Part shown: positions 1 through 64,000 of the stretch, one piece after another | How positions within the stretch are numbered: the first letter of the stretch is position 1 | Layout: every line of letters begins with the position of its first letter | Source of the DNA: Nitrospira sp. | GTDB taxonomy: Bacteria; Nitrospirota; Nitrospiria; Nitrospirales; Nitrospiraceae | DNA length: 64,000 nt | Direction of reading: 5' to 3' | Assembly (NCBI GenBank): GCA_005116745.1 | Contig: SWDS01000007.1 | Coordinates: 66,587-130,586, forward strand | Made by a program: the position numbers and the translations under genes | The notes under the pieces: generated by a model | Told to the model about the DNA's origin: nothing | Database searches by the model: none | What the model saw: only the letters and a program-made list of their open reading frames with translations

Positions 1-257
1 TGATTCTTGGCATGGGGGAGACACTCGACGAAGCGCGTGACGTAATGCGTGACCTTCGGGCAGTCAATTGCGACATCATCACGATCGGCCAATACCTCCA
101 GCCGACGAGAGAGCATCTGCCCGTCGCTCGGTTCTATGATCCCTCCGAATTTGCTGCACTCAAAGAAGAAGGCCTCGCCATGGGTTTTAGCCATGTCGAA
201 TCTGGGCCGTTGGTTCGCAGTTCCTATCATGCTGAGCAACAGGTAGCTGGCGCATAG
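1..257 (+). CDS. lipA: Lipoyl synthase, C-terminal part (gene enters from the left)
   Basis: The frame is already open at position 3 and encodes the last 84 or so residues of lipoyl synthase, the radical SAM enzyme that inserts two sulfurs into protein-bound octanoyl groups to make lipoate. Visible family landmarks are the GETLDE turn, [12 protein letters not shown], the [10 protein letters not shown] stretch and the C-terminal [13 protein letters not shown], where RSSYHA carries the conserved serine that contacts the auxiliary cluster. The radical SAM CxxxCxxC region lies outside the window, so whether this is the full-length gene cannot be seen. A second 3' copy of the same gene lies at 1110-1465 behind a toxin-antitoxin pair; by eye the two agree at about four of five bases, with most changes silent. 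Confidence 0.9.
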
Positions 258-330
258 TTGTGGCCGAGCTTCATCTAGTCTGGAAAACATTCCAGCCTGT
301 GTCGTTGTGTCTCCGCACCGACTCTTTCGC

Positions 331-360
331 TTGTTTGGTTGATAGCATATATGCTATCTT
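331..360 (+). promoter_or_regulatory. Perfect 18-bp palindrome, likely TA operator/promoter
   Basis: Positions 341-358 read GATAGCATATATGCTATC, a perfect inverted repeat, 18 bases before the toxin start. A possible -35 (TTGTTT, 331-336) and -10 (TATCTT, 355-360) overlap it. Xre-type antitoxins usually repress their own operon by binding such a palindrome, so this is the expected operator for the genes at 376-1084. The palindrome is seen; the binding is inferred. Confidence 0.7.
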
Positions 361-375
361 CAGACAGGGGAGCGA

Positions 376-777
376 ATGGCGCATCCCTCAAGTAAGTCAC
401 CATTAACCCGGTTGGTCTATGACGGCACGGTCCTCCGAATTGAGTTTTACATTGCTCCCAATGGCACCATGCCAGCAGAAGACTGGCTCGAACAGCTTTC
501 GGTTGCAGCTCAGCAGAAGTTCGCCGCTCTGTTTGTGCGCATGGGGGACACTGGAAAGATCTGGAATGAGCGTAAGTTTAAACATTTGACCGGGACCGAT
601 CAGCTCTTCGAGTTTAAAGTCGAGGCTGATCGCATCCTGTGCTTCTTTTTTGTCGGTCGTCGGCTGATTTTGACGCATGGATTCAGGAAAGCTGGAGACA
701 AAACACCAAAACGAGAAATTGATCGAGCCGAAACGTGTAAGAAAGACTTTGAAGGGAGAGTTTGGTATGAAAGCTAG
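376..777 (+). CDS. RelE/HigB-like toxin (phage-derived Gp49-like family)
   Basis: This 133-residue basic protein fits the Gp49-like/HigB branch of the RelE superfamily, ribosome-dependent mRNA-cleaving toxins. The diagnostic stretch is the middle and C-terminus: FKHLTGTDQLFEFKVEADRILCFF, then LTHGFRKAGDKTPKREIDRAE, where the Lys/Arg-rich GFRKKxxKTP motif is typical. A GGGGAG ribosome site lies just before the ATG. It is first in the operon and overlaps the antitoxin start by 11 bases, the toxin-first order of HigBA-type pairs. The 18-bp palindrome just upstream is the likely shared operator. The N-terminal 20 residues are longer than usual, so the true start may be slightly downstream. Confidence 0.85.
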   Translation: MAHPSSKSPLTRLVYDGTVLRIEFYIAPNGTMPAEDWLEQLSVAAQQKFAALFVRMGDTGKIWNERKFKHLTGTDQLFEFKVEADRILCFFFVGRRLILTHGFRKAGDKTPKREIDRAETCKKDFEGRVWYES

Positions 778-1084
778 AGCTGTGGGAATGGGCAAAGGCT
801 GGTTGGATAGGAAGCTCGCGGGTTCAAAATTCCGCAAAGGATTTGAAGAAGAGCTGCAAAAGCTGGCCATCGGTGAGCAGCTCGCTCGGCTGCGCCTGGG
901 GGCAGGATTGACCCAAGCGCAAGTGGCGAAACGTACTGGCACTACAGCCTCGGCGATCAGCCGTTACGAAAATGCGGAATATGATCGCTATGAGCTCCGC
1001 ACGTTGCAAAAGATTGTCCGTGCTTGTGGCGGTCGACTGGAGATTTCCTTAGAGCCAGGACCAAACACCGACCGAGCTGCCTAG
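767..1084 (+). CDS. Xre-family antitoxin (helix-turn-helix)
   Basis: A 105-residue protein with a central helix-turn-helix: IGEQLARLRLGAGLTQAQVAK is followed by RTGTTASAISRYENAEYDRY, and the RYEN turn is the hallmark of Xre/HigA DNA-binding domains. I chose the ATG at 767 because GAAGGGAGAG sits directly before it and the residues upstream look like read-through of the toxin in another frame. It overlaps the toxin by 11 bases, so translation is probably coupled. The expected role is to neutralise the toxin and repress the operon through the palindrome at 341-358. It ends 4 bases before the second lipA fragment region begins. Confidence 0.88.
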   Translation: MKARAVGMGKGWLDRKLAGSKFRKGFEEELQKLAIGEQLARLRLGAGLTQAQVAKRTGTTASAISRYENAEYDRYELRTLQKIVRACGGRLEISLEPGPNTDRAA

Positions 1085-1109
1085 TGCATGGTTTCGTCAC
1101 TCAATAGTC

Positions 1110-1465
1110 AGGCCAGACTCCACTGTCGCGTGCCGCAAGGAAAATATCAGCGGTCGATCGATTTGCTCGCGAGGGTCAAGCAGCATGGGATGAAGACGAA
1201 GTCCGGATTGATCCTAGGAATGGGGGAGACACTTGACGAAGCGCGAGCGGTCATGCGGGACCTCCGAACAGTCCAGTGCGACATCATCACCATTGGTCAA
1301 TATCTCCAACCGACCAGAGAGCATCTGCCCGTCGCCCGATTCTATGATCCTTCCAAATTTGCGCTGCTGAAGGAAGAAGGGCTTACGATGGGTTTTACTC
1401 ATGTCGAATCCGGGCCGTTGGTGAGGAGCTCCTATCATGCAGAGCAACAGGTTTCTAGCAAGTAG
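1110..1465 (+). pseudogene. lipA: Duplicate 3' fragment of lipA (start missing)
   Basis: Codes for roughly the last 115 residues of lipoyl synthase, beginning near [19 protein letters not shown] (family: RLY-RVRPQ-KY-RSLDLL; one Arg codon appears lost) and running through [19 protein letters not shown] and [13 protein letters not shown] to a stop. The frame is open and changes relative to the copy at 1-257 are mostly silent, so it comes from a diverged functional ortholog and is not a recent tandem duplicate. It lacks the N-terminal and radical SAM regions and cannot be functional. An ATG at 1088 opens the frame, but the 22 bases before the homology begins have no lipA match. Confidence 0.88.
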
Positions 1466-1554
1466 TTGTTATAGTGCCTCCATCTGCTGAAGCCGTTGCA
1501 AATGGTATGGAATCGCCGTACAGTGGTGATAGAAGTTCACTGAGAAAAATCGCC

Positions 1555-1785
1555 ATGCCAAAATCAGTCGGCGAATTAGAACAAGAAGCAAGCCGGCTAC
1601 CAAAGAAGGATCGTGCGGTTCTGGCGCACCATCTCATCGCAAGTATTGACCCCGGAGAAGACGTTGATGCGGAAGCGGCTTGGCTAGACGAAGCTGAACG
1701 TCGCTATCTGGCATACAGACAAGGGAAGTTAACAGGCAAACCCGCCGAGCAAGTTTTTCGCGAAGCCAAATCTAAACTCGGATGA
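1555..1785 (+). CDS. Addiction-module antitoxin, CHP02574-like
   Basis: A 76-residue acidic protein with the pattern of the putative addiction module component family: LPKKDRAVLAHHLIASID followed by a helix AAWLDEAERRYLAYRQGK and a C-terminal AEQVFREAKSKL. Members usually sit directly before a ParE/RelE toxin, as here, where the stop codon overlaps the next start in an ATGA arrangement. The ATG at 1555 gives the normal family length; an upstream in-frame ATG at 1474 would add 27 unrelated residues. No convincing ribosome site is visible. It follows the lipA fragment by 89 bases. Confidence 0.82.
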   Translation: MPKSVGELEQEASRLPKKDRAVLAHHLIASIDPGEDVDAEAAWLDEAERRYLAYRQGKLTGKPAEQVFREAKSKLG

Positions 1786-2081
1786 TGACAGCTATCTTTC
1801 TGCCCTCTGCTGAGGAGGAAATGATTGCTGCGGCTCAGTACTACCAACAACAATCAGCCGGTCTCGGATCCGAATTCCTCATTGAGGTCGAAAGGACGGT
1901 GGCCGCCGTCCTGACCTATCCGGAAGCCGCGCCCATGGTGAAGAAGGAGATCAGGCGCCGCCTCTTGAAGCGGTTTCCATTTGGAGTTCTGTACGCGGTT
2001 ACCGCTGATGAAGTCGTCATAGTCGCGGTGATGCATCTTCGCCGCCGGCCTGGTTACTGGGAAGATCGGCTCCATTCTTAA
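1782..2081 (+). CDS. ParE/RelE-family toxin
   Basis: A 99-residue protein with the ParE/RelE superfamily plan: an N-terminal strand and helix (PSAEEEMIAAAQYYQQQSAGLGSEFL), a long helix EVERTVAAVLTYPEAAP, then a beta sheet containing RRRLLKRFPFGVLYAV and the terminal HLRRRPGYW motif. That RRPGYW ending is characteristic of ParE-like toxins paired with CHP02574 antitoxins, which are expected to act on gyrase or on translation; the target cannot be told from sequence. It starts inside the antitoxin stop (4-base overlap), so the two are co-translated. Confidence 0.87.
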   Translation: MMTAIFLPSAEEEMIAAAQYYQQQSAGLGSEFLIEVERTVAAVLTYPEAAPMVKKEIRRRLLKRFPFGVLYAVTADEVVIVAVMHLRRRPGYWEDRLHS

Positions 2082-2626
2082 CAAAGCCAAGCTGAGAGAG
2101 TGTTCCCCGTAGCGGTCTTCGAGTCAGCATAATCCATTTGCTCTTCCGGCCACCAATGCCGTGTCAGTGCTTACGGCCTTGGTGAGCATCACTATGACCT
2201 TAGCATTAAAGCGGATCGGCCTCAGAGTGGGTGACTGAAATACCGGGCGGGAAAGAAAGCAAGCGCGGTATAGAAGTCGAGGGGATAGGGAGTACGTTCG
2301 AGGTGTGATGTGTCATACGCCCGCGGAAAATAAGTCCATACTCATGTCAGAACATCCCGCTAGAAATTGCAAGAGCATGTTTTAAGCGGGGGCCAACCCC
2401 ACGAGCCACACCTCCGTCAGGAGCCCGTATACCCGAATGACGCCGCCCTGTCACCTGCAAATTCCCATGGTAGACCCTATATTGATGATTCATCCGCTAC
2501 CGAGCTCCATCAATCGCTGCTATTTCCACCTCCCCTGGGTTGACACCCTCAACGGCGAGAAGTAGCCTGTGCAACACGATGCTTATCTACTCCCTTTTGG
2601 TTAAGTCTTCGATTGGATAACAGGCA
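2082..2626 (+). other. Intergenic stretch without a recognisable gene
   Basis: About 545 bases between the second TA pair and the AlbA_2 gene. I found no ORF with family resemblance, no RNA gene and no clear terminator. It may be decayed sequence of the accessory block. Confidence 0.5.
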
Positions 2627-4084
2627 ATGGCATTCAAGGTGCTTGATCAAGAAGTTGTTAGGGAGATACTGGTCACAGGCGAATTTGAACGTCTGATCGG
2701 TGGCATTGAACACCAAGATCTTGAGTGCAAACTCACCCCATATTGTCTACAAGACGCTTCGCAAAATCGAGAACTTGCCAAGGACATTTCAAGCTTCGCA
2801 AATGCTTCTGGTGGGCTGCTACTTCTCGGCGTCAAGACTGAGAAGTCTTCGTTTCACACAGGAGATGAGATAAGGAAACTTCACCCATTTTCAGAAGATA
2901 GGATCGATTTCGAAGTCTATAAAGACGTGCTGGACCGATGGGTATACCCGGTAATAAGAAATATCGAATGGAAATGGTGGCCTTCCAAGGGGAATTCTAA
3001 GGAAGGCATCGCTTCGATACGCATACCACCACAGCCTTCATCCATCCGGCCTTTTCTCATAACCAAAACGGTCGAGGAAAGGGCAAACGGGAATGATGGA
3101 GACAAGAAGAAAACGAAGACGCTTGGAACACTGTTTGGATATGTTGAACGCAGGCGCGATGACAATATTCCCATGTCTGTTATTGAGCTGCACGCAAGGC
3201 TAAAGGACGGTCTTAATTTTAATGCTCTCAATACGCAGTTAGAGGAAATCCGTGTAGCTATCGAACAGGCGTGGCGGGATCAGCCAGGTCAGCTATCGTC
3301 AGAATCCGATGCAATTGAAACCCTCGATCAGCGAATAGGAATTGTGGCAGGAGAATTGGAATTAGGCCCAACTCATCCAACCTACCTTCTAGCTGCCATC
3401 CCATCCCATAAAGTCAAAATTCCGAGTCTGTTCACTTCAAACGATGCGCCAGTGGTGAAGTTGCTTGAAAATCCGCCGCAGATCCGGCCATCTGGTTTCG
3501 ACTTAAATGTGGATGGCAGGGCAGCACGGATCGTTCCAGGCGGGCATAGACGCAGGTCCCTCGAAGTCAAGTATAAGACCCTGAATCTGTGGGATGATGG
3601 CACGCTGATCTTCGCCGCTGATGCACTCGACTCTGTCTGCTGGCGGCTCACTCAGAGGGAGGGAGTTCCACTTAGGATTCAGCCGTTGGCTCTGATTGAG
3701 ACCTCTCTTCTCTTTTGCCAACTGAGTGAAGCTATTTTTGCCCAGGCTGATCCTAAGCCGGGTGATGTTTCGTTTGATGTGCATTACGTTCTTGAGCTTC
3801 GGAATACGAAAGTTGGTGAAATGAATTGTGGCTTAATTCCGGGACCAGTAGGCGGTGATCCCTGGAGGTTTGGACAGAATATACATTACGCCGCTGAATC
3901 ACAGTTGAGAGCAAAGGCATTGTGGCGATCTCAGGACATTAATCCTGGCCGGATTGCATACCTCCTTGTTGCATCACTGTATGAACAGTTCGGACTTGAT
4001 CATGAGGCTATCCCGTATAGGGAGAAAGTAGGACGTGACTTTATTATCAGCGCGGAAGAAATCCGAAGACTTCATGCGCGGTAA
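2627..4084 (+). CDS. AlbA_2 (Schlafen-type) putative nucleic-acid-binding protein
   Basis: A 485-residue protein. Residues about 25-120 match the AlbA_2/Schlafen fold: HQDLECKLTPY (E and K are the usual active positions), then ELAKDISSFANASGGLLLLGV, the signature of the domain, and a TLGTLFGYVERR segment near residue 165. The rest (about 200-485) is not recognised; it is soluble, without membrane segments or a visible ATPase motif. AlbA_2 proteins are found as transcription regulators, as tRNA/RNA nucleases and in defence islands. It lies between TA genes and a nucleotidyltransferase in the lipA accessory block, which fits a defence or mobile-DNA role, but no function can be assigned. Confidence 0.72.
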   Translation: MAFKVLDQEVVREILVTGEFERLIGGIEHQDLECKLTPYCLQDASQNRELAKDISSFANASGGLLLLGVKTEKSSFHTGDEIRKLHPFSEDRIDFEVYKDVLDRWVYPVIRNIEWKWWPSKGNSKEGIASIRIPPQPSSIRPFLITKTVEERANGNDGDKKKTKTLGTLFGYVERRRDDNIPMSVIELHARLKDGLNFNALNTQLEEIRVAIEQAWRDQPGQLSSESDAIETLDQRIGIVAGELELGPTHPTYLLAAIPSHKVKIPSLFTSNDAPVVKLLENPPQIRPSGFDLNVDGRAARIVPGGHRRRSLEVKYKTLNLWDDGTLIFAADALDSVCWRLTQREGVPLRIQPLALIETSLLFCQLSEAIFAQADPKPGDVSFDVHYVLELRNTKVGEMNCGLIPGPVGGDPWRFGQNIHYAAESQLRAKALWRSQDINPGRIAYLLVASLYEQFGLDHEAIPYREKVGRDFIISAEEIRRLHAR

Positions 4085-4356
4085 TCAAGTTGTCCGCCTC
4101 GACGAGAGAGTTTGCGGGCACGACAAGAAAGTGCGATAAGTGACTTCGCCGAATGGATATCCCTCCCATCTCATCGATCCGGCTGCTGCGCGTTAAGTCA
4201 ATGGTCATGCAGGCCTCGATTCCCACAGTCGTGGCTGTATGATGATGTTGAGGGCATAGAGAGTCGGAGGGAGATCCAGCTGATCCTTCCATTTGTGGAA
4301 AAGCTCGGCGGCATTCGCTATCATGACGGCAGTGGGCTCTTCGGAGGTCTCAACGG

Positions 4357-4695
4357 ATGTCGGGTGTTCTCACATTTCCACCGGTCACAGACCAACTCCT
4401 CGTCGAAGTGGTCCGTCGCATTCTCACTATTGGCTCTCCCGTCAAGATCGTCCTGTTCGGCTCCTATGCCAAGGGCACAGCCCGTCCGGACAGCGATTTG
4501 GATCTGCTGATCATCGAAGAATCCGATATGCCTCGCTATCGGCGCTCGGGACGGTATCGGCGGGTGCTCTGCGGGATGTTTCCCGCCAAGGATATTGTGG
4601 TCTGGACTCCTCAGGAGGTCGAAGAATGGAAGACCGTGCCCAATGCCTTCATCTCCACCGTGCTGGCCGAAGGCAAGTTGCTCTATGAAAGATAG
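4357..4695 (+). CDS. MNT-type nucleotidyltransferase domain protein
   Basis: A 112-residue minimal nucleotidyltransferase of the pol-beta superfamily. The catalytic motif is intact: KIVLFGSYAKGTARPDSDLD, that is GSx10DxD, giving the metal-binding aspartates, followed by the strand LLII. A GGAGG site at 4343-4347 fits the ATG at 4357. MNT proteins usually pair with a HEPN RNase and act as antitoxins that AMPylate or otherwise block it. Here the next ATG (4685, overlapping the stop) opens only a 25-residue frame with no HEPN RxxxxxH motif, so the partner is absent or lost. Confidence 0.85.
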   Translation: MSGVLTFPPVTDQLLVEVVRRILTIGSPVKIVLFGSYAKGTARPDSDLDLLIIEESDMPRYRRSGRYRRVLCGMFPAKDIVVWTPQEVEEWKTVPNAFISTVLAEGKLLYER

Positions 4696-4758
4696 GTCGG
4701 CTCTAGCTGAACACGTGCACGACTGCGTACTTGCTCGCATGCCGACGGGCACCCGCTC

Positions 4759-5574
4759 TTAACCCTCGCAATCGGCATTCGGATTCCGTCTCCATCCTGA
4801 GAGCACGCAACGTTGCGCGATCAGCGGGGTGAATCGGGTAATGTCTTGAGCGATGTCGATCATGAACTGCTCGGCGAGGGACTGATCCTCGAAACATTCG
4901 TACACGTCATCGAGAAAGCCGCCACGAAGTAAAGGATGATAGAGAAACTCTTGACCAGGGCCAGTCGCCACTTCAAGCGGATACTCGATAGCCTCGACCC
5001 GTTCAAGATCGAGTTCCTTAAACCATCTTCGTCCATCCTGAGCTGACGGACGTTCCTTCAGATAGTCCTGGAATCGCTCTCGTTCGTTGATCAGCCCTTG
5101 TTGAACCATCGCCTGATCCACCCGCTGCCACAGTGAATCGAATGTTCCATAGGACGGAAAGGTCAGGACGAGTTGACCGCTTGGATGAAGTCGTTCGATG
5201 AGTCCCTGCACTGCTTCATACCGATTGGGGCGAAAGAACATGACGGAGAGATTGCCTGTGACGCGATCGAAGGTCGGCAGATCAGGAGGCAGGGCGCGCA
5301 TGTCAGCACAGGCGAAACGGAGCCATGGTAATTGTGAGCCTTGAATGGCTCTTGCGCGAGCGACCTGCCCGGCGCTCACATCGATGGCTAGTACCTCGCC
5401 GGAAGAGCCGATCTGCTCAGCGAGATAGAAGGCCGGAATGCCGTGGCCGGATGCGACATCGAGGATTTTTAGACCAGGGCGAAGGTCTAGATGTTGAAGT
5501 AACGATTCGGCAAACGGTGTAGACCAATAGTCGTGCTTTGGCAGGGGCCAGCGAAGAGTAGGTGAAACAGTCAT
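4759..5574 (-). CDS. Class I SAM-dependent methyltransferase
   Basis: A 271-residue Rossmann-fold methyltransferase. Motif I is LKILDVASGHGIPAFYLAEQ, motif II GEVLAIDVSAGQVARAR, motif III FACADMRALPPDLPTFDRVTG, then LIERLHPSGQLVLTFPSYG. The pattern resembles the UbiE/Methyltransf_11 group; the substrate is not indicated. The C-terminal 100 residues form a substrate lid with no recognised signature. It is the last gene of a leftward run pgm - small membrane protein - methyltransferase, with short gaps of about 10 and 30 bases, so co-transcription is plausible. Confidence 0.82.
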   Translation of the reverse strand: MTVSPTLRWPLPKHDYWSTPFAESLLQHLDLRPGLKILDVASGHGIPAFYLAEQIGSSGEVLAIDVSAGQVARARAIQGSQLPWLRFACADMRALPPDLPTFDRVTGNLSVMFFRPNRYEAVQGLIERLHPSGQLVLTFPSYGTFDSLWQRVDQAMVQQGLINERERFQDYLKERPSAQDGRRWFKELDLERVEAIEYPLEVATGPGQEFLYHPLLRGGFLDDVYECFEDQSLAEQFMIDIAQDITRFTPLIAQRCVLSGWRRNPNADCEG

Positions 5575-5604
5575 GCTAGAAAAATGAGGGGATCATGCTT
5601 GGTG

Positions 5605-5820
5605 TCACACCCGCACAAAATATGGAATTGCCATTAACACCACTCCAACAAAGACGAGCACGTAGACGTTCTCGATAAAATAGGGAAAGACACAGAGGGC
5701 CACTCCAATGCACAACGGGACAATGGCCTTTTGTCTTTTGCCATAGATGGCAAAACCGGTACCAATCGATCCGAAGATCAGACTCCAGATTAGGGCTGCG
5801 GTATTCCCCAGCTCAAACAT
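5605..5820 (-). CDS. Small two- to three-helix membrane protein
   Basis: A 71-residue hydrophobic protein: TAALIWSLIFGSIGTGFAIYG, a short KRQK loop, then IVPLCIGVALCVFPYFI and VYVLVFVGVVLMAIPYFV. This resembles a widespread small family annotated only as a conserved membrane or amino-acid-transport protein; the function is unknown. The ATG at 5820 was chosen because the 14 residues upstream are charged, proline-rich and overlap the end of pgm. It lies 10 bases beyond the pgm stop on the same strand. Confidence 0.75.
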   Translation of the reverse strand: MFELGNTAALIWSLIFGSIGTGFAIYGKRQKAIVPLCIGVALCVFPYFIENVYVLVFVGVVLMAIPYFVRV

Positions 5821-5830
5821 AGCTGGTTTC

Positions 5831-7477
5831 TCACGTGGCTGACGCCAGGGCCTTGGCAATCAGCGCCTGCGCTTCCTCTTGTATCTGCTTCAGATGCGTG
5901 TGCCCCTTAAAGCTCTCCGCATAGAGCTTGTACACATCTTCTGTCCCAGAGGGCCTGGCGGCGAACCAGCCGTTCTCGGTCACAACTTTGAGGCCACCGA
6001 TCGCCGCGCCGTTGCCTGGAGCCTTGGTGAGCATCGCCACGATTCGATCGCCAGCCAGCTCTGTTGGCTTGACTTGATCCGGAGAAAGTTTGGACAGAAT
6101 GGCTTTCTGCTCTGGCGTGGCCGGGGCGTCGATCCGTTCATACACCGGCTCGCCCAGTTCGTTCGTGAGGGCTCGGTACAACTCGGATGGATCAAGGCCG
6201 GTTTTTGCCATCATTTCAGCGGCCAGTAGATCCATGATGATGCCGTCCTTATCAGTCGACCAGACTGTTCCATCACGGCGGAGGAACGAGGCACCGGCGC
6301 TTTCCTCGCCGCCAAAGCCAAGCGAGCCATCGAGTAGACCGCTGACGAACCACTTGAAGCCAACCGGGACTTCCACCAGTTTCTGTTTCAGTCTAGCCGC
6401 AACTCGGTCGATCAAGCTGCTGCTGACTAAAGTCTTGCCAATCCCGGCGTAGGATTTCCAACCGGGACGACTGGCAAAGAGGTAGGCAATCGAGACGGCC
6501 AGGTAATGGTTCGGATTCATTAAGCCTGAACGAGTGACGATGCCGTGCCGGTCGTTATCGGCATCATTGCCGAAGGCCACATCAAAGCGATCTTTTAAGG
6601 CAATGAGATTGGCCATGGCGTAGGGAGAAGAGCAGTCCATCCGAATCTTGCCGTCCCAATCCAAGGGCATGAAACGGAACGTTGGATCGACTTCTGGATT
6701 CACGACCTCGATGTTCAATCCGTAGCGTTCGACAATCGGCTGCCAGTAGGCTACACCGGACCCGCCGAGCGGGTCGATCCCAAGCTTGAGCCCCGCAGCT
6801 TTGATAGTATCCATATCCAACACGTTGCTCAGATCGTTCACGTAGGCCCCGATATAGTCGTGCTGATGTGTGGTTGATGCCCGTCTGGCCTGTTCAATGG
6901 GAAGACGTGTCACTCCGTGGAGGTTGGCGGCTAGAAGGGAATTGGCTCGATCCTCGATCCACTTCGTAATCTGTGTATCGGCCGGGCCACCGCTCGGCGG
7001 GTTGTACTTGATCCCGCCGTCTTCCGGGGGATTGTGCGATGGGGTGATGATGATGCCATCGGCCAGACCGGAGGTTCGGCCTCGGTTGTAGGTGAGGATG
7101 GCATGAGAGATGACCGGGGTCGGTGTGAAGCCCCCGTCCTTGTCGATCATGACCTCAACACCATTGGCCGAAAGGCTTTCAAGGGCGGTTGCACATGCGG
7201 GTTCTGACAGCGCATGGGTGTCTTTCCCTAAATACAGCGGCCCCGTCGTGTGCTGCGCAGCCCGGTATTCGCAAATTGCCTGAGTGATCGCCACGATATG
7301 GTTTTCATTGAAGCTTCGTTTGAACGAAGAGCCACGATGCCCTGATGTACCAAATGACACGCGTTGTTCTCGGACAGATGGGTCAGGTTTCTCGGTCGAA
7401 TAGGCAGAGAGGAGTTTTCCCACATCCACCAGAATCGAGGCCGGCGCTGGTTGTCCTGCACGGGAATGAATTGCCAT
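5831..7477 (-). CDS. pgm: Phosphoglucomutase, alpha-D-glucose-phosphate specific
   Basis: A 548-residue enzyme interconverting glucose-1-phosphate and glucose-6-phosphate in glycogen and nucleotide-sugar metabolism. It aligns almost end to end with E. coli Pgm: N-terminus [11 protein letters not shown], substrate-binding [17 protein letters not shown], phosphoserine loop [12 protein letters not shown], metal-binding region around [12 protein letters not shown] (E. coli has DPDYDRHG), sugar loop [14 protein letters not shown], and phosphate-binding [12 protein letters not shown]. Length is normal. It starts a leftward gene run and is divergent from the AsmA gene, with 273 bases between them that must hold both promoters. 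Confidence 0.97.
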
Positions 7478-7750
7478 AGGAGAGGTGTAGTTCTAATGTC
7501 TGGTCGCTGTCAACTGTAGAGGGCCCATGTATGCGAAAATAAGATCGCACTCTTGTCCGGTATTAAAAAATGCTGGTGACCCCGGAGGATCTTTCCCGTC
7601 TTACGTATGGATGGCGATCGGACGAGGGGTGTCCTGGAACGATGAAATCGGAGTGGAGAAACCCCTTATAGAACGCTGAGTTCATGGATTTTGAGCGATT
7701 GATCCGGTAAGATGCCCATAAGAACCTGTCCGTAATCTGAAGGGGGTGGT

Positions 7751-10700
7751 GTGTTCCGTCTTCGGCTTGCGTTCGTGATCGTACTCGCCTTCGCGGTGTT
7801 GGCCGTTGCGTTCCTCTCATTTTCGAGAGAGCTGACTGGCCAAGACTATCTCAAAGACTTTGTCCTGGAACAGCTCGAGGAGAGTCTGGGTAGAAAGATC
7901 GACGTGCATCGCGTCAAGTTTGTGATCTTCCCGAGTATCCGCGTGGAGCTTACCGAGGTCAAGATTCATGATCCTCAATCAGAGCAGGTCGTCCTGACGG
8001 CTAAGCGTATTGATTTGGTCTTACGCCTCCTGCCACTCCTCAAAAAACAAGTTGTCGGCAAGCGATTGTTGATCGAAGAGCCAACGCTGACGCTTCGGCG
8101 GAACGAACGTGGTCGATGGAATCTCTCCGATGAGTTGAACGGGCCCGTGGATGTCGACCGGGACACGATGGATATGATGGCGCGGACACTCATGATCAGA
8201 GAGGCGACGCTCGTCAATGGAACGATTACGGTCATTGATGCCGCCAGACCTGATGGCATTCGGTCTCTCAAGCTGGAGCACGTTGAGTTTAGGCTGCTGG
8301 TCCGGCCTGATCGTGGTCTGGCCGAATTGCATGTATCAGCAGCGCATCAAGGAGGATCAGGCCCATCCGCCGTGTCCCTAGACGGTGTCGTGAAACGAGC
8401 AGAACCCTCGGTGTCATTGTCCGGTGAAGAGGTTGCTGAATCGGCCACCGGGTTTCAGTTTGAAGGACAGATGGACGCCGCTGACCTCAAGATACGGGAC
8501 GCGGCTGATTTTCTCGGCCCCAGGCCGGTTTCTCAGCATCTTCAAGGGGCATTGAACCTCAAGAGTACCGTTCGCGTGATGCCCGGTGTGTCCGGATATG
8601 ACATGGTTCTCTCAGACATGACCGCGCATTTGAATAACATCACCCTGAGAGGAAAGGCCAATCTAGCCGGACTGCTGACTCCTCAGCCGACGTTTGCCGT
8701 CACGTTCAGCAGTTCTCTGGTTTCCCTCCCGCAGCTCCTGAAAACCATCCCCCCAGACTGGATCCATTCGCAGCTCCCCGCCCTCCTGATTGATCGCCAG
8801 ATCGATGGCAAGGTGCAAGTGGTGCATGCAACGCTCACTGGGTCCGCGACGAGGGGCCCCCAACTTTCGACGATCGGAGAGTTTCATGTCAGCGAAGGTC
8901 GTAGCTTGATCGGTAATGATCGTATCGCCGCGAAAGACCTCGCAGCGGCGGTGGTGGTCGAGACTGGGCGTGTTCGCATTGCGAAGATCACTGGAATGTA
9001 TGGGGCCATGCAGATCACTGACGGAAAAGCGGAGGTGTCGTTTCTGGATGCTGGTCCATGGCTGGAACTGGAGATCACAGGAGAGACGGCGGCGGCGCAG
9101 CTCGTTGAGTTTCTAGCGAAGACTGTGAAAGCGGAGCGAGTCACGCAGTTGCTCTCCGGTATCCGCGATGCTGAGGGGACGGCGCAATCCACATTTCGCC
9201 TCGTGGGACCGTTGAATCAGCCCGGTGGGATCACCTTTGCAGGTGGGGAGATCAACGCCCGTCAAGTGAGTTTCACTCATGTGAATGTACCGGATCGTGT
9301 GACCGGGATGCAGGGACGATTTATCTTGGCCGATGGAACCACACAGTTCGACCAAGTTGCCGGACATCTTGGGGGAACTGCTGTGCAGGTTCACGGGACC
9401 GTTACTGGAGGACCTCAAAGCCACTATCAGGATTTTGTTATTCGTACGCGCGGTGATGCCGCGCAGATGGTTCGGTTGTTTCGTTCCTCGGTGATTGAAC
9501 AGAGTGCATTCGAGGGGGTGTTCAGCTCAACGATTGCAGTCTCTGGTTCGACGGCGAGACCGCATATCCAAGGGTCCGTTGTGTTGGATGAGGCCAAAGT
9601 CGCGTTCGGGGTGATTGCAAAACCCGTCGGTCCTCGCGCCACTGTGGAGTTTGAAGGGGTGATGCCTCAGTCTACCAGCCTCAAGCTGCATCGCATCGAG
9701 CTGGTGTTGCCCTCTGTGACTATTCCCGGTAAGGGAACCATGCAGTTCGGGAATGGTTTTCTGATTGATATGGCCGTGGCGACCGGTACGGTATCGGTAT
9801 CCAGTCTTCCGGAATGGCTAGCCACAGATGGGTTTGAAGCGGGGAATATCGAAGTCTCGCTTGATGTCAAAGGAAAGGAGCTGGATTGGAAGACCTGGCG
9901 GGTGACCGGATGGATGGGAGTGACGAACGGGCTGATGCAGGTCAAAGGGATTGATGGGCATCTACAAGATTTCTATGCCCGCGTAAAGTTTGCCCGCAAC
10001 GAGGTCGAACTCAAGCGGTTGTCGTTTAAGGTTCAAGGCAGTGACGTCGCCATAGAGGCCACGGTCAGAAATTGGATGGCGAAGCCGATTATCACCGGCA
10101 AGATCGAGTCCAACCAATTAGATCTGAGTCTAGTGATTCCCAAGGGGGAACGAACTCCGATTCGGGAGGTCCTCGAAACGTTGGCGGCAACCAGCCACAT
10201 CACCATGGCTGTGGGCGTCGCACGTGGCCGATACAAGCATCTGAAAATCAGCTCACTTGCCGCCCGAATCAACCTTCAGGACGGAGTGCTTGATATCGAT
10301 CGACTTTCGGGTGAGTCCACCCATGGGCAAGTGGCCGGACGGCTCGTCGTGCAACTTCCTCCCAAAGCACCTGCTGATTTTGACCTGTCAATCAGGGCTA
10401 CCGGAGTAGATTGTGAAGACCTGCTGCGGCTGACTAAAACTCAAGTCCAGGGCGCATCGGGAGAAATACGTTTCAGTGGTGTGCTTCGCGGGCATGGGCG
10501 CAACCCGCATGGGGTCTATCCTTCATTGAACGGCAAAGTCGAGGTGTTGTTGGAAAATGGGCGCATTCTGAAAACAAATGAGCGAGCAGTATGGAAGATC
10601 ATTAGTTTATTGAACCTGCCGGCTGTGTTGCAGGGGAAGGTTGACCTTGAGAAGGAGGGGCTTCCATACAACAGAATTTCTTCCACCGTTGCCATTCAAG

Positions 10701-11110
10701 ATGGAATGTTTCAGACAGAAAATCTGATTATCGACAGTCCCATTCTGAAAATTACAGCTGCTGGGAATTACGACTTGCCAACAGACCAGCTGGATCTGGC
10801 CGTTGCCGTGAGTCCGTTCGGGTCATACTCCCAATTCCTTAAGACGATTCCGCTCTTTGGGCGAATCGTGGCGGGGGATCGCAAGGGCATCGCTACGGCG
10901 ATGTTCACTGCGAAGGGAGCGCTGGACGATCCCGAGGTCACCTATTTGCCGGTCAAGTCCTTTGCGTCCGGCCTGTCGGGGTTGGCCCAACTCGCCGTCG
11001 ATGTCCTCACGAACACTCTGACGCTGCCGATAGATTTGATGACGCCGGATGAAGAATCCGGAGTGCGACCGAGAGATATGACTCCATCGCCGGCTCCCGC
11101 CGTGCCATGA
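7751..11110 (+). CDS. AsmA-family envelope protein
   Basis: A 1119-residue protein with one N-terminal membrane helix (LAFVIVLAFAVLAVAFLSF) followed by the AsmA signature: an N-terminal beta segment (LEQLEESLGRKIDVHRVKFVIFPSIRVELTEVKIHDP), then a long repeating beta-rich periplasmic body, and an AsmA_2-like C-terminal region near residues 850-1060 (GVLRGHGRNPHGVYPSLNGKVEV). AsmA-like proteins form hydrophobic grooves thought to carry phospholipids between inner and outer membrane. The start is GTG at 7751, preceded by AGGGGGTG. The end is a Pro-rich tail (TPSPAPAVP). It stands alone, followed at 109 bases by the M24 peptidase gene. Confidence 0.88.
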   Translation: MFRLRLAFVIVLAFAVLAVAFLSFSRELTGQDYLKDFVLEQLEESLGRKIDVHRVKFVIFPSIRVELTEVKIHDPQSEQVVLTAKRIDLVLRLLPLLKKQVVGKRLLIEEPTLTLRRNERGRWNLSDELNGPVDVDRDTMDMMARTLMIREATLVNGTITVIDAARPDGIRSLKLEHVEFRLLVRPDRGLAELHVSAAHQGGSGPSAVSLDGVVKRAEPSVSLSGEEVAESATGFQFEGQMDAADLKIRDAADFLGPRPVSQHLQGALNLKSTVRVMPGVSGYDMVLSDMTAHLNNITLRGKANLAGLLTPQPTFAVTFSSSLVSLPQLLKTIPPDWIHSQLPALLIDRQIDGKVQVVHATLTGSATRGPQLSTIGEFHVSEGRSLIGNDRIAAKDLAAAVVVETGRVRIAKITGMYGAMQITDGKAEVSFLDAGPWLELEITGETAAAQLVEFLAKTVKAERVTQLLSGIRDAEGTAQSTFRLVGPLNQPGGITFAGGEINARQVSFTHVNVPDRVTGMQGRFILADGTTQFDQVAGHLGGTAVQVHGTVTGGPQSHYQDFVIRTRGDAAQMVRLFRSSVIEQSAFEGVFSSTIAVSGSTARPHIQGSVVLDEAKVAFGVIAKPVGPRATVEFEGVMPQSTSLKLHRIELVLPSVTIPGKGTMQFGNGFLIDMAVATGTVSVSSLPEWLATDGFEAGNIEVSLDVKGKELDWKTWRVTGWMGVTNGLMQVKGIDGHLQDFYARVKFARNEVELKRLSFKVQGSDVAIEATVRNWMAKPIITGKIESNQLDLSLVIPKGERTPIREVLETLAATSHITMAVGVARGRYKHLKISSLAARINLQDGVLDIDRLSGESTHGQVAGRLVVQLPPKAPADFDLSIRATGVDCEDLLRLTKTQVQGASGEIRFSGVLRGHGRNPHGVYPSLNGKVEVLLENGRILKTNERAVWKIISLLNLPAVLQGKVDLEKEGLPYNRISSTVAIQDGMFQTENLIIDSPILKITAAGNYDLPTDQLDLAVAVSPFGSYSQFLKTIPLFGRIVAGDRKGIATAMFTAKGALDDPEVTYLPVKSFASGLSGLAQLAVDVLTNTLTLPIDLMTPDEESGVRPRDMTPSPAPAVP

Positions 11111-11218
11111 CGAACGTGAATTCTTGACCGACCCGCGTCCCCATGCTAGCATCACAAATTTTGAGGCTTTGTCATCCCACGGGTTTCCATTCAACTCTGT
11201 TGTCCCACTAACATACAT

Positions 11219-12367
11219 ATGAAACGCGCTACCGTCTCCCAACCAGAATTGGCCACACTGTTCATCGCCGCCAGCGAGCAGGACTCGAATCTATACTATG
11301 CTACGCGCTTCATGGCGCCAGACCCGTTCATCTATCTGGAAATCAAAGGTGAGCGGTTGATGGTCATGAGCGATCTGGAAATGGATCGTGCCAGGACTCA
11401 AGCCTCAGTGGATCGAGTCTTGTCCTACTCGGAAATCGAACAGAAGGCGAAGAAACAGGGAATCAAAGACCCGACCGCAGTTGATATCGTCCATGTGGTG
11501 TTAAAAGAGTCCAAGATCCGCCGTCTTTCGGTGCCGGCGAATTTCCCGGTGATCCATGCCGCGCGATTACAAGAGCGAGGATACAGTCTCAAACCAAAGC
11601 GAGACCCGTTTTATGAACAGCGTGTGCTGAAGACGGCGGAAGAAGTACGTCATATCGAAGACGCGCAGCGGGCCACAGAAGAAGCCGTGGCCGCAGCCCA
11701 CATGCTATTACGCCGAGCTGAGATCAAGGATGAGCAACTCTGGCTCGATGGCGAGGTGGTGACCTCGGAACGGATCAAAAAGTTTGTCAACGTGAAGCTC
11801 ATGGAGCGGGACTGTATTGCCCAGCATACGATTGTGGCAGGGGGAGAGCAGGCCTGTGATCCACACAATGAAGGAAGCGGACCGTTGCCGGCTCATCGCA
11901 GCATTATTTTTGACGTCTTCCCTCGGTCGGCTATGAGTCGCTATTTTGCCGACATGTCAAGGACGGTGATCCGCGGGAAGGTGAGTGCGGAACTCAAACG
12001 GTTGTATAGCGCTGTGAAGGATGCCCAGGAAGACGCCATCGACAAGATCAAAGACGGCGTCGACGGTATGAAGATCCATCAGGGCATCTGCGCGCGTTTT
12101 GAAAAGGCCGGATACAAGACCGGTTTGGTGAATGGACGTATGCAAGGGTACTTTCATGGAACTGGACATGGTGTGGGCCTCGATATTCACGAAGCGCCAC
12201 GGATCAGTCGAACTGGGTCACTCCTCCAAGAGGGCCACGTTGTCACGGTTGAACCAGGGCTGTATTATCCAGGATTGGGGGCAGTCCGAATCGAGGACAT
12301 GGTGCTCGTCACCAAGGACGGCTGCCGGAACCTCACCAATTTCCCAAAAATCTTCGAGCTCGGATAG
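11219..12367 (+). CDS. M24-family Xaa-Pro aminopeptidase-like protein
   Basis: A 382-residue creatinase/prolidase-type metallopeptidase. Residues 1-140 are the creatinase N-terminal domain; the C-terminal pita-bread domain carries the metal ligands in order: IIFDVFPRS and YFADMSRTV (two Asp), HGTGHGVGLDIHE (His), VTVEPGLYYPG (Glu) and RIEDMVLV (Glu). All five are present, so it should be active, probably removing N-terminal residues before proline. No good ribosome site is seen before the ATG. The gap to the archease gene is 67 bases, so the genes may be read together, although the functions are unrelated. Confidence 0.9.
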   Translation: MKRATVSQPELATLFIAASEQDSNLYYATRFMAPDPFIYLEIKGERLMVMSDLEMDRARTQASVDRVLSYSEIEQKAKKQGIKDPTAVDIVHVVLKESKIRRLSVPANFPVIHAARLQERGYSLKPKRDPFYEQRVLKTAEEVRHIEDAQRATEEAVAAAHMLLRRAEIKDEQLWLDGEVVTSERIKKFVNVKLMERDCIAQHTIVAGGEQACDPHNEGSGPLPAHRSIIFDVFPRSAMSRYFADMSRTVIRGKVSAELKRLYSAVKDAQEDAIDKIKDGVDGMKIHQGICARFEKAGYKTGLVNGRMQGYFHGTGHGVGLDIHEAPRISRTGSLLQEGHVVTVEPGLYYPGLGAVRIEDMVLVTKDGCRNLTNFPKIFELG

Positions 12368-12434
12368 CTCACTTCAGGACTCGCACTCTCCCTACGATGG
12401 GTTCAAATTTGCGTATCACTTCGAGTGACACTCG

Positions 12435-12872
12435 ATGTCCCACTCATTCTGCTTTCTAGACGACATTGCCACGGCTGACTTGGCGTTTGATGCGTCCGGT
12501 GATTCTCTCCAAGAACTCTTTCACGGGGCTACGTGTGCAGTCATCGACGCGATGGCCGATCCTTCGACAGTCGGGTCTGCCTGGCGGAAATCAGTGGAAC
12601 GAACAGAAGAGGATCCTGCCGAACTGTTGTTCGATTGGCTCTCGGATCTGGTGTACTGGAAAGATGCGGATGGAGTCGTATTCAGTACATTCACACTCAC
12701 GATCACATGCGGAGACAACGGCTCTTGGCATCTGAAGGGGGAGCTGTGTGGGGAGTCGGTCAATGGATTGGTGCAGGTGTTACGGAACGATGTGAAGGGG
12801 ATTACAAAGCATCTGTATCATGTTAGGCAAAAGGGGATGTGTTGGCATGCGCGGGTAGTGGTGGACGTATGA
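12435..12872 (+). CDS. Archease, RtcB activator
   Basis: A 145-residue archease: the N-terminal ATADLAFDASGDSLQELFHGA helix, central EDPAELLFDWLSDLVYWKD with conserved acidic residues, and the C-terminal NDVKGITKHLYHVRQ. It usually begins with a SHT-type motif; here DDIATADLAF replaces the usual H-T-AD pattern. Archease speeds guanylylation of RtcB and lets it turn over. Its stop overlaps the rtcB ATG (ATGA), so the two subunits are translationally coupled. Confidence 0.88.
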   Translation: MSHSFCFLDDIATADLAFDASGDSLQELFHGATCAVIDAMADPSTVGSAWRKSVERTEEDPAELLFDWLSDLVYWKDADGVVFSTFTLTITCGDNGSWHLKGELCGESVNGLVQVLRNDVKGITKHLYHVRQKGMCWHARVVVDV

Positions 12873-14320
12873 AGCTTCACACAGAGATGAAAGTCAATCG
12901 GATTACTGATGAGGTGTGGGAAATTCCTATCAGTGAGAAGGCTGGCATGTTGGTTCCAGCACGGATCTATGCGACACCGACTATTCTGCAATCGATGGAC
13001 GCCGGCGTGTTCGAGCAGGTGACGAACGTCGCCTGCCTCCCCGGTATTAGACGTTATGCTCTGTGCATGCCAGATGGACATTGGGGGTATGGCTTCCCCA
13101 TTGGAGGTGTTGCTGCCTTCGATGTCCGTAACGGGATCATCTCGCCTGGTGGTGTTGGGTATGACGTGAATTGCGGCATGCGGCTAATGAGGACCAATCT
13201 CACGCAGAAGGACGTGCAGCCATTGCTCGAACGATTGATGACGGAACTATTCCGGAGAGTGCCTGCCGGGGTCGGTGCGAGCGGGTCCGTACAGCTGGAC
13301 CGCTCGTCGTTCGAGGATGTCATGGTCCGCGGGGCCCGATGGTGTATTGAGAATGGCTATGGCTGGCCTCAAGATCTTGAAGCGATGGAGGAGAGAGGCT
13401 GTATCGGCGGGGCCGATCCATCCAAAGTCAGCGACCGGGCGATCAGTCGAGGGATCAATCAACTAGGGACCTTGGGATCAGGGAACCACTATCTTGAAGT
13501 GCAGGTGGTATCAACCGATCGAATCTTTGATCAAGAAACAGCCTCAGCCTGGGGCATCACCGGTCATGACCAGATTGTTGTGATGGTCCACTGCGGATCT
13601 CGCGGGTTCGGTCATCAGGTCGCAAGCGATTATCTCAAAGTATTTGAGAAGGCGATGCGACGATATGGAATTTCCGTGAAAGACCAGCAGCTAGCCTGCG
13701 CCCCGTTCGCATCAGTCGAAGGGCAGGACTATTTTTCGGCTATGAACTGTGCGGCCAACACCGCTTTTGCCAATCGCCAGGTCATCACCCATCAGATCCG
13801 AGAAGCGTTTACCGCTGTATTCGGCCGATCGGCAGAGGAGCTGGGTATGGAGCTGGTCTATGACGTGGCGCACAATATTGCCAAAGTCGAGCGATATCCG
13901 GAGGGCGAGTTGGTCGTGCATCGAAAAGGATCGACAAGAGCGTTAGGGCCGGGGAGTCCTGAGCTCCCGCCACGATATCGGACGACTGGTCAACCGGTCA
14001 TTTGCGGCGGCTCCATGGAAACCGGGTCCTATTTGTTGGCGGGAACGGCAGGAGCAGTACGTGACACCTTTGCATCAACGATGCACGGGTCTGGTCGCAC
14101 GATGTCACGGGCGCAGGCGAAGAAGGCCATCCGAGGGGAGCAGGTGCAGAAACAGATGAAACAGCGAGGGATCCTCGTGAAGGCCGTCTCCATGTCGGGC
14201 CTGGCCGAGGAGGCCGGGTTTGCGTACAAAGACATATCCGAGGTGGTCGAGACCGTCGATCGTGCAGGAATCACCAAGAAAGTGGCGGAACTTCGGCCGA
14301 TTGGGAATATCAAAGGATAA
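12869..14320 (+). CDS. rtcB: RNA-splicing ligase RtcB
   Basis: A 483-residue GTP/Mn2+-dependent RNA ligase that joins 2',3'-cyclic-phosphate (or 3'-phosphate) ends to 5'-OH ends. Seen motifs: PDGHWGYGFPIGGVAAFD, the metal-binding SPGGVGYDVNCGMRL with the conserved Asp and Cys, GSGNHYLEVQ, the VHCGSRGFGHQV histidine region, VYDVAHNIAK with the histidine expected to be guanylylated, and the C-terminal GSMETGSYLLAGT and MSGLAEEAGFAYKD. Length is normal. I start at 12869, coupled to archease; an in-frame ATG 30 bases earlier lies inside archease. RtcB-archease pairs usually serve RNA repair after nuclease damage, which is notable in a region rich in RNA-cleaving toxins. Confidence 0.96.
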   Translation: MKLHTEMKVNRITDEVWEIPISEKAGMLVPARIYATPTILQSMDAGVFEQVTNVACLPGIRRYALCMPDGHWGYGFPIGGVAAFDVRNGIISPGGVGYDVNCGMRLMRTNLTQKDVQPLLERLMTELFRRVPAGVGASGSVQLDRSSFEDVMVRGARWCIENGYGWPQDLEAMEERGCIGGADPSKVSDRAISRGINQLGTLGSGNHYLEVQVVSTDRIFDQETASAWGITGHDQIVVMVHCGSRGFGHQVASDYLKVFEKAMRRYGISVKDQQLACAPFASVEGQDYFSAMNCAANTAFANRQVITHQIREAFTAVFGRSAEELGMELVYDVAHNIAKVERYPEGELVVHRKGSTRALGPGSPELPPRYRTTGQPVICGGSMETGSYLLAGTAGAVRDTFASTMHGSGRTMSRAQAKKAIRGEQVQKQMKQRGILVKAVSMSGLAEEAGFAYKDISEVVETVDRAGITKKVAELRPIGNIKG

Positions 14321-14887
14321 TCCGATCCTTCCGTTCAGATTCGGATCACCAGCCATATTTCATGAAGCACGTCGCACTCCTTCCTCATCAGAAAGAGTCC
14401 TTCAATGGCGCACAGATAATAGTGTGAGAGCGCTCAGTCACTAGCCTTCCTAGCGGGAATATGAGCTCTCCTTCTCTATCCGCTCAAGGGCACTGCTGGT
14501 TTTCAACCAATTCTTTACCAACCAGCAATTGCTGCTATCGTCGCTTTAGATGCACCCAGAACGATAGGTATTCGCTGCTTGTCCTTTTAGCCAGAGGTGA
14601 GCATGGCCATGAAAATTAGGCACATGCGTCGAGCAGTGCGATGGTCGGTGCAATGACTTTGGTTGAGTGATTGAAAGGATTCAAAGCGATGGCTTGCTCG
14701 GGAGATGTGTCATTAGTCTCAGTTGCGTTCACTGAGGCGGAATATCACTGCGTTCGGCGAGCAAGAGAGGGGTTGTCGGTGAAGAGGGCTACGCAGGTCG
14801 CTTGTGGTTGTAATCCTGACCAGCCTAGCCGTTTGTTCGTTGGACTGTACTGGATTTCTGCAAACCGTAAGGAAGAACTATCCTGAC
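14321..14887 (+). other. Intergenic stretch, no recognisable gene
   Basis: About 565 bases between rtcB and the GGDEF/EAL regulator. A 71-codon frame at 14671-14886 has no family resemblance and no ribosome site. The right end must hold the promoter of the regulator. Nothing else is visible. Confidence 0.5.
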
Positions 14888-17023
14888 ATGAAAGATGAAC
14901 ACGAGAAAACTTCCGCATTGATTTTGGTTGTCGATGACGAAGAGTTCTTCAGAGTATTCGTCCGTGAGGCGTTGGAACACGTAGGGTTCGAGGTGTGCGA
15001 AGCATCGAACGGTATACAGGCGCTCGAACAGTTTGCCTCTCGGCATCCGGACCTCATTGTGATGGACGTCGTGATGCCGGTCATGCATGGATTTTCTGCT
15101 TGCGCGAAATTTCGTGAGTCGGCAGAGGGGAGCCGTGTGCCGATTTTGATCATGACCGGCTTGGACGACGCCGATTCTATTGCCCGTGCGTATGAGCACG
15201 GGGCGACTGATTTCATCGCCAAACCGATGAATGCGGCTATCCTTGGACATCGGGTGCGGTACATGTTGCGTGGAAGCATCACGATCAACGCACTGCTGCG
15301 CAGCGAAGCTCGGCTTGGCCTGGCGCAACGGATCGCCAAGATCGGTAACTGGGAATGGCATCCCCCTACGGATCGCTTTACGGCGTCGCCGGAACTCTGT
15401 CGGTTAATGGGCATTCGGCTCCAAGAGTTCGGAGGGACGAAGGGAGCCTTTCTCAAGATGGTCCATGAAGAGGATCGCGATCGTGTCGACCACGCACTGA
15501 GGTCGATTCTTGGGGAGCGGAAGCCGTGCGATATCGATCATCGGATCATCCTGCCGAACGGGGGTGAGTTTGCCGTGAATATACAGGCCGAGGCGGTATT
15601 CGATGATCGGCTGAAGTCGTTAACGATTGTAGGAACAGCAAAGGATATCAGCGAACGAAAGCGCTCAGAACGGGAAATCCACCGGCTGGCCTATTATGAC
15701 AGCCTGACCGGGCTGCCGAACCGCGTCTTATTCAAAGATCGTGTCACGCAAGCGCTGGCCCATGCACGTCGTTACCAAACGACTCTGGCGGTCTTGTTCC
15801 TCGACTTAGACCGATTCAAAGTCATCAACGACACGTTAGGCCATAACGTCGGCGATCTACTCTTAAAGCAGGTAGCGGACCGTTTGGCGGATTCTGTTCG
15901 GCATAGCGATTCAATTGGCCGGTCGGTGGAGCAGGGCGAAACGCACGAACTCGCCCGCTTAGGTGGAGATGAGTTTACCGTGTTGCTGACCAACATACGT
16001 GATGCTCAGGATGCCGGGATGGTCGCGCGTCGCATATTGGAAGCGTTGTCTAAGTCGTTCTTGATCGATGGGCATGAGATTTCCGTAACGGCCAGTGTAG
16101 GGATCGCGATCTTTCCAACTGATGGAGATTCGGTGGATCTTCTGCTGAAGAGCTCAGACGTCGCGATGTATCACGCCAAAGACGAGGGTCGGAACAACTT
16201 TCAGTTCTATTCGAGAACGATGAATGCTTTGGCGGCAGAGCGACTTGAGATAGAAAACGATTTGCGGAAGGCGTTGGAACGCCACGAGTTCATCGTGTAT
16301 TACCAGCCACAAGTAGAAATTCGGACCAAGCGGATTGTTGGTGCAGAAGCCTTGGTTCGATGGCTTCATCCTCATCGGGGAATGTTGTTGCCTGCCGAGT
16401 TTCTTCCTGTGGCGATTGAGACCGGAATGATTCAGAAATTGGACCAAGAAGTGTTGTTCGTGGCGTGCCGGCAAAACAAAGCATGGCAAGATGCGGGGTG
16501 CACTCCCATTCGGGTATCGGTCAACGTATCCAATTCATTCTTTCACGGGGCCTTGTTGACGAGCACGATCGCGAGGGCATTACAGGAAACCCAGATTGAT
16601 CCGGAATGTCTTGAGTTGGAATTAACAGAATCCATCACCATGCGACATGTAGAGACGTCCATCACCATGTTGCAGGAACTCAGGGCTCTGGGCGTCAGGC
16701 TGTCGATCGATGATTTTGGGACCGGCTATTCCTCATTGAGCCATTTGCAGCGGTTTCCCCTCAATAGCCTCAAAATTGACCAGTCGTTTGTCCTGGGTAT
16801 GACATGCAACGCGGTCAATGCCTCAATTGCTCGCGCCATCATCTCTCTTGCTCACAGTATGAATCTTTCCGTGTTGGCAGAGGGCGTGGAAACAGAGGAA
16901 CAGTTGGAGCTACTTCGTCAACAAGAGTGCGATCAAGTCCAGGGGTATCTATTTGGTCGGCCTATGCCTGAAGAAGAATTTGTGGAGCTCCTCGCTCGGA
17001 CCAGCTCTCCGCCACGCAACTGA
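14888..17023 (+). CDS. Response regulator with PAS, GGDEF and EAL domains
   Basis: A 711-residue cyclic-di-GMP regulator. Order: REC receiver (residues 8-125; DD acidic pair, phospho-acceptor in LIVMDVVMP, Lys in FIAKPM), PAS domain (about 155-270, ending KDISERKRSEREI), GGDEF domain (about 285-450; RLGGDEFTVLL intact, so diguanylate cyclase activity is likely), and EAL domain (about 465-705; AEALVRW, ELTESI, DDFGTGYSS and LAEGVET, all metal and catalytic residues present). It may be bifunctional. The ATG at 14888 has AAGGAAG upstream; the longer frame from 14804 adds 28 unsupported residues. No partner kinase lies next to it. Confidence 0.93.
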   Translation: MKDEHEKTSALILVVDDEEFFRVFVREALEHVGFEVCEASNGIQALEQFASRHPDLIVMDVVMPVMHGFSACAKFRESAEGSRVPILIMTGLDDADSIARAYEHGATDFIAKPMNAAILGHRVRYMLRGSITINALLRSEARLGLAQRIAKIGNWEWHPPTDRFTASPELCRLMGIRLQEFGGTKGAFLKMVHEEDRDRVDHALRSILGERKPCDIDHRIILPNGGEFAVNIQAEAVFDDRLKSLTIVGTAKDISERKRSEREIHRLAYYDSLTGLPNRVLFKDRVTQALAHARRYQTTLAVLFLDLDRFKVINDTLGHNVGDLLLKQVADRLADSVRHSDSIGRSVEQGETHELARLGGDEFTVLLTNIRDAQDAGMVARRILEALSKSFLIDGHEISVTASVGIAIFPTDGDSVDLLLKSSDVAMYHAKDEGRNNFQFYSRTMNALAAERLEIENDLRKALERHEFIVYYQPQVEIRTKRIVGAEALVRWLHPHRGMLLPAEFLPVAIETGMIQKLDQEVLFVACRQNKAWQDAGCTPIRVSVNVSNSFFHGALLTSTIARALQETQIDPECLELELTESITMRHVETSITMLQELRALGVRLSIDDFGTGYSSLSHLQRFPLNSLKIDQSFVLGMTCNAVNASIARAIISLAHSMNLSVLAEGVETEEQLELLRQQECDQVQGYLFGRPMPEEEFVELLARTSSPPRN

Positions 17024-17039
17024 CGGGCAGCATAGGGTT

Positions 17040-18027
17040 TTGGAGCCGCAGTGGTGGAATTGGTATTGATCGGCATAACAAAGAACACGTAATCCATAGC
17101 ATCGTGGAAGTCAATCGACGGAACAACGGAAGGATGCGCGGTTTCCCGTTCAATTTTCCCACCTTGAGTTCTAACCCGAGCAGATTGCCGGGCGGCTCCG
17201 ACGCGCGTATCCTGACGACATGAGCAAGCACCTCTCGGCCGAGACCATCTATGTAGGCCTGTATGTGCTGCCACGCGGAGCGCTGCGGAGCGAGCTGTTG
17301 GCGGCGTTGCGTCAGGCACGCAAGGCCCGCCGGCCTCGGGCACGAGGCGCAGACCGCCGCGGCCAGATTCCCAACATGACGCCCATCGCCGAGCGTCCCG
17401 CCGACGTGAGCACTCGCACCGTGCCGGGTCACTGGGAAGGGCGACCTCATCAAGGGAGCGCGCAATAGATCGGCTGTCGGGACCTTGGTGGAGCGGACGA
17501 CCCGCCGGGTCATCCTGGCCCGGATGGAGGGGACGGATGCGACGAGTGCCCGCCAGGGCTTGACGAAGAAACTCCGGCACGTGCCTGCCGCACTGCGGAA
17601 AACCCTGACGTATGATCGGGGCAAAGAGATGGCCGAGCATGAGCAGTTGCTCAGCGGCTCGCGATCCAGATCTTCTTTGCCGAGCCGTACAGCCCCTGGC
17701 AACGTGGCACCAACGAAAACACCAATGGCCTGCTGCGCCAGTACCTGCCCAAAGGGACGGACTTGTCCGGTTATACCCAGCGTGCGTTGAATGCCATCGC
17801 CCATCGGCTGAACACGCGCCCACGAAAATGTCTCGACGTTGCCACGCCCTTGGAAGCTTACGCGCAGTGGCGCCTTCATTCACCCGTTGCACTTGGAACT
17901 TGAAACCGCCAGGATTTTCAATCGTAACGTCAATATTGGTTCTGAGCGATCTTGCAAGTGACAACGGACTGGCCGCATCGCTAGACTGCTGAAATTCGCG
18001 GTTGTGTTTTGTAGTGTCGGCTCGCAA
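17040..18027 (-). pseudogene. Possible minus-strand ORF split by the IS30 remnant
   Basis: On the minus strand an open frame reads into the IS30 remnant as ...TNIDVTIENP and, on the other side, resumes as GGKIERETAHPSV. Removing 17163-17906 joins the two in the same frame without a gap (VTIENP-GGKIER). Its left end runs antisense into the regulator gene, and I do not recognise the product, so the ORF may be accidental. Confidence 0.25.
17163..17907 (+). mobile_element. Decayed IS30-family element, copy 1
   Basis: A broken IS30-type transposase spread over several frames: SAETIYVGLYVLPRGALRSELL, then VPGHWEG and [47 protein letters not shown] and [21 protein letters not shown]. The DDE domain is frameshifted and the N-terminal part is missing. 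The left edge TTGAGTTCTAACCCGAG and the right edge GTGGAACTTGAAACCGCC-like sequence match the ends of the copy at 61319-62190 and fit imperfect terminal inverted repeats. It is non-functional. Confidence 0.88.
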
Positions 18028-18150
18028 GGCTAATAAGATTAGGTTCTCACTCGGGGCATCGACTCAGTAAAGGGGGTCAAGCTACGATGTGGAGCGAGCG
18101 ACGGAATCGTCTACTAAGGGAGTCGATTGAGGCTAAGATGCGAGCGACTA

Positions 18151-19566
18151 CTATGCGGCTTTGGCCGCGCGGCGTTTCGCGACTTGCCCAAGAATATCAA
18201 GAGCGGCGATGCGATAGGTCTCCGCATAGGTGGGGAAGTTGAAGACGTTGTCGATAAAGGATTCGACCGTTGCCGAGCTCTGGAGAGCCAATTGTCCCAG
18301 GTGGACCAGTTCTGTGGCTGAATCGCCGACGATTTGTACGCCGAGCAGTCGGTCTCCGTCCGGATCGGCGACCATCTTGAGCAGGCCATGGCTTGCTCCT
18401 GATATCTGGGCACGCGCAACTTCCTCAAACTTCGCCCGTCCAATCAACGGATCCTTATACCGTTCTCTGGCGCTCTTCTCATCCAAGCCGATGCTGGCCA
18501 TTTCAGGAATCGTATAGATTCCTAGCGGGATGGTTGACGCGGCATCACCGACCGGGAGGTTCAGCGCATGACGGACCGCTCGTCGGCCCTGTTCCATGGC
18601 CTTGGACGCCAGTGCCGGGCCGCTGACCATATCACCCACGGCGTAGATGTGCTCGATATTCGTCTGACAATACTGATTGACCGGGATGAGCCCCTTGTCC
18701 GATACCGTGACGCCGGCTGCCTCGAGACCTAGGTCTTCGATATTGGCTTGTCGCCCAAGGGCGACCAACATCTTTTCACTCTTCACGACAGTTCCGTCGT
18801 GCAATGTTGTGAGGACATGCGCCACTTGGTCCCACCGAACTTGTGTGATCTGACACTCGCCTCGATAGTGGCTGCCGCACTGTTCGAGTCCTTGCACAAA
18901 CTGATCAACGAGCTCTCGATCCATGAATTGTAACGGATAGGGTGCACGGTCGATCAGTGTGACCTCAACCCCAAGCAAAGCAAATATGGAGGCATATTCG
19001 CAGCCGATGACCCCACCACCGATGACCGTCAGCGATTGCGGCAGGTACATCATGGAGAGGAGTGAGTCGCTGTCGAGGATATGTTCATGGTCGACAGGAA
19101 TCTCCTGCGGACTTCTGGGACGTGACCCCGTGCCCACAACGATAGTGCCGGCAGTCAGCTGTTGCTGTGCACCATCGACGGTCTGCATCTCGATGGTGTG
19201 ATCATTCAGAAAGTGCGCACGTCCATGGAGCAGGGAGATACCATTGCGTCGAAGTTGCTGGCTCATGAAAGAATCGTGGGCCTGAACGACTTGTTCAAGG
19301 CGGCTCAAGAGCGTGGCAATGTGCATGTCCGGCTTGAGACTGAATTGGAATACCTCACCGGCCCGCTTGAGTCGATCGAGTTGGAGGGCGCTTTCTCGCA
19401 ATGTTTTGCTTGGAATGGTTCCACGATAGACGCAGCTGCCTCCAATCCCGCGTTCTCGTTCAATGAGGGCAACCCGTTTACCGGCCTTGGCGCCCTGGAC
19501 TGCCGCTTTCTGTCCAGCGGGACCTGCTCCGATCACAATGATGTCATACGTGCTTGGTGTACTCAT
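18151..19566 (-). CDS. sthA: SthA-like soluble NAD(P) transhydrogenase (flavoprotein)
   Basis: A 471-residue FAD-dependent class I disulfide-reductase fold protein. It has the FAD motif IIVIGAGPAGQKAAV, the region GGSCVYRGTIPSKTLRE, the NAD(P) motif VIGGGVIGCEYASIFALLG and the second FAD motif YAVGDMVSGP. In lipoamide dehydrogenases that redox region is CxxxxC; here the second Cys is Thr (CVYRGT), as in E. coli SthA, which argues for transhydrogenase over disulfide reductase. It would move reducing equivalents between NADPH and NADH. Its start overlaps the end of the HDOD gene (4 bases) on the same strand. Confidence 0.85.
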   Translation of the reverse strand: MSTPSTYDIIVIGAGPAGQKAAVQGAKAGKRVALIERERGIGGSCVYRGTIPSKTLRESALQLDRLKRAGEVFQFSLKPDMHIATLLSRLEQVVQAHDSFMSQQLRRNGISLLHGRAHFLNDHTIEMQTVDGAQQQLTAGTIVVGTGSRPRSPQEIPVDHEHILDSDSLLSMMYLPQSLTVIGGGVIGCEYASIFALLGVEVTLIDRAPYPLQFMDRELVDQFVQGLEQCGSHYRGECQITQVRWDQVAHVLTTLHDGTVVKSEKMLVALGRQANIEDLGLEAAGVTVSDKGLIPVNQYCQTNIEHIYAVGDMVSGPALASKAMEQGRRAVRHALNLPVGDAASTIPLGIYTIPEMASIGLDEKSARERYKDPLIGRAKFEEVARAQISGASHGLLKMVADPDGDRLLGVQIVGDSATELVHLGQLALQSSATVESFIDNVFNFPTYAETYRIAALDILGQVAKRRAAKAA

Positions 19567-20426
19567 AGGTTCATGGCATTCACAATGGTTAACACCTGAT
19601 CTTTTGTCAGCAGGAGTGTATCGATGTCTTGAGGGTACAGGTTTAATTCAGCAAAGACGGAATGATCGCGAAGGGTGTCCTCCGGCATTTCGTCAGGTGT
19701 CAGAAGATGACTGGCTAATCGATTGGCCACACAGGTCAGCAGGCACTCCTGACGGAATTCTGTCGCATGGTCGTAGTCTCCGTAGTACTGAATGGCCACT
19801 GCGACTTGTTTGGGGAGGCCCCACTTGTCGGCGATCATGGACCCCACTTCGGTGTGATAGCCGGCCATCCAGCCAGACAGGACGGGTTTCTCAAGAGCGA
19901 TGCGCTGTTGACTTGCAAGGGTCGTCGCAGTTCGCAAGACGACGGGCTTTCCGATGGCGTGCAAGAGACCGCAGAGGTAGGCACTTTCGACGTTGACTCG
20001 CCTCATGCGCGCAACTTCCTTGGCGAAGGCTCCGCTTGCCAAGGAGTGGCGCCACAGTTGTTTTACATCGTCTTCATATCCTGGTACTTTGAAGGCGCCG
20101 GTTTTTAGGGATGCGGTAAAGGCGATTTCGGACAGCAAGGTAATGCCTAGCATGGCCACAGCATGCTGGAGCGAGACGACCGGACTGCGGGGCATATAGG
20201 CCGGCGAGTTGGCAATCCGGAGAACGTGTGCGGCGAGCGCTTGGTCTTGATGAATCAATGCTGAGAGCTTGGCCGCATCGGCATTTGGATCTGACGCGAG
20301 TGCCATCACTTTGCTGGCAGCTTGCGGGAGCAAGGGAAGTTCGACGTCGCCGGTTTTAATTTTCTGAACTAAGGCCTGTTCGAGCTGCTCAAGTTGACTC
20401 GCGGCCGGCTGGATGTCAGAAGGCAT
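19563..20426 (-). CDS. HDOD-domain signalling protein
   Basis: A 287-residue protein built from one HDOD domain (residues 25-225): LPLLPQAASKVMALASDPNADAAKLSALI, then LRIANSPAYMPRSPVVSLQHAVAMLG, and the degenerate HD region CGLLHAIGKPVVL. HDOD proteins lack nucleotide phosphodiesterase residues and act as signalling adaptors, often with diguanylate cyclase or chemotaxis systems. I chose the ATG at 20426 because GAGGAG lies 10 bases upstream; the longer frame starts with TTG. It overlaps sthA by an ATGA junction, so both are one operon. Confidence 0.88.
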   Translation of the reverse strand: MPSDIQPAASQLEQLEQALVQKIKTGDVELPLLPQAASKVMALASDPNADAAKLSALIHQDQALAAHVLRIANSPAYMPRSPVVSLQHAVAMLGITLLSEIAFTASLKTGAFKVPGYEDDVKQLWRHSLASGAFAKEVARMRRVNVESAYLCGLLHAIGKPVVLRTATTLASQQRIALEKPVLSGWMAGYHTEVGSMIADKWGLPKQVAVAIQYYGDYDHATEFRQECLLTCVANRLASHLLTPDEMPEDTLRDHSVFAELNLYPQDIDTLLLTKDQVLTIVNAMNL

Positions 20427-20551
20427 AGAGGGGCTCCTCAATGAGGACTATCTATCGATGACCGTCCTTTGTCGGTTGCTTCCCGAGGAAAGTTGAGCGG
20501 TGGTGACTTGGAAATGGTCGCCGACCATACAATTATCTGTTTTGAGAGGGA

Positions 20552-20992
20552 ATGATGTATCAATATCCATTCATGATGGGGGTGTTGTGGGTGGCAATCG
20601 CCGGATTAAGCGTCCCGCAGGGCGTCGCCGCTGAGTCAAAGGCTGGGACCGAGAAGATCGTCAAAGAGGCCCGCGAGACGATCGAGGCGACCAAGGAGTA
20701 TACCGTTCAGCAAAAGGAGGCGATTGAGAGGAAAGCGCATGACGAGTTGGTGGCGCTTCAACGGCAAATCGTCGAACTGCGTGGGAAGGTGACAAAAACG
20801 TCTGAAACGACACGAGCAGAGCTACAGAAGTCACTGCATGAGCTCGAGAAGAAGAAAGATGGTGCCAAAGAGCGATTAGACGAATTGAAGGGTGCCACGG
20901 ATGCCAAATGGCATGACGTGCAGGAGGGGATGACGACGGCTCTGAACGAACTCACGCAGTCATATCAGAAACTGCTGTCTCATCTCCCATAA
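20552..20992 (+). CDS. Secreted coiled-coil protein of unknown function
   Basis: A 146-residue protein with a signal peptide (MMGVLWVAIAGLSVPQGVAA, cleavage likely after AA) followed by an almost continuous charged coiled coil rich in Glu, Lys and Thr (VKEARETIEATKEYTVQQKE and onward). It contains no cysteine in the mature part and no enzyme motif. Such small periplasmic helical proteins may bind envelope components; no specific role can be given. It is divergent from the HDOD gene, with 125 bases between them. Confidence 0.75.
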   Translation: MMYQYPFMMGVLWVAIAGLSVPQGVAAESKAGTEKIVKEARETIEATKEYTVQQKEAIERKAHDELVALQRQIVELRGKVTKTSETTRAELQKSLHELEKKKDGAKERLDELKGATDAKWHDVQEGMTTALNELTQSYQKLLSHLP

Positions 20993-21027
20993 ATAGCGTT
21001 GACGTATTCACTCATGGAGTCTTGAGA

Positions 21028-21348
21028 ATGAAGGTGGTTACACTCGCCGATTATCAACAGTTCAGCAGTGACAAGATGAAGAAGAATAACCTGTTTCAAA
21101 CGGAGCGGTTTTTCTGTGACATCTATTGCTTAGAGCCTGGCCAGGAGCAAAAGGGGCATGTCCATGGCCATCAGGATAAGGTGTATCTTGTGCTTGAGGG
21201 GCAAGGGACGTTTCAGGTCGGCACCGAGCAGCGAGTACTCGAAGTAGGGCAGGGCACGATGGCTTCAGCTGGGCAAGAGCATGGTGTGAAGAATCATACA
21301 AGCGGGCGGCTTAGCGTGCTGGTCTTTGTCGCACCGAATCCATCTTGA
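21028..21348 (+). CDS. Cupin-domain protein
   Basis: A 106-residue single-domain cupin. Motif 1 is HVHGHQDKVYLVLEGQGTF and motif 2 is VGQGTMASAGQEHGVKNHT, giving the His/Glu-type metal site (HxH, and H in motif 2). Such proteins bind a metal and act as small isomerases, dioxygenases or sensors; the substrate is not indicated. GGAG at 21016 supports ATG at 21028 over the TTG two codons earlier. It lies 35 bases after the coiled-coil gene and may share its transcript. Confidence 0.85.
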   Translation: MKVVTLADYQQFSSDKMKKNNLFQTERFFCDIYCLEPGQEQKGHVHGHQDKVYLVLEGQGTFQVGTEQRVLEVGQGTMASAGQEHGVKNHTSGRLSVLVFVAPNPS

Positions 21349-21451
21349 TAGATTCAGGGGATTGCTGTTTGCTCTGAAAGATGAAGAGGAGAAGCGGTCT
21401 CCCGCGTTCTCCCCCTTCGTCTGTCGGATCAGAATCGGATGATTATGGCTT

Positions 21452-21580
21452 CTAGTCCGTATGGTCGGACGGATTTCCGTCGTGTGAATACATGTGCTGA
21501 TAGGCGATGACTTGCCAAATTTGCTGCTCTGACAACAGTCTCTTCCAGGCCTTCATCTTTGTCTTGGGAACCCCTTCCGA
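21452..21580 (-). pseudogene. C-terminal remnant of a class I cytochrome c
   Basis: The minus strand encodes VPKTKMKAWKRLLSEQQIWQ, then VIAYQHMYSHDGNPSD and a stop. The pattern TKMxAW...LSEQQIWxVIAYxHxxS is the C-terminal end of class I cytochromes c, with the distal Met in TKM. The heme-binding CxxCH and everything before it are gone; the adjacent upstream DNA is an IS30 scrap. The remaining 42 or so codons cannot form a cytochrome. Confidence 0.6.
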
Positions 21581-21602
21581 TACACGTCAGAACCAAATAG
21601 CT

Positions 21603-21747
21603 GTTCGAGCACGAGCAGGTGGCCCAGCGGCTCACGATCCGATCTTCTTTGCCGATCCGTACAGCCCCTGGCAACGCGGCATCAACGAGCATACGAATGG
21701 CCGACTGCGCCAGTATTCACCCGTTGCACGTGGAACTTGAAACCGCC
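21603..21747 (+). mobile_element. Decayed IS30-family scrap, copy 2
   Basis: About 145 bases matching the inside and the right end of the copy at 61319-62190: EHEQVAQRLTI-type sequence, [11 protein letters not shown] and NEHTNGRLRQ, then a jump to the right terminus (CACGTGGAACTTGAAACC). The middle is deleted and one base is lost in the coding part. Confidence 0.8.
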
Positions 21748-21749
21748 CG

Positions 21750-21970
21750 GTAATTCTCGCCGTTGACTCTCCTCGACATGTGTTAGGGCTATAGTGTCCC
21801 TCCGTAACTTCTCCACTTCAGTCTTTTGCTGATCCAATTCCTTGGCATAGTCGGCAAGAAAGAAATCAGTCGTCCTTTTGAGTGCGATCAAGTACGCATC
21901 AAGCCGAGCGCCAACCTGTCTGCTATGGATATGGGTACTCTGGCTGATCGGTTTCTGAGTGATTGGGCTG
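21750..21970 (-). pseudogene. Startless ORF fragment next to the IS30 scrap
   Basis: An open minus-strand frame without a start codon reads about 70 residues (ITQKPISQSTHIHS, then LDAYLIALKRTTDFFLADYA and KELDQQKTEVEKLRRDT) and runs into the IS30 right end. It is helical and charged and not recognised. It looks like the interior of a disrupted gene. Confidence 0.4.
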
Positions 21971-21989
21971 CCTGCTGGCGGTCATGCCA

Positions 21990-22073
21990 TCACAGGCTGG
22001 TCACGATGAAGGCAGCTCCGACTCCCAGGGCAAACAACAGTACGAACGATAACAGTCCCACGATATACGTCAT
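21990..22073 (-). CDS. 27-residue single-helix membrane peptide
   Basis: A frame too short for standard calling: MTYIVGLLSFVLLFALGVGA followed by AFIVTSL and a stop. It is one hydrophobic helix, and GGAGGG sits 5 bases before the ATG, a strong ribosome site. Tiny one-helix subunits of this kind accompany terminal oxidases and other respiratory complexes, and a cytochrome c remnant lies just downstream on the same strand. The role is inferred; the gene may be an orphan of the broken locus. Confidence 0.45.
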   Translation of the reverse strand: MTYIVGLLSFVLLFALGVGAAFIVTSL

Positions 22074-22383
22074 CGCGCCCTCCAGGTTGAAGCCTCATGT
22101 GGACCAACTGTTACGTAAGGAGATGTGGCATCATCCGTACCAATAGACATCAACTAAATATTCAAATGAAATCAGTTTGTTAGCTCGACACACGGAGCGC
22201 GAGTGTTTTCACCAGTGAAGGCTGCAGAGAACGAGGGGATCGTCTAATTAACCATAAGACTGAGGCAACATTCAGAATATCAACCAGTTATATATATGGA
22301 ACCGTAGCGTAGGGTTTGGCGAACAGCGGTGCTCTTTCCTTGCACAGCGAGATTCCTGCAATGGAGCTGAAGCTCACTAGCAA

Positions 22384-23277
22384 TCAGAGGCGATCAGGAA
22401 ACGTCAGTTCGGCAATCGCAGATTTATCCAGGTCACCTTTGCCCAATTCAATCAATCGTTGATATTGGCTCACGGTTGCCTGTGCGAGTGGTAGGGAGAG
22501 GCCGGCTCCTTTGGCCAAGTCGAGCGCGATGGCCGAGTCTTTCGCGGCGTGGGCTGCTGAAAAGTAACAGTCGTGCGCACGGAGCTGCATATCTTCTCCA
22601 TCTGTTTCCAGTACTCGCGAGGCAGCTCCGGTCTGACTGAATACCTCACGCAGGAGAGTCAGATCGATTCCCAGTGCCTTCCCCAGGCCTAACCCTTCTG
22701 CCAAGGCTGCGGTATTGCTGTTCATCACCATGTTGACGAGCGCTTTAACTGTTGCCGCTTCTCCAGCTGGGCCGATATATCGTACTATCGTACCGAGGCT
22801 GTTCAGCACCGGGCGAGCCCGGTTGAACACGTTCTGCTTGCCCCCACACATGATATACAAGGTGCCCTGCCGAGCCTGGGTGATGCTGCTTGCTATACAG
22901 GCTTCAAGGACTGCGCCACCCCGCCGTTCAACGGCCTGTTCGATGTCGATGTGAAGTGCCGGCGTAAGAGTCGCACAGTTGATGAAGAGTCGATCTTTCG
23001 CGTGAGCCATCAGACTGGTCGAGTCCACTTCCGAATAAATGTCCCGCATCGCCGCGTCGTCCGATACGACGGTGATGACGATATCGGATAGTTCCGCGAC
23101 CCGCGCTGGTGACGCGGCTGCTTCCGAATCCAGTTCAAGTGCCAGCGACTGCGATGCGGTGGCATGATGATCCTGAACTGCCGCGATGCGGTATCCGTGA
23201 TCCTTCAGGCGTCTGGCCATATTGGCCCCCATCCGACCGACACCGACGAATCCGATGCGAGCTTTTGTGTCAGCCAT
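22384..23277 (-). CDS. 3-Hydroxyisobutyrate dehydrogenase-family oxidoreductase
   Basis: A 297-residue beta-hydroxyacid dehydrogenase. The N-terminus has the NAD(P) motif IGFVGVGRMGANMARRLKDHG. The substrate motif is EACIASSITQARQGTLYIM (family: D/E-A-P-V-S-G-G), atypical because PVSGG is replaced by CIASS. The catalytic lysine lies in GEAATVKALVNMVMNSN. Related enzymes reduce succinic or glyoxylic semialdehyde or oxidise hydroxyisobutyrate; the altered substrate loop makes the substrate uncertain. The ATG at 23277 follows AAAGGA; 11 upstream in-frame residues are dropped. Confidence 0.85.
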   Translation of the reverse strand: MADTKARIGFVGVGRMGANMARRLKDHGYRIAAVQDHHATASQSLALELDSEAAASPARVAELSDIVITVVSDDAAMRDIYSEVDSTSLMAHAKDRLFINCATLTPALHIDIEQAVERRGGAVLEACIASSITQARQGTLYIMCGGKQNVFNRARPVLNSLGTIVRYIGPAGEAATVKALVNMVMNSNTAALAEGLGLGKALGIDLTLLREVFSQTGAASRVLETDGEDMQLRAHDCYFSAAHAAKDSAIALDLAKGAGLSLPLAQATVSQYQRLIELGKGDLDKSAIAELTFPDRL

Positions 23278-23322
23278 GACAGGGCATCCTTTCTGGAGGC
23301 CTAGGATCAAAGATGGGATCGC

Positions 23323-23537
23323 TAGCCCACATTATTCATGACGATTCATGACGAAACCGCCCAGACGCCAGGCGAGACGGGCACGCGGAGCCCTGAGGGG
23401 CCAAGGCATACTTGAAACAGTATGTCGAGGTCACGAAGGGCGAGCCTGCCCGCTTGGCCGCGCGAAGCTTGCGGCCAAGCTAGTCGCAGCGGCGTATCGG
23501 CGGTTGCAGTTGAAACGTTCATGAGTAATGTGGGCTA
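23323..23537 (+). repeat. MITE-like element with terminal inverted repeats
   Basis: The left end TAGCCCACATTATTCATGAC and the reverse complement of the right end, TAGCCCACATTACTCATGAA, match at 18 of the first 20 bases. They bound about 215 bases with no ORF, including a tandem ATTCATGACG and a small TACTTGAAACAGTA hairpin. The right terminus supplies the TAG stop of the neighbouring lipoprotein gene. No transposase is present, so it would need one in trans. Confidence 0.7.
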
Positions 23538-24815
23538 AAGTTGACGGTCTTCCGTCGGTTCAGAACGAACTTTGGTCCATCGGAGGTTGCTCTTCCCATC
23601 GGCCGTGGTAAATCCTCGGTCATGGAAGGCAATGACGCTGACACGTTGATGCTGCTTTTGAACAGGTTGGAGTTGAGGGATGCCATCTTTGGTGTACACG
23701 GTCCCGCGGAGCGTATTGACAATCAGCAGATCAGTCGCGGCGGAGGGTTTGATGAGCCACACGAAGGCGGCGGAACCTCCGGCATAGGTGCCGGATCCCT
23801 CCCATTGGCCGACGAGATCAGAATCAACAGTCTTGAGTTGAAAGACCGGTACGCTCGTGGCGTCGCGTCGGAGTTTCCAGAGCTCGGCTGGGATGCGCGT
23901 GGGGTTTTGATCGATTGAGAGTCTTGTCCAGTTGGCCTGAACACTGCCGGTACTCGCAAACGATTTGGACGTCGCCTTGCGGTAGGTCCCTTTCCATCCA
24001 AGGCCCTTGAACGTGTTGGCGCGCTCGAGTGACCACAGACCTGCTTCAGCGTTCAAAATTCCGTCAAACTGCATCATGGATGAGAGTGACCACGTGAGAT
24101 TGGGTTGAATGATGAGGAGCATGTCGTGCTGGGTCGTCCCCTGTGTGAGATGCGTATGCCAGGTTCCCACCAGGCTCGTCGGATCAAATGACGTCGCTTT
24201 CTTTGGTCCAACTTGGGCACCTGACGGGGCAGGACGTGTTTGTGTGAGCGTGACGGGGGCCGGTGGAGCGACGGTCTCGGTGTGGGTTCCACGGCCAGAC
24301 ATGGAGGGTGGGGCGGAGGGAGGGAGCGTGGCCGTCAAGGATGCGCCATATCGGGTTGCGGCGGTCCTGCTCAATTGGGTGACCAATTCACCAAGTTGTT
24401 TCTGTTGGGTCGAAGAGACGATCACGGTCACAAACGCGTCTCGATGCATGAAGGTCAGTCGGGACAGGGTCGGAGAGGAGTCAATTCGCACCGCTCCATC
24501 GCCCAGGCCTGGAATAAGATGGCTGTCACGGCGCAGACGCTCTTTATTGAACCATGCCCGCCGGTCCGTACCAGGTGCGTTGTCCAGCTGGACCGTGACG
24601 GCATTTCCCGCATTCTGGTGGGCTTTGAAGATACAGGTTGTTGGATCAGCTAGAGTCCCCTCCCGAACCGGTTCTCCAAGCACCCGTTCCACGTCTGCAA
24701 CGGTTATCAGGGAACAGGGGGATGTTTTTGAGCTGAACAGGCTGGATGACTCACTGCATGAAAAAAGCAGCGGAGCCAGCCCAAGAAATGTGTACGGTAG
24801 TATGCGGGAGAACAT
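23535..24815 (-). CDS. Lipoprotein of unknown function
   Basis: A 426-residue predicted outer-membrane lipoprotein: hydrophobic signal ending LGLAPLLFSCSE, with the lipobox cysteine at residue 20. Residues 35-160 look like a DUF3558-type small domain (CSLITVADVERVLGEPV, TTCIFKA). A Pro/Thr-rich linker follows (LPPSAPPSM). The C-terminal half has two related beta modules, each beginning with a weighted phrase: LVGTWHTHLTQGTTQHDMLL and LVGQWEGSGTYAGGSAAFVW. The stop codon lies inside the MITE-like element, so the natural C-terminus may have been altered. No function can be assigned. Confidence 0.75.
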   Translation of the reverse strand: MFSRILPYTFLGLAPLLFSCSESSSLFSSKTSPCSLITVADVERVLGEPVREGTLADPTTCIFKAHQNAGNAVTVQLDNAPGTDRRAWFNKERLRRDSHLIPGLGDGAVRIDSSPTLSRLTFMHRDAFVTVIVSSTQQKQLGELVTQLSRTAATRYGASLTATLPPSAPPSMSGRGTHTETVAPPAPVTLTQTRPAPSGAQVGPKKATSFDPTSLVGTWHTHLTQGTTQHDMLLIIQPNLTWSLSSMMQFDGILNAEAGLWSLERANTFKGLGWKGTYRKATSKSFASTGSVQANWTRLSIDQNPTRIPAELWKLRRDATSVPVFQLKTVDSDLVGQWEGSGTYAGGSAAFVWLIKPSAATDLLIVNTLRGTVYTKDGIPQLQPVQKQHQRVSVIAFHDRGFTTADGKSNLRWTKVRSEPTEDRQL

Positions 24816-24962
24816 CGCGACGTTGCCTTGATGATTCGTGGTTGGGGATTGTACCGTGAATGAGCGGCGGAGTGCCAGTGGGGCTCAAGCTGCGGCACGG
24901 TGTGCGCTGTGGTGGGCAGGAACCCCTTTGATCGAGCGGGAAATGGTAACGAGTTGTACCGA

Positions 24963-25382
24963 TCAGCCGGCTACGAATCGCAAGGCCACGCCGTTGATGC
25001 AGTACCGAAGGCCGGTGGGTCTCGGCCCATCCTTAAACACATGGCCCTGGTGGCCCTCACATCGCGCGCAATGAACTTCCGTTCTGGACATGAAGAATTG
25101 GGAATCGGTTCGCGTCTCGATCACGCGTGGATCGATCGGCTGCCAGAAGCTGGGCCAACCGGTACGGCTGTCAAACTTGTGCTCGGATGAGAAGAGCGGC
25201 AAATCACAGCCGGCGCAGTAATAGATCCCTGACGCATGGTTGTCATGCAGTGCGTTGACGAATGCTCTCTCTGTATCTTCATGCCGCAAGACACGATAGG
25301 CGGCGGGGGACAGTTGTTTCTTCCATTCCTCATCACTCTTCGTGATCTTCACGATTGGATCGATCTGAACTGTAGGTGGCAT
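24963..25382 (-). CDS. msrB: Peptide-methionine (R)-S-oxide reductase
   Basis: A 139-residue MsrB, which reduces methionine-R-sulfoxide in oxidised proteins. Zn-binding cysteines are in YYCAGCDLPLF and VHCARCEGHQGHVF; the catalytic cysteine is in GLRYCINGVALRF (family RYCINS). The substrate-binding region SRTGWPSFWQPI is also present. The ATG at 25382 follows AAGGGAG; five upstream in-frame residues overlap that site. No MsrA is adjacent. The following region downstream is noncoding for about 150 bases. Confidence 0.95.
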   Translation of the reverse strand: MPPTVQIDPIVKITKSDEEWKKQLSPAAYRVLRHEDTERAFVNALHDNHASGIYYCAGCDLPLFSSEHKFDSRTGWPSFWQPIDPRVIETRTDSQFFMSRTEVHCARCEGHQGHVFKDGPRPTGLRYCINGVALRFVAG

Positions 25383-25641
25383 CGGGGCTCCCTTCATTGG
25401 TTACGTGTGTCAGTCGAACGGCACGCTGAAGTCTTACAGGGTTCCTCATGAGCACGGCAATCCCCTCTGTATGGTGTAATAAATGGTACGGTTCGGGAAT
25501 TCAGAATGCAAGGGTTCAAGGGGAGGTCTGGTATCGTTCCTCGGCGTTCAAACCGGTGAAGGCCAGGAATCGGCCATCCAGCGTGATCCCGTCCCTACGG
25601 AACGGTCATCACCGCCTGGAAAGGATGCCGGTCTTCTCAGG

Positions 25642-26187
25642 TCAATCAGGGGCAGAAATCTTCCGAAGAAGTTTCCATATTGTCCAGAGAGATGGGTTCG
25701 GCTCAGTCAGTTCAGGTTCTGCAAGGTTGATGTGAACGTCATGCAGGGGAGTGTTCAGATTCTCTACTTGGGTCACGGGGTACCAATATTCGTACGGCTG
25801 CTCCCAGCGATCACGGCAGACTAATCTCAAATAGCACCGGCTGAGTGGTTTCACGCGGATCGGCGTGGCCGGTCCCAGCACGATGGGAATCGAGTGTTTG
25901 TGATACCGAGGCCCATGTGAATACAGGGCTTTGACGGAAAAACTGCCCTCCCATCCGCTGAGCTGAAGCAGGCAATCATACGCGACTCCTTGCCCAACGT
26001 TCTCCAAATCAGGCGTCAGTGTGATGACATCTCCGGCGTGGAACGTCGAGAGGTTGGTGATGCGCAGAGCGGGCTGCTCAGCCCGGAAGTCGTTCCTCAG
26101 TCGATCAACGAATCCACGCCAAAAGTATATCCCTGCTCCTGCGCAGACGATGAAAGTCAGAAGGCCGATGAGTAACGACCAGTCCAT
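25642..26187 (-). CDS. Membrane-anchored protein of unknown function
   Basis: A 181-residue protein with one N-terminal helix (LLIGLLTFIVCAGAGIYFWRG) and a soluble domain of beta character (ALRITNLSTFHAGDVITLTP, LENVGQGVAYDCLLQLSGW). The LENVGxGxAYD phrase is like those of immunoglobulin-like CARDB or COG1361-type modules, but this is only a resemblance. No neighbours hint at its role. Confidence 0.65.
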   Translation of the reverse strand: MDWSLLIGLLTFIVCAGAGIYFWRGFVDRLRNDFRAEQPALRITNLSTFHAGDVITLTPDLENVGQGVAYDCLLQLSGWEGSFSVKALYSHGPRYHKHSIPIVLGPATPIRVKPLSRCYLRLVCRDRWEQPYEYWYPVTQVENLNTPLHDVHINLAEPELTEPNPSLWTIWKLLRKISAPD

Positions 26188-26288
26188 GGTGTGCGTGTCC
26201 GGTTGAGTCAGTGCGTGGTCAGAAAAATGGAAAACCTACGTGGCGGAGAGGCGAGTGTCAACTGGACAGTCTACGTGCATCACGACCG

Positions 26289-26846
26289 TTACATGGGCGA
26301 ACGGCGTTTCGCTCGGATAAGGTCTGAAACGGGAAAGCCGAGTTGCTGAGCTTTCCCGACCACGCGTTGGTAGGTCACGTCGTCAAGATGTGGGCTGCGG
26401 GATAGTATCCAGAGATAGCGGCGGTTCTGCGTGCCGACAAGAGCCGTCTGATAATCCGGATCGAGATCGAGGATCCAATAGTTACCGTCTCTGGAGGGGC
26501 CGACAAGCCGCGCGAAGAAATTGTCAAATGTGACTGCCAGTTTTGCATTTGTTTGTGTATCCACTATCGTCGCGATGCCGTCGGCTTGATCGAGCCCGCC
26601 GGTATCGGTCACGCATTCGTTGTGCACGCCGATCGTACTATCAGGACGAATCGTATAGATGGCCTTTGAGTCGATGCAGTGGCGCTGAAACCACATGGGG
26701 AGCCGCGCAATCTCATACCACGTCCCGGCGTAACGGGCGAGGTCCACCGACGCCACAGTTTGCAGGGGCGGTCTCGACTCTATTCCTGCACAGCTTGCCA
26801 GGATCAGTGCGCACATGCTCATGAGCATCGAGAGACTTGTCTTCAC
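26289..26846 (-). CDS. Bacterial lipocalin (Blc-like lipoprotein)
   Basis: A 185-residue lipocalin with a lipoprotein signal (LSMLMSMCALILASCAG; lipobox LASC). The lipocalin signature is VDLARYAGTWYEIARLPMWF, followed by the family phrases CIDSKAIYTIRPDSTIGVHN, FDNFFARLVGPSRDGNYWIL and YLWILSRSPHLDD. Blc-type proteins bind lysophospholipids or fatty acids at the outer membrane under stress. The GTG at 26846 is preferred because the 43 residues upstream are not signal-like; GAAAAGAG is a weak ribosome site. Confidence 0.9.
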   Translation of the reverse strand: MKTSLSMLMSMCALILASCAGIESRPPLQTVASVDLARYAGTWYEIARLPMWFQRHCIDSKAIYTIRPDSTIGVHNECVTDTGGLDQADGIATIVDTQTNAKLAVTFDNFFARLVGPSRDGNYWILDLDPDYQTALVGTQNRRYLWILSRSPHLDDVTYQRVVGKAQQLGFPVSDLIRAKRRSPM

Positions 26847-27037
26847 GGCTGACTCTTTTCGAGTGACCAAGTCGTGACCTCTCTGAGCCTGATGCTCGAG
26901 CTCCCATCCACTGTATCGCATACATGGAAGTAGGAGAGAGTCCATGAAAGACGAGGGAAAACGGTCGGCCCTCATACCCCCGTCACCTGGCCAGGATACT
27001 CGACGAGATGGTCGTTCAAGAAATTCGCGAGGGATAA

Positions 27038-27127
27038 TGGCGGAGGGGGCGAGATTTGAACTCGCGGATGGGTTACCCCATCTCCGGTTTTCAAGACCGG
27101 CACGTTCGGCCGCTCCGTCACCCCTCC
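27038..27127 (-). tRNA. tRNA-Ser, anticodon UGA
   Basis: The minus strand folds as a class II tRNA: acceptor GGAGGGG pairs with CCCCTCC, followed by discriminator G and an encoded CCA (27038-27040). The anticodon stem-loop is CCGGT-CTTGAAA-ACCGG, giving TGA. A long variable arm (GAGATGGGGTAACCCATC) and T-arm GAGTTCAAATCTC are present. A decayed relative lies at 33660-33712. Confidence 0.95.
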
Positions 27128-27389
27128 AAACCGACCTGTTGAGTTCTATATGATGACCACGCTCGCTCGACCCCGGAGCATCCTGTTCTTTTCAAGCGGT
27201 GACGAGATCGCGCAGTATACGGCGTTCCGGTGGGCTTGGTAAACACCCATTCGCGTTTCTTCGAGAACCTTCAGCACGTTGGCATCAGCGCTTGAGATGT
27301 GGAACCAGACCGGAACACGTGTCCTGCTCCCTGTGCAAGTGAGACCTTCTCCAACAAAGTCTCACTACTCACGAGCCGCAGCATCCGTT

Positions 27390-28139
27390 CTATTCGGAAT
27401 AGAGAACGAGTAGAAGACCAAAGAGAACGACGCCTCCTCCCCACCCAACCTCAAACCACTTCCTCACCTGAGGCGATGCACCAGGTAGCCAGGAGGCCAG
27501 GCCCTTGGACAGACCCGCAATGACCCCCACGGTTCCCAACACTGCATGATGAAGGTCGATCCTGGCTGCGCCGGGATGGTTCGCATGGGAATGGACGAAG
27601 AGTAGGAGGCTTCCGGCCAGGGCTAAGAATACCAATGGAGCTGCCCAGGCTGGATGTCGCACACGGCCGGTTCGTCGGAGTGCCTCGCACACGGCTATGG
27701 CGATGGCAAGAACTGCACAGAACTTGTGCTCGATCATTTCCCGATCCTGGCCGAAAAATGTGTCGGCAAAGCTGAGGGAGCCGATCGGCCAGGCGTCATG
27801 GTCACTCCAGATCATATTGTAGACTCCGACTACACCGAGGATAGTCGGCAGGGCAAGGCGGGTCCACAATGGCAAGGGATACTGTAGGGCGTAGCCTAAC
27901 TCTGCAAACCCAAACAGCATGTCGCAGAGACCAGTGAAATGATGGCTAAACTCCGAATAGGCAATGCCTTCCGGTGATCCTTCCCAGCGTCCACTGGCAT
28001 GACCGTGATGATCAGTGGTGCCACCAGTTTCAGCGGAGACATCCTGATGACCTGATGGTGCTTGCGCCTGCGCACCTGAAATGCTGGTACAGGAGACAAT
28101 AAAGACGAGAAGGCTAGATAGTAGGTAGGACCAGCGCAT
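27390..28139 (-). CDS. Polytopic membrane protein with His-rich N-terminus
   Basis: A 249-residue protein with a signal-like start (LLSSLLVFIVSCTSISGAQA), a periplasmic His-rich stretch (TTDHHGHASG) and about six membrane helices (for example WTRLALPTILGVVGVYNMIW, HPAWAAPLVFLALAGSLLLF). HSHANHPGAARIDLHHAVLG places several histidines near a membrane face, and the overall plan is reminiscent of CopD-like copper proteins. Metal transport is an inference only. I start at 28139; the upstream 48 residues include Cys-rich sequence without signal features. Confidence 0.65.
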   Translation of the reverse strand: MRWSYLLSSLLVFIVSCTSISGAQAQAPSGHQDVSAETGGTTDHHGHASGRWEGSPEGIAYSEFSHHFTGLCDMLFGFAELGYALQYPLPLWTRLALPTILGVVGVYNMIWSDHDAWPIGSLSFADTFFGQDREMIEHKFCAVLAIAIAVCEALRRTGRVRHPAWAAPLVFLALAGSLLLFVHSHANHPGAARIDLHHAVLGTVGVIAGLSKGLASWLPGASPQVRKWFEVGWGGGVVLFGLLLVLYSE

Positions 28140-28507
28140 TGTACTCAATGAGGAACTCCACCGAGAGGCGTCCGCCTCTAGTCGAGCGCACCATAGCACG
28201 CATCCTTTTTCCAGGCTATCCAAAATGCAGCAGAAGCTGATCGAGAGAACGCTACGGGGGCGGATGCCATTGCTGCTTCTCAAACGTGATGCAGTTGATT
28301 TGCGTACATCAGCAATCGTCGTAGCGTGCTACAGGACTGAGTTCTGGTTCGGACAAGTCTTTGAAACTATATTCGATGATAGTAGGGAACTATATGGTCC
28401 TCCTTTTTGTCCTGGTGGTGCAAATCGAACATGGGACAAGACCCCATGACTCGGTGGAGGCATACCGATTGTGGAGGGGAGTCGTGTGCCTGTGAAGTCT
28501 GCGAAGC

Positions 28508-28882
28508 TCACACATCCATTGGGCGTCTATCGCTCAGCGTGACCCAGCCGCGAATGATCCGATACACGAACCAGAGTCCGACCAGACCGATCGGGAGCCA
28601 CATGAAGAGGAGGCCGATCCCCAATGTCGCGATGATGAAGGCCCCGCAGAGGGAGATCCAGAGCAGTCCAAACCAGAAGGTTCGGATCTGCCAGTGAAAG
28701 TGCGAATCGAGCCAGGTGCCGCGAGCCTCGCTCCGCTTGATGTAGTTCAGAATGACCGCAATGATCGAAGGCCAGCCGGTGAGGAAGGCGCCGACCACTG
28801 TGGCCGTGCCGATGATGCCGGTCAGCAGGCTGAACGCGTGCAGGGCGTACACGACCTTCGTCCAGGTGACAAGTGAATCCAT
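28508..28882 (-). CDS. DUF4870-like small membrane protein
   Basis: A 124-residue protein with three to four helices: YALHAFSLLTGIIGTATVVG, a GWPSIIAVILNYIKR loop, then WLDSHFHWQIRTFWFGLLWI and IGLLFMWLPIGLVGLWFVYR ending in IIRGW. The DSHFxWQIRTFWFGLLW phrase is the signature of the DUF4870 (Tic20-like) family. Function unknown. It is isolated, with 215 bases or more on both sides. Confidence 0.82.
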   Translation of the reverse strand: MDSLVTWTKVVYALHAFSLLTGIIGTATVVGAFLTGWPSIIAVILNYIKRSEARGTWLDSHFHWQIRTFWFGLLWISLCGAFIIATLGIGLLFMWLPIGLVGLWFVYRIIRGWVTLSDRRPMDV

Positions 28883-29190
28883 GAGTTCGCTCCATTCTGA
28901 CGTGCTGTGGGGAGTGTGGCCTCTATCAGGACCCTCCGTTCAGCATAGTCACCGGCTTCGGTGCAGTGCAAGACCACCAGTGACCGAGCAGATATGATGC
29001 CGCTAGGCTTGTTGGAGGCGGGGAGTAACGGTCACGTTTGAAGCGGTGCCGCTAAGCGGAAATGGTATCTGAGCGTATGCCGGAGGGAGAGTGTGCCGAT
29101 TCTGAGGGAGGCAGGCGACCATGTCGCCCAGTTCCAGAAAGTCTCCACACCGCACCTTGTGGTTCTTGCCCGATCCATGCCCGGTTACGT

Positions 29191-29394
29191 TCAAGCCTTC
29201 TGTTTCCCGCGTTTGGCTGCATGTCGGGGATTTTCATACACCAACTCTGCCCGTTCATGCTCTGACCAGAGTCGCACGCCATAGACTTCTTGTAATTCCA
29301 ACGTGGCTTTCGCGTCGCCCTTTCTCGCCTTTCGAAAGAGAGTCTGGCGATGCAGGTCTTCTTCTTCTTGACTCAGGGACCATTGTGCGGCCAT
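29191..29394 (-). CDS. Small soluble protein of unknown function
   Basis: A 67-residue charged protein (SQEEEDLHRQTLFRKARKGD, ATLELQEVYGVRLWSEHERA). AAAGGAG lies 6 bases before the ATG, which supports expression. No family is recognised; the Lys-rich tail (AAKRGKQKA) could bind nucleic acid. A 63-codon frame starts inside its stop (29003-29194, TTG start) but has no further support. Confidence 0.55.
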   Translation of the reverse strand: MAAQWSLSQEEEDLHRQTLFRKARKGDAKATLELQEVYGVRLWSEHERAELVYENPRHAAKRGKQKA

Positions 29395-29700
29395 CTCGAC
29401 TCCTTTGGTGTTGTCTTAAACGGAGGCGGGTTTGTACACGAGTTCGATTCACAATTCAAGGTGTGAAGAATCGGAGCTGGGGTGCTGGAAATTGTTGAGA
29501 GTGTTAGCACGAGGCTCCTGAGTAGTAACCGAACGATGCTCGATCAACGCACAAGCTTGGAGATTTGAGTCAGATCCTCGAATCACACCGATTTCCCGAT
29601 ACCCATTCTGTGTCGCATGCACAATACAAGATCTGCCCCCCAGCTTTTTTGATTAACGCTTGAGTACATTGATTATCCTGAAGCATCTACAAGCGTTTCT
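29395..29700 (+). other. Intergenic stretch with a short dispersed repeat
   Basis: About 300 bases without a gene. Positions 29607-29640 (GCATGCACAATACAAGATCT in its core) match the right ends of the three mscS-end repeats near 43.9, 46.15 and 47.2 kb. Nothing else is recognised. Confidence 0.5.
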
Positions 29701-30218
29701 CTATTGTCTCTCAGCAACTCTCTGTCGAATTTCCTTCACTTCTTGAAATGCTTTCTGGGCTTCAGCAATCTGTTGCTTGGCACGGTAGAGCTTTCCAAGA
29801 TTATTAAGCGTCACCGCCAGCGCAGGCTCATGAACAGCAGGATTGGTTTTGGATAGCTGCCGATAGAGAGCGAGTGCCTCAAGATAAACCTTTTCTGCTT
29901 CGTCGAGGCGTTGAGTATCACGATAGAGGGTTGCCACATTGTTGAGTGCTAAGGCCACATATGACTCATAGACAGCAGGATCGACCTGAGCCAGCCGCTT
30001 GATTATAGGGAGGCTTTCTTGAAACGCTCTTTCTGACTCACTAAAGCGCTGAGTGTCGTGATAAAAGCCTCCTGCATTCATGAGTGTCCCGGCGAGTTTT
30101 AACTCATAGACAGCAGGATTGTCCTCTGCCAGCTGCCGGTAAAGGCAGAGGACTTCATCATATGTCTTCTCCGCCTTAGTGAACTGCCTAGTTTCGGTAA
30201 AGTTAATTGCCAAATTGT
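29701..30218 (-). pseudogene. TPR protein, C-terminal part (split by IS4-family element)
   Basis: The last 170 or so codons of a tetratricopeptide protein: repeats of the form TLMNAGGFYHDTQRFSESER and TLNNLGKLYRAKQQIAEAQK, ending KEIRQRVAERQ. It begins exactly at the 7-base target duplication AAATTGT (30212-30218). Removing the IS and one duplication (1334 bases) puts it in frame with the N-terminal part at 31546-33050 and rebuilds the expected TLNN-LA repeat junction. By itself it lacks a start and signal peptide. Confidence 0.88.
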
Positions 30219-31545
30219 ATCACTAGTGTCCGGTTAAATTGCGGCGTGCCGGCGGCAACATCAATATGGATAAGGGTTTTAAGAGATTCATGGATGTCCA
30301 CGATTTGAATTTCAAATTGAGCATTGGCGATCATTTCGGGTGTAACCAACCTGGAGTGCCGTATGAACGTGGGCAAGACACTGTTTGCGCAAGTCATGGA
30401 GTACGTTCCGTGGAAGACCTTTGGACGCATCATCGACCGACACGACGGAGATGCGGGAGTGCGCACCTTGGACTGCGCCGATTTGTTTCGCGTGATGGCG
30501 TTCTCGCAATTGACGTGGCGCGAGTCTTTGCGCGACATCGAATCCTGCTTGGCGTCCAACCACAGCAAACTGTTTCACATGGGCTTGAGCGGTATTCCTG
30601 CCCGATCCACGCTCTCGGACGCGCTGAACCAGCGCGACTGGCAAATTTATCATGCGCTGGCGATGCGCTTGATTCTGCGTGCCCGCGATCTTTACGCCAA
30701 GGAGCCAACCGGGCTGGAACTCGATGCGACGGTCTACGCGCTGGACTCGACCACGATCGATCTGTGTTTGAGTCTGTTCGACTGGGCACCGTTTCGCAGC
30801 ACCAAGGCGGCGGTGAAGATGCACACGCTGCTGGACTTGCGTGGCGCGATCCCGGCCTTCATTCACATCAGCGATGGCAAGATGGGCGACGTCAAGGTGC
30901 TCGATATCTTGCCCATCGAAGCGGGGGCGTTTTACGTGATGGATCGGGGGTATCTGGACTTCCGCCGACTCTTCACGCTGCATCAGGCCGGCGCGTTCTT
31001 TGTGACCCGCGCCAAACGCGGTATGGACGCACAGCGTGTGTACTCGACCAAAACCGACCGACGCACGGGAGTGATCTGCGATCAATCGATTCGGCTCAAC
31101 GGTTTTTACGTGTCCCGCGACTATCCCGAACATCTGCGGCGCATCCGATACAAAGACCCCGTGTCGGGCAAGACGCTGGTATTTCTGACCAACAACACGA
31201 CGCTGCCGCCGTTGACTATTGCCGCGTTGTACAAGAACCGCTGGCACGTGGAGTTGTTCTTCAAATGGATCAAACAACATCTGCGCATCAAGCGTTTTCT
31301 GGGCACGAGCGAGAACGCGGTGAAGACGCAAATCTGGTGCGCCGTGTCCACCTATGTGCTGATTGCCATTGTCAAAAAGGAGCTCCACCTCAATGCCTCG
31401 CTCTACACGTTGTTACAGATATTGTCGGTCTCGATTTTCGAGAAAACCCTTATTTCATGCGCCTTGCAGCCTGACACTACCGGAATCATGGCACCACCAC
31501 CCCATAACCAAATGATTCTGTTTGATTTTTAACCGGACACTAGTG
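30219..31545 (+). mobile_element. Complete IS4-family insertion sequence
   Basis: About 1327 bases bounded by inverted repeats CACTAGTGTCCGGTTAAA (left) and its match at the right end, with a 7-base direct repeat AAATTGT on both sides (30212-30218 and 31546-31552). It carries one intact transposase. The intact target duplication shows it inserted by transposition, and the lack of decay suggests recently. Confidence 0.93.
30363..31532 (+). CDS. IS4-family transposase (DUF4372 type)
   Basis: A 389-residue DDE transposase. The N-terminal DUF4372-type region is MNVGKTLFAQVMEYVPW through CADLFRVMAFSQLTWRESLRD. The catalytic core includes LDATVYALDSTTIDL (first Asp), FYVMDRGYLDFRRL (second Asp) and the Y-2-R/E region LYKNRWHVELFFKWIKQHLRIK (Glu). 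All catalytic residues are visible and the frame is unbroken. The ATG at 30363 gives the conserved N-terminus; an earlier ATG adds 13 residues. Confidence 0.93.
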   Translation: MNVGKTLFAQVMEYVPWKTFGRIIDRHDGDAGVRTLDCADLFRVMAFSQLTWRESLRDIESCLASNHSKLFHMGLSGIPARSTLSDALNQRDWQIYHALAMRLILRARDLYAKEPTGLELDATVYALDSTTIDLCLSLFDWAPFRSTKAAVKMHTLLDLRGAIPAFIHISDGKMGDVKVLDILPIEAGAFYVMDRGYLDFRRLFTLHQAGAFFVTRAKRGMDAQRVYSTKTDRRTGVICDQSIRLNGFYVSRDYPEHLRRIRYKDPVSGKTLVFLTNNTTLPPLTIAALYKNRWHVELFFKWIKQHLRIKRFLGTSENAVKTQIWCAVSTYVLIAIVKKELHLNASLYTLLQILSVSIFEKTLISCALQPDTTGIMAPPPHNQMILFDF

Positions 31546-33050
31546 AAATTGTTTAGAGTCATGGCGAGATCGGAATTATAGACAGCGGGGTTAACTTGAG
31601 CCAGCCGTCGATAAAGGGTGAGGGCTTCTGTAAATGAATCCTCCGCCTCGGTAAACCGTTTCGTCTCGCTGTACAAATTGGCCAGATTGTTAAGTGCCAG
31701 CGCAACATTAGGCTCATGGGCAGCGGGATCAGTTTTAGCCAACCTCCGGTCGATGGCGAGGCTTTTTTGAAACGCTCTTTCTGACTCGCCGATTCGCTTG
31801 AGATCGGAATAGAGATTGCCTAAGTTGTGAAGCGTCTCCGCGAGTCCCGGCTCATAGGCGGCTGGATTCAACGTGGCCAGCTTCTGACGAATAGTGAGAG
31901 TTTCCAGCTGTGCTTTTTCTGATTCATCAAATTTCTGCGTCGTTCTATAGAGACTTGCAAGGAGGTGAAGCGTATCCGCCACTGTTGATTCGTATGCGTT
32001 GAGATTTGCCTTGGCCAGTTTCCGCCGGAGGGTGAGCGCTTCTTGGCCCGCTTCTTCCGCTTCTCTGAATTGCTGAGCGGTTTCGTAGAAATGAGTAAGG
32101 TTGTTGAGCGTTTCTGCCAGAGCGGACTCATAAGCAGTGGGATTTGCCTTGGCCAGTTTCCGCCGGAGGGTGAGGGATTCTTGATGCATCTGTTGTGCTT
32201 TGACAAACTGCTGGGTTGAGCCGTAGAGATTGGCTAGGTTGTTCAGCGTGGCAGCAACATCAGGCTCATAGTCGACTGGCTTAGTTTGTGCAAGCCTCCG
32301 ACGGATAATGAGCGCTTCTTGATATGCCTTCTCCGCTTCGTCAAACTTCTGAATCTTTCGGTAGAGACTCGCGAGGTTATTGAGGGTTGCTGCAATAACG
32401 TATTCATGTGCGTCGGTATCAGCCGGGGTGAGTTTGCGCAGAACGGATAACAATTCAATATACACACGCTCAGCCTTGGTATAGTCGTTCTGTTTCAGTA
32501 GTGTGGTGCCGTACGCGAAGAGGTAAATCGGATTTTCGGTTCTATATTGGGATGCCTTCTCATAATGCGGTAAGGCTTGATCGGGACGAAACTCTAATTC
32601 ATAGATTCGACCTCGATTGAAATGATTCTCCGCAATTTTAAGTATTTCTTTTTCTTGTCGTTCTAAGGCCTGGTCATATAGGTGGCCTGCTTGTTCAAGT
32701 TCACCTTGATCGAGCAACGCTTTTGCCTGTTTGGCGAGTTCATTGGTCTCGCCGGCTTCGGCTAGTCTCGCTTCTGTCTCTTTGTACTTCTTGATCCATT
32801 CATTGGCTTCTTGGATTTTCTCGTCGAGAGATCGTCTTGCTTTCCCTAATTCGTTGTCTTTTTCATCTAGAAATTCATTAAGCCGCTTGACGACTTTTGG
32901 ATCAACTCCAGTGCAGTTAATTGTTACCTTACCTTTAACTCCTGCTATGGCGGGGCTACACCAGCCCTCGGTGCGCTGGGTCGTGGACATAGGCCACCCT
33001 AACGTTGGAAAAAGGAGGATGCCGACTATGAACCACCATCGAAACATCAT
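31546..33050 (-). pseudogene. Secreted TPR protein, N-terminal part (split by IS4-family element)
   Basis: About 500 codons: signal peptide (FIVGILLFPTLGWPMS), a CSPAIAGVKGKVTINCTG segment, a coiled coil (KRLNEFLDEKDNELGKARRS), then at least eight TPR units with the period TLNNLANLY...EAEKAYQEAL...RRLA, each about 42 residues, as in kinesin-light-chain-like TPR proteins. It ends at the IS4 element, after which the frame reads 30 codons of IS sequence. The unbroken gene would encode about 671 residues. It overlaps the upstream membrane-protein gene by 4 bases. TPR arrays bind partner proteins; here the array would be periplasmic. Confidence 0.9.
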
Positions 33051-33415
33051 GGATTGGTAACCGTAATAGTGACGTCTCCCCTGGTGTTGGCAATAGCAGG
33101 ACTGCCCGGACCTGAGGTCTTTTGGTCAACCTTGTTATCACCGAAGGTCTTTTGTTGAGAAATTTCTTCGTGGGCGTTCGGTCTCGGCAATGGTTCTTGC
33201 GTAGTGGCTGTTTTCTCAGCAGTGGGCGAAGTAGTGCTGATGTATGCTAAGCAAAGGCCTCCAATCAGTGCGATGAATGCCATGACGATGAACGATACCT
33301 GCGCCCAAACTGGTTGAAAGGAAGTTCGTCGCCATGTGAGGAAAAGCAAAAAAGTAAAAAGCGCAAACCCAGCCAGCCCTAGCGGATGAGTAACGACCTT
33401 TGCCCATTCACCCAT
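33047..33415 (-). CDS. Two-helix membrane protein, operon partner of the TPR protein
   Basis: A 122-residue protein with two helices (LGLAGFALFTFLLFLTW and VSFIVMAFIALIGGLCLAYI) and a soluble tail ending SGPGSPAIANTRGDVTITVT. That tail shares the pattern SPAIA-x3-G-x-VTI with the N-terminus of the TPR protein encoded 4 bases downstream (CSPAIAGVKGKVTINC). The shared motif and the overlapping genes suggest they act together at the membrane, but no family function is known to me. Confidence 0.7.
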   Translation of the reverse strand: MGEWAKVVTHPLGLAGFALFTFLLFLTWRRTSFQPVWAQVSFIVMAFIALIGGLCLAYISTTSPTAEKTATTQEPLPRPNAHEEISQQKTFGDNKVDQKTSGPGSPAIANTRGDVTITVTNP

Positions 33416-33659
33416 GTTGTATTTATCCCAAGATGAGGGTCTGAAGAATACATCTAAACATAATTAAAATCGAGGCTGTACCTGTTGCTTAACGAAAGGC
33501 CGGAGGCGGTTCCCAGGCGAGGGGATAAACGGGGGGAATAGAATGCGGTATCAGGCGGTAAAGGACGGGAATCGGCGGTAGAAGACGGTACTCAGGTGAG
33601 CAGGGGAATCGTCAGTGTTCAAGCGTGGTTTCGAAGTTTTTCGCGGGGTTCAAGGACTG

Positions 33660-33712
33660 ATGCTTCGGGATTTTCAAGACAGGCACGTTCGGTCGCTGTG
33701 TGGCGTTCGTTG
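33660..33712 (-). pseudogene. Decayed tRNA-Ser fragment
   Basis: The minus strand carries GCGACCGAACGTGCCTGTCT followed by TGAAAATC, matching the D-arm to anticodon-loop region of the intact tRNA-Ser (GCGGCCGAACGTGCCGGTCTTGAAAACC), including the TGA anticodon loop. The acceptor stem no longer pairs and the variable arm and T-arm are unrecognisable. It lies just beyond the stop of the serS fragment. Confidence 0.6.
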
Positions 33713-33731
33713 GGAGGGCGATGGGATAGAC

Positions 33732-34031
<300 letters not shown>

Positions 34032-34298
34032 TCAGTAAGCCTTCTGAAAATCCGGTTTACTCAGCACGCGCACGATGTCAATGCGGGCCCCAAATCGCTT
34101 AAAGACCACCCGATAATCGCCCGCTCGTAATCGATACAACGGCTCCTTAAAGCCCTGCAACTTCTTGATCCGTTTCCCGTCTGGAAAGGGATCGTCGGCG
34201 AGGCGGGCACAGTCGGCAAGAATTTGGTTGGCGATCTTGACGGAGAAGATATCCAGATCGCGTTGTGCTTTCTCGGACAGAAACACCTGGCAGGTCAC
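34032..34298 (-). CDS. RelE/ParE-family toxin
   Basis: An 88-residue toxin of the RelE superfamily: VFLSEKAQRDLDIFSVKIAN, then DGKRIKKLQGFKEPLYRLRA and GDYRVVFKRFGARIDIVRVL. The KKLxGxxxPLYRLRxGDYRVVF phrase, with its Arg and Lys residues, is typical of mRNA-cleaving RelE toxins. It overlaps its antitoxin by an ATGA junction. It sits between serS and the duplicate serS 3' fragment. Confidence 0.9.
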   Translation of the reverse strand: MTCQVFLSEKAQRDLDIFSVKIANQILADCARLADDPFPDGKRIKKLQGFKEPLYRLRAGDYRVVFKRFGARIDIVRVLSKPDFQKAY

Positions 34299-34570
34299 GC
34301 GGTACGGACTTTCTTTCTCCTCCGTGTGGCCTTGTAGTCGGATAGGGACATGGACCGGCCAGCGCGGATGTCTTTCAACCCCTCTTCGATCTTCTTCCGC
34401 AGTTTTGGGCTATAGGCCAACAAGGCATCCTCGATGTCGTCTTCCGTTACGGGAACCAGCATGGCGGTCGGGCGCCCGTGGGTGGTGACGAGGACGGTGT
34501 TCCCTCGTTCGACGGTCCTGAGCATTTCAGATGTCTTGGCCTTCAGATCGCGTACGTTGGTAAATCTCAC
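34295..34570 (-). CDS. Phd/YefM-family antitoxin
   Basis: A 91-residue antitoxin: RFTNVRDLKAKTSEMLRTVE followed by RGNTVLVTTHGRPTAMLVPV is the Phd/YefM N-terminal fold that dimerises and binds operator DNA; the acidic to basic C-terminal tail (LKDIRAGRSMSLSDYKATRR) wraps the toxin. I start at GTG 34570, because AGGAGAGAG precedes it directly; the longer frame starts at TTG and places that site inside the coding region. Antitoxin and toxin overlap by 4 bases. Confidence 0.88.
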   Translation of the reverse strand: MRFTNVRDLKAKTSEMLRTVERGNTVLVTTHGRPTAMLVPVTEDDIEDALLAYSPKLRKKIEEGLKDIRAGRSMSLSDYKATRRRKKVRTA

Positions 34571-34601
34571 GACTCTCTCCTGTAGTTGCAAGTGTGGCTA
34601 C

Positions 34602-34630
34602 ATCGTAGAGTCTCGCCGCAACGAAGTCAA
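34602..34630 (-). promoter_or_regulatory. Sigma-70-like promoter of the serS-locus TA pair
   Basis: Reading leftward: TTGACT (34630-34625), 17 bases, TACGAT (34607-34602). Both boxes match the consensus at four or more positions with ideal spacing, about 30 bases before the GTG start of the antitoxin. Confidence 0.6.
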
Positions 34631-34782
34631 GGACCGTTGCGCTTAGTCACTTCAGTGGTGTACGGAAGCTAATTTGCTCTGCCACAGAAGGATAGTGGGG
34701 GTTAGGGGGGGGGATAACTTTTCAACCAAGATTGCTCGACCCTAGAGATCACGCGCGACAGGATCATGCCACTCTTGGGATT

Positions 34783-36078
<1,296 letters not shown>

Positions 36079-36156
36079 TTAGCAGGCTGCTGAAAACATT
36101 TCAGAACTCACGGACGTTCGGCCCCTCGCAGGTGATGGACTGAATCGGATTCGTGC

Positions 36157-36345
36157 GCAGGATGTTCAAATAGGCCTTTCAGCAAGGCCGCAACGAGCGA
36201 AGAGGCGAGGAGGTACATACCAAGCTTTGCTTGAACCGCTCGCTTCGATCACATGCGAGCGGATAAGCACCTTTCCATCGCCTTCTACGTTGAGCCTCTG
36301 AGCAATGCGAGAACGAAGCTGAAGGCCTATTTCAATATCCTGCTA
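36157..36345 (+). repeat. Palindromic dispersed element, copy 1
   Basis: Begins GCAGGATGTTCAAATAGGCC and ends with the inverse (GGCCTATTTCAATATCCTGC TA). Inside are GCAAGGCCGCAACGAGCGAA on one side and GAGCCTCTGAGCAATGCGAG on the other, which match copy 2 (37483-37606) in reverse orientation. A half-copy (TAGCAGGCTGCTGAAAAC) sits at 36079-36096 against the serS start. No ORF. Confidence 0.75.
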
Positions 36346-36442
36346 GAAAGCGGTTGGAATCTAGCACTCGATTTCTACAGAGTCAATGAATGGCCAGCTC
36401 AGGGGACATGAGCCGATGGCTTCCCTATGGAATTGACATCGA

Positions 36443-37483
36443 ATGGGTGTGAAGAACAGGATGTCGACCATGCGCCAGATCTCCAATCCTCCCAACCCAT
36501 TTGAGTCGCAGCATCGGGACCTTCTGGAACCGGTCGCCTCGCCGCAATTGATGGTGTATACAGACGAGACGCGAGAGATTCTGAGCCGTAACGACAGTCC
36601 GGATTTACCGTTTCGATGGAGTGTGAATCCCTATCGAGGCTGCTTTCATGCCTGTGCCTATTGTTATGCACGTCCTTCGCATGAATATTGGGGGTTCGGT
36701 GCGGGAACCGATTTTGAGAGCAAAATCGTGGTGAAGGAAGATGCTCCACGATTACTTCGGCAGCAATTTGAGAAGGCTTCATGGCCTGGAGAGCTGATCG
36801 TCTTTTCAGGAAACACGGACTGCTACCAGCCGATTGAGGCAGAGTACGAGTTGACCCGAGCCTGTCTGCAGGTCTGTGCAGACTATCGGAACCCTGTCGG
36901 TATTATTACGAAAGGCGCGTTGGTGTTGCGCGATCTTGATGTGCTCATGCAGTTACACCATGAGGCCTGGATCCTGGTTTACTTTAGTATTCCCTTTGCG
37001 TCAGACGAGATGGCTAGAAAGGTAGAGCCCCAGGCTCCGTCCATTACGAAACGGTTCTCTGCCATGAAGGCGCTTTCCGACGCCGGCATCCCAACCGGTC
37101 TTTCGATTGCGCCGATCATTCCTGGTCTGAATGAAGATGATATTCCTGAACTGTTGGATCGTGCGTATGGTGCCGGCGCCCGTACTGCGACCCATAGCCT
37201 GTTGAGACTATCCGGCAGTCTGGAGGCGGTATTTCTGGATCGGATGGGGGAGGCCTTTCCAAAACGGATTGGAAAGATCACCAATCGACTCCGTGAGATC
37301 AGGGGCGGGTCGTTGACGGAGAGCCGATTCTTCACGCGGCAGGTAGGGCAAGGACCCTATTGGGAGTTGATCGAACAGCTATTCGATCTGGCGAGACGGC
37401 GGGCAGGATTTAATGACGATGTTACGATCGCGGTTCCACAGACGTTTCGTCGTCCGGGCGGGGAACAGGGCTCACTCTTTTAG
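36443..37483 (+). CDS. Radical SAM protein, PA0069/SPL-like family
   Basis: A 346-residue protein with the radical SAM cluster motif CFHACAYCYARPSHEY (CxxxCxxC, near residue 70), followed by WPGELIVFSGNTDCYQPIEA and the TIM-barrel phrases VGIITKGALVLRDLDVL and GIPTGLSIAPIIPGLNE. This is the family of PA0069 and Rv2578c, distantly related to spore photoproduct lyase, with no proven reaction. The start could be 36443 or the ATG at 36461; neither has a strong ribosome site. The TAG stop is formed by the first bases of palindromic copy 2, and copy 1 lies 98 bases upstream. Confidence 0.9.
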   Translation: MGVKNRMSTMRQISNPPNPFESQHRDLLEPVASPQLMVYTDETREILSRNDSPDLPFRWSVNPYRGCFHACAYCYARPSHEYWGFGAGTDFESKIVVKEDAPRLLRQQFEKASWPGELIVFSGNTDCYQPIEAEYELTRACLQVCADYRNPVGIITKGALVLRDLDVLMQLHHEAWILVYFSIPFASDEMARKVEPQAPSITKRFSAMKALSDAGIPTGLSIAPIIPGLNEDDIPELLDRAYGAGARTATHSLLRLSGSLEAVFLDRMGEAFPKRIGKITNRLREIRGGSLTESRFFTRQVGQGPYWELIEQLFDLARRRAGFNDDVTIAVPQTFRRPGGEQGSLF

Positions 37484-37606
37484 CAGGATGCTGAAAAAGG
37501 CCGCCAGCGGCGTTCTCGCATCGCTCAGAGGCTCAACGTACCGAAGCGTACGCCTTCGTCTCTTCGCTCGCTGCGGCCTTGCTAGCAGCCTTTTTGAGCA
37601 TCCTGC
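37483..37606 (+). repeat. Palindromic dispersed element, copy 2
   Basis: Arms GCAGGATGCTGAAAAAGGCC and (inverted) GGCTGCTAGCAAGG... to GAGCATCCTGC; the outer 20 bases of the two ends pair with two mismatches. The element could form a long hairpin and act as a terminator-like structure for the radical SAM gene. It carries the central GAGGCTCAACGTACC shared in reverse with copy 1. Confidence 0.8.
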
Positions 37607-37652
37607 CATCAACCCAGTTTCCGCAGCCTGGTAATTGGAGGAGATATAAAAC

Positions 37653-38018
37653 ATGAAACATAATCCGGGGTTCTTGCAACTTGTCGAACAGGCAAAACGA
37701 CGTGTGAAGGAGTGTAGTGTGGCTGAGGTAAAGGCTCGTCTCGACCGGGGTGAGCGGTTCCACTTCATCGATATTCGGGAAGATCATGAATTCGCCAAGG
37801 ACCATGCCCAAGGCGCCCGCCACCTGGGGAAGGGAATCATTGAGCGGGATATCGAGTCGGTGGTTCCTGATAAGCAGGACTCAGTGGTGCTCTATTGTGG
37901 GGGAGGCTATCGATCGGCGCTAGCGGCCGATGTATTGCAGCAGATGGGGTATGAGAACGTGATCTCCATGGATGGAGGAATTCGTGCGTGGCGGGAGGCC
38001 GGATACCCGCTGGAATAG
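37653..38018 (+). CDS. Rhodanese-domain protein
   Basis: A 121-residue single-domain sulfurtransferase: FIDIREDHEFAKDHAQGARH at the entry, active-site loop LYCGGGYRSALAADVLQQMG with the catalytic Cys, and the end MDGGIRAWREAGYPLE. The CGGGYRS loop has six residues after Cys, as expected for sulfur-transferring (not phosphatase-like) rhodaneses. GGAGGAG lies before the ATG. Likely cytoplasmic sulfur carrier; no partner adjacent. Confidence 0.93.
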   Translation: MKHNPGFLQLVEQAKRRVKECSVAEVKARLDRGERFHFIDIREDHEFAKDHAQGARHLGKGIIERDIESVVPDKQDSVVLYCGGGYRSALAADVLQQMGYENVISMDGGIRAWREAGYPLE

Positions 38019-38046
38019 GGTGACGGCCTCCCCACACATTGTTTGA

Positions 38047-38595
38047 TTACTTGTTCGTCCGATCGAACTCCTTGATGACCTGCTCGGTGAGATCAATCGT
38101 ATCCTTGCTGTAGATCACGATCTTGACGGTCTGTTCGCTCCCTTTGTCGACGACGATGGACACGCCTCCTTTTTCAGCGACCGTTTGTGTTGCCGAGGAG
38201 ATTTTCTTCATGTACTCGTCGACCAGCTCCTTTTGTTTTTTCTGGAGTTCCATGTTGAATTCTTGCGCACGCTTCTGGAAGTCCTGAACCTTTGTCCGGA
38301 ATTGCCCCTCTTTTTCCTTCTTTTCCGTGTCGGTCCACTTGGGGGCCTGCTCTTTCAATTGTTTCTCGGTATTGCGAAGGTCTTCTTCATCTTTGGCGAG
38401 AAGCTTCTGCCTGGTTCCTACGTATTCCTTCAGCGTTTCGAGCGCGCGTTTCCCTGCCTTGGATTTTTCTAAGACGGATTGCGGGTCTACCACACCCATC
38501 TTAAACTCCGCGGCTTGGGCGTGAGGCGCAGTGAGTAAGAGAACGGGAGAAAGGGCTATTGCCAGAAACAGGGATCGCAGAGCAGAAATACGCAT
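38047..38595 (-). CDS. OmpH/Skp-like periplasmic chaperone
   Basis: A 182-residue protein with a signal peptide (SLFLAIALSPVLLLTAPHAQA, cut after AQA) and the OmpH plan: KMGVVDPQSVLEKSKAGKRA, a long charged coiled coil (about 55-140), and a C-terminal beta piece (VSIVVDKGSEQTVKIVIYSK). Skp-type trimers carry unfolded outer-membrane proteins across the periplasm. AGGAGG lies 12 bases before the ATG at 38595. The gene is not beside bamA or lpxD, so it may be an extra paralog. Confidence 0.88.
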   Translation of the reverse strand: MRISALRSLFLAIALSPVLLLTAPHAQAAEFKMGVVDPQSVLEKSKAGKRALETLKEYVGTRQKLLAKDEEDLRNTEKQLKEQAPKWTDTEKKEKEGQFRTKVQDFQKRAQEFNMELQKKQKELVDEYMKKISSATQTVAEKGGVSIVVDKGSEQTVKIVIYSKDTIDLTEQVIKEFDRTNK

Positions 38596-38678
38596 CTTGG
38601 TTCTTATGCCTCCTGGCCTAGTTTGTGAAATCACGCGAGAATACCCGCGCATCGTGGGTCTGTCAAGCGATGGGATCG

Positions 38679-39089
38679 CTACCATGAATCAAAACTGATT
38701 GACTCTTCCGCGATCCAGATCTCGACGCCGTAGCGCCACTTGAGGCGTCGAGCAACCGCTCGCAAGGCGTATTCATCTGCGTGGACTGGATCAAACGGAT
38801 TCTTGATCTTCTGAATCTTTTCTTTTCTGAACGGCGGTGGATAGCCAAGGTCTTTCATGGCAAGGGCCACGATATTCAACTGAAAAATGCGTGGTGTTTG
38901 GTTCAGTTGCGCCAGGATGACCTCGGTCGATCCATCTGAAGTCGTGTGGGTTTTGTAGACTTCAAGCACTCGGCTTTTGAGCTGAGACCGTTGTGTGTCT
39001 GTAAACTCAGGGATGGCTAACTCTATCAACAGCGCATTGGTAGCTCCGTTGAACGATGGCATGTTGAAAAGTCTGCTTAGTAATCCCAT
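38679..39089 (-). CDS. Conserved-looking protein of unknown function
   Basis: A 136-residue soluble protein (LLSRLFNMPSFNGATNALLI, EVILAQLNQTPRIFQLNIVA, RYGVEIWIAEESISFDSW). I do not recognise a family. It contains no signal peptide or membrane segment and is followed at about 80 bases by the OmpH-like gene on the same strand. Confidence 0.6.
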   Translation of the reverse strand: MGLLSRLFNMPSFNGATNALLIELAIPEFTDTQRSQLKSRVLEVYKTHTTSDGSTEVILAQLNQTPRIFQLNIVALAMKDLGYPPPFRKEKIQKIKNPFDPVHADEYALRAVARRLKWRYGVEIWIAEESISFDSW

Positions 39090-39116
39090 GACCTTCCCTA
39101 CGACTACGGTGTTGTG

Positions 39117-39151
39117 AGTAAAAAGAGCCGCTTGTCATCGTGGCAAGCGGC
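39117..39151 (-). terminator. Rho-independent terminator
   Basis: On the minus strand GCCGCTTG pairs with CAAGCGGC around a 9-base loop and is followed by TCTTTTTAC. It lies about 125 bases beyond the stop of the gene at 39276-39839. Confidence 0.75.
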
Positions 39152-39275
39152 GACAGAGTCGGCAGAGTGTACCGAAAATGGGCCACAGTATTCCACTGTT
39201 TGCTAGGAGTGTGATCCGAGCTCCGGTGAGGGTATGGTGAGCAGAAAAAGAGGGGCAGGCAGGCCTCTCTAGTCT

Positions 39276-39839
39276 TCATAGTCTGGACAAGATCTTGTCG
39301 AGTAGGCGCTTGACGGTCTTGGCAGGGGGAAGCTTGGCCTTGTCGATCTGCGCAAACTCCAGCGTGACGGAATGGTTGCTCTTAAAAGCGGTGCAGCCGA
39401 CCTCATAGATGTGCTTGCCATTCATTGGCCCCGAGAACGTGGAGCAGTCGATTCCCTCGATAGTCAGACGTTGTTCCGAGTCCCCAGCACTCTTTTTCTC
39501 GTTTTGGTCAAGCGCGTCAGCCATCTGTTCCCAGGCCTTCTTGTCAATCGGATCTTTGGTGGTCGAGACCGACCAACGGACGGGAAAGGCGGTGTACTGC
39601 CCGGCCATCTCACTCGTGCATTGGTCCATCTGCATATCGGTGATCAACCCCGGCAGTGAGCCCTTCTTGAGTGACGCAGAGTCGTCCGGAAATAAGCTGG
39701 TGACAGCGACTCCTACGCTTGCCAGCTCTTCACGGGTGAGCAGCGTGCATATCTTGAGCGAATCCGACAGGGCGAGGCTAAGGGAAGGGCTCAATATGAT
39801 GGCGGCGACAACGGTTGAGATGAAGCAGCGAACTCGCAT
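39276..39839 (-). CDS. Secreted protein of unknown function
   Basis: A 187-residue protein with a signal peptide (FISTVVAAIILSPSLSLA) and a mature domain with four cysteines (KICTLLTREELASVGVAV, MDQCTSE, GIDCSTFSGPMNGKHIYEVG, CTAF). The ICTLLTREELASV opening resembles the DUF3558-like N-terminal phrase of the lipoprotein at 23535-24815 (SPCSLITVADVERVLGEPV). Periplasmic; function unknown. Confidence 0.7.
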   Translation of the reverse strand: MRVRCFISTVVAAIILSPSLSLALSDSLKICTLLTREELASVGVAVTSLFPDDSASLKKGSLPGLITDMQMDQCTSEMAGQYTAFPVRWSVSTTKDPIDKKAWEQMADALDQNEKKSAGDSEQRLTIEGIDCSTFSGPMNGKHIYEVGCTAFKSNHSVTLEFAQIDKAKLPPAKTVKRLLDKILSRL

Positions 39840-40228
39840 CGGGTGGACCTTTCTTAGGATTGAGCATGTTTCAACTATAATCGATCATAGCCCTACAGAA
39901 GCAATCATTCTTCACATGAGCGCTGGGAATGTGTCGTGTTTATGACGATATCAGAGGTTACGCGGTGGGTGGACTCTCTCACGCCCACAGGCCGGAACGG
40001 CAGCCTCCTTACGCCGCATGGCGACGGGCAGGGCTTGAGGCTCAGCCAGCATTGCGATTACGTGGGGAAACGGACTTGACGATAATGGGGGAGGTGGCTG
40101 AGAATGTGTGCGGTTCTTCTGCTATCTGAGAGATCGTGTGAGGCTGAGGCGCACAATCCCGGGCAGCCTCTTCCACAGTAAGACCGCAGAAGCGAGCAGC
40201 CTGCTCTCATCAACCAAGGAGTTCCATT
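39840..40228 (+). other. Intergenic stretch between divergent genes
   Basis: About 390 bases separating two divergent secreted-protein genes. A 45-codon frame at 39942-40079 (ISEVTRWVDSLTPTGRNGSL) has no ribosome site and no recognised family. The ends must carry the two promoters. Confidence 0.5.
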
Positions 40229-40741
40229 GTGACGCAGATTTACACGAGAAGGGTCATGAGCACGTGTGTAATGGTGCTCGCCCTGTTCATGGGGCTCCCG
40301 ACATTTGCTCATGAAGATCGGGCCCCGACAGGCTCGTGGAAAGGAGTGCTCCGTTCCACCACGGAACAGCGTCCGCCATTGACCACCCTCTTGACCTTCA
40401 CCGCCGATGGCAATCTCGTCGAATCACGCCGTCTCTATCTGCCGGAGTCTCCGTTAGGTCCACTGCTTGCGACGCCGGGTCACGGCGAGTGGCGCCGTTC
40501 CAAGAACGGCGGGTTCGACGCAACGATCGTGGTGCTCTACCAAGGGGCTTCCGAGCATCCCACATCGCCTGGAATCGTTATCGGCAGGGAGAAGGTGCGG
40601 TACAAGTTGCAACTGCTCAATGGTGGCCAACAACTTCAAGGGACCATCTTGGTCGAAGTGCAAGATGCCGAGGGCAACGTCGTCTCTTCTGATCCAGGCA
40701 CCATCGAGGCCACGCGCATCCGGCCCGAACCCTTGCCGTAA
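40229..40741 (+). CDS. Small secreted protein of unknown function
   Basis: A 170-residue protein with a signal peptide (STCVMVLALFMGLPTFA) and a beta-rich mature domain (GSWKGVLRSTTEQRPPLTTL, LTFTADGNLVESRRLYL, GHGEWRRSKNGGFDATIVVL). The layout of short strands ending in a modified-lipid-like barrel is similar to secreted lipocalin-like small proteins, but no signature is present. GTG at 40229 is chosen because AAGGAG sits 7 bases upstream. An IS30 scrap begins at its stop. Confidence 0.7.
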   Translation: MTQIYTRRVMSTCVMVLALFMGLPTFAHEDRAPTGSWKGVLRSTTEQRPPLTTLLTFTADGNLVESRRLYLPESPLGPLLATPGHGEWRRSKNGGFDATIVVLYQGASEHPTSPGIVIGREKVRYKLQLLNGGQQLQGTILVEVQDAEGNVVSSDPGTIEATRIRPEPLP

Positions 40742-40892
40742 CAGCAGGCGTCGCAAAGCCGAGACATTTTTTCGGGAATGTGCTCAAGCGATGGACGGTC
40801 GTGTTCAACTCGCGCTGGGTGTAACAGGACCAGTCCCTCTTCTTGGGCAGGTATTGGCGCAGCAGGCCAGTGGTATGCTCGTTGGTCCCACA
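40738..40892 (-). mobile_element. Decayed IS30-family scrap, copy 3
   Basis: The minus strand matches the 3' third of the IS30 transposase of copy 1: a TNE-type start, [12 protein letters not shown]-like, then LNTTVHRL and PEKMSRLCDA (copy 1: [18 protein letters not shown]). Only about 155 bases remain and no terminus is visible. Confidence 0.7.
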
Positions 40893-40932
40893 AAGGCAAT
40901 ACTGATGTCTGACCCCAAGGCTTGGTATTGGG

Positions 40933-42384
40933 TTAGGGAGTGTGGGAGGTGACGGAGGGTATGGGAGTCGTCAAGGCCTCGTTTCCTAGATCCCTTATCA
41001 AGCGGTGAAACTCTGGATCGTTCCGAAGTAAGCGTGATCCCGCCAGCAACAGATGATCGACTTCCTCATCGGTGAGTGCCAGGTTGGTGGCGATATTCAT
41101 CAGACGCGCTTCTTCCACCGGATCCGTCACTTCGGTCAGACTGGCATTGATGAAGTAGATGTCTGCGTCGGGTGCGAAGACACTGGACACACCTGCTGAT
41201 CGGTGCTGCAATTGGACGCGCCATTGCTGAATAGCTCGATTCATGAGTTGCATGGTGTCCATGGAGTAACGATTGATGGGAATATCGATCAGGGCTCGGC
41301 TCACCCGCGAGAGGCCGGGAATCTCATTGAGTGTATATTGATTGAGGTCCGGCGCGGTCTCTGCGCTCACCATCAGATAGACCAGTTTTGTAATCTTCTT
41401 GGCGCCGAGCATCTGAAACGTCGATTCCAGATCCCCCACGAGCGCGGTGGTTTCCAACACACTGCGCATGCCGACGTTATCGGACAGGCCGCCGTCCAGC
41501 AAATGGATATAGGGGCGTTTTTTGGCGTCAAGATAGGAGCGGAGTTCGTTCGCCCGTTGTCTGCCCCATGCGGTGGGCCGGTCTTCTATCAACCGAGCCG
41601 GTGGCTGAAAGCCGCATTGGCCGGCATAATTGGTCATTGAAATCGGGCTGAGAAGCAGCGGGAGCGCGCTCGACGAAGCGGCGGCAACGGACAACGGCAA
41701 TCGGTTCAGGTCTGAGCAGATCACGTCGAATTGCCGTTGGTTGAATTCAAATCGAGAAAGGGAGGCCATGTCGGAGGCATGCAGATTGATGATGGGCCGC
41801 TGGTGTCTGACGACCAGATCGCCGAAGGTATGGCCGTCGAACAGTGCCTCGTCCAATAACTCAGCAAAGATGTGGGCGCGGCCAAAATAGGGAGACCAGA
41901 GTCGGAGCCAGTTGGATGGAGACCGGAAGATTCGTGAGCGGAGCTCGCTCTCCCAGTTCTTCCGTAGAAAACGGACCTCGAAATCTTGAAAGATCCGGTC
42001 TCCATATAGGGCGTAGTAGGTAGCGGGAAAACTGCCTCCAGAGACGGCATTGATGATATTCAGCTCGTCCACGAGCCGTTTTTGGCGTCCCTCCCAGACA
42101 ATCGGCGTGCGTGCCAGTTCTTGTAGTACGCCATAGGCAAGGGCTGACGCACGCGCGCCGCCACCGGAAAATGACGCGATGATGAAAAGGCTGTCTGAGC
42201 TGCCGGTTCTGGATGGAGGTAGATTGATGGAGCGATAGCCGTACCCGGCGTCCCATCGGGCCAACGGCGCATTCATGGTTGGGCGGACGTATTCGCAGCC
42301 GAGCAACAGCATCGCGCAGCCGATCAAGAGCCAGGCGCCAAGCGGAGGCCTATGGGCTGTCGAGAGAGAGAGGACTGGTTTCAT
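40933..42384 (-). CDS. Patatin-like phospholipase lipoprotein
   Basis: A 483-residue predicted lipoprotein (GAWLLIGCAMLLLGCEYVRP; lipobox LLGC) with a patatin domain: oxyanion SFSGGGARASALAYGVLQEL, nucleophile region INAVSGGSFPATYYALYG (the family GxSxG appears as AVSGG, an altered first position), and DGGLSDNVGMRSVLE with the catalytic Asp. Patatins hydrolyse acyl chains of phospholipids. The ATG at 42384 is chosen for the signal peptide; an ATG at 42459, only 4 bases after the upstream lipoprotein stop, is the alternative. It forms an operon with that lipoprotein gene. Confidence 0.85.
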   Translation of the reverse strand: MKPVLSLSTAHRPPLGAWLLIGCAMLLLGCEYVRPTMNAPLARWDAGYGYRSINLPPSRTGSSDSLFIIASFSGGGARASALAYGVLQELARTPIVWEGRQKRLVDELNIINAVSGGSFPATYYALYGDRIFQDFEVRFLRKNWESELRSRIFRSPSNWLRLWSPYFGRAHIFAELLDEALFDGHTFGDLVVRHQRPIINLHASDMASLSRFEFNQRQFDVICSDLNRLPLSVAAASSSALPLLLSPISMTNYAGQCGFQPPARLIEDRPTAWGRQRANELRSYLDAKKRPYIHLLDGGLSDNVGMRSVLETTALVGDLESTFQMLGAKKITKLVYLMVSAETAPDLNQYTLNEIPGLSRVSRALIDIPINRYSMDTMQLMNRAIQQWRVQLQHRSAGVSSVFAPDADIYFINASLTEVTDPVEEARLMNIATNLALTDEEVDHLLLAGSRLLRNDPEFHRLIRDLGNEALTTPIPSVTSHTP

Positions 42385-42463
42385 GCGAGGGGGAGGGTAC
42401 GCAGGCAAGTTGGTACTGTCAACTGTCGCTTTCTGACAAGCAACGAGCTGTGTACACATTTCT

Positions 42464-42874
42464 CTAATCCGTCTTTGAAACGCTTGCGGGTCCGGCTAAC
42501 ACGTCCTTGGCATCGTACAGATTAGCAATCCCAACCTGTTCTTGATCTTTGTACATCGTGACCGTCATGGCCGTGCGGCGTGAGAGTCCCAGCACATCTG
42601 TCCGCTGAGCCAGGTGAAAATAGTCGTATCCCTCGCGGAGCGTCAGCTCCGCGCAGCGTCGACGCAGATAGTAGTCAAGCTGCTCCTGGGACGTGAAGGC
42701 ACTAGCCCGATATTCCACCCGGTACACGTTTGCCTTGAGCTGCTCAACTTCTGCACTCGCCGCGTCACCCAGTGGCCTGTATTGTCCAGTCATACAACCG
42801 GTAAGAGCCGCAGCCAAGAGCAGTGCAGTCGACGCATGCATAGCGAAATGGATTTTCCAAAGATGTGTCCACAT
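42464..42874 (-). CDS. Small lipoprotein
   Basis: A 136-residue lipoprotein (or 125 from the ATG at 42841): signal STALLLAAALTGCMTGQYRP with lipobox LTGC, then a CC0125/YajI-type region YRASAFTSQEQLDYYLRRRC, AELTLREGYDYFHLAQRTD. That phrase (RRcaELTlreGYdyF) is seen in small lipoproteins of unknown function. It lies just before the patatin gene. A second copy of its 5' region occurs upstream at 42972-43036. Confidence 0.75.
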   Translation of the reverse strand: MWTHLWKIHFAMHASTALLLAAALTGCMTGQYRPLGDAASAEVEQLKANVYRVEYRASAFTSQEQLDYYLRRRCAELTLREGYDYFHLAQRTDVLGLSRRTAMTVTMYKDQEQVGIANLYDAKDVLAGPASVSKTD

Positions 42875-43036
42875 ATCGGGCGGTCATCGTAGCGAGATGA
42901 GTGTGGGAGGTCAATAGTAGCTGTGAGTTATGTAATAAAAGACTCCCGACCCCATTTATTCTACAAACCTGTTTTGGAAAGATACGTCCGCATAGTGGGT
43001 GGCCACCGTAGCGAGATGAGTTTACGAGATCAACAG
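42852..43036 (-). repeat. Duplicated 5' region of the small lipoprotein gene
   Basis: Positions 42852-42917 and 42972-43036 are about 65-base direct repeats sharing TCGTAGCGAGATGAGT-type sequence (CACCGTAGCGAGATGAGTTT in the second). The first includes the start codon and first residues of the lipoprotein (MWTHLWK); the second has MRTYLSK followed by a stop. It is a truncated copy of promoter plus start. Confidence 0.65.
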
Positions 43037-43248
43037 CCGTTCCTCCCATTCATCTCTCCTTCGAGAGCGATTCGCTTCTGTTGGAATGCGATCTAGAGGA
43101 AAGGATAATATCTATTGTCGCGAAGATTTCCTGCGTAATCTTTTGCGATTATTCAATTCGGTGGGTCGCATTTCAAAACTCAGGAGCGTATTCTGCAACG
43201 AGGCCACATGAAAATGGTCTGTCATTGCAATCAACTCTGGAGGGACAG

Positions 43249-43779
43249 ATGACGACCTTGGAACGGCTGCTTAACGGTGAGTTTATCCATCCCAGCACAT
43301 GGTTTGGAGTCATCTTCTACGCGCTGGTGTTCCTCACGTCGGCGTGGGTGGGGCTCCGTTCGCTGCGTCTCGCGCTGGCACAGCTGGAAGGGAGTTTCCT
43401 GGACCGCACGTCGGTAGGATTCTTGCGCCGCATGGGGGGAGCACTCATCTGGGTGCTGGCTGTGATTCTCTATGCGAATGTGATTCCTGAGCTTCACGCG
43501 TTTGGGACAGCGCTACTTGCGGGTGCCAGTGTGGCGTCAGTCCTGGTGGGATTGGCGGCGCAGAGTACCCTGGGCAATATGATTGCCGGCTTGTCGCTGC
43601 TGATGTATCGACCGTTTCAAATTGGAGACTCCGTGCAGTTGACCGTGCCGGTGGGCGTCCAAACTGGCACGATCGAAGACCTAACGCTCGGCTACACCGT
43701 GATTAAGACGCAACAAAACCAGGAAATCGTGGTTCCGAATAGCGTGATGGCGAGCCAAGCCATCATTAAGTTGGCGTAG
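43249..43779 (+). CDS. Small MscS-like mechanosensitive channel
   Basis: A 176-residue MscS-family protein: helices WFGVIFYALVFLTSAWVGLR and MGGALIWVLAVILYANVIPE, the pore helix and beta region FGTALLAGASVASVLVGLAA, QSTLGNMIAGLSLLMYRPFQ, IGDSVQL and the C-terminal GTIEDLTLGYTVIKTQQNQE IVVPNSVM. It is short, lacking the large C-terminal vestibule domain. GGAGG precedes the ATG at 43249. Its last bases (from about 43722) and 130 following bases recur at 45991 and 47029, separating gene clusters. Confidence 0.88.
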   Translation: MTTLERLLNGEFIHPSTWFGVIFYALVFLTSAWVGLRSLRLALAQLEGSFLDRTSVGFLRRMGGALIWVLAVILYANVIPELHAFGTALLAGASVASVLVGLAAQSTLGNMIAGLSLLMYRPFQIGDSVQLTVPVGVQTGTIEDLTLGYTVIKTQQNQEIVVPNSVMASQAIIKLA

Positions 43780-43915
43780 AGAATGAGGCGCTGCCTCGAT
43801 TCGAACGGTGCGGTGGGTTGGCGGGGCAGGAAATCTATAGTGGGGTGGGCGAGCCAGGAGAGCTCTGCGTGGTTCTATGCTATGTGCGATAGAAGAGCTG
43901 ACACGAAATTGTGTA
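43722..43915 (+). repeat. mscS-end repeat, copy A (native)
   Basis: The last 58 bases of mscS plus about 136 following bases. It contains GTGATGGCGAGCCAAGCCAT, CCTCGATTCGAACGG, GGGCGAGCCAGGAGAG and ends GAAGAGCTGACACGAAATTG. Copies B (45991-46167) and C (47029-47217) match over their whole length with scattered changes. Confidence 0.85.
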
Positions 43916-43980
43916 CTCGGTCACGTGTCTTTAGTATGGGTCATCAATGGTAACGACATCACGGTCATGAGACATTCGAT

Positions 43981-44979
43981 ATGATGAACATCTTCCTCGT
44001 GGCAATCGTCCTTTTCCTGGTCCTCCTGCTGATCGGAGTCGTGCTGTACGTGCGAGTCCCCCGCACATATCAGTCTGCCGATTCTGTCGCCAATTCTTAT
44101 GATGATTGGACGAATGACGGCATCCTTGAGTTCTACTGGGGCGAACATATCCATCTGGGACACTATGGCTCTCCACCCGGCAACAAGGACTTTCTCAAAG
44201 CCAAGTCAGACTTTGTGCATGAAATGGTGCGTTGGGGTGGGTTAGACAAGCTTCCGTCCGGTACGACGGTGTTAGATGTGGGCTGCGGCATTGGCGGCAG
44301 CAGTCGCATGCTGGCGCGGGAGTATGGCTGTGCGGTCACCGGAGTCACCCTCAGCCCTCAGCAAGTCAGACGGGCTCAAGAACTGACCGCCCCAGAGGTG
44401 AATGCCCACTTTCAGGTCGATGATGCGCTGGCACTGTCGTTCCCCGATGCCAGTTTTGATGTGGTCTGGTCGGTCGAGGCAGGACCGCACATGCCGGATA
44501 AGGCACAATTTGCTCGAGAGCTTATGCGCGTGCTGAAACCGGGAGGAATTCTGGTTGTGGCCGATTGGAATCAGCGGGACGATCGCCAGGTTCCACTCAA
44601 TGGTTGGGAAAAGCCGGTGATGCGGCAGCTGCTGGATCAGTGGTCTCATCCGGCCTTTTCGAGCATTGAAGAGTTTTCTGAATTACTGGAGGCCACCGGA
44701 CTGGTGGCGGGTGACGTCACCACAGCCGATTGGACTGCCGAAACCTTACCCTCATGGCTCGATTCGATCTGGCAGGGCGTCATCCGTCCAGCAGGGATTG
44801 TTCGATTCGGCGTGAGCGGGTTCATGAAATCTTTGCGGGAAGTGCCCACGATTCTGTTGATGCGTCTGGCATTCGGGGCAGGGCTCTGTCGCTTTGGCAT
44901 GTTTCGGGCTGTGCATGCCAAGGTCCCGACGAGTGCGCGGTTGTCCGCGCAGACGGATGACAGGCTGGTACGGTCATAA
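43981..44979 (+). CDS. Membrane-anchored SAM methyltransferase, tocopherol-methyltransferase-like
   Basis: A 332-residue protein: N-terminal helix (LVAIVLFLVLLLIGVVLYV), then the motif FYWGEHIHLGHYG, typical of gamma-tocopherol/MPBQ and sterol-type methyltransferases of cyanobacteria and plants. SAM motif I is TTVLDVGCGIGGSSRMLARE; post-I VTGVTLSPQQVRRAQEL; motif II SFPDASFDVVWSVEAGPHM; then MRVLKPGGILVVADW. It probably methylates a membrane quinol or similar lipid. It lies between mscS-end repeats A and B, next to glutathione peroxidase, and reads as imported cargo. Confidence 0.85.
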   Translation: MMNIFLVAIVLFLVLLLIGVVLYVRVPRTYQSADSVANSYDDWTNDGILEFYWGEHIHLGHYGSPPGNKDFLKAKSDFVHEMVRWGGLDKLPSGTTVLDVGCGIGGSSRMLAREYGCAVTGVTLSPQQVRRAQELTAPEVNAHFQVDDALALSFPDASFDVVWSVEAGPHMPDKAQFARELMRVLKPGGILVVADWNQRDDRQVPLNGWEKPVMRQLLDQWSHPAFSSIEEFSELLEATGLVAGDVTTADWTAETLPSWLDSIWQGVIRPAGIVRFGVSGFMKSLREVPTILLMRLAFGAGLCRFGMFRAVHAKVPTSARLSAQTDDRLVRS

Positions 44980-45006
44980 ATCTGAAGACGCTGTGAGGTG
45001 GGAGCT

Positions 45007-45483
45007 ATGAGTTTCTACGACATCAACCTCGTCACGATCGACGGCACGCCGCAGAAGATGGAGGTCTACCGCGGCAAGACGCTGCTCATCGTGAATGTCG
45101 CGAGCCAGTGCGGCTTCACGCCGCAGTATGAGGGCCTTCAGGCGCTCTACGGAACATTCAAAGATCGAGGTTTCGTGGTGCTCGGGTTCCCCTGTAACCA
45201 GTTCGGCCAGCAGGAGCCGGGCGGCGAAGCGGAGATTGAACAGTTCTGCACCAGGAACTTCAGTGTCACCTTTCCGATGTTCGCCAAGATCGACGTCAAC
45301 GGCGTGAACGCACACCCGCTCTACCAATATCTGAAATCGGAGAAGCCCGGGATTCTCGGGACCGAGGGGATCAAATGGAACTTCACCAAGTTCCTCGTCG
45401 GTTCCGACGGCACGGTCTTGAAACGCTATGCGCCGAGTGAGAAGCCGGAGATGATCGAGGCCGATCTCGCTACGAAGCTCTAG
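45007..45483 (+). CDS. Glutathione peroxidase-family protein
   Basis: A 158-residue thiol peroxidase. The active site uses Cys (VNVASQCGFTPQYEGLQALY) where animal enzymes have selenocysteine; a resolving-type region FPCNQFGQQEPG and the Trp site IKWNFTKFLV complete the triad. The start is ATG 45007 after GGTGGGAGCT. Third-codon positions are more GC-rich than in nearby genes, suggesting transfer. It is 27 bases after the methyltransferase, so the two form one unit between mscS-end repeats A and B. Confidence 0.93.
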   Translation: MSFYDINLVTIDGTPQKMEVYRGKTLLIVNVASQCGFTPQYEGLQALYGTFKDRGFVVLGFPCNQFGQQEPGGEAEIEQFCTRNFSVTFPMFAKIDVNGVNAHPLYQYLKSEKPGILGTEGIKWNFTKFLVGSDGTVLKRYAPSEKPEMIEADLATKL

Positions 45484-45494
45484 ACGACCGGGGT

Positions 45495-45549
45495 CGTCGA
45501 GAAGCGAAATCTTTACCTGCTCGAAAATTCAGAATGTCCCCGTGTTATC
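45495..45549 (+). repeat. Short dispersed repeat, left copy
   Basis: Shares TACCTGCTCGAAAATTCAGA and CCCCGT.TTATC with 46942-46998, the right copy, which lies just before mscS-end repeat C. About 55 bases, no ORF. Confidence 0.7.
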
Positions 45550-45686
45550 TTCCTGTTCTCGAGGCCTCAAGTGTATGACACATCGTGTATCGCCATGTTT
45601 CAGCCCCTGCTAGGCCTTCGAGGAGGGATTGATTATAATGAGCCCTATCGCAGATCTGGGATTCGATTCGAGTGAGGGAATGGGCA

Positions 45687-45911
45687 ATGGGAACAAGAAG
45701 CTATACGGCGATCGTCGAAAAGGAAGGAGCGAGTTATGTCGCGCTCTGCCCGGAACTGGACGTAGCCAGCCAAGGAGAGACGGTCGAATCGGCCACGGCC
45801 AATCTCAAAGAAGCGGTCGAACTGTTTCTCGAATGCGCCGATCCCGCCGAAGTCGAACGCCGGCTCCATACACAGGTTTTTGTCACCCGCTTCGAAGCGG
45901 CCCATGGGTAA
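45687..45911 (+). CDS. hicB: HicB-like antitoxin
   Basis: A 74-residue HicB N-terminal-type protein: YTAIVEKEGASYVALCPELD followed by VASQGETVESATANLKEAVE and LFLECADP. This is the RNase-H-like partial fold that blocks HicA. It has no DNA-binding domain, as in short HicB proteins. ATG 45687 gives the conserved start. Its stop overlaps the hicA ATG. The toxin is truncated, so the antitoxin no longer has a functional partner here. Confidence 0.88.
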   Translation: MGTRSYTAIVEKEGASYVALCPELDVASQGETVESATANLKEAVELFLECADPAEVERRLHTQVFVTRFEAAHG

Positions 45912-46032
45912 ACTCCGCGTCCTTTCTGGGCGAGACGTCTGCCGCATCCTCGAACAACACGATTTTCAGATCGTCCGTCAACACGGAAGCCATATCGTGA
46001 TGGCGAGCCAAGCCATCATTACGTCGGTGTAG
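45904..46032 (+). pseudogene. hicA: HicA toxin truncated and fused in frame to the mscS tail
   Basis: A 42-residue frame. Residues 1-33 are HicA (KLRVLSGRDVCRILEQHDFQ IVRQHGSHIVM), including the RQxGSH motif with the catalytic His. It should continue for about 35 more residues, but at IVM the DNA switches to the mscS 3' end and finishes ASQAIITSV, the mscS tail. The shared bases at the switch are CGTGATG. The HicA fold is incomplete, so the toxin is probably dead. Confidence 0.85.
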
Positions 46033-46167
46033 AGGAGTAGGCGATGCCTCGATTCGAACGGTGAGATGAGTTGGCGGGAGTGGAAATGTATGGTGGGATG
46101 GGCGAGCCAGGAGGGCTATGCGTGGTTCTATGCCATGTCAGATACAAGAGCTGACCCCAAATTGTGC
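45991..46167 (+). repeat. mscS-end repeat, copy B
   Basis: Second copy of the mscS 3' end and its following DNA. It begins inside hicA at CGTGATGGCGAGCCAAGCCA and ends AGATACAAGAGCTGACCCCA AATTGTG. It lies 15 bases before the RelE gene end at 46183. Confidence 0.85.
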
Positions 46168-46182
46168 GCTGGAGCATTCTTC

Positions 46183-46440
46183 TCAGCGATAGACTTCTTT
46201 ACGGTCGCCAATCTTGACGATCAGGACGATCAACTCCTTATCTTGGATCGTGTAGATGATCCGGTAATCGCCTTCGCGAATACGGTAGAGAGAGTCTTCG
46301 CCAGTGAGTTTCTTCACCCCCTGCGGACGTGGATGATGCTGCAACATCTTCATGCGCTTGACCAGGCGTTTCTGGATCGCTGGAGCGAAGGATCGAAGTT
46401 GGCGTTCAGCAGACGGGGAGAGAAGAATTGAGTAAGACAT
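46183..46440 (-). CDS. RelE-family toxin
   Basis: An 85-residue RelE toxin: ILLSPSAERQLRSFAPAIQK, then RPQGVKKLTGEDSLYRIREG and DYRIIYTIQDKELIVLIVKI, ending GDRKEVYR. The Lys/Arg pair in KKLTG...LYRIREGDYRIIY and the C-terminal Tyr fit an active mRNA endonuclease. It follows its antitoxin by 9 bases on the minus strand, between mscS-end repeats B and C. Confidence 0.93.
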   Translation of the reverse strand: MSYSILLSPSAERQLRSFAPAIQKRLVKRMKMLQHHPRPQGVKKLTGEDSLYRIREGDYRIIYTIQDKELIVLIVKIGDRKEVYR

Positions 46441-46449
46441 CGGGCGAGG

Positions 46450-46704
46450 CTAGAGGCCAAGGTCCTTCAGAATCACGTCCAGCGATTTCGCTCCCTTTTT
46501 CTTCGTTTCGGCCAACGCAGCCCGCGCATCAGCCAGGTCAATACGATCTTCTAAGTCTTCCAAGAGTCGTAAATCGGCAATCGGCACAACTGCGGCCACG
46601 TCTTTTCCGCGTCGGCGCACCACCACACGCTCTTTCCCATAGGCCGCACGATTGATCGTATCCGCAAACCCTTGCCTAGCTTTGCTGGCCGGAAGATGAC
46701 CCAT
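46450..46704 (-). CDS. Phd/YefM-family antitoxin
   Basis: An 84-residue antitoxin: PASKARQGFADTINRAAYGK followed by ERVVVRRRGKDVAAVVPIAD gives the Phd fold; the C-terminal part (LADARAALAETKKKGAKSLD) is the toxin-binding tail. The ATG at 46704 follows a GGGGGAA site; the 35 residues further upstream in the same frame overlap the promoter. It is the first gene of the TA operon. Confidence 0.9.
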   Translation of the reverse strand: MGHLPASKARQGFADTINRAAYGKERVVVRRRGKDVAAVVPIADLRLLEDLEDRIDLADARAALAETKKKGAKSLDVILKDLGL

Positions 46705-46758
46705 AGCAGTTTCCCCCGTGAAGGAGCTAAGGAAGCTCCAAATGAACGAATTGTACAA

Positions 46759-46787
46759 ATTGTACGGCAGGGCTGTGAGGAGGTCAA
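46759..46787 (-). promoter_or_regulatory. Sigma-70-like promoter of the phd-relE pair
   Basis: Leftward: TTGACC (46787-46782), 17 bases, TACAAT (46764-46759). A second TACAAT follows 9 bases further on, formed by the tandem AATTGTAC at 46749-46756 and 46758-46765. The repeat could be the antitoxin operator. Confidence 0.65.
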
Positions 46788-46809
46788 GAGAGAGGTAGAC
46801 ATGGCTCAA

Positions 46810-47246
46810 TTAGAATAAGATCCCAGGAGGGCGTTGATATATTGGTCAGCCCACTCAAAAAGAAACTGCGACCGCCATTGGACGGCTTCCTTCGACTTGT
46901 TCAGGACAAGCAGGGCAGGAATGGCGTGGCGGCGGCTGGGGGCGTCGAAAAGTGAAGTCTGTACCTGCTCGAAAATTCAGGATGGCCCCGTTTTATCCCT
47001 TCGTAAGTAAAACGCAAGAGTACAACGACATTGTGGTTCCGAATAACGTGATGGCGAGCCAGACGATCATTAAGTCGGCGTAGAGAATCAGGCGATATTT
47101 CGATTTAAACGGGGAGGTGAGTTGACGGGTCAAGAAATGTATGATGGGGTAGGCGAGCCAGGAGAGCTATGCTGGTTCTGTGACATGCACGATACAAGAT
47201 CTGACACCAATTGTGACCCCTATTATGCGGTCTTACCAATTACGGG
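46810..47246 (+). other. Intergenic stretch with two repeat copies
   Basis: Contains the right copy of the short dispersed repeat (46942-46998) and mscS-end repeat C (47029-47217, ending ATACAAGATCTGACACCAAT). No gene is visible. Confidence 0.75.
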
Positions 47247-47534
47247 TTAGTTCTTGATGAAGGTTTCGACCAGGGTTAACAGCGCATAGAAGCCGGTTGG
47301 GAGTGTAACTGCGCGGAAGACCGGCAGTTCGGTGATCGGCATGAAGGCTCCTTTGGAAAAAGCCGTTACTTCCTCGATGGCATATTTAATTTCATTGGCG
47401 GAATCCGATGGATATCGTTTTCGATATTGACGGGAAAGATTCATAAGGACGCGTTGTCGAGCGACTTCCGACGCTTTCCTTAATTGAATAGTGCTCGCAA
47501 CAACGTAAGAGGCACTGAGACCTATGACAACCAT
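47247..47534 (-). CDS. Small membrane-associated protein at the end of the SLATT operon
   Basis: A 95-residue protein with an N-terminal helix (MVVIGLSASYVVASTI), a basic helical region (ARQRVLMNLSRQYRKRYPSD) and a hydrophobic end (AVTLPTGFYALLTLVETFI). Not recognised. It starts 3 bases after the stop of the 959-residue protein, so it is its co-translated partner. Confidence 0.6.
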   Translation of the reverse strand: MVVIGLSASYVVASTIQLRKASEVARQRVLMNLSRQYRKRYPSDSANEIKYAIEEVTAFSKGAFMPITELPVFRAVTLPTGFYALLTLVETFIKN

Positions 47535-47537
47535 GAG

Positions 47538-50417
47538 TCAGATAGGAAAATCCCAATTGTCAATAAATTCTGAACGAGCTATCACCATCAGTACCAAGAG
47601 AGCGGCAGGGAAATAAATGAACTTGTCAATACGATCTGTTAGCTGCTCGATGATCTGTATATGAGGAAAAGTTATCGTGGAATCTTCTTCCTCAGTTGTT
47701 TCTGGGACGAGCTTCTCAATGAAAGCACTGGCAAGTTGGGTGACGTCGAGTACATAAAAGATGATACCGATCATTCCTAACACGGACGGCAGTAAGAGGA
47801 TGAGATTAACTTGCCAGGCCACCTCACCACGAGATGGGGTGAAAGGAAACCCAGTAATCCCTAGCACTATTTGCCCAACCACCCAGAACGCAAAGCTTAC
47901 AGGCGTAACCCTCATCAAGATCCAGGTCCAATGCAGTCGTTTTTTGTATTCTGCCCAGCGCATCGAGATTGGTGCATCTTTGTCGGGCGTCCACGTGTCT
48001 ATTAATATCTGATCCGGTGCCTTCCATACTTGTTGTATTGTGTCCATTAGTGAGGATGACAAATTAGAAGGCGGTGTCTCGGGCTTTAGGATTTCAGGAA
48101 ATTGTTTTTCCATCTGGTTGCAAGTGCGGTCACTATGCTGATAGAGCAGCCATCCAAATAGTACTGATAACCCAATCACAGCGCCCCTAAGTAGTTGGCT
48201 TGGCCAAATACTGACGCCGTCTAAGAGGGAGAAAGGCTCGCCTTCGTATGAATCTGAGATTAGATAGCGCAAAATCATAGCCAATAGGGAGGCAAACACC
48301 ACAAGGCCGATCATTGTCTGAGCAGGGGAAGAGGCACTTTTGGTCAGCAGTAGCGCTGAGCACTTAGCGATCATTACACTCGCTGGAAGAAGCAGTATCC
48401 ATACCAGCAGAAGGACAGCGACCACATAAGCGCAATTTGTGAGAGTTTTGCTTAGATTCACAGGCGCTGGTCGCACTGTATTGATTGCCTCAAGGTCTCG
48501 TCGCTGATTGTCGCTATCGGGCACACTAATATCAACCGGTCCATTGCGGCCGATCTCGTGGAGTTTTGTGCGAGGAACTGGTTCAAAGGTTTGTGGCTCT
48601 CTGCCAGATGGTTGAAACGTAAGCGTCGTGTTATTGCCGAAAGACGATTGTTTCTGCAGCGAGGTGGATTCTTTGAGAACACCCAATGCTCTCAGTACGG
48701 TGAAAAAGGTTGCTGTCTGGTAGGTATCGCGGAACTGCGGGATGGTCCCCTGGAGTTGCTCATGCAGCATCAGATCAAAGTGTGAGGCTACGACCAGATT
48801 GCGTGTCCATGCCAATTCGCTTGGGTGAAATAGTCGAGCATCGAGATCAGTCGTGAAGAAAATCACATGTGGAAAACTCTTCTTGAGCGCTTGCATGATG
48901 AGCAGCTTGTCGTAGACGTCACTGCCTAGCACGCCGATAGCTCTGAATCCTGGGCAGCGGTTCCATTTCCAGAGGCCACATTCTGTCTGAATGCGATTTT
49001 CTTTCTCGCGGATCAGTTCAGCCAGTTGTCGGATGTAGTCCAGTTGGCTGCGTCCTTCGGGCCGCTCCATGCGGGTAACATCTTGCTGACGATCTTTGGG
49101 CGATAGTATTGATGGAGTTGTGTCAGGGGAGGAAGGTTCTGAGTTATTCTTAGCCTTTGTCTGGGGAAGCTCTCCGTCTAAGCCTCGGAGATAACTGTAT
49201 TGATGAAATCCTATGAGTTTTCTATTATTGCCATCTGATATTGTGCCCCTCACGAGTTCGGGCAGCATTCGCCCATAGAGCGTGTCCCATTCTGAAATGA
49301 CTGCAATGTGGTTGCAGGTCTCCCCACTCTTGCATTCGAGGGCGACTCCTCGTCGTTCCAACTCATCGAATAGCGCGTCGATCAGCTCCTTATCGGTCGG
49401 AATCGTACGGGTGAATATTGTCTTCACTTTTTCAAGGTGTTTGGCCACGGATTGGTCATCACCGGTCAAGAAGCCCTCAGGCGCGGTTGACCATGGAGAA
49501 TAGATGAGGAGAGCGTCCTGGCTTTCTGCCTTCTCTGTCATGCCAATTTCACCAATCATGGCCTGAAGTGTCCCGGAAAATCTCGGTCCGATCACTTTGA
49601 AAGAAACGGTGGGACGAAATGGAGGAAAAGCGTTCATCACTGTACGTTGGATTGCCCTGAGACTTTCGGTTGGGCGATTACCTAAGTCTTGGTCCTTGAT
49701 CCAGAAAACCAATACATCTTCATCGAGCGCAGTCTTCTTAGACCGATACCATTCCACCGGTACGGGAGCTTGACGCCAATATTCGTACTTACCTGCTTGA
49801 CCATGCGCAGGAGAACAAGAACTCTTGAGGGAAGCCGATATGGATGTCTTGACGTCCTTTGTTGAGCTGGACCAGTACATCTGGAGAGATGTTTTCCCCT
49901 GCTGGTCAGAGGACGTGCCTTGACAAAATGTTTCATCCGGCCAATGAAAGAATCGGATATGTTCGCTGTCCACTGGTGTATAACCAGCTTGTTCCAAACC
50001 GGATAGAACAGCGAAGCGCTGTCTCAACCTGGTCTCCCGGCTTTCTGCATGAGGACTTCCGTCCGCCAGGACAGTCAAAACATGAACATGTATTGGGAGT
50101 GGGAAGGAGTCGACGAGTTCTGCTGTCACATCCTTCAGTTGGTGGGAATGCGCAATTGGGCCTTGTTCTGATCCTCCCTTCTTGGCAGACTCCTCGATCT
50201 TGATGTGAGTGTCCACCGCCTCGAATGGGTCTTGCCATAGGCGAGCTTCAACCCTGAGATCGACTACGGAGGCGCTCATTTTTCTGTCTTCACTGTGCAC
50301 CGGTCGAGAACTTTTCAGTGGGCCCTCGTAGAGCCACACTCCACCGGTGATGGCAGCAACAAGAAGTACTATCTGGTTAATTTGGAGCCTGGGCTCACTG
50401 CTCTCTTTGGAGCTCAT
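47538..50417 (-). CDS. Large membrane protein of unknown function
   Basis: A 959-residue protein. After one N-terminal helix (INQIVLLVAAITGGVWLYEG) comes a soluble region of about 620 residues, then two helices (NCAYVVAVLLLVWILLLPAS and MIGLVVFASLLAMILRYLIS), further helices near 740, 830, 870 and a final one (LIYFPAALLVLMVIAR-like). The soluble part has alternating beta-alpha phrases: NHIAVISEWDTLYGRMLPEL, GFHQYSYLRGLDGELPQ, then FRAIGVLGSDVYDKLLIMQA LKKSFPHVIFFTTDLDARLF, which resembles a periplasmic-binding-protein (type 1) fold. A ligand-sensing role is an inference. Its downstream partner starts 3 bases after its stop; the SLATT gene is upstream. Confidence 0.6.
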   Translation of the reverse strand: MSSKESSEPRLQINQIVLLVAAITGGVWLYEGPLKSSRPVHSEDRKMSASVVDLRVEARLWQDPFEAVDTHIKIEESAKKGGSEQGPIAHSHQLKDVTAELVDSFPLPIHVHVLTVLADGSPHAESRETRLRQRFAVLSGLEQAGYTPVDSEHIRFFHWPDETFCQGTSSDQQGKTSLQMYWSSSTKDVKTSISASLKSSCSPAHGQAGKYEYWRQAPVPVEWYRSKKTALDEDVLVFWIKDQDLGNRPTESLRAIQRTVMNAFPPFRPTVSFKVIGPRFSGTLQAMIGEIGMTEKAESQDALLIYSPWSTAPEGFLTGDDQSVAKHLEKVKTIFTRTIPTDKELIDALFDELERRGVALECKSGETCNHIAVISEWDTLYGRMLPELVRGTISDGNNRKLIGFHQYSYLRGLDGELPQTKAKNNSEPSSPDTTPSILSPKDRQQDVTRMERPEGRSQLDYIRQLAELIREKENRIQTECGLWKWNRCPGFRAIGVLGSDVYDKLLIMQALKKSFPHVIFFTTDLDARLFHPSELAWTRNLVVASHFDLMLHEQLQGTIPQFRDTYQTATFFTVLRALGVLKESTSLQKQSSFGNNTTLTFQPSGREPQTFEPVPRTKLHEIGRNGPVDISVPDSDNQRRDLEAINTVRPAPVNLSKTLTNCAYVVAVLLLVWILLLPASVMIAKCSALLLTKSASSPAQTMIGLVVFASLLAMILRYLISDSYEGEPFSLLDGVSIWPSQLLRGAVIGLSVLFGWLLYQHSDRTCNQMEKQFPEILKPETPPSNLSSSLMDTIQQVWKAPDQILIDTWTPDKDAPISMRWAEYKKRLHWTWILMRVTPVSFAFWVVGQIVLGITGFPFTPSRGEVAWQVNLILLLPSVLGMIGIIFYVLDVTQLASAFIEKLVPETTEEEDSTITFPHIQIIEQLTDRIDKFIYFPAALLVLMVIARSEFIDNWDFPI

Positions 50418-50579
50418 AGTGCCGTAGTCCTATGGGAAGAGAACTATGTGCGGGAAAGAAAATGGTGTTAGGCACTAGTCCGCAACAGAATTCATGGCCG
50501 TCAATTCAATCAATGGTTCCTGCCACCATTTTCTGTTCGCAGCCCGCTTGATTTTCAGGACAGTTGCTGACCCCAAATC

Positions 50580-50757
50580 TCGCCCGGCACCGAGAAAGCG
50601 CTGGCACCTCGTGCCCGGAGCTCCGTCTACCATTTATAAAATCGATTGCGCGCGAGGCCCAGCTCGCGAGCAAGCTCCGACGCCGGGCGACTCCCACACT
50701 CCAGTCACTGCATGGCGTCGCGTGTGTACTCCGGTGAGAGTTGCTTGCGTGCACCCA
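50580..50757 (-). mobile_element. Remnant of an IS3-family orfA
   Basis: The minus strand reads MGARKQLSPEYTRDAMQ, a frameshift, then ASELARELGLARNRFYKW, a stop, and TELRARGASAFSVPG. This is the helix-turn-helix part of IS3-type orfA (RKQLSPEYKRDAV...ARELGLARNxLYKW). The orfB catalytic part and the ends are missing. Confidence 0.7.
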
Positions 50758-50840
50758 TCGGACACATCCTGGAGGATCCTGTCCCCCCTTGCCAGGTGTC
50801 TGTAAATCCAGGCTATCTCATGTCTGCATGGGATGTAGTT

Positions 50841-51374
50841 CTATTGCTTGCTGTAAATCGAGATCGCTTCGGAAACATACTTCATGTCCTGGTATTTCTT
50901 CTCTATATTGTTGTGGATCATCGGCATGACAACCGGAGCAGTTTCTTCCAGGCTATCTAAAGCAGTTCTGATGGATGAGATTTCGTCTTTGGTAAATACT
51001 ACCCCCTGCTTAAGCTGGACGATTGATTCCTCGAACAGACGGATTGATGCCTTGTACTTGACAGCTGCGTTCCGATGTCTATCTGATCTTCCTCCGAAAT
51101 CCATAAAAGTTTGTAGCGCTACTAACACTGCAGCAGTAATACTCAGGATGCCTACCCACAGTTCCAAAGGTGCCTTCTCGGACACCGCTGAAAAGACTGA
51201 CGTTCCAACAACTGTGGAAAGAATGAGTGAAGGAATCCCCAAGGCAAATTGCCCCTTCGCATATTTACGAGCTGCTTCGTCATGTCGATCTCGAGCTTTG
51301 TGGGAATGAATGAGCCAGCCGGTGAGGAGTTGCTCTGTTGCCTGAGGGGTAAACACGCGTTTTTCGTCAGCCAT
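50841..51374 (-). CDS. SLATT-like two-helix membrane protein
   Basis: A 177-residue protein. It matches the SLATT plan: an N-terminal amphipathic helix with the WxxxxxKARxRHDEAARKY phrase (LLTGWLIHSHKARDRHDEAA), then two helices (FALGIPSLILSTVVGTSVFS and LWVGILSITAAVLVALQTFM), then a cytoplasmic coiled helix FGGRSDRHRNAAVKYKASIR. SLATT proteins are predicted pore-forming effectors tied to nucleotide-second-messenger systems (SMODS/SLOG). No SMODS or SLOG gene is in this operon. AGGAGA before ATG 51374 fixes the start. Confidence 0.75.
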   Translation of the reverse strand: MADEKRVFTPQATEQLLTGWLIHSHKARDRHDEAARKYAKGQFALGIPSLILSTVVGTSVFSAVSEKAPLELWVGILSITAAVLVALQTFMDFGGRSDRHRNAAVKYKASIRLFEESIVQLKQGVVFTKDEISSIRTALDSLEETAPVVMPMIHNNIEKKYQDMKYVSEAISIYSKQ

Positions 51375-51474
51375 AGGCCGTCTCCTGTCGATTGCGTGGG
51401 AACTCGGAGTCAGCGAGTGTAAAAAAATGCCCGGTACAGTTTCTAGTTTCTTAAGATCACTAGTTATCAGCAAT

Positions 51475-51651
51475 CTAAGCGTTTGATCCTAGAACGTTCC
51501 ATTCAGTGCAAAGTATTTTGTCGCCGTCTCCACCACTCTCAATCCAGCTTCGTATTGCTCCCGCTTTGATCCTTAGGCCAATTTCTCGTTTGAGACTCCT
51601 AGCGCTGGCGTTAGCTGGAAAGTTTTCCCTGGTGATGATGGTTGCAGGCAT
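51475..51651 (-). CDS. Small soluble protein of the SLATT operon
   Basis: A 58-residue protein (PATIITRENFPANASARSLK, REIGLRIKAGAIRSWIESGG, DGDKILCTEWNVLG). GGAGG lies 5 bases before the ATG at 51651, and it fits tightly between the lipoprotein gene (stop 51687) and the SLATT gene. No family is recognised. Confidence 0.6.
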   Translation of the reverse strand: MPATIITRENFPANASARSLKREIGLRIKAGAIRSWIESGGDGDKILCTEWNVLGSNA

Positions 51652-51686
51652 GCCGACCTCCGTTCTGTTGCGAGTATCAATGTGTG

Positions 51687-53132
51687 TTATTGGGTGGCTC
51701 TGAGTGCGGCCTTCCATGCTCGAAGGTCTACTTCGCTTCTTTCAGCAAGGGCAGCTCTCATCTTCAACATCTTTTTGGCCACGTCAGGGCTGTCAACTTT
51801 CCCATCGCGGTCGGCATCGCGAACGGTCTTGGGAAAGGCTGCGTCAATTGCAGATTCAACGGCAGGATTTCCTTTAACAGGTGGCGTATCGGCTAATAGT
51901 CGAGCTTTGGTTGAATCCAAAGCATCAATCAAATCTATTATCGTCTCGATTTGTCCCTGTCGTTGTACTGCAAGGTCATTGGAAGTCTTTAGAAGTGGTG
52001 TCGGCAAGAACCTTTCTGGATAGCTTGCGCCTATATTGAAAAGAGACTGGCAAAAGCCATCGAGTGAGGTTAGCAGAGGCGTTTTTGTAGCGGGCTGAAA
52101 GGCCGCACCATCTTTATAAAAGTCGATGCATTCGTAGTACATGTCAGGTTTAAACATGTCTTTTACTATAGAATTGACCGTATCTATCATCTTGTCGTTG
52201 TTGTTTTCGGTGAACGTTGAGCAGCTGCGCGAGCATGATCCCGACTCAATCGTACCGCTCGTTGATGATTTGGCGGTGAGGCTCTTGGCCGCCTCAAGAA
52301 TCTCCTGCATTTCCTCTACCATTGTCTTCTTGCTATTTTTCGCATCGGTCTTGTGCTCTAAGGTCTTTTGGGATGCAGCAACTTCATCGTCGAGGTCCTT
52401 GAGCTTCTTATTCTGCTCCTCCGTTCGTGTCGCGGGATCAGGATGCTGCTTCTCATAATCTTCTTTGGCGGTCTTAGCTGCGGCTAGTGCGACCTTCGCC
52501 TTAGCTTCTTCATCCTCAGCGGTCTTTAAATTGTCTTTAGCTTCTTTTACATTTTTTTCGGCTTCGAGAATCCCTCTTCCTGTAGTGGCCGCACTTTCGC
52601 CACGCAAGACCACTTGTTTGGGAGTGACCACGTCTGTCAGCGACTCAATCGCTAGAAGTCCAGACATCATGATCTGATATCGACGTTGCTGTCCCATGTA
52701 TTCCTTCCGATCTAAAGCTCCATTCATGTAAGCCTCACATAGTCGATACATGCCATCTCGAAGGAGTTGAATACTTTGCGTGCGAATGCCGATATTGCTG
52801 GCAACTTCCGAAATAGACCCTGCGAGTTGGGCGCTAATTTCTTTGTAGGAGCCTGACGCGCTCGCTGCCGCGCTTAGAGCCGAGAGTGCATCAGGGCTGG
52901 GCTCGGCACAGAGACGAGTGGTGGTTTCGGTGGCCGTAATTTTCCCTGAAGAATCTTTTAGGTCTGTCTTGCTTTGGGTGACCGCGATTACTCGCTGTTT
53001 GGCATCGATCAGCACACTGTCATCCTCCGTTTCGAATTTGCGATAAATCGAATTAAAATTGGCTCCACAGCCATACGTTGTCCAGAGGGTTAGTAAAATG
53101 ATGATGCGTGTCAGCATAAGTACGCTATTCAT
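51687..53132 (-). CDS. Lipoprotein with coiled coil, first gene of the SLATT operon
   Basis: A 481-residue predicted lipoprotein (RIIILLTLWTTYGCGANFNS; lipobox cysteine in YGC). Residues about 190-290 form a long charged coiled coil (EAEKNVKEAKDNLKTAEDEE, AKAKVALAAAKTAKEDYEKQ), followed by a Cys-containing globular part (ESGSCSRSCSTF) and, near the C-terminus, DADRDGKVDSPD, an EF-hand-like calcium loop. AAGGAGATG before ATG 53132 fixes the start. It leads the run of five minus-strand genes to 47247. Function unknown. Confidence 0.65.
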   Translation of the reverse strand: MNSVLMLTRIIILLTLWTTYGCGANFNSIYRKFETEDDSVLIDAKQRVIAVTQSKTDLKDSSGKITATETTTRLCAEPSPDALSALSAAASASGSYKEISAQLAGSISEVASNIGIRTQSIQLLRDGMYRLCEAYMNGALDRKEYMGQQRRYQIMMSGLLAIESLTDVVTPKQVVLRGESAATTGRGILEAEKNVKEAKDNLKTAEDEEAKAKVALAAAKTAKEDYEKQHPDPATRTEEQNKKLKDLDDEVAASQKTLEHKTDAKNSKKTMVEEMQEILEAAKSLTAKSSTSGTIESGSCSRSCSTFTENNNDKMIDTVNSIVKDMFKPDMYYECIDFYKDGAAFQPATKTPLLTSLDGFCQSLFNIGASYPERFLPTPLLKTSNDLAVQRQGQIETIIDLIDALDSTKARLLADTPPVKGNPAVESAIDAAFPKTVRDADRDGKVDSPDVAKKMLKMRAALAERSEVDLRAWKAALRATQ

Positions 53133-53159
53133 TCGGTCATCTCCTTTTGATCGGGACAA

Positions 53160-53870
53160 GGGGCGAAAGTTTTGCTTGGCTAATTCTCATAGATGCGAAC
53201 TCAGTGCCAGGCCTGACTATTGACTTATCGCCTTGCCCATTCCCGCGTTGTGCGGCACCAAAATTCACCGGGCGGTCAGCGTGACCGTGAGCAACAGGAG
53301 CAACCACCCACCAACGTCCAACCACAGTGAGCTGCGCATCGAATATCCCTCAAGGTGAAAGTCCTATGACGTCAATCGCGTCGCTGGAATCGTGATGTAC
53401 GCCTAAACAAGTCCGATCGGTCACAAGCTGTGCAACCTCATGTGAGTCCCTTCAGCAAAGAACGGACCAACCAGCAAAGAACGGACCAACGATGAGTTCG
53501 CAAGAACTACGTACATCCCCAAGCATTGTGTTGTTCCCAGAGATAGAGATCTCGCGAGGTGAATCTTTTTCGATTCAGGGAGTATCTAAATGGATTCACC
53601 GTTTGCCTCCGAACTACTTGCCTCCCACGATGATGCTTCAGTCCTCAGGCTCCTCAGACGCATTCGCGGAACTGGTCGCACTCAATCGCGGCGGGATGGT
53701 AGCGCCGGAAACGGAGCAAAGAAATAACTCGTTGGTTTAGGGAAATTGAGATCTGTCACGGGGTGCAATAGACTCTATGCTTCAGTAGGGCCAACTGGTG
53801 CATCGGTGAGTCTGGGATGGCAGATGTGGATGGGGCTTGGAGCTACCGTCAAGAGGTGTGTAAATAAGTT
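53160..53870 (+). other. Intergenic stretch with a 19-base tandem repeat
   Basis: About 700 bases between the lipoprotein start and the IS256 element. Positions 53455-53492 hold AGCAAAGAACGGACCAAC twice in tandem. An 82-codon frame at 53492-53740 has no family or ribosome site. The right part of the stretch carries no trace of the missing porin 5' end. Confidence 0.5.
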
Positions 53871-55242
53871 TCAGGCGGCGGTCCTCTCCGGTTGATGGTT
53901 CATGTCATTCCTCTCCTGTCCTGACTGCAGCACGATCCCGTCCTTGAACGTCATGCCGGATGCTACCAGTGGCAGCAGCTCTGGCGCATTGAGTTTTCTC
54001 CACGACGTCTCGGCCACCCGGAGCATTTTCCAGATGATGGCCTGAGCGCCCTCCACGCGTTTGTAGCGGCGGGATGCGTCTGTTCGGAGCCGGACGGCCG
54101 CGAAGGGCGATTCCACGATGTTCGTCGTCCGTAAGTGGCGCCAATGCTCGCGCGGAAATGCGTAGAAGGTCACCATCCGCTCCCAGTCCCGGAGCAGCGT
54201 CTCCACAGCCTTCTTGTCCGTCTTGTGGTACGTCCGCACGAACGCATCGCGCAGGCGCTCGCATTCGACCTGCGTCTCGGCATACGGCATCGCCTTGAGC
54301 ATCTCGGCCGCCTGTGGCTGAGTCTTCTTCGGCAGCGCATCGAGGACATTGGTCAGTTTGTGGTTCCAACACCGCTGTTCTGCACCGGTCGGATGGGCCT
54401 CACTCAAGGCTGCCCAGATCCCGAGATGTCCGTCGGCCACCGTCAGCTGCGGGAAGCGAAGTCCACGGCGCTTGAGATGGCGCAGGAGCGTGAGCCAGCT
54501 TTCCTTACTTTCACGCTCACCACTCTCGCAAGCCAGCACGAGCTTCTCTCCTGTGGTGAGGGCACCCACGATCGTGAGGAGTGCGCTCTTGCGATCTGCG
54601 ATGCCCGCTTTCACGTAGAGGCCATCGGCCCACCAGTAGACGATCTGCACATCCGACAGGTCCCGTTGCCTCCAGGTTGCATATTCGCTCTCAAAGCGGG
54701 CCTTCAGCCGCTGAATCGAGCTCGCTGACAGCGGTGCGCCCTCCCCAAGCAGCCCCCTCAGCGCAAGTTCGAAATCCCCGCTTGAGAGCCCATGCAGATA
54801 CAGCTCCGGCAGCACCTCACCGACTTCCCGGGTGCGGCGCATAAACAGTGGCAGCACCTTGCTCTCAAAGCGATCCGTCAGATCACGAACGCGCGGGCGC
54901 CGGACTGTGATGGTCCCGTTCATCATCGTGAACTGCCGAGACTTCCCGTAGCCGTTTCGACTCCCCGCAGGCGGGTCGACCGAGGGCACCGCGTCTCGGC
55001 GTGCGTAGGGGGCACGGCCGAGAAACGTGGTCACTTCCTCCTCCAGTAGGTGCTGTAGCTGGGCCTGAATCTTCTCTCGCGCCCACTGCTCCAGCGTGTC
55101 GTACCCGACTGCCCTTGACTCGATCGCCTTATTGCGGTTCCTCTCTCCCATGGTGGCGTATCCTTTCCCCTCGGCGGCAACCGAGGCGTTGGTTGATTGC
55201 TCAACCGAAAGGCTACGCCGCCTTTCTCCTATTTCCACACCT
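53853..55242 (-). mobile_element. IS256-family insertion sequence
   Basis: Left end GAGGTGTGTAAATAAG and right end (inverted) TAGGTGTGGAAATAGG are terminal inverted repeats of the IS256 type. It carries a complete transposase. I see no matching 8-9 base target duplication (CGTCAAGA on the left, AAGATGAT on the right), which suggests a deletion or recombination next to the element after insertion. Confidence 0.88.
53871..55151 (-). CDS. IS256-family (Mutator-type) transposase
   Basis: A 426-residue transposase: an N-terminal TLEQWAREKIQAQLQHLLEEEV TTFLGRA region, SRNGYGKSRQFTMMNGTITV, and the catalytic D-D-E parts YWWADGLYVKAG (first Asp), LTVADGHLGIWAALSEAHPT (second Asp) and the ERCWNHK/W-type region AEQRCWNHKLTNVLDALPKK. 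TTNIVESPFAAVRLRTDASR contains the Glu. It looks intact. ATG 55151 follows GGGGAAAGGA; the longer frame begins at GTG. Confidence 0.93.
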   Translation of the reverse strand: MGERNRNKAIESRAVGYDTLEQWAREKIQAQLQHLLEEEVTTFLGRAPYARRDAVPSVDPPAGSRNGYGKSRQFTMMNGTITVRRPRVRDLTDRFESKVLPLFMRRTREVGEVLPELYLHGLSSGDFELALRGLLGEGAPLSASSIQRLKARFESEYATWRQRDLSDVQIVYWWADGLYVKAGIADRKSALLTIVGALTTGEKLVLACESGERESKESWLTLLRHLKRRGLRFPQLTVADGHLGIWAALSEAHPTGAEQRCWNHKLTNVLDALPKKTQPQAAEMLKAMPYAETQVECERLRDAFVRTYHKTDKKAVETLLRDWERMVTFYAFPREHWRHLRTTNIVESPFAAVRLRTDASRRYKRVEGAQAIIWKMLRVAETSWRKLNAPELLPLVASGMTFKDGIVLQSGQERNDMNHQPERTAA

Positions 55243-55244
55243 AA

Positions 55245-55737
55245 AGATGATACCTCTATCCATCAAAAAGATGGCGCGGGGTCCCCCACGTTGGGACGCA
55301 GTGATTTCACCGGGGCGACCGTCGACCTCTTGGTGGAAAAGCTGATGCCGAACAACATGGGCGTGTTCACGTTCAATGCGGAATTCAAGCGGTACTGGGC
55401 CAACTATGGGGCCGGAGCCACAGCCGGTGGCGATTGTTTCTGTATGTTCAATGGCCATTCCTGGACCGTGTACGGGTTGTACCTGATTCCTCATGAGGTC
55501 GGGATCGGACGGTTCCAGCCCTATCTGCGGTTCGTCAGTATCGATCCGCTGTATAGCTCCCTGCGACAGGAGTGGGAGTATGGTGTGAACTACATCATCT
55601 CCGGCCACAATGCGCGCATTTCGGCATATGGCCGGTACGGCGATTTGGAAACCAAGGGGCCATTCAACAACTTTGGGCCGAATGCGACCGGCAACAAGAT
55701 CGATTCGTTCCACGTCGCCTTGCAGCTGCAGTACTAA
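55245..55737 (+). pseudogene. Outer-membrane porin, C-terminal remnant
   Basis: About 163 codons of a beta-barrel: alternating strands such as GVFTFNAEFKRYWANYGAGA, SWTVYGLYLIPHEVGIGRFQ, PYLRFVSIDPLYSSLRQEWE, NYIISGHNARISAYGRYGDL and the terminal aromatic strand SFHVALQLQY, as outer-membrane proteins require. It resembles the C-terminal half of phosphate-selective-porin-like proteins. The 5' part is absent on the far side of the IS256 element, so it was removed by deletion and not merely split. Confidence 0.85.
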
Positions 55738-55774
55738 GCAGCTGCACGTAAACGAGAAGGGCTCTTCTCAACCG

Positions 55775-55815
55775 AGGGCCGGAATCCACCTGCTGGGTTC
55801 CGGCCCTTTGTTTTA
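55775..55815 (+). terminator. Rho-independent terminator after the porin remnant
   Basis: AGGGCCGGAA (55775-55784) pairs perfectly with TTCCGGCCCT (55798-55807) around a 13-base loop and is followed by TTGTTTT. It is a strong terminator, consistent with a once highly expressed porin. Confidence 0.9.
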
Positions 55816-55896
55816 TCCTCTCCATCATGCCGCCCCATGGGGATACTGTGGAGTTAGAGTTTTGGTGTAAGCAGGCGAATAGAAAGAAAAAGAGCG

Positions 55897-58071
55897 CTAT
55901 ACAAGCACGAGGCCTGCGGCTCGGATCTTTTTCCACGAAGGGGTGGCCAGGAAGGCGTTGAACGTCGATTCCGTGCCGGGAAACCGTTGGCAAGCCTCAC
56001 GCATATGCGGATAGGACTGACATGGTTGTTGCGGGGTTGCGTCTCTCATTAATTGCTCCAACCATCGAGCCTCTGGTGCTCGGAGCGTAATGATGTGATT
56101 TTTTCGGTCACTCGCCAAGGTGAGTGTTGCGCGTTTTCCGATCGGTTCACAAATCACGGCTCCACCGAGCCAGACCACACGCCGTTCTAAGTCTGAATGG
56201 TCATCGCTCATCCGATTCTTGAGCAAGCGTCCGACCCATGTGGAAGGTACCTGAGGGCGAGGGGCCTCATACTCAAACCACTGACGGACATCGAGATCGA
56301 GTCCTCGCCGTTCAAGATAGTTCAAGAGTGATCGTCTGAGCCCTTCACCAAGCCAGGCCGGTGTTTCCGTATGGTCATCGTGATGCAGAAGGTCATTCTC
56401 GGCGAAGCCTCGAAATTCAGGCCCGAGAATGCGCACGCCATGGGCAGAGGGATCCAGCCCCACTGGGCTGTGGGCCGTGACCGTGAAGCGATGCCAAAAG
56501 GCTGATTGAAGGAGATCTGCTGCGACAAGTTGGCGGACTCGTTCGAGTGAATCGACGGTTTCCTGAATCGTCTCCGATGGACACCCATACATGAGATAGG
56601 CGTGGATCAGGATACCGGCATCCTTGAACCCGGCAGCGACCAGTGCGGTCTGATCAACGGTGATGCCTTTCTTCATGTTGTCCAAGAGGCGGTCTGATGC
56701 GGCTTCGAGCCCGGCTGTGACGGCAATGCACCCAGAGGCGGAGAGAAGGCGGCACAGGTCCGGTGAAAAGGCGGTCTCGAACCGGATATTGCCCCACCAG
56801 GTAATAGACATCCGTCGTTCCAGGAGGGCGAGAGCCAATGCCTTCAGTGCGGCAGGTGGAGCGGCCTCGTCTATAAAGTGAAACCCTGTTCGTCCCGTCT
56901 CGGCGACGAGTTGTTCGATCTGCTGGATGAGCCGTTCTGTCGGTGTCATTTCATAGCGACTGATGTAGTTCAGTCCCACATCACAGAACGTGCATTGCTT
57001 CCAATAGCAGCCGTGTGCCACGGTCAGTTTATTCCAATGGCCTTCCGACCAGAGACGATGCATGGGGTTGGTGCTGTCCAGAATGGTCAGGTAGCGATCC
57101 AGTGTCAGGCCTCGATAGGTTGGACAGCCGATGTCGTTCATCGTGAAGTCGCCTGACGAGGGATCATCCGCATAGATCACATGATCGTTGTGGCGATACA
57201 TCGTGCGGCACAGCGATTGGCGCGGACGCACGCCGGACAGATGTTCAATTAAGGAGAGGAGCGGCCGTTCACCGTTGTCGAGGGTAATAAAGTCGACATA
57301 GTCGAACACTCGTGGGTCAGTAACCCGGCGCAATTCCGTGTTGACATAGCCGCCGCCGATGGCTACCGGCAGATCAGGGCGGAGCTGTTTGAGTGCCTGT
57401 GCGATGCGGAATGCCCCATAGAGATTACCTGGAAACGGTATGGAGAGACCGATGAGCGTGGGGTTGACTCGGTTGACGTGTTCCCAGAATACATCTAGCA
57501 GCCATTCATCCGTCACACTCGGTGGTTCCATCAGGGCAGCGGCGATGTGATCAAACGATGAGGCGCTGCGCCCGATCTGCTCGGCATAGCGGCTCAAGGC
57601 GAAGTGTGGGGTAATCGTGGCTTGCACCAAATCGGTCAGGTCTTCGAGGAAAAACGTCGCCCATTGTTTGGCTCTATCCTCCACTGACATTGCGCGCGCG
57701 AATTTCTTGCGCCCTCGGAATCGTGGGCCCTGAGGCAATATTCCAGGTTGAATCAAGTACGAAGCAAGGTCGGGGAGTTTGCCTTGTAAAAAAGCGACGA
57801 CCGGTCCGATCATGTCCACGTAGGAGTGTTCGGCCCTCATCATGGCGATGGCTTCCCTGGGAAGGGAGCGTTCCAGGCCGTGCAGTTGCCGGAAGATATG
57901 TCCTAGTCCTTCGGGACTGAAGAGGCGCAGCACCATCTCGATGCCGAGATCCGCCTGCTCAACGGCAATATTGCGAGACTGAAGAAACCCAGTTAGGTAG
58001 GCAGTCGATGGGTAAGGGGTGTTGAGCTGAGTCAAAGGGGGGAGCAATAAGAGGACATGGGGAGACGCCAT
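55897..58071 (-). CDS. B12-binding-domain radical SAM protein
   Basis: A 724-residue protein. The N-terminal B12-type region starts VLLLLPPLTQLNTPYPSTAY and includes PTLIGLSIPFPGNLYGAFRI and PDLPVAIGGGYVNTELRRV. The radical SAM part has HGCYWKQCTFCDVGLNYISR, a CX4CX2C cluster motif, then FHFIDEAAPPAALKALALAL, ITWWGNIRFETAF and VTAGLEAASDRLLDNMKKGI. Members of this group carry out methylations and other radical chemistry; the substrate is not indicated. The C-terminal 150 residues are not recognised. It stands alone between converging and diverging genes. Confidence 0.85.
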   Translation of the reverse strand: MASPHVLLLLPPLTQLNTPYPSTAYLTGFLQSRNIAVEQADLGIEMVLRLFSPEGLGHIFRQLHGLERSLPREAIAMMRAEHSYVDMIGPVVAFLQGKLPDLASYLIQPGILPQGPRFRGRKKFARAMSVEDRAKQWATFFLEDLTDLVQATITPHFALSRYAEQIGRSASSFDHIAAALMEPPSVTDEWLLDVFWEHVNRVNPTLIGLSIPFPGNLYGAFRIAQALKQLRPDLPVAIGGGYVNTELRRVTDPRVFDYVDFITLDNGERPLLSLIEHLSGVRPRQSLCRTMYRHNDHVIYADDPSSGDFTMNDIGCPTYRGLTLDRYLTILDSTNPMHRLWSEGHWNKLTVAHGCYWKQCTFCDVGLNYISRYEMTPTERLIQQIEQLVAETGRTGFHFIDEAAPPAALKALALALLERRMSITWWGNIRFETAFSPDLCRLLSASGCIAVTAGLEAASDRLLDNMKKGITVDQTALVAAGFKDAGILIHAYLMYGCPSETIQETVDSLERVRQLVAADLLQSAFWHRFTVTAHSPVGLDPSAHGVRILGPEFRGFAENDLLHHDDHTETPAWLGEGLRRSLLNYLERRGLDLDVRQWFEYEAPRPQVPSTWVGRLLKNRMSDDHSDLERRVVWLGGAVICEPIGKRATLTLASDRKNHIITLRAPEARWLEQLMRDATPQQPCQSYPHMREACQRFPGTESTFNAFLATPSWKKIRAAGLVLV

Positions 58072-58135
58072 GGGCTCGACATAGCATAATGATAGCCGTG
58101 AATGCTATGCCTTGAGCCCATCGGTACGATCCCTG

Positions 58136-58489
58136 CTACTTCTTGATGTCCAGGATACTGCCGAGTAGTGCATCTCCTGCTCGTAAGGTTTGGAGGTTTG
58201 CTTCAAAGCTCCGTTGAGCTAGGATCTGCTGCACCGCTTCTTCGCCAAGATCGACATTCGAGAGCTTGATCGTGGTTTGATTCCCACCGCTGTCGCGAAG
58301 AACCGTTGGGCCGGAGGAGTCATCTTTCTCGACCACAGGGAGGACCCCACCACTAGGTATTTCCACGAAATCCGTTTGGGATTTCTTAAACCCGTCGGTA
58401 TTGACGTTGGCGACATTGTGCGCAACGACCTCAATCTGCTTGCCGAAGGCTGCTAGGCCTGAGAGTGCCGTGTGTATAGCGGATATCAT
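58136..58489 (-). CDS. Orphan flagellar-rod-like protein (FlgC/FlgE-type)
   Basis: A 117-residue protein starting ISAIHTALSGLAAFGKQIEV VAHNVANVNTDGFKKSQTDF, the N-terminal rod motif of axial flagellar proteins (NVAN-N-DGFK), and ending VDLGEEAVQQILAQRSFEAN LQTLRAGDALLGSILDIKK, the matching C-terminal motif. The middle is only about 35 residues, so both ends of the helical hairpin are joined with almost no body. GGAGG lies 5 bases before ATG 58489. No flagellar genes are nearby. Confidence 0.82.
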   Translation of the reverse strand: MISAIHTALSGLAAFGKQIEVVAHNVANVNTDGFKKSQTDFVEIPSGGVLPVVEKDDSSGPTVLRDSGGNQTTIKLSNVDLGEEAVQQILAQRSFEANLQTLRAGDALLGSILDIKK

Positions 58490-58700
58490 AGACACCTCCG
58501 TTGGATGACCTATTACGCCCCGTCGAGAGTCTTATCGGTTTATCCAGGAGGAACTTAAGCTGTGGAGTGGTCTGTGTATCAACCGATATGAACCGATGCC
58601 ATCCCATACCGTACTCCAGGAATCGCGTCCATCTATACTACAGGCGCACCCCTGTTCGACCGATAGATTGGAGAACTAGAACAATTCGGACTCGCACAAT

Positions 58701-60635
58701 ATGTCTGTCTATAAGACCCCAACCTCTGATTCCAGATCCAAGACTCGGCAATCACATGTCTTGGTGGGAGAGGATACTAGCCTGATTCTGGAAGCCGTTC
58801 AGGATGCCATCTTCTTCTTGGATCAGGACAATCGAACTCTATTTCTGAATTCTGTGGCCCAGCAACTTGTTGGGCAAACACGCGATGTGATTGGACTGGG
58901 GTTTCACGATCTTATTGGATGCTTCACATCAGGCGAGAGTGAGGCGGCCCAGTGTCCATTCACTCGGATGGTGAATACCGGCGAGCGTGTCGTGATCCCT
59001 TCTCACTTTTGGGATCGAGAGGATGGTACTCAGTTTGAGCTCTCGCTCTCGTTCTGGCCCAGAACCCAACAGGGCGTGCTAGTCGGTGGCATGGTCATGG
59101 TCCGTGATTTGACCACTGCCATGGAGATTCAGAGAGATGTACAACGCGCCGCACGGCTGGCTGAGGATGCGCCGAATCCTATTGTGGAGTTTGATGCGAC
59201 GGGTGCCATGCTGTATGCCAACACCGGCATGCTCAATGTAATGGCTCAATGCGGGCTACTCGAAGCCGGGATTGAAGTGATGTTTCCAGCTGTACTATCG
59301 GCCATGTTGCAAGAATGTCTCACGACCAATTCCGCTCTATTGCGGGTTGAACATGTCGTGGCTGAACGGGTTATCGCCTGGTCGCTTTTCCCCCTGGAGG
59401 AATTGAAACTTATTCGTGCCTATGGGCTTGATATCACGTCTGATGTGGCCTTGCGTCGAGCGAAAGAAGCAGCTGAAGAGTCGACGCGGGCAAAGGGTAT
59501 CTTTCTGGCCACGATGAGCCATGAGCTTCGAACTCCGATGAACGGAGTACTGGGGTGCACACAGCTCCTTAAAGACACATCATTGACCGACCAGCAGCGG
59601 GAGCTCATCGAGACGATGCATCGCTCCGCGGATGCGTTACTGACGCTGGTGAACGACATTCTCGATTTTTCAAAAATTGAAGCCGGCAAGATGACGTTGG
59701 AAGTGGCCGATGTGAACCTGCGATCACTGATCTGTGACGTGACAACCTTAACGGAGGGGATGGCCTCCAAGAAAGGTCTCACCGTTTCAGTGCAGATCGA
59801 TCCTGATGTACCAGAGGAGTTCCGCGGGGATCCGATCAGGTTGAGACAGATCCTTTTCAATCTTGTTGGGAATGCGATTAAGTTTACCGAACGAGGATGG
59901 GTGACGGTCACAGTCTCCTTGAAACGGGAACGGACGGAGGGATCGGACTCAGTCGTTCTGCAGTGGCGCATTCAGGATACCGGTATTGGGATGACGCCTG
60001 AACAGCAGGTACGCCTCTTTCAGGCCTATGCACAAGCCGATGCATCGACTACAAGAAAATTTGGTGGAACCGGACTTGGTCTCATGATCTGTCATCAGCT
60101 TGTCCAGCTGATGGGCGGTGCCATTACGGTCGAGAGCTCGATTGGCCATGGCAGTACATTTGCTTATACCACTAATCTTTTGCCCTCGATACATCGGGAT
60201 ACCTCCGCATCTTCTTTGGGACCGGATCAAGGCAGTATGGGAGAACAGGTTGGACCTCTGCGAGTACTGGTTGCGGATGATAATGAGATCAATCAAGTGG
60301 TGGCCTGTAAATTTTTGCAGAAACTCGGTTGTCATGTCGAAATTGCCCGCACGGGCCGTGAAGCAGTGGAAGCAATCACTCGAACAGTGTATGACGTCGT
60401 CCTGATGGATTGTGAGATGCCGGAGATGGATGGGTATGAAGCCACGCGAGAAGTTCGTCGTCGTGAGGAAGGGACACCGAGCCATCTGCCCATCATGGCC
60501 CTCACGGGGCACACCTCCGCTGAAGAAGCACAGAAGTGTCTCCAGGCCGGTATGGATAGGATTCTGACGAAGCCTGTGACGCTGACCGCACTCCGAACGA
60601 GTCTTCACGACCTATCGCACAACGCGGACTCCTGA
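58701..60635 (+). CDS. Hybrid sensor histidine kinase (PAS-PAS-HisKA-HATPase-REC)
   Basis: A 644-residue hybrid kinase without membrane segments. PAS 1 (about 28-145, ILEAVQDAIFFLDQDNRTLF), PAS 2 (about 150-260, EDAPNPIVEFDATGAMLYAN), HisKA with FLATMSHELRTPMNGVLG (phospho-His), HATPase with LVGNAIKFTERGWVTVTVSL (N box), DTGIGM and FGGTGLGLMICHQLVQLMGG (G boxes), and REC (about 520-640) with VADDNEIN, VVLMDCEMPEMDGYE (phospho-Asp) and LTKPVT. All active residues are present. It likely receives a cytoplasmic redox or small-ligand signal through its PAS domains. No response-regulator gene adjoins it. Confidence 0.94.
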   Translation: MSVYKTPTSDSRSKTRQSHVLVGEDTSLILEAVQDAIFFLDQDNRTLFLNSVAQQLVGQTRDVIGLGFHDLIGCFTSGESEAAQCPFTRMVNTGERVVIPSHFWDREDGTQFELSLSFWPRTQQGVLVGGMVMVRDLTTAMEIQRDVQRAARLAEDAPNPIVEFDATGAMLYANTGMLNVMAQCGLLEAGIEVMFPAVLSAMLQECLTTNSALLRVEHVVAERVIAWSLFPLEELKLIRAYGLDITSDVALRRAKEAAEESTRAKGIFLATMSHELRTPMNGVLGCTQLLKDTSLTDQQRELIETMHRSADALLTLVNDILDFSKIEAGKMTLEVADVNLRSLICDVTTLTEGMASKKGLTVSVQIDPDVPEEFRGDPIRLRQILFNLVGNAIKFTERGWVTVTVSLKRERTEGSDSVVLQWRIQDTGIGMTPEQQVRLFQAYAQADASTTRKFGGTGLGLMICHQLVQLMGGAITVESSIGHGSTFAYTTNLLPSIHRDTSASSLGPDQGSMGEQVGPLRVLVADDNEINQVVACKFLQKLGCHVEIARTGREAVEAITRTVYDVVLMDCEMPEMDGYEATREVRRREEGTPSHLPIMALTGHTSAEEAQKCLQAGMDRILTKPVTLTALRTSLHDLSHNADS

Positions 60636-60705
60636 TTCCAACTGGTCCTGTCATTTCTTGTCCTTTGCGGTAGACTCTATCGGCCCACTTCGGTACAGTA
60701 GCGTC

Positions 60706-61278
60706 ATGAATTCCAATCCGGCATCCGATCGATTTTTGCTCTTTAGCGATTTTAATTGTCCGTTCTGTTATGCGCTGCACGAACGGTTGCATGACTTGGG
60801 TTTGATCGACCGGTGCGAGTGGCGAGGAGTGCAGCATGCGCCGCAGTTACCCCGTCCCATGAAGCCGTGGGATGGCTCGTTGGGGGCGGAGTTGCGGCAC
60901 GAAGTTGCGATGGTGCAGCGATTGGCGCCGGGATTGCCAATTGCATTGCCGCCTGGGAAGCCGAATACCCTGCCGGCGATTGAGCAAGCGGTTGCGCTCT
61001 TGCGAAAGGATCTAGGGTACGGGATGGACTTTGTTCAGCGAACCTACCGTGCCTTTTGGTGCGACGGTCGAGATATTTCCGATCCGCTTGTGTTGAAGCA
61101 GTTGGCGGGAGAATATTTCACTGACGATATTGATGGGGAGAACCAGCTCGTTGCGCAGAAATGGGAAACAGCTTGGCATGCAACGGGTCAAAATGGAGTT
61201 CCCCTCCTCGTATCTCCGGATGGGGATTTGCTCGTCGGGTGTGTCTCTCAGGAGCAGATTCGACAGTTCTTCACGTAA
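60706..61278 (+). CDS. DsbA-family thioredoxin-fold protein
   Basis: A 190-residue protein with the active site FSDFNCPFCYALHERLHDLG (CPFC) near the N-terminus, an all-helical insert (PAIEQAVALLRKDLGYGMDF), and the cis-Pro loop TGQNGVPLLVSPDGDLLVGC. There is no signal peptide, so it is cytoplasmic and closer to the FrnE/2-hydroxychromene-carboxylate isomerase branch than to periplasmic DsbA. The reaction is unknown. ATG 60706 starts the conserved domain; no ribosome site is evident. Confidence 0.85.
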   Translation: MNSNPASDRFLLFSDFNCPFCYALHERLHDLGLIDRCEWRGVQHAPQLPRPMKPWDGSLGAELRHEVAMVQRLAPGLPIALPPGKPNTLPAIEQAVALLRKDLGYGMDFVQRTYRAFWCDGRDISDPLVLKQLAGEYFTDDIDGENQLVAQKWETAWHATGQNGVPLLVSPDGDLLVGCVSQEQIRQFFT

Positions 61279-61318
61279 CAGCTTGATGCTACGTCAAGAG
61301 TCAAGCGGTTATACCCCT

Positions 61319-62190
61319 TGAGTTCTAACTCCAAGTGCATCACGGCAGGCCCGAATGGGCTACGGTGTTGTCATGCGAGAACACGGCGATACACACTTGA
61401 TGGCTGAAGACCGTGACACCGTGAGTCTTGGCCTGCCCCCCATTCACACTCCAAACGATGGCGCGGATCTTGGGCCGAGCGCCCTTCACCGTGAGCCACG
61501 AATACGCCCGTAACACGACGCGGGACTGTCCCTATCGGGCCTGCACCGCTCACACGCAGGCCGCCACCCAAGCCCCGTCAACCGCGGTGGGCGTGCACAC
61601 TGATGGAGTCTTGGCGGTGGCCGTATGTCCAGCCATATCTGGTGCAGGGCTGCTCGCCTGAGCACATTGCTGGGCGGTTTCAGCGCGCGTATCTTGACGA
61701 CATGCGCGCGCATCTCTCGGCTGAGACGATCTAGGCTGGGCTGTCAGTGTTGCCCCGCGGCACGCTAGTGGAGCGGATGACGCACCTAGCCCTTCCGGTT
61801 CGGATGGAGGGGACGGATGCGACGAGTGCCCGCCAGGGCGTTACGAAGACACTCTGGCACGTGCCCGCCGCACTGCGCAACACGCTGACGTACGATTGGG
61901 GCAAAGAGATGGCCGAGCACGAGCAGGTGGCCCAGCGGCTCACGATCCAGATCTTCTTTGCCGATCCGTACAGCCCTTGGTAACACGGCACCAACGAGAA
62001 TACGAATGGCCAGCTGTGCCAGTTTGGCCCACGGGAACGGACTTGTCGGGCTACACGATGCGTGAGTGGAACGCCATGGTGCATCGCCTGAACACGCGCC
62101 CACGAACATGTCTTGACTGTGCGACGCCCCTGGAATTCTCTGCGCAGCTACGCCATGATTCACCCGTCGCACGTGGAACGTGAAACCGCC
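61319..62190 (+). mobile_element. Decayed IS30-family element, copy 4 (longest)
   Basis: Starts TTGAGTTCTAACTCCAAGTG and ends CACGTGGAACGTGAAACC. Frame pieces in order: ARILGRAPFTVSHEYARNTT (helix-turn-helix), YLDDMRAHLSAETI, a stop, [40 protein letters not shown] and FADPYSPW, a stop. Several frameshifts and stops make it dead. It lies between the DsbA-like gene and transketolase. Confidence 0.9.
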
Positions 62191-62241
62191 CGGTATTGAA
62201 CTCGCTCCAATAAATCATGGTCGCTCGTTCTAGAAGACCAG

Positions 62242-64000
62242 TTACTTGGTGATCCGCTTCGCTGCCTCGACAATGGATCGCACGCCGATCCCGTAGTGAT
62301 CCACGAGCTCTTCGGGTTTCCCGCTGTGGGGAATTTCTCGAACGGCGAGTTTGTGGACGGCGATGCCTTCGGTGCTGACCGCGCTGAGGACCGCATCACC
62401 AAGGCCTCCATGGGCATAGTGATCTTCTACCGTGAGGATTTGGCGTTGGGTTGCGCGGCCACTCTCTACTAAGGTGGTTCGATCAATGGGTGCAATACTA
62501 TAGAGATCGATGACACGGACGGCAATCCCAGCTACTTTGAGTTGATCATGGGCTTTGAGCGCTTCAAACAGTGTGACGCCTGCGGCTACAATGGTGAGAA
62601 CATCTGATGCGCTCTCCCGGATGATTTTGCTGCCACCGATGTGGAATCGTTCATCCTGTCCATAAATCACCGTGGTTTTCGGCCTTCCCGCACGGACATA
62701 GACCATCCCTTTGTGTTGCGCGGCGGCTTCGAGTAACCGATAGGTCGAGTTGCCATCCGAGGGATAGAGCACCGTCATGTTCGGTTGCACGGCCATCATC
62801 GCGATGTCTTCAAGCCCCATTTGTGACGGGCCGTCTTCGCCGATGCTCACGCCGACGTGTGTGCCGACGAGTTTGATATTTGAGCCGCTGATGGCGGCCA
62901 TGCGAATGAAATCGTACGCACGGCTGAAAAAGCAGGCAAAGGTGGCGGCAAAAGGGATCTTGCCGCATGCAGCCAGACCGGCAGCGGCTCCGACCATGTT
63001 CTGTTCTGCAATGAAATTCTCGAAAAACCGATTGGGGAATTTCTTGCCGAACTTGTCCGTATAGGTTGAGTTCTTGACATCGGCATCCAGCGCAACGACC
63101 AGGGGGTTGACCGATCCTAAGGCTTCCAGTGCCGCACCAAAGGCCTCACGTGTGGCGACGGCATCGCCGATTTTGTAAGGCGGTGGCGGGATCGTGCCGA
63201 TGGTGACGGGAGCGGCGCTTGGAGCGGAAGGTGTGTGGATCTGAACGGCGGCACCGTTCGGACTCAATTGTTTGGTGAGCTCATCAATCGCCTTCTGAGT
63301 TTCTTCGCCTTTCTTCAGCGGTTTACCGTGCCAGTCTGGTCTGTCTTCCATGAACGAAATACCCTTGCCCTTAAATGTTTGGGCGAGTAACACGGTGGGC
63401 CGTCCTTTGGTGCGAGCGGCCTCATCGAAGGCCTTCAGGAGCGCTGAGAGATCATGACCATTGACGACCATCGCATGCCAACCGAATCCGGCCCAGCGGG
63501 AACGGTATGCGTCCATATCGTGCTGCAACATCGTGGGATCGCTCTGGCCAAGCCGATTGATATCGACAATAGCGCAGAGATTATCTAACCCGTGCTGCCG
63601 TCCGACCTCGGCCGCTTCCCACACCGAGCCTTCGACAGATTCACCGTCTCCCATCAACACATAGGTGCGGTGATCCAGCTTGTCGACGAACTTGGCATTC
63701 AAGGCAATACCGACCCCAACCGAAAGTCCTTGTCCTAGTGAGCCGGTGGCCATATCAACAAATGGCAAGCGGGGCGTGGGATGTCCTTCGAGGTCAGACG
63801 TGAGGGTACGTAACTTTAAGAGATCGCTTGTCGGAAAGAGCCCGGCTTCAGCCCACGCGGCATAGAGTAGTGGAGCCGCATGTCCTTTTGAGAGGATGAA
63901 GCGATCGCTGTTGAGTGCTTTAGGATTCTGAGGATCGTAGCGCATGACGGAGAAAAACAAGGCGGCCACGATATCGGCAGCTGAAGCACAGCTCGAAGGG
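62242..64000 (-). CDS. tkt: Transketolase (5' end beyond the window)
   Basis: The frame is open to the right edge (PSSCASADIVAALFFSV), so only the very N-terminus is missing. Both halves of a transketolase are in one chain. Thiamine diphosphate motif: VLMGDGESVEGSVWEAAEVG with GDG, and the Asn region IVDINRLGQSD. Middle domain: NRFFENFIAEQNMVGAAAGL with the catalytic Glu, and GVSIGEDGPSQMGLEDIAMM. Phosphate-binding pieces FILSKGHAAPLLYAAWAEAG and the C-terminal VEDHYAHGGLGDAVLSAVST are present. It transfers two-carbon units in the pentose phosphate or Calvin-type cycles. An IS30 remnant follows it. Confidence 0.95.
   Translation of the reverse strand, partial: PSSCASAADIVAALFFSVMRYDPQNPKALNSDRFILSKGHAAPLLYAAWAEAGLFPTSDLLKLRTLTSDLEGHPTPRLPFVDMATGSLGQGLSVGVGIALNAKFVDKLDHRTYVLMGDGESVEGSVWEAAEVGRQHGLDNLCAIVDINRLGQSDPTMLQHDMDAYRSRWAGFGWHAMVVNGHDLSALLKAFDEAARTKGRPTVLLAQTFKGKGISFMEDRPDWHGKPLKKGEETQKAIDELTKQLSPNGAAVQIHTPSAPSAAPVTIGTIPPPPYKIGDAVATREAFGAALEALGSVNPLVVALDADVKNSTYTDKFGKKFPNRFFENFIAEQNMVGAAAGLAACGKIPFAATFACFFSRAYDFIRMAAISGSNIKLVGTHVGVSIGEDGPSQMGLEDIAMMAVQPNMTVLYPSDGNSTYRLLEAAAQHKGMVYVRAGRPKTTVIYGQDERFHIGGSKIIRESASDVLTIVAAGVTLFEALKAHDQLKVAGIAVRVIDLYSIAPIDRTTLVESGRATQRQILTVEDHYAHGGLGDAVLSAVSTEGIAVHKLAVREIPHSGKPEELVDHYGIGVRSIVEAAKRITK

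Follow-up and report, generated by a model that had tools for sequence, protein, structure and literature searches.

How does a toxin gene come to end in the last codons of a channel gene, and does such a junction explain how a repeat was joined to the genes that it accompanies? This question is raised by a locus in the window analyzed here, a stretch of 64,000 nucleotides from a Nitrospira sp., in which the toxin gene hicA runs into the 3' end of an mscS gene.

The junction between hicA and mscS

The tail repeats of this locus derive from the 3' end of mscS (43249–43779), a gene for a short MscS-type channel. The tail copy that is attached to this gene (copy a) covers positions 43739–43913. 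It is followed by a methyltransferase gene (MT, 43981–44979), by the glutathione peroxidase gene gpx (44998–45483) and by a first copy of the gpx 3' flank (D8a, 45484–45549). Next come the antitoxin gene hicB (45672–45911), which is open, encodes 79 amino acids and is 98.7% identical to hicB of the relative G056, and the shortened toxin gene hicA' (45904–46032), whose start has 8 nt in common with the end of hicB. The second copy of the mscS tail (copy b, 45996–46166) comprises the last codons and the 3' flank of mscS and is 86% identical to copy a. Behind it lie the genes of a ParE/RelE-type toxin (46183–46440) and a Phd-type antitoxin (46453–46704), a second copy of the gpx 3' flank (D8b, 46933–46997) and, joined to D8b, a third copy of the mscS tail (copy c, 47002–47217). 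The phd-parE pair is encoded on the reverse strand and all other features on the forward strand. The mscS-tail unit of about 175 nt has three copies in the whole 3.86-Mb genome, all of them in this locus, and was therefore rejected as a dispersed mobile repeat. D8 was likewise rejected as a separate mobile repeat, since it is the gpx 3' flank and stands behind gpx in many genomes.

The hicA' reading frame encodes 42 amino acids, namely HicA residues 1–33 followed in frame by the last nine codons of the mscS copy. Its translation is MGKLRVLSGRDVCRILEQHDFQIVRQHGSHIVM up to the switch and ASQAIITSV, the mscS end, behind it; the complete product of 45904–46032 (forward strand) is MGKLRVLSGRDVCRILEQHDFQIVRQHGSHIVMASQAIITSV. 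In a comparison with 175 genomes of the family the homology of hicA to the complete genes of relatives stopped precisely at 46002 (position 331 of the query in most matches). BLAST placed the onset of the mscS-tail match at 45992, and true identity begins at 45996. The initial annotation had described a hicA gene cut in mid-gene and fused in frame to the mscS tail at 45904–46032, to be verified against the hicBA loci of relatives. This comparison bore out both the event and its coordinates, with the homologies switching at 45996–46002. These positions read CGTGATG on the forward strand, the sole bases that both parents have in common at the junction. The annotated switch did fall within this string, the length of which had been given as 7–9 bases and is exactly 7. 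According to our own estimate, which is not the result of a tool, an identity of 7 nt would occur by chance at about 3 in 10,000 random junctions. The string encodes Val-Met in both genes, in hicA as part of HIVM. As the mscS copy of CGTGATG (43743–43749) has the same frame, the fusion is in frame. Comparison of the sequences confirmed that hicA was cut and then joined in frame to the mscS end at these seven shared bases.

The Pfam profile HicA_toxin (PF07927) matched hicA' at 1.2e-07, and the match covered only profile positions 1–26 of 58. A full-length HicA domain is not present, and the HicA proteins of relatives continue for about 40 residues past the junction. Like type II hicBA modules of this family, the locus has the order hicB-hicA, an open hicB and a HicA N-terminus that includes the GSH motif. 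Unlike them, it has the C-terminal half of HicA replaced by nine mscS residues and is probably not a working module. Since this half of the domain is missing, hicA' should be inactive as a toxin. The missing half argues for a loss of RNase activity, and hicA' would then encode a dead toxin next to an antitoxin gene that is still open. This is in line with the annotated loss of the toxin, which would have left hicB without a partner; at this locus hicB is open and hicA is broken.

In the search of the 175 family genomes no other genome had the junction. The genome_contigs collection, in which the window's own genome may be left out, gave no match to it in an exact-pattern scan either. A family of short HicA proteins that naturally end in an ASQAII-like sequence had been named as the observation that would speak against a fusion. 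No HicA ends in ASQAII at any of 80 loci from many phyla, most of which encode 72–75 amino acids. The source genome of 3.86 Mb is a single draft assembly of 32 contigs, and the join, seen in this assembly only, might be an assembly chimera that is not present in the organism. However, an overlap of 7 bases is normally not enough for an assembler to make a join, the tail copies are just 81–86% identical and too short to collapse, and the join lies within a 224-kb contig of an assembly that is 99.96% complete. A chimera is thus extremely improbable.

The locus in related genomes

The relatives G056 and G069 have an uncut locus with the order gpx, D8, hicB region, hicA, about 140 nt, D8 and mscS tail. 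Here hicA runs past the position of the junction (...HIVMQRRTDFGTVTVPIPDH...TAFEI). The distance from CGTGATG in hicA to CGTGATG in the downstream mscS tail is 373 bp in G056 and 378 bp in G069. Both parents of the fusion are found in the same order in relatives without the join, and the recurrence of the 7-mer downstream agrees with the annotated recombination at a few shared bases. Of these two genomes only G056 has both hicB and hicA open. G069 carries a stop codon in hicA and an internal deletion in hicB. This deletion (L094, 10520–10713) joins TATAATC to CCGCTTCG; together with the nonsense codon in hicA it leaves both genes dead. In G057 and G111 the D8-mscS tail unit, the same as D8b with copy c, is located straight after gpx. 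These genomes have a single D8 and no hicBA, which represents the state without the module: an empty site without the second repeat, as would be expected for an insertion with long target duplication. Since the mscS tail already stands behind hicA in G056 and G069, the fusion of hicA' to mscS is a later, lineage-specific loss. The annotated view that the junction shows how the repeat was first joined to its cargo was not upheld.

We regard as likely an account with two layers, in which hicA was lost through microhomology within a setting of toxin-antitoxin (TA) modules that are carried with foreign gene ends. CGTGATG in hicA would have recombined with the same 7-mer in a downstream copy of the mscS tail. 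This would have removed the remainder of hicA together with everything between it and the tail (373 or 378 bp in the uncut relatives), probably by slipped-strand or microhomology end-joining. A plain deletion of the interval found in G056 and G069 was not kept as the sole possibility, because copy b is weakly of another lineage. It grouped weakly with the mscS-attached copies and not with the D8-linked ones (support of 0.89 for the group and 0.21 for the placement within it), and the window still keeps a further D8-tail unit downstream of copy b. The partner of hicA may therefore have been an extra or a different copy of the tail.

The slightly closer relation of copy b to the mscS-attached copies also fits a different course of events, in which the mscS tail together with phd-parE, or a longer foreign piece, was inserted into hicA with its left join at CGTGATG. 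Copy b is in fact followed by phd-parE, and the relatives of this pair in G069 and G128 are also located 3' of an mscS tail. There, however, they have the opposite orientation, and a deletion needs fewer steps, because the relatives already have the mscS tail downstream of hicA. Consequently, we consider the insertion unlikely and prefer the loss of hicA by recombination with a tail copy. The pair at 46183–46704 of the window is inverted with respect to 11202–11813 of L094 (G069) and 10517–11127 of L091 (G128), which points either to an inversion or to an independent insertion. In G128 (L091, 9299–11601) gpx is followed by successive mscS-tail copies with a vapBC-like pair and phd-parE between them. 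Thus, different species took up different TA modules at the same site.

The status of hicBA was compared at 27 loci of relatives and in the window. At 12 of these loci hicB was open and hicA broken, at 10 both genes were open and at 6 both were broken; an open hicA with a broken hicB was found at none of them. Such an asymmetry would be expected if the toxin has to be inactivated before the antitoxin. With a Fisher p of 0.06 it is not significant on its own, and, as the loci were found mainly via hicB, it is only suggestive. Degeneration of chromosomal TA systems is known from hok-sok copies and from ccdO157 (reviewed in PMC2654758). As in these systems, the addictive property would have been lost through mutation or rearrangement. 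The event in the window differs from them in being a microhomology fusion to a repeat of the same locus, with the antitoxin gene staying open. By itself, the junction is a well-preserved instance of toxin decay of an ordinary kind.

Toxin-antitoxin modules between gene ends

The other long repeats of the window are gene ends around TA modules. On the forward strand a HigBA-like module (376–1084) lies between the attached 3' end of lipA (1–257), a gene that starts upstream of the window, and a detached lipA 3' end (1133–1465). The detached copy is 82% identical, and most of the differences are at third codon positions. Behind it, at 1474–2081, is a second small gene pair that resembles another TA module. 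On the reverse strand serS with its attached 3' end (34783–36069) is followed by a Phd/RelE-like module (34032–34591) and by a detached serS 3' end (33736–33980) of 84% identity. Separately, inverted repeats of 63 nt (36286–36348 and 37478–37540, 86% complementary) were observed to flank a radical-SAM-like gene (36443–37483, named by eye), and direct repeats at 17478–17924, 21594–21750 and 61758–62204 resemble putative fragments of IS30-type transposase genes on reading.

Because of the gene ends around TA modules, toxins were surveyed genome-wide. The search for ParE, HicA, PIN and Gp49 yielded 44 matches, which correspond to 36 loci. Self-BLAST was used to detect flanking repeats, defined as direct repeats with a length of 45 nt or more within 4 kb, and 19 stretches of 20 kb were used as controls. 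Such repeats flanked 17 of the 44 toxins and 14 of the 36 loci (39%), compared to 2.4% of the control positions. This enrichment by locus had a p of 5e-14, and leaving out the loci of the window itself gave 2e-10. In four further Nitrospira genomes that are closed or nearly so, among them N. moscoviensis, 4 of 20 (20%) were flanked versus 2.7% (p = 0.002). Repeat-flanked modules are a minority of the TA loci, both in this genome and in its relatives.

The detached gene-end copies had lengths of 60–455 nt, and at the 14 flanked loci the module is located between direct repeats as in a long target duplication. Most repeats represent the 3' end of the adjoining gene, namely tex, wecB, uvrA, trpA, acs, a glycosyltransferase gene, lipA, serS and mscS/gpx; some of these names were read from the sequence and not family-tested. 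A few others are intergenic or represent the 5' end of a gene (aat, DUF1810). The 3' end of wecB is present four times (L145, 2121–5396), and each gap holds a different small gene or gene pair (DUF4160-like, ParE, DUF4926); the array looks as if modules had been added successively. Some repeat pairs of the controls contain TA families outside the search, i.e., TacA/GNAT (TacAT; L183) and HepT (L277). Others near TA regions contain DUF433/DUF5615 (L154, L164), and tandem paralogues account for most of the remaining control pairs. Direct repeats also flanked 12 of 55 HicA loci from several phyla, several of these repeats being intergenic or paralogous. When positions within the same loci were compared, 9 of 39 loci were flanked at the HicA position versus 1 to 5 of 39 at offsets. 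This suggests that the pattern extends beyond Nitrospira.

An arrangement of TA cassettes separated by repeats is reminiscent of chromosomal integrons, and islands that restore the 3' end of a gene are known. The repeats might accordingly be sites of a site-specific system, either integron attC sites or the targets of an integrase that restores gene ends, by which TA cassettes are inserted. Against this reading, each locus involves a different gene, no common sequence was noticed, and the mscS tail was found at one locus only. Among the open reading frames of the inspected intervals no integrase was seen by eye. The repeats of these intervals are unrelated gene ends, and neither common attC-like sites nor an integron integrase were found with them. 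Thus, repeats separate TA modules here as they do in chromosomal integrons, but the Nitrospira repeats are coding ends of different genes and no attC-like site was seen. We consider a site-specific system very improbable. A composite transposon was not indicated either, as the flanking repeats are gene ends and not IS copies. One locus (L156) also carries a transposase-like open reading frame.

Origin and meaning of the gene-end copies

The attached and detached copies of lipA, serS, tex, uvrA and trpA are 82–87% identical, and premature stops were found in none of them. The differences between the copies are distributed over codon positions 1, 2 and 3 as 43:18:147, i.e., 147 of 208 (71%) are at third positions. 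For the same segments and their orthologues in other Nitrospira the distribution was 154:57:620 (75% third positions). Decay in place would be expected to give about 50% third-position differences and was rejected (p = 1e-9). Among the species tested, G111 was nearest to the attached copy of lipA, tex and uvrA, and the detached copies were nearest to G069, G058 and G056, respectively. The pattern of between-species divergence and the different nearest species indicate that one copy of each gene-end pair most likely came from another lineage.

These data also bear on the alternative that the detached ends are local tandem duplications which decayed in place, the TA modules having been inserted between them by chance or for space. 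None of the detached copies is a full gene; they could be neutral, and for the intergenic repeats a local duplication could still hold. Nevertheless, the excess of third-position differences and the lack of stops are as between orthologues of different species, the two copies of lipA, tex and uvrA have different nearest species, and repeats are strongly enriched around TA modules. For lipA, serS, tex, uvrA and trpA a local duplication is already contradicted, and in general we judge it improbable.

With a foreign origin of the gene ends, TA modules from a related species would bring along a piece of the adjoining gene. They would be inserted by homologous recombination in this gene, which would leave a divergent long duplication. 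The flanking repeats could subsequently recombine the module out again, but the death of cells that lose a live TA system would disfavor this. Breaking the toxin while sparing the antitoxin, as at hicBA, would be a tolerated way out. The association between repeat and cargo would have its origin not in the junction but in foreign gene ends that accompany TA modules. As a tentative proposal, type II TA modules of Nitrospira, and perhaps those of other bacteria as well, may spread along with the ends of neighboring core genes, with addiction locking the resulting duplication in place.

The closest precedent for this setting is insertion with long target duplication, which has been described for restriction-modification systems of Helicobacter pylori (Nobusato et al. 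2000, Gene 259:99, as cited in PMC2654758 and PMC3031569). In both cases long direct repeats of the target enclose an addiction module without IS or integrase. The Nitrospira modules differ in being type II TA systems, in having repeats that are mostly 3' ends of resident genes, and in having repeat copies that differ like genes of different species. It has been suggested that the selective logic of restriction-modification duplications could extend to TA systems (PMC3031569). A review from 2009 stated that the entry and fixation of chromosomal TA modules were not yet understood (PMC2654758). No report of gene-end duplications around TA modules was found in the open literature; as most subscription papers lie outside it, this is weak evidence for novelty.

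The TA modules carried with foreign gene ends, more than the junction, are the part of these observations worth following. The gene-end signature would provide a countable trace of each arrival, which names the adjoining gene and points to the donor lineage. It would also separate insertion from later decay, the latter step being exemplified by the hicA-mscS junction. Through the combination of repeats and TA modules, addiction as a lock on duplications becomes directly testable in the laboratory. The pattern hints at how TA pairs pass from one bacterium to another and become difficult to lose.
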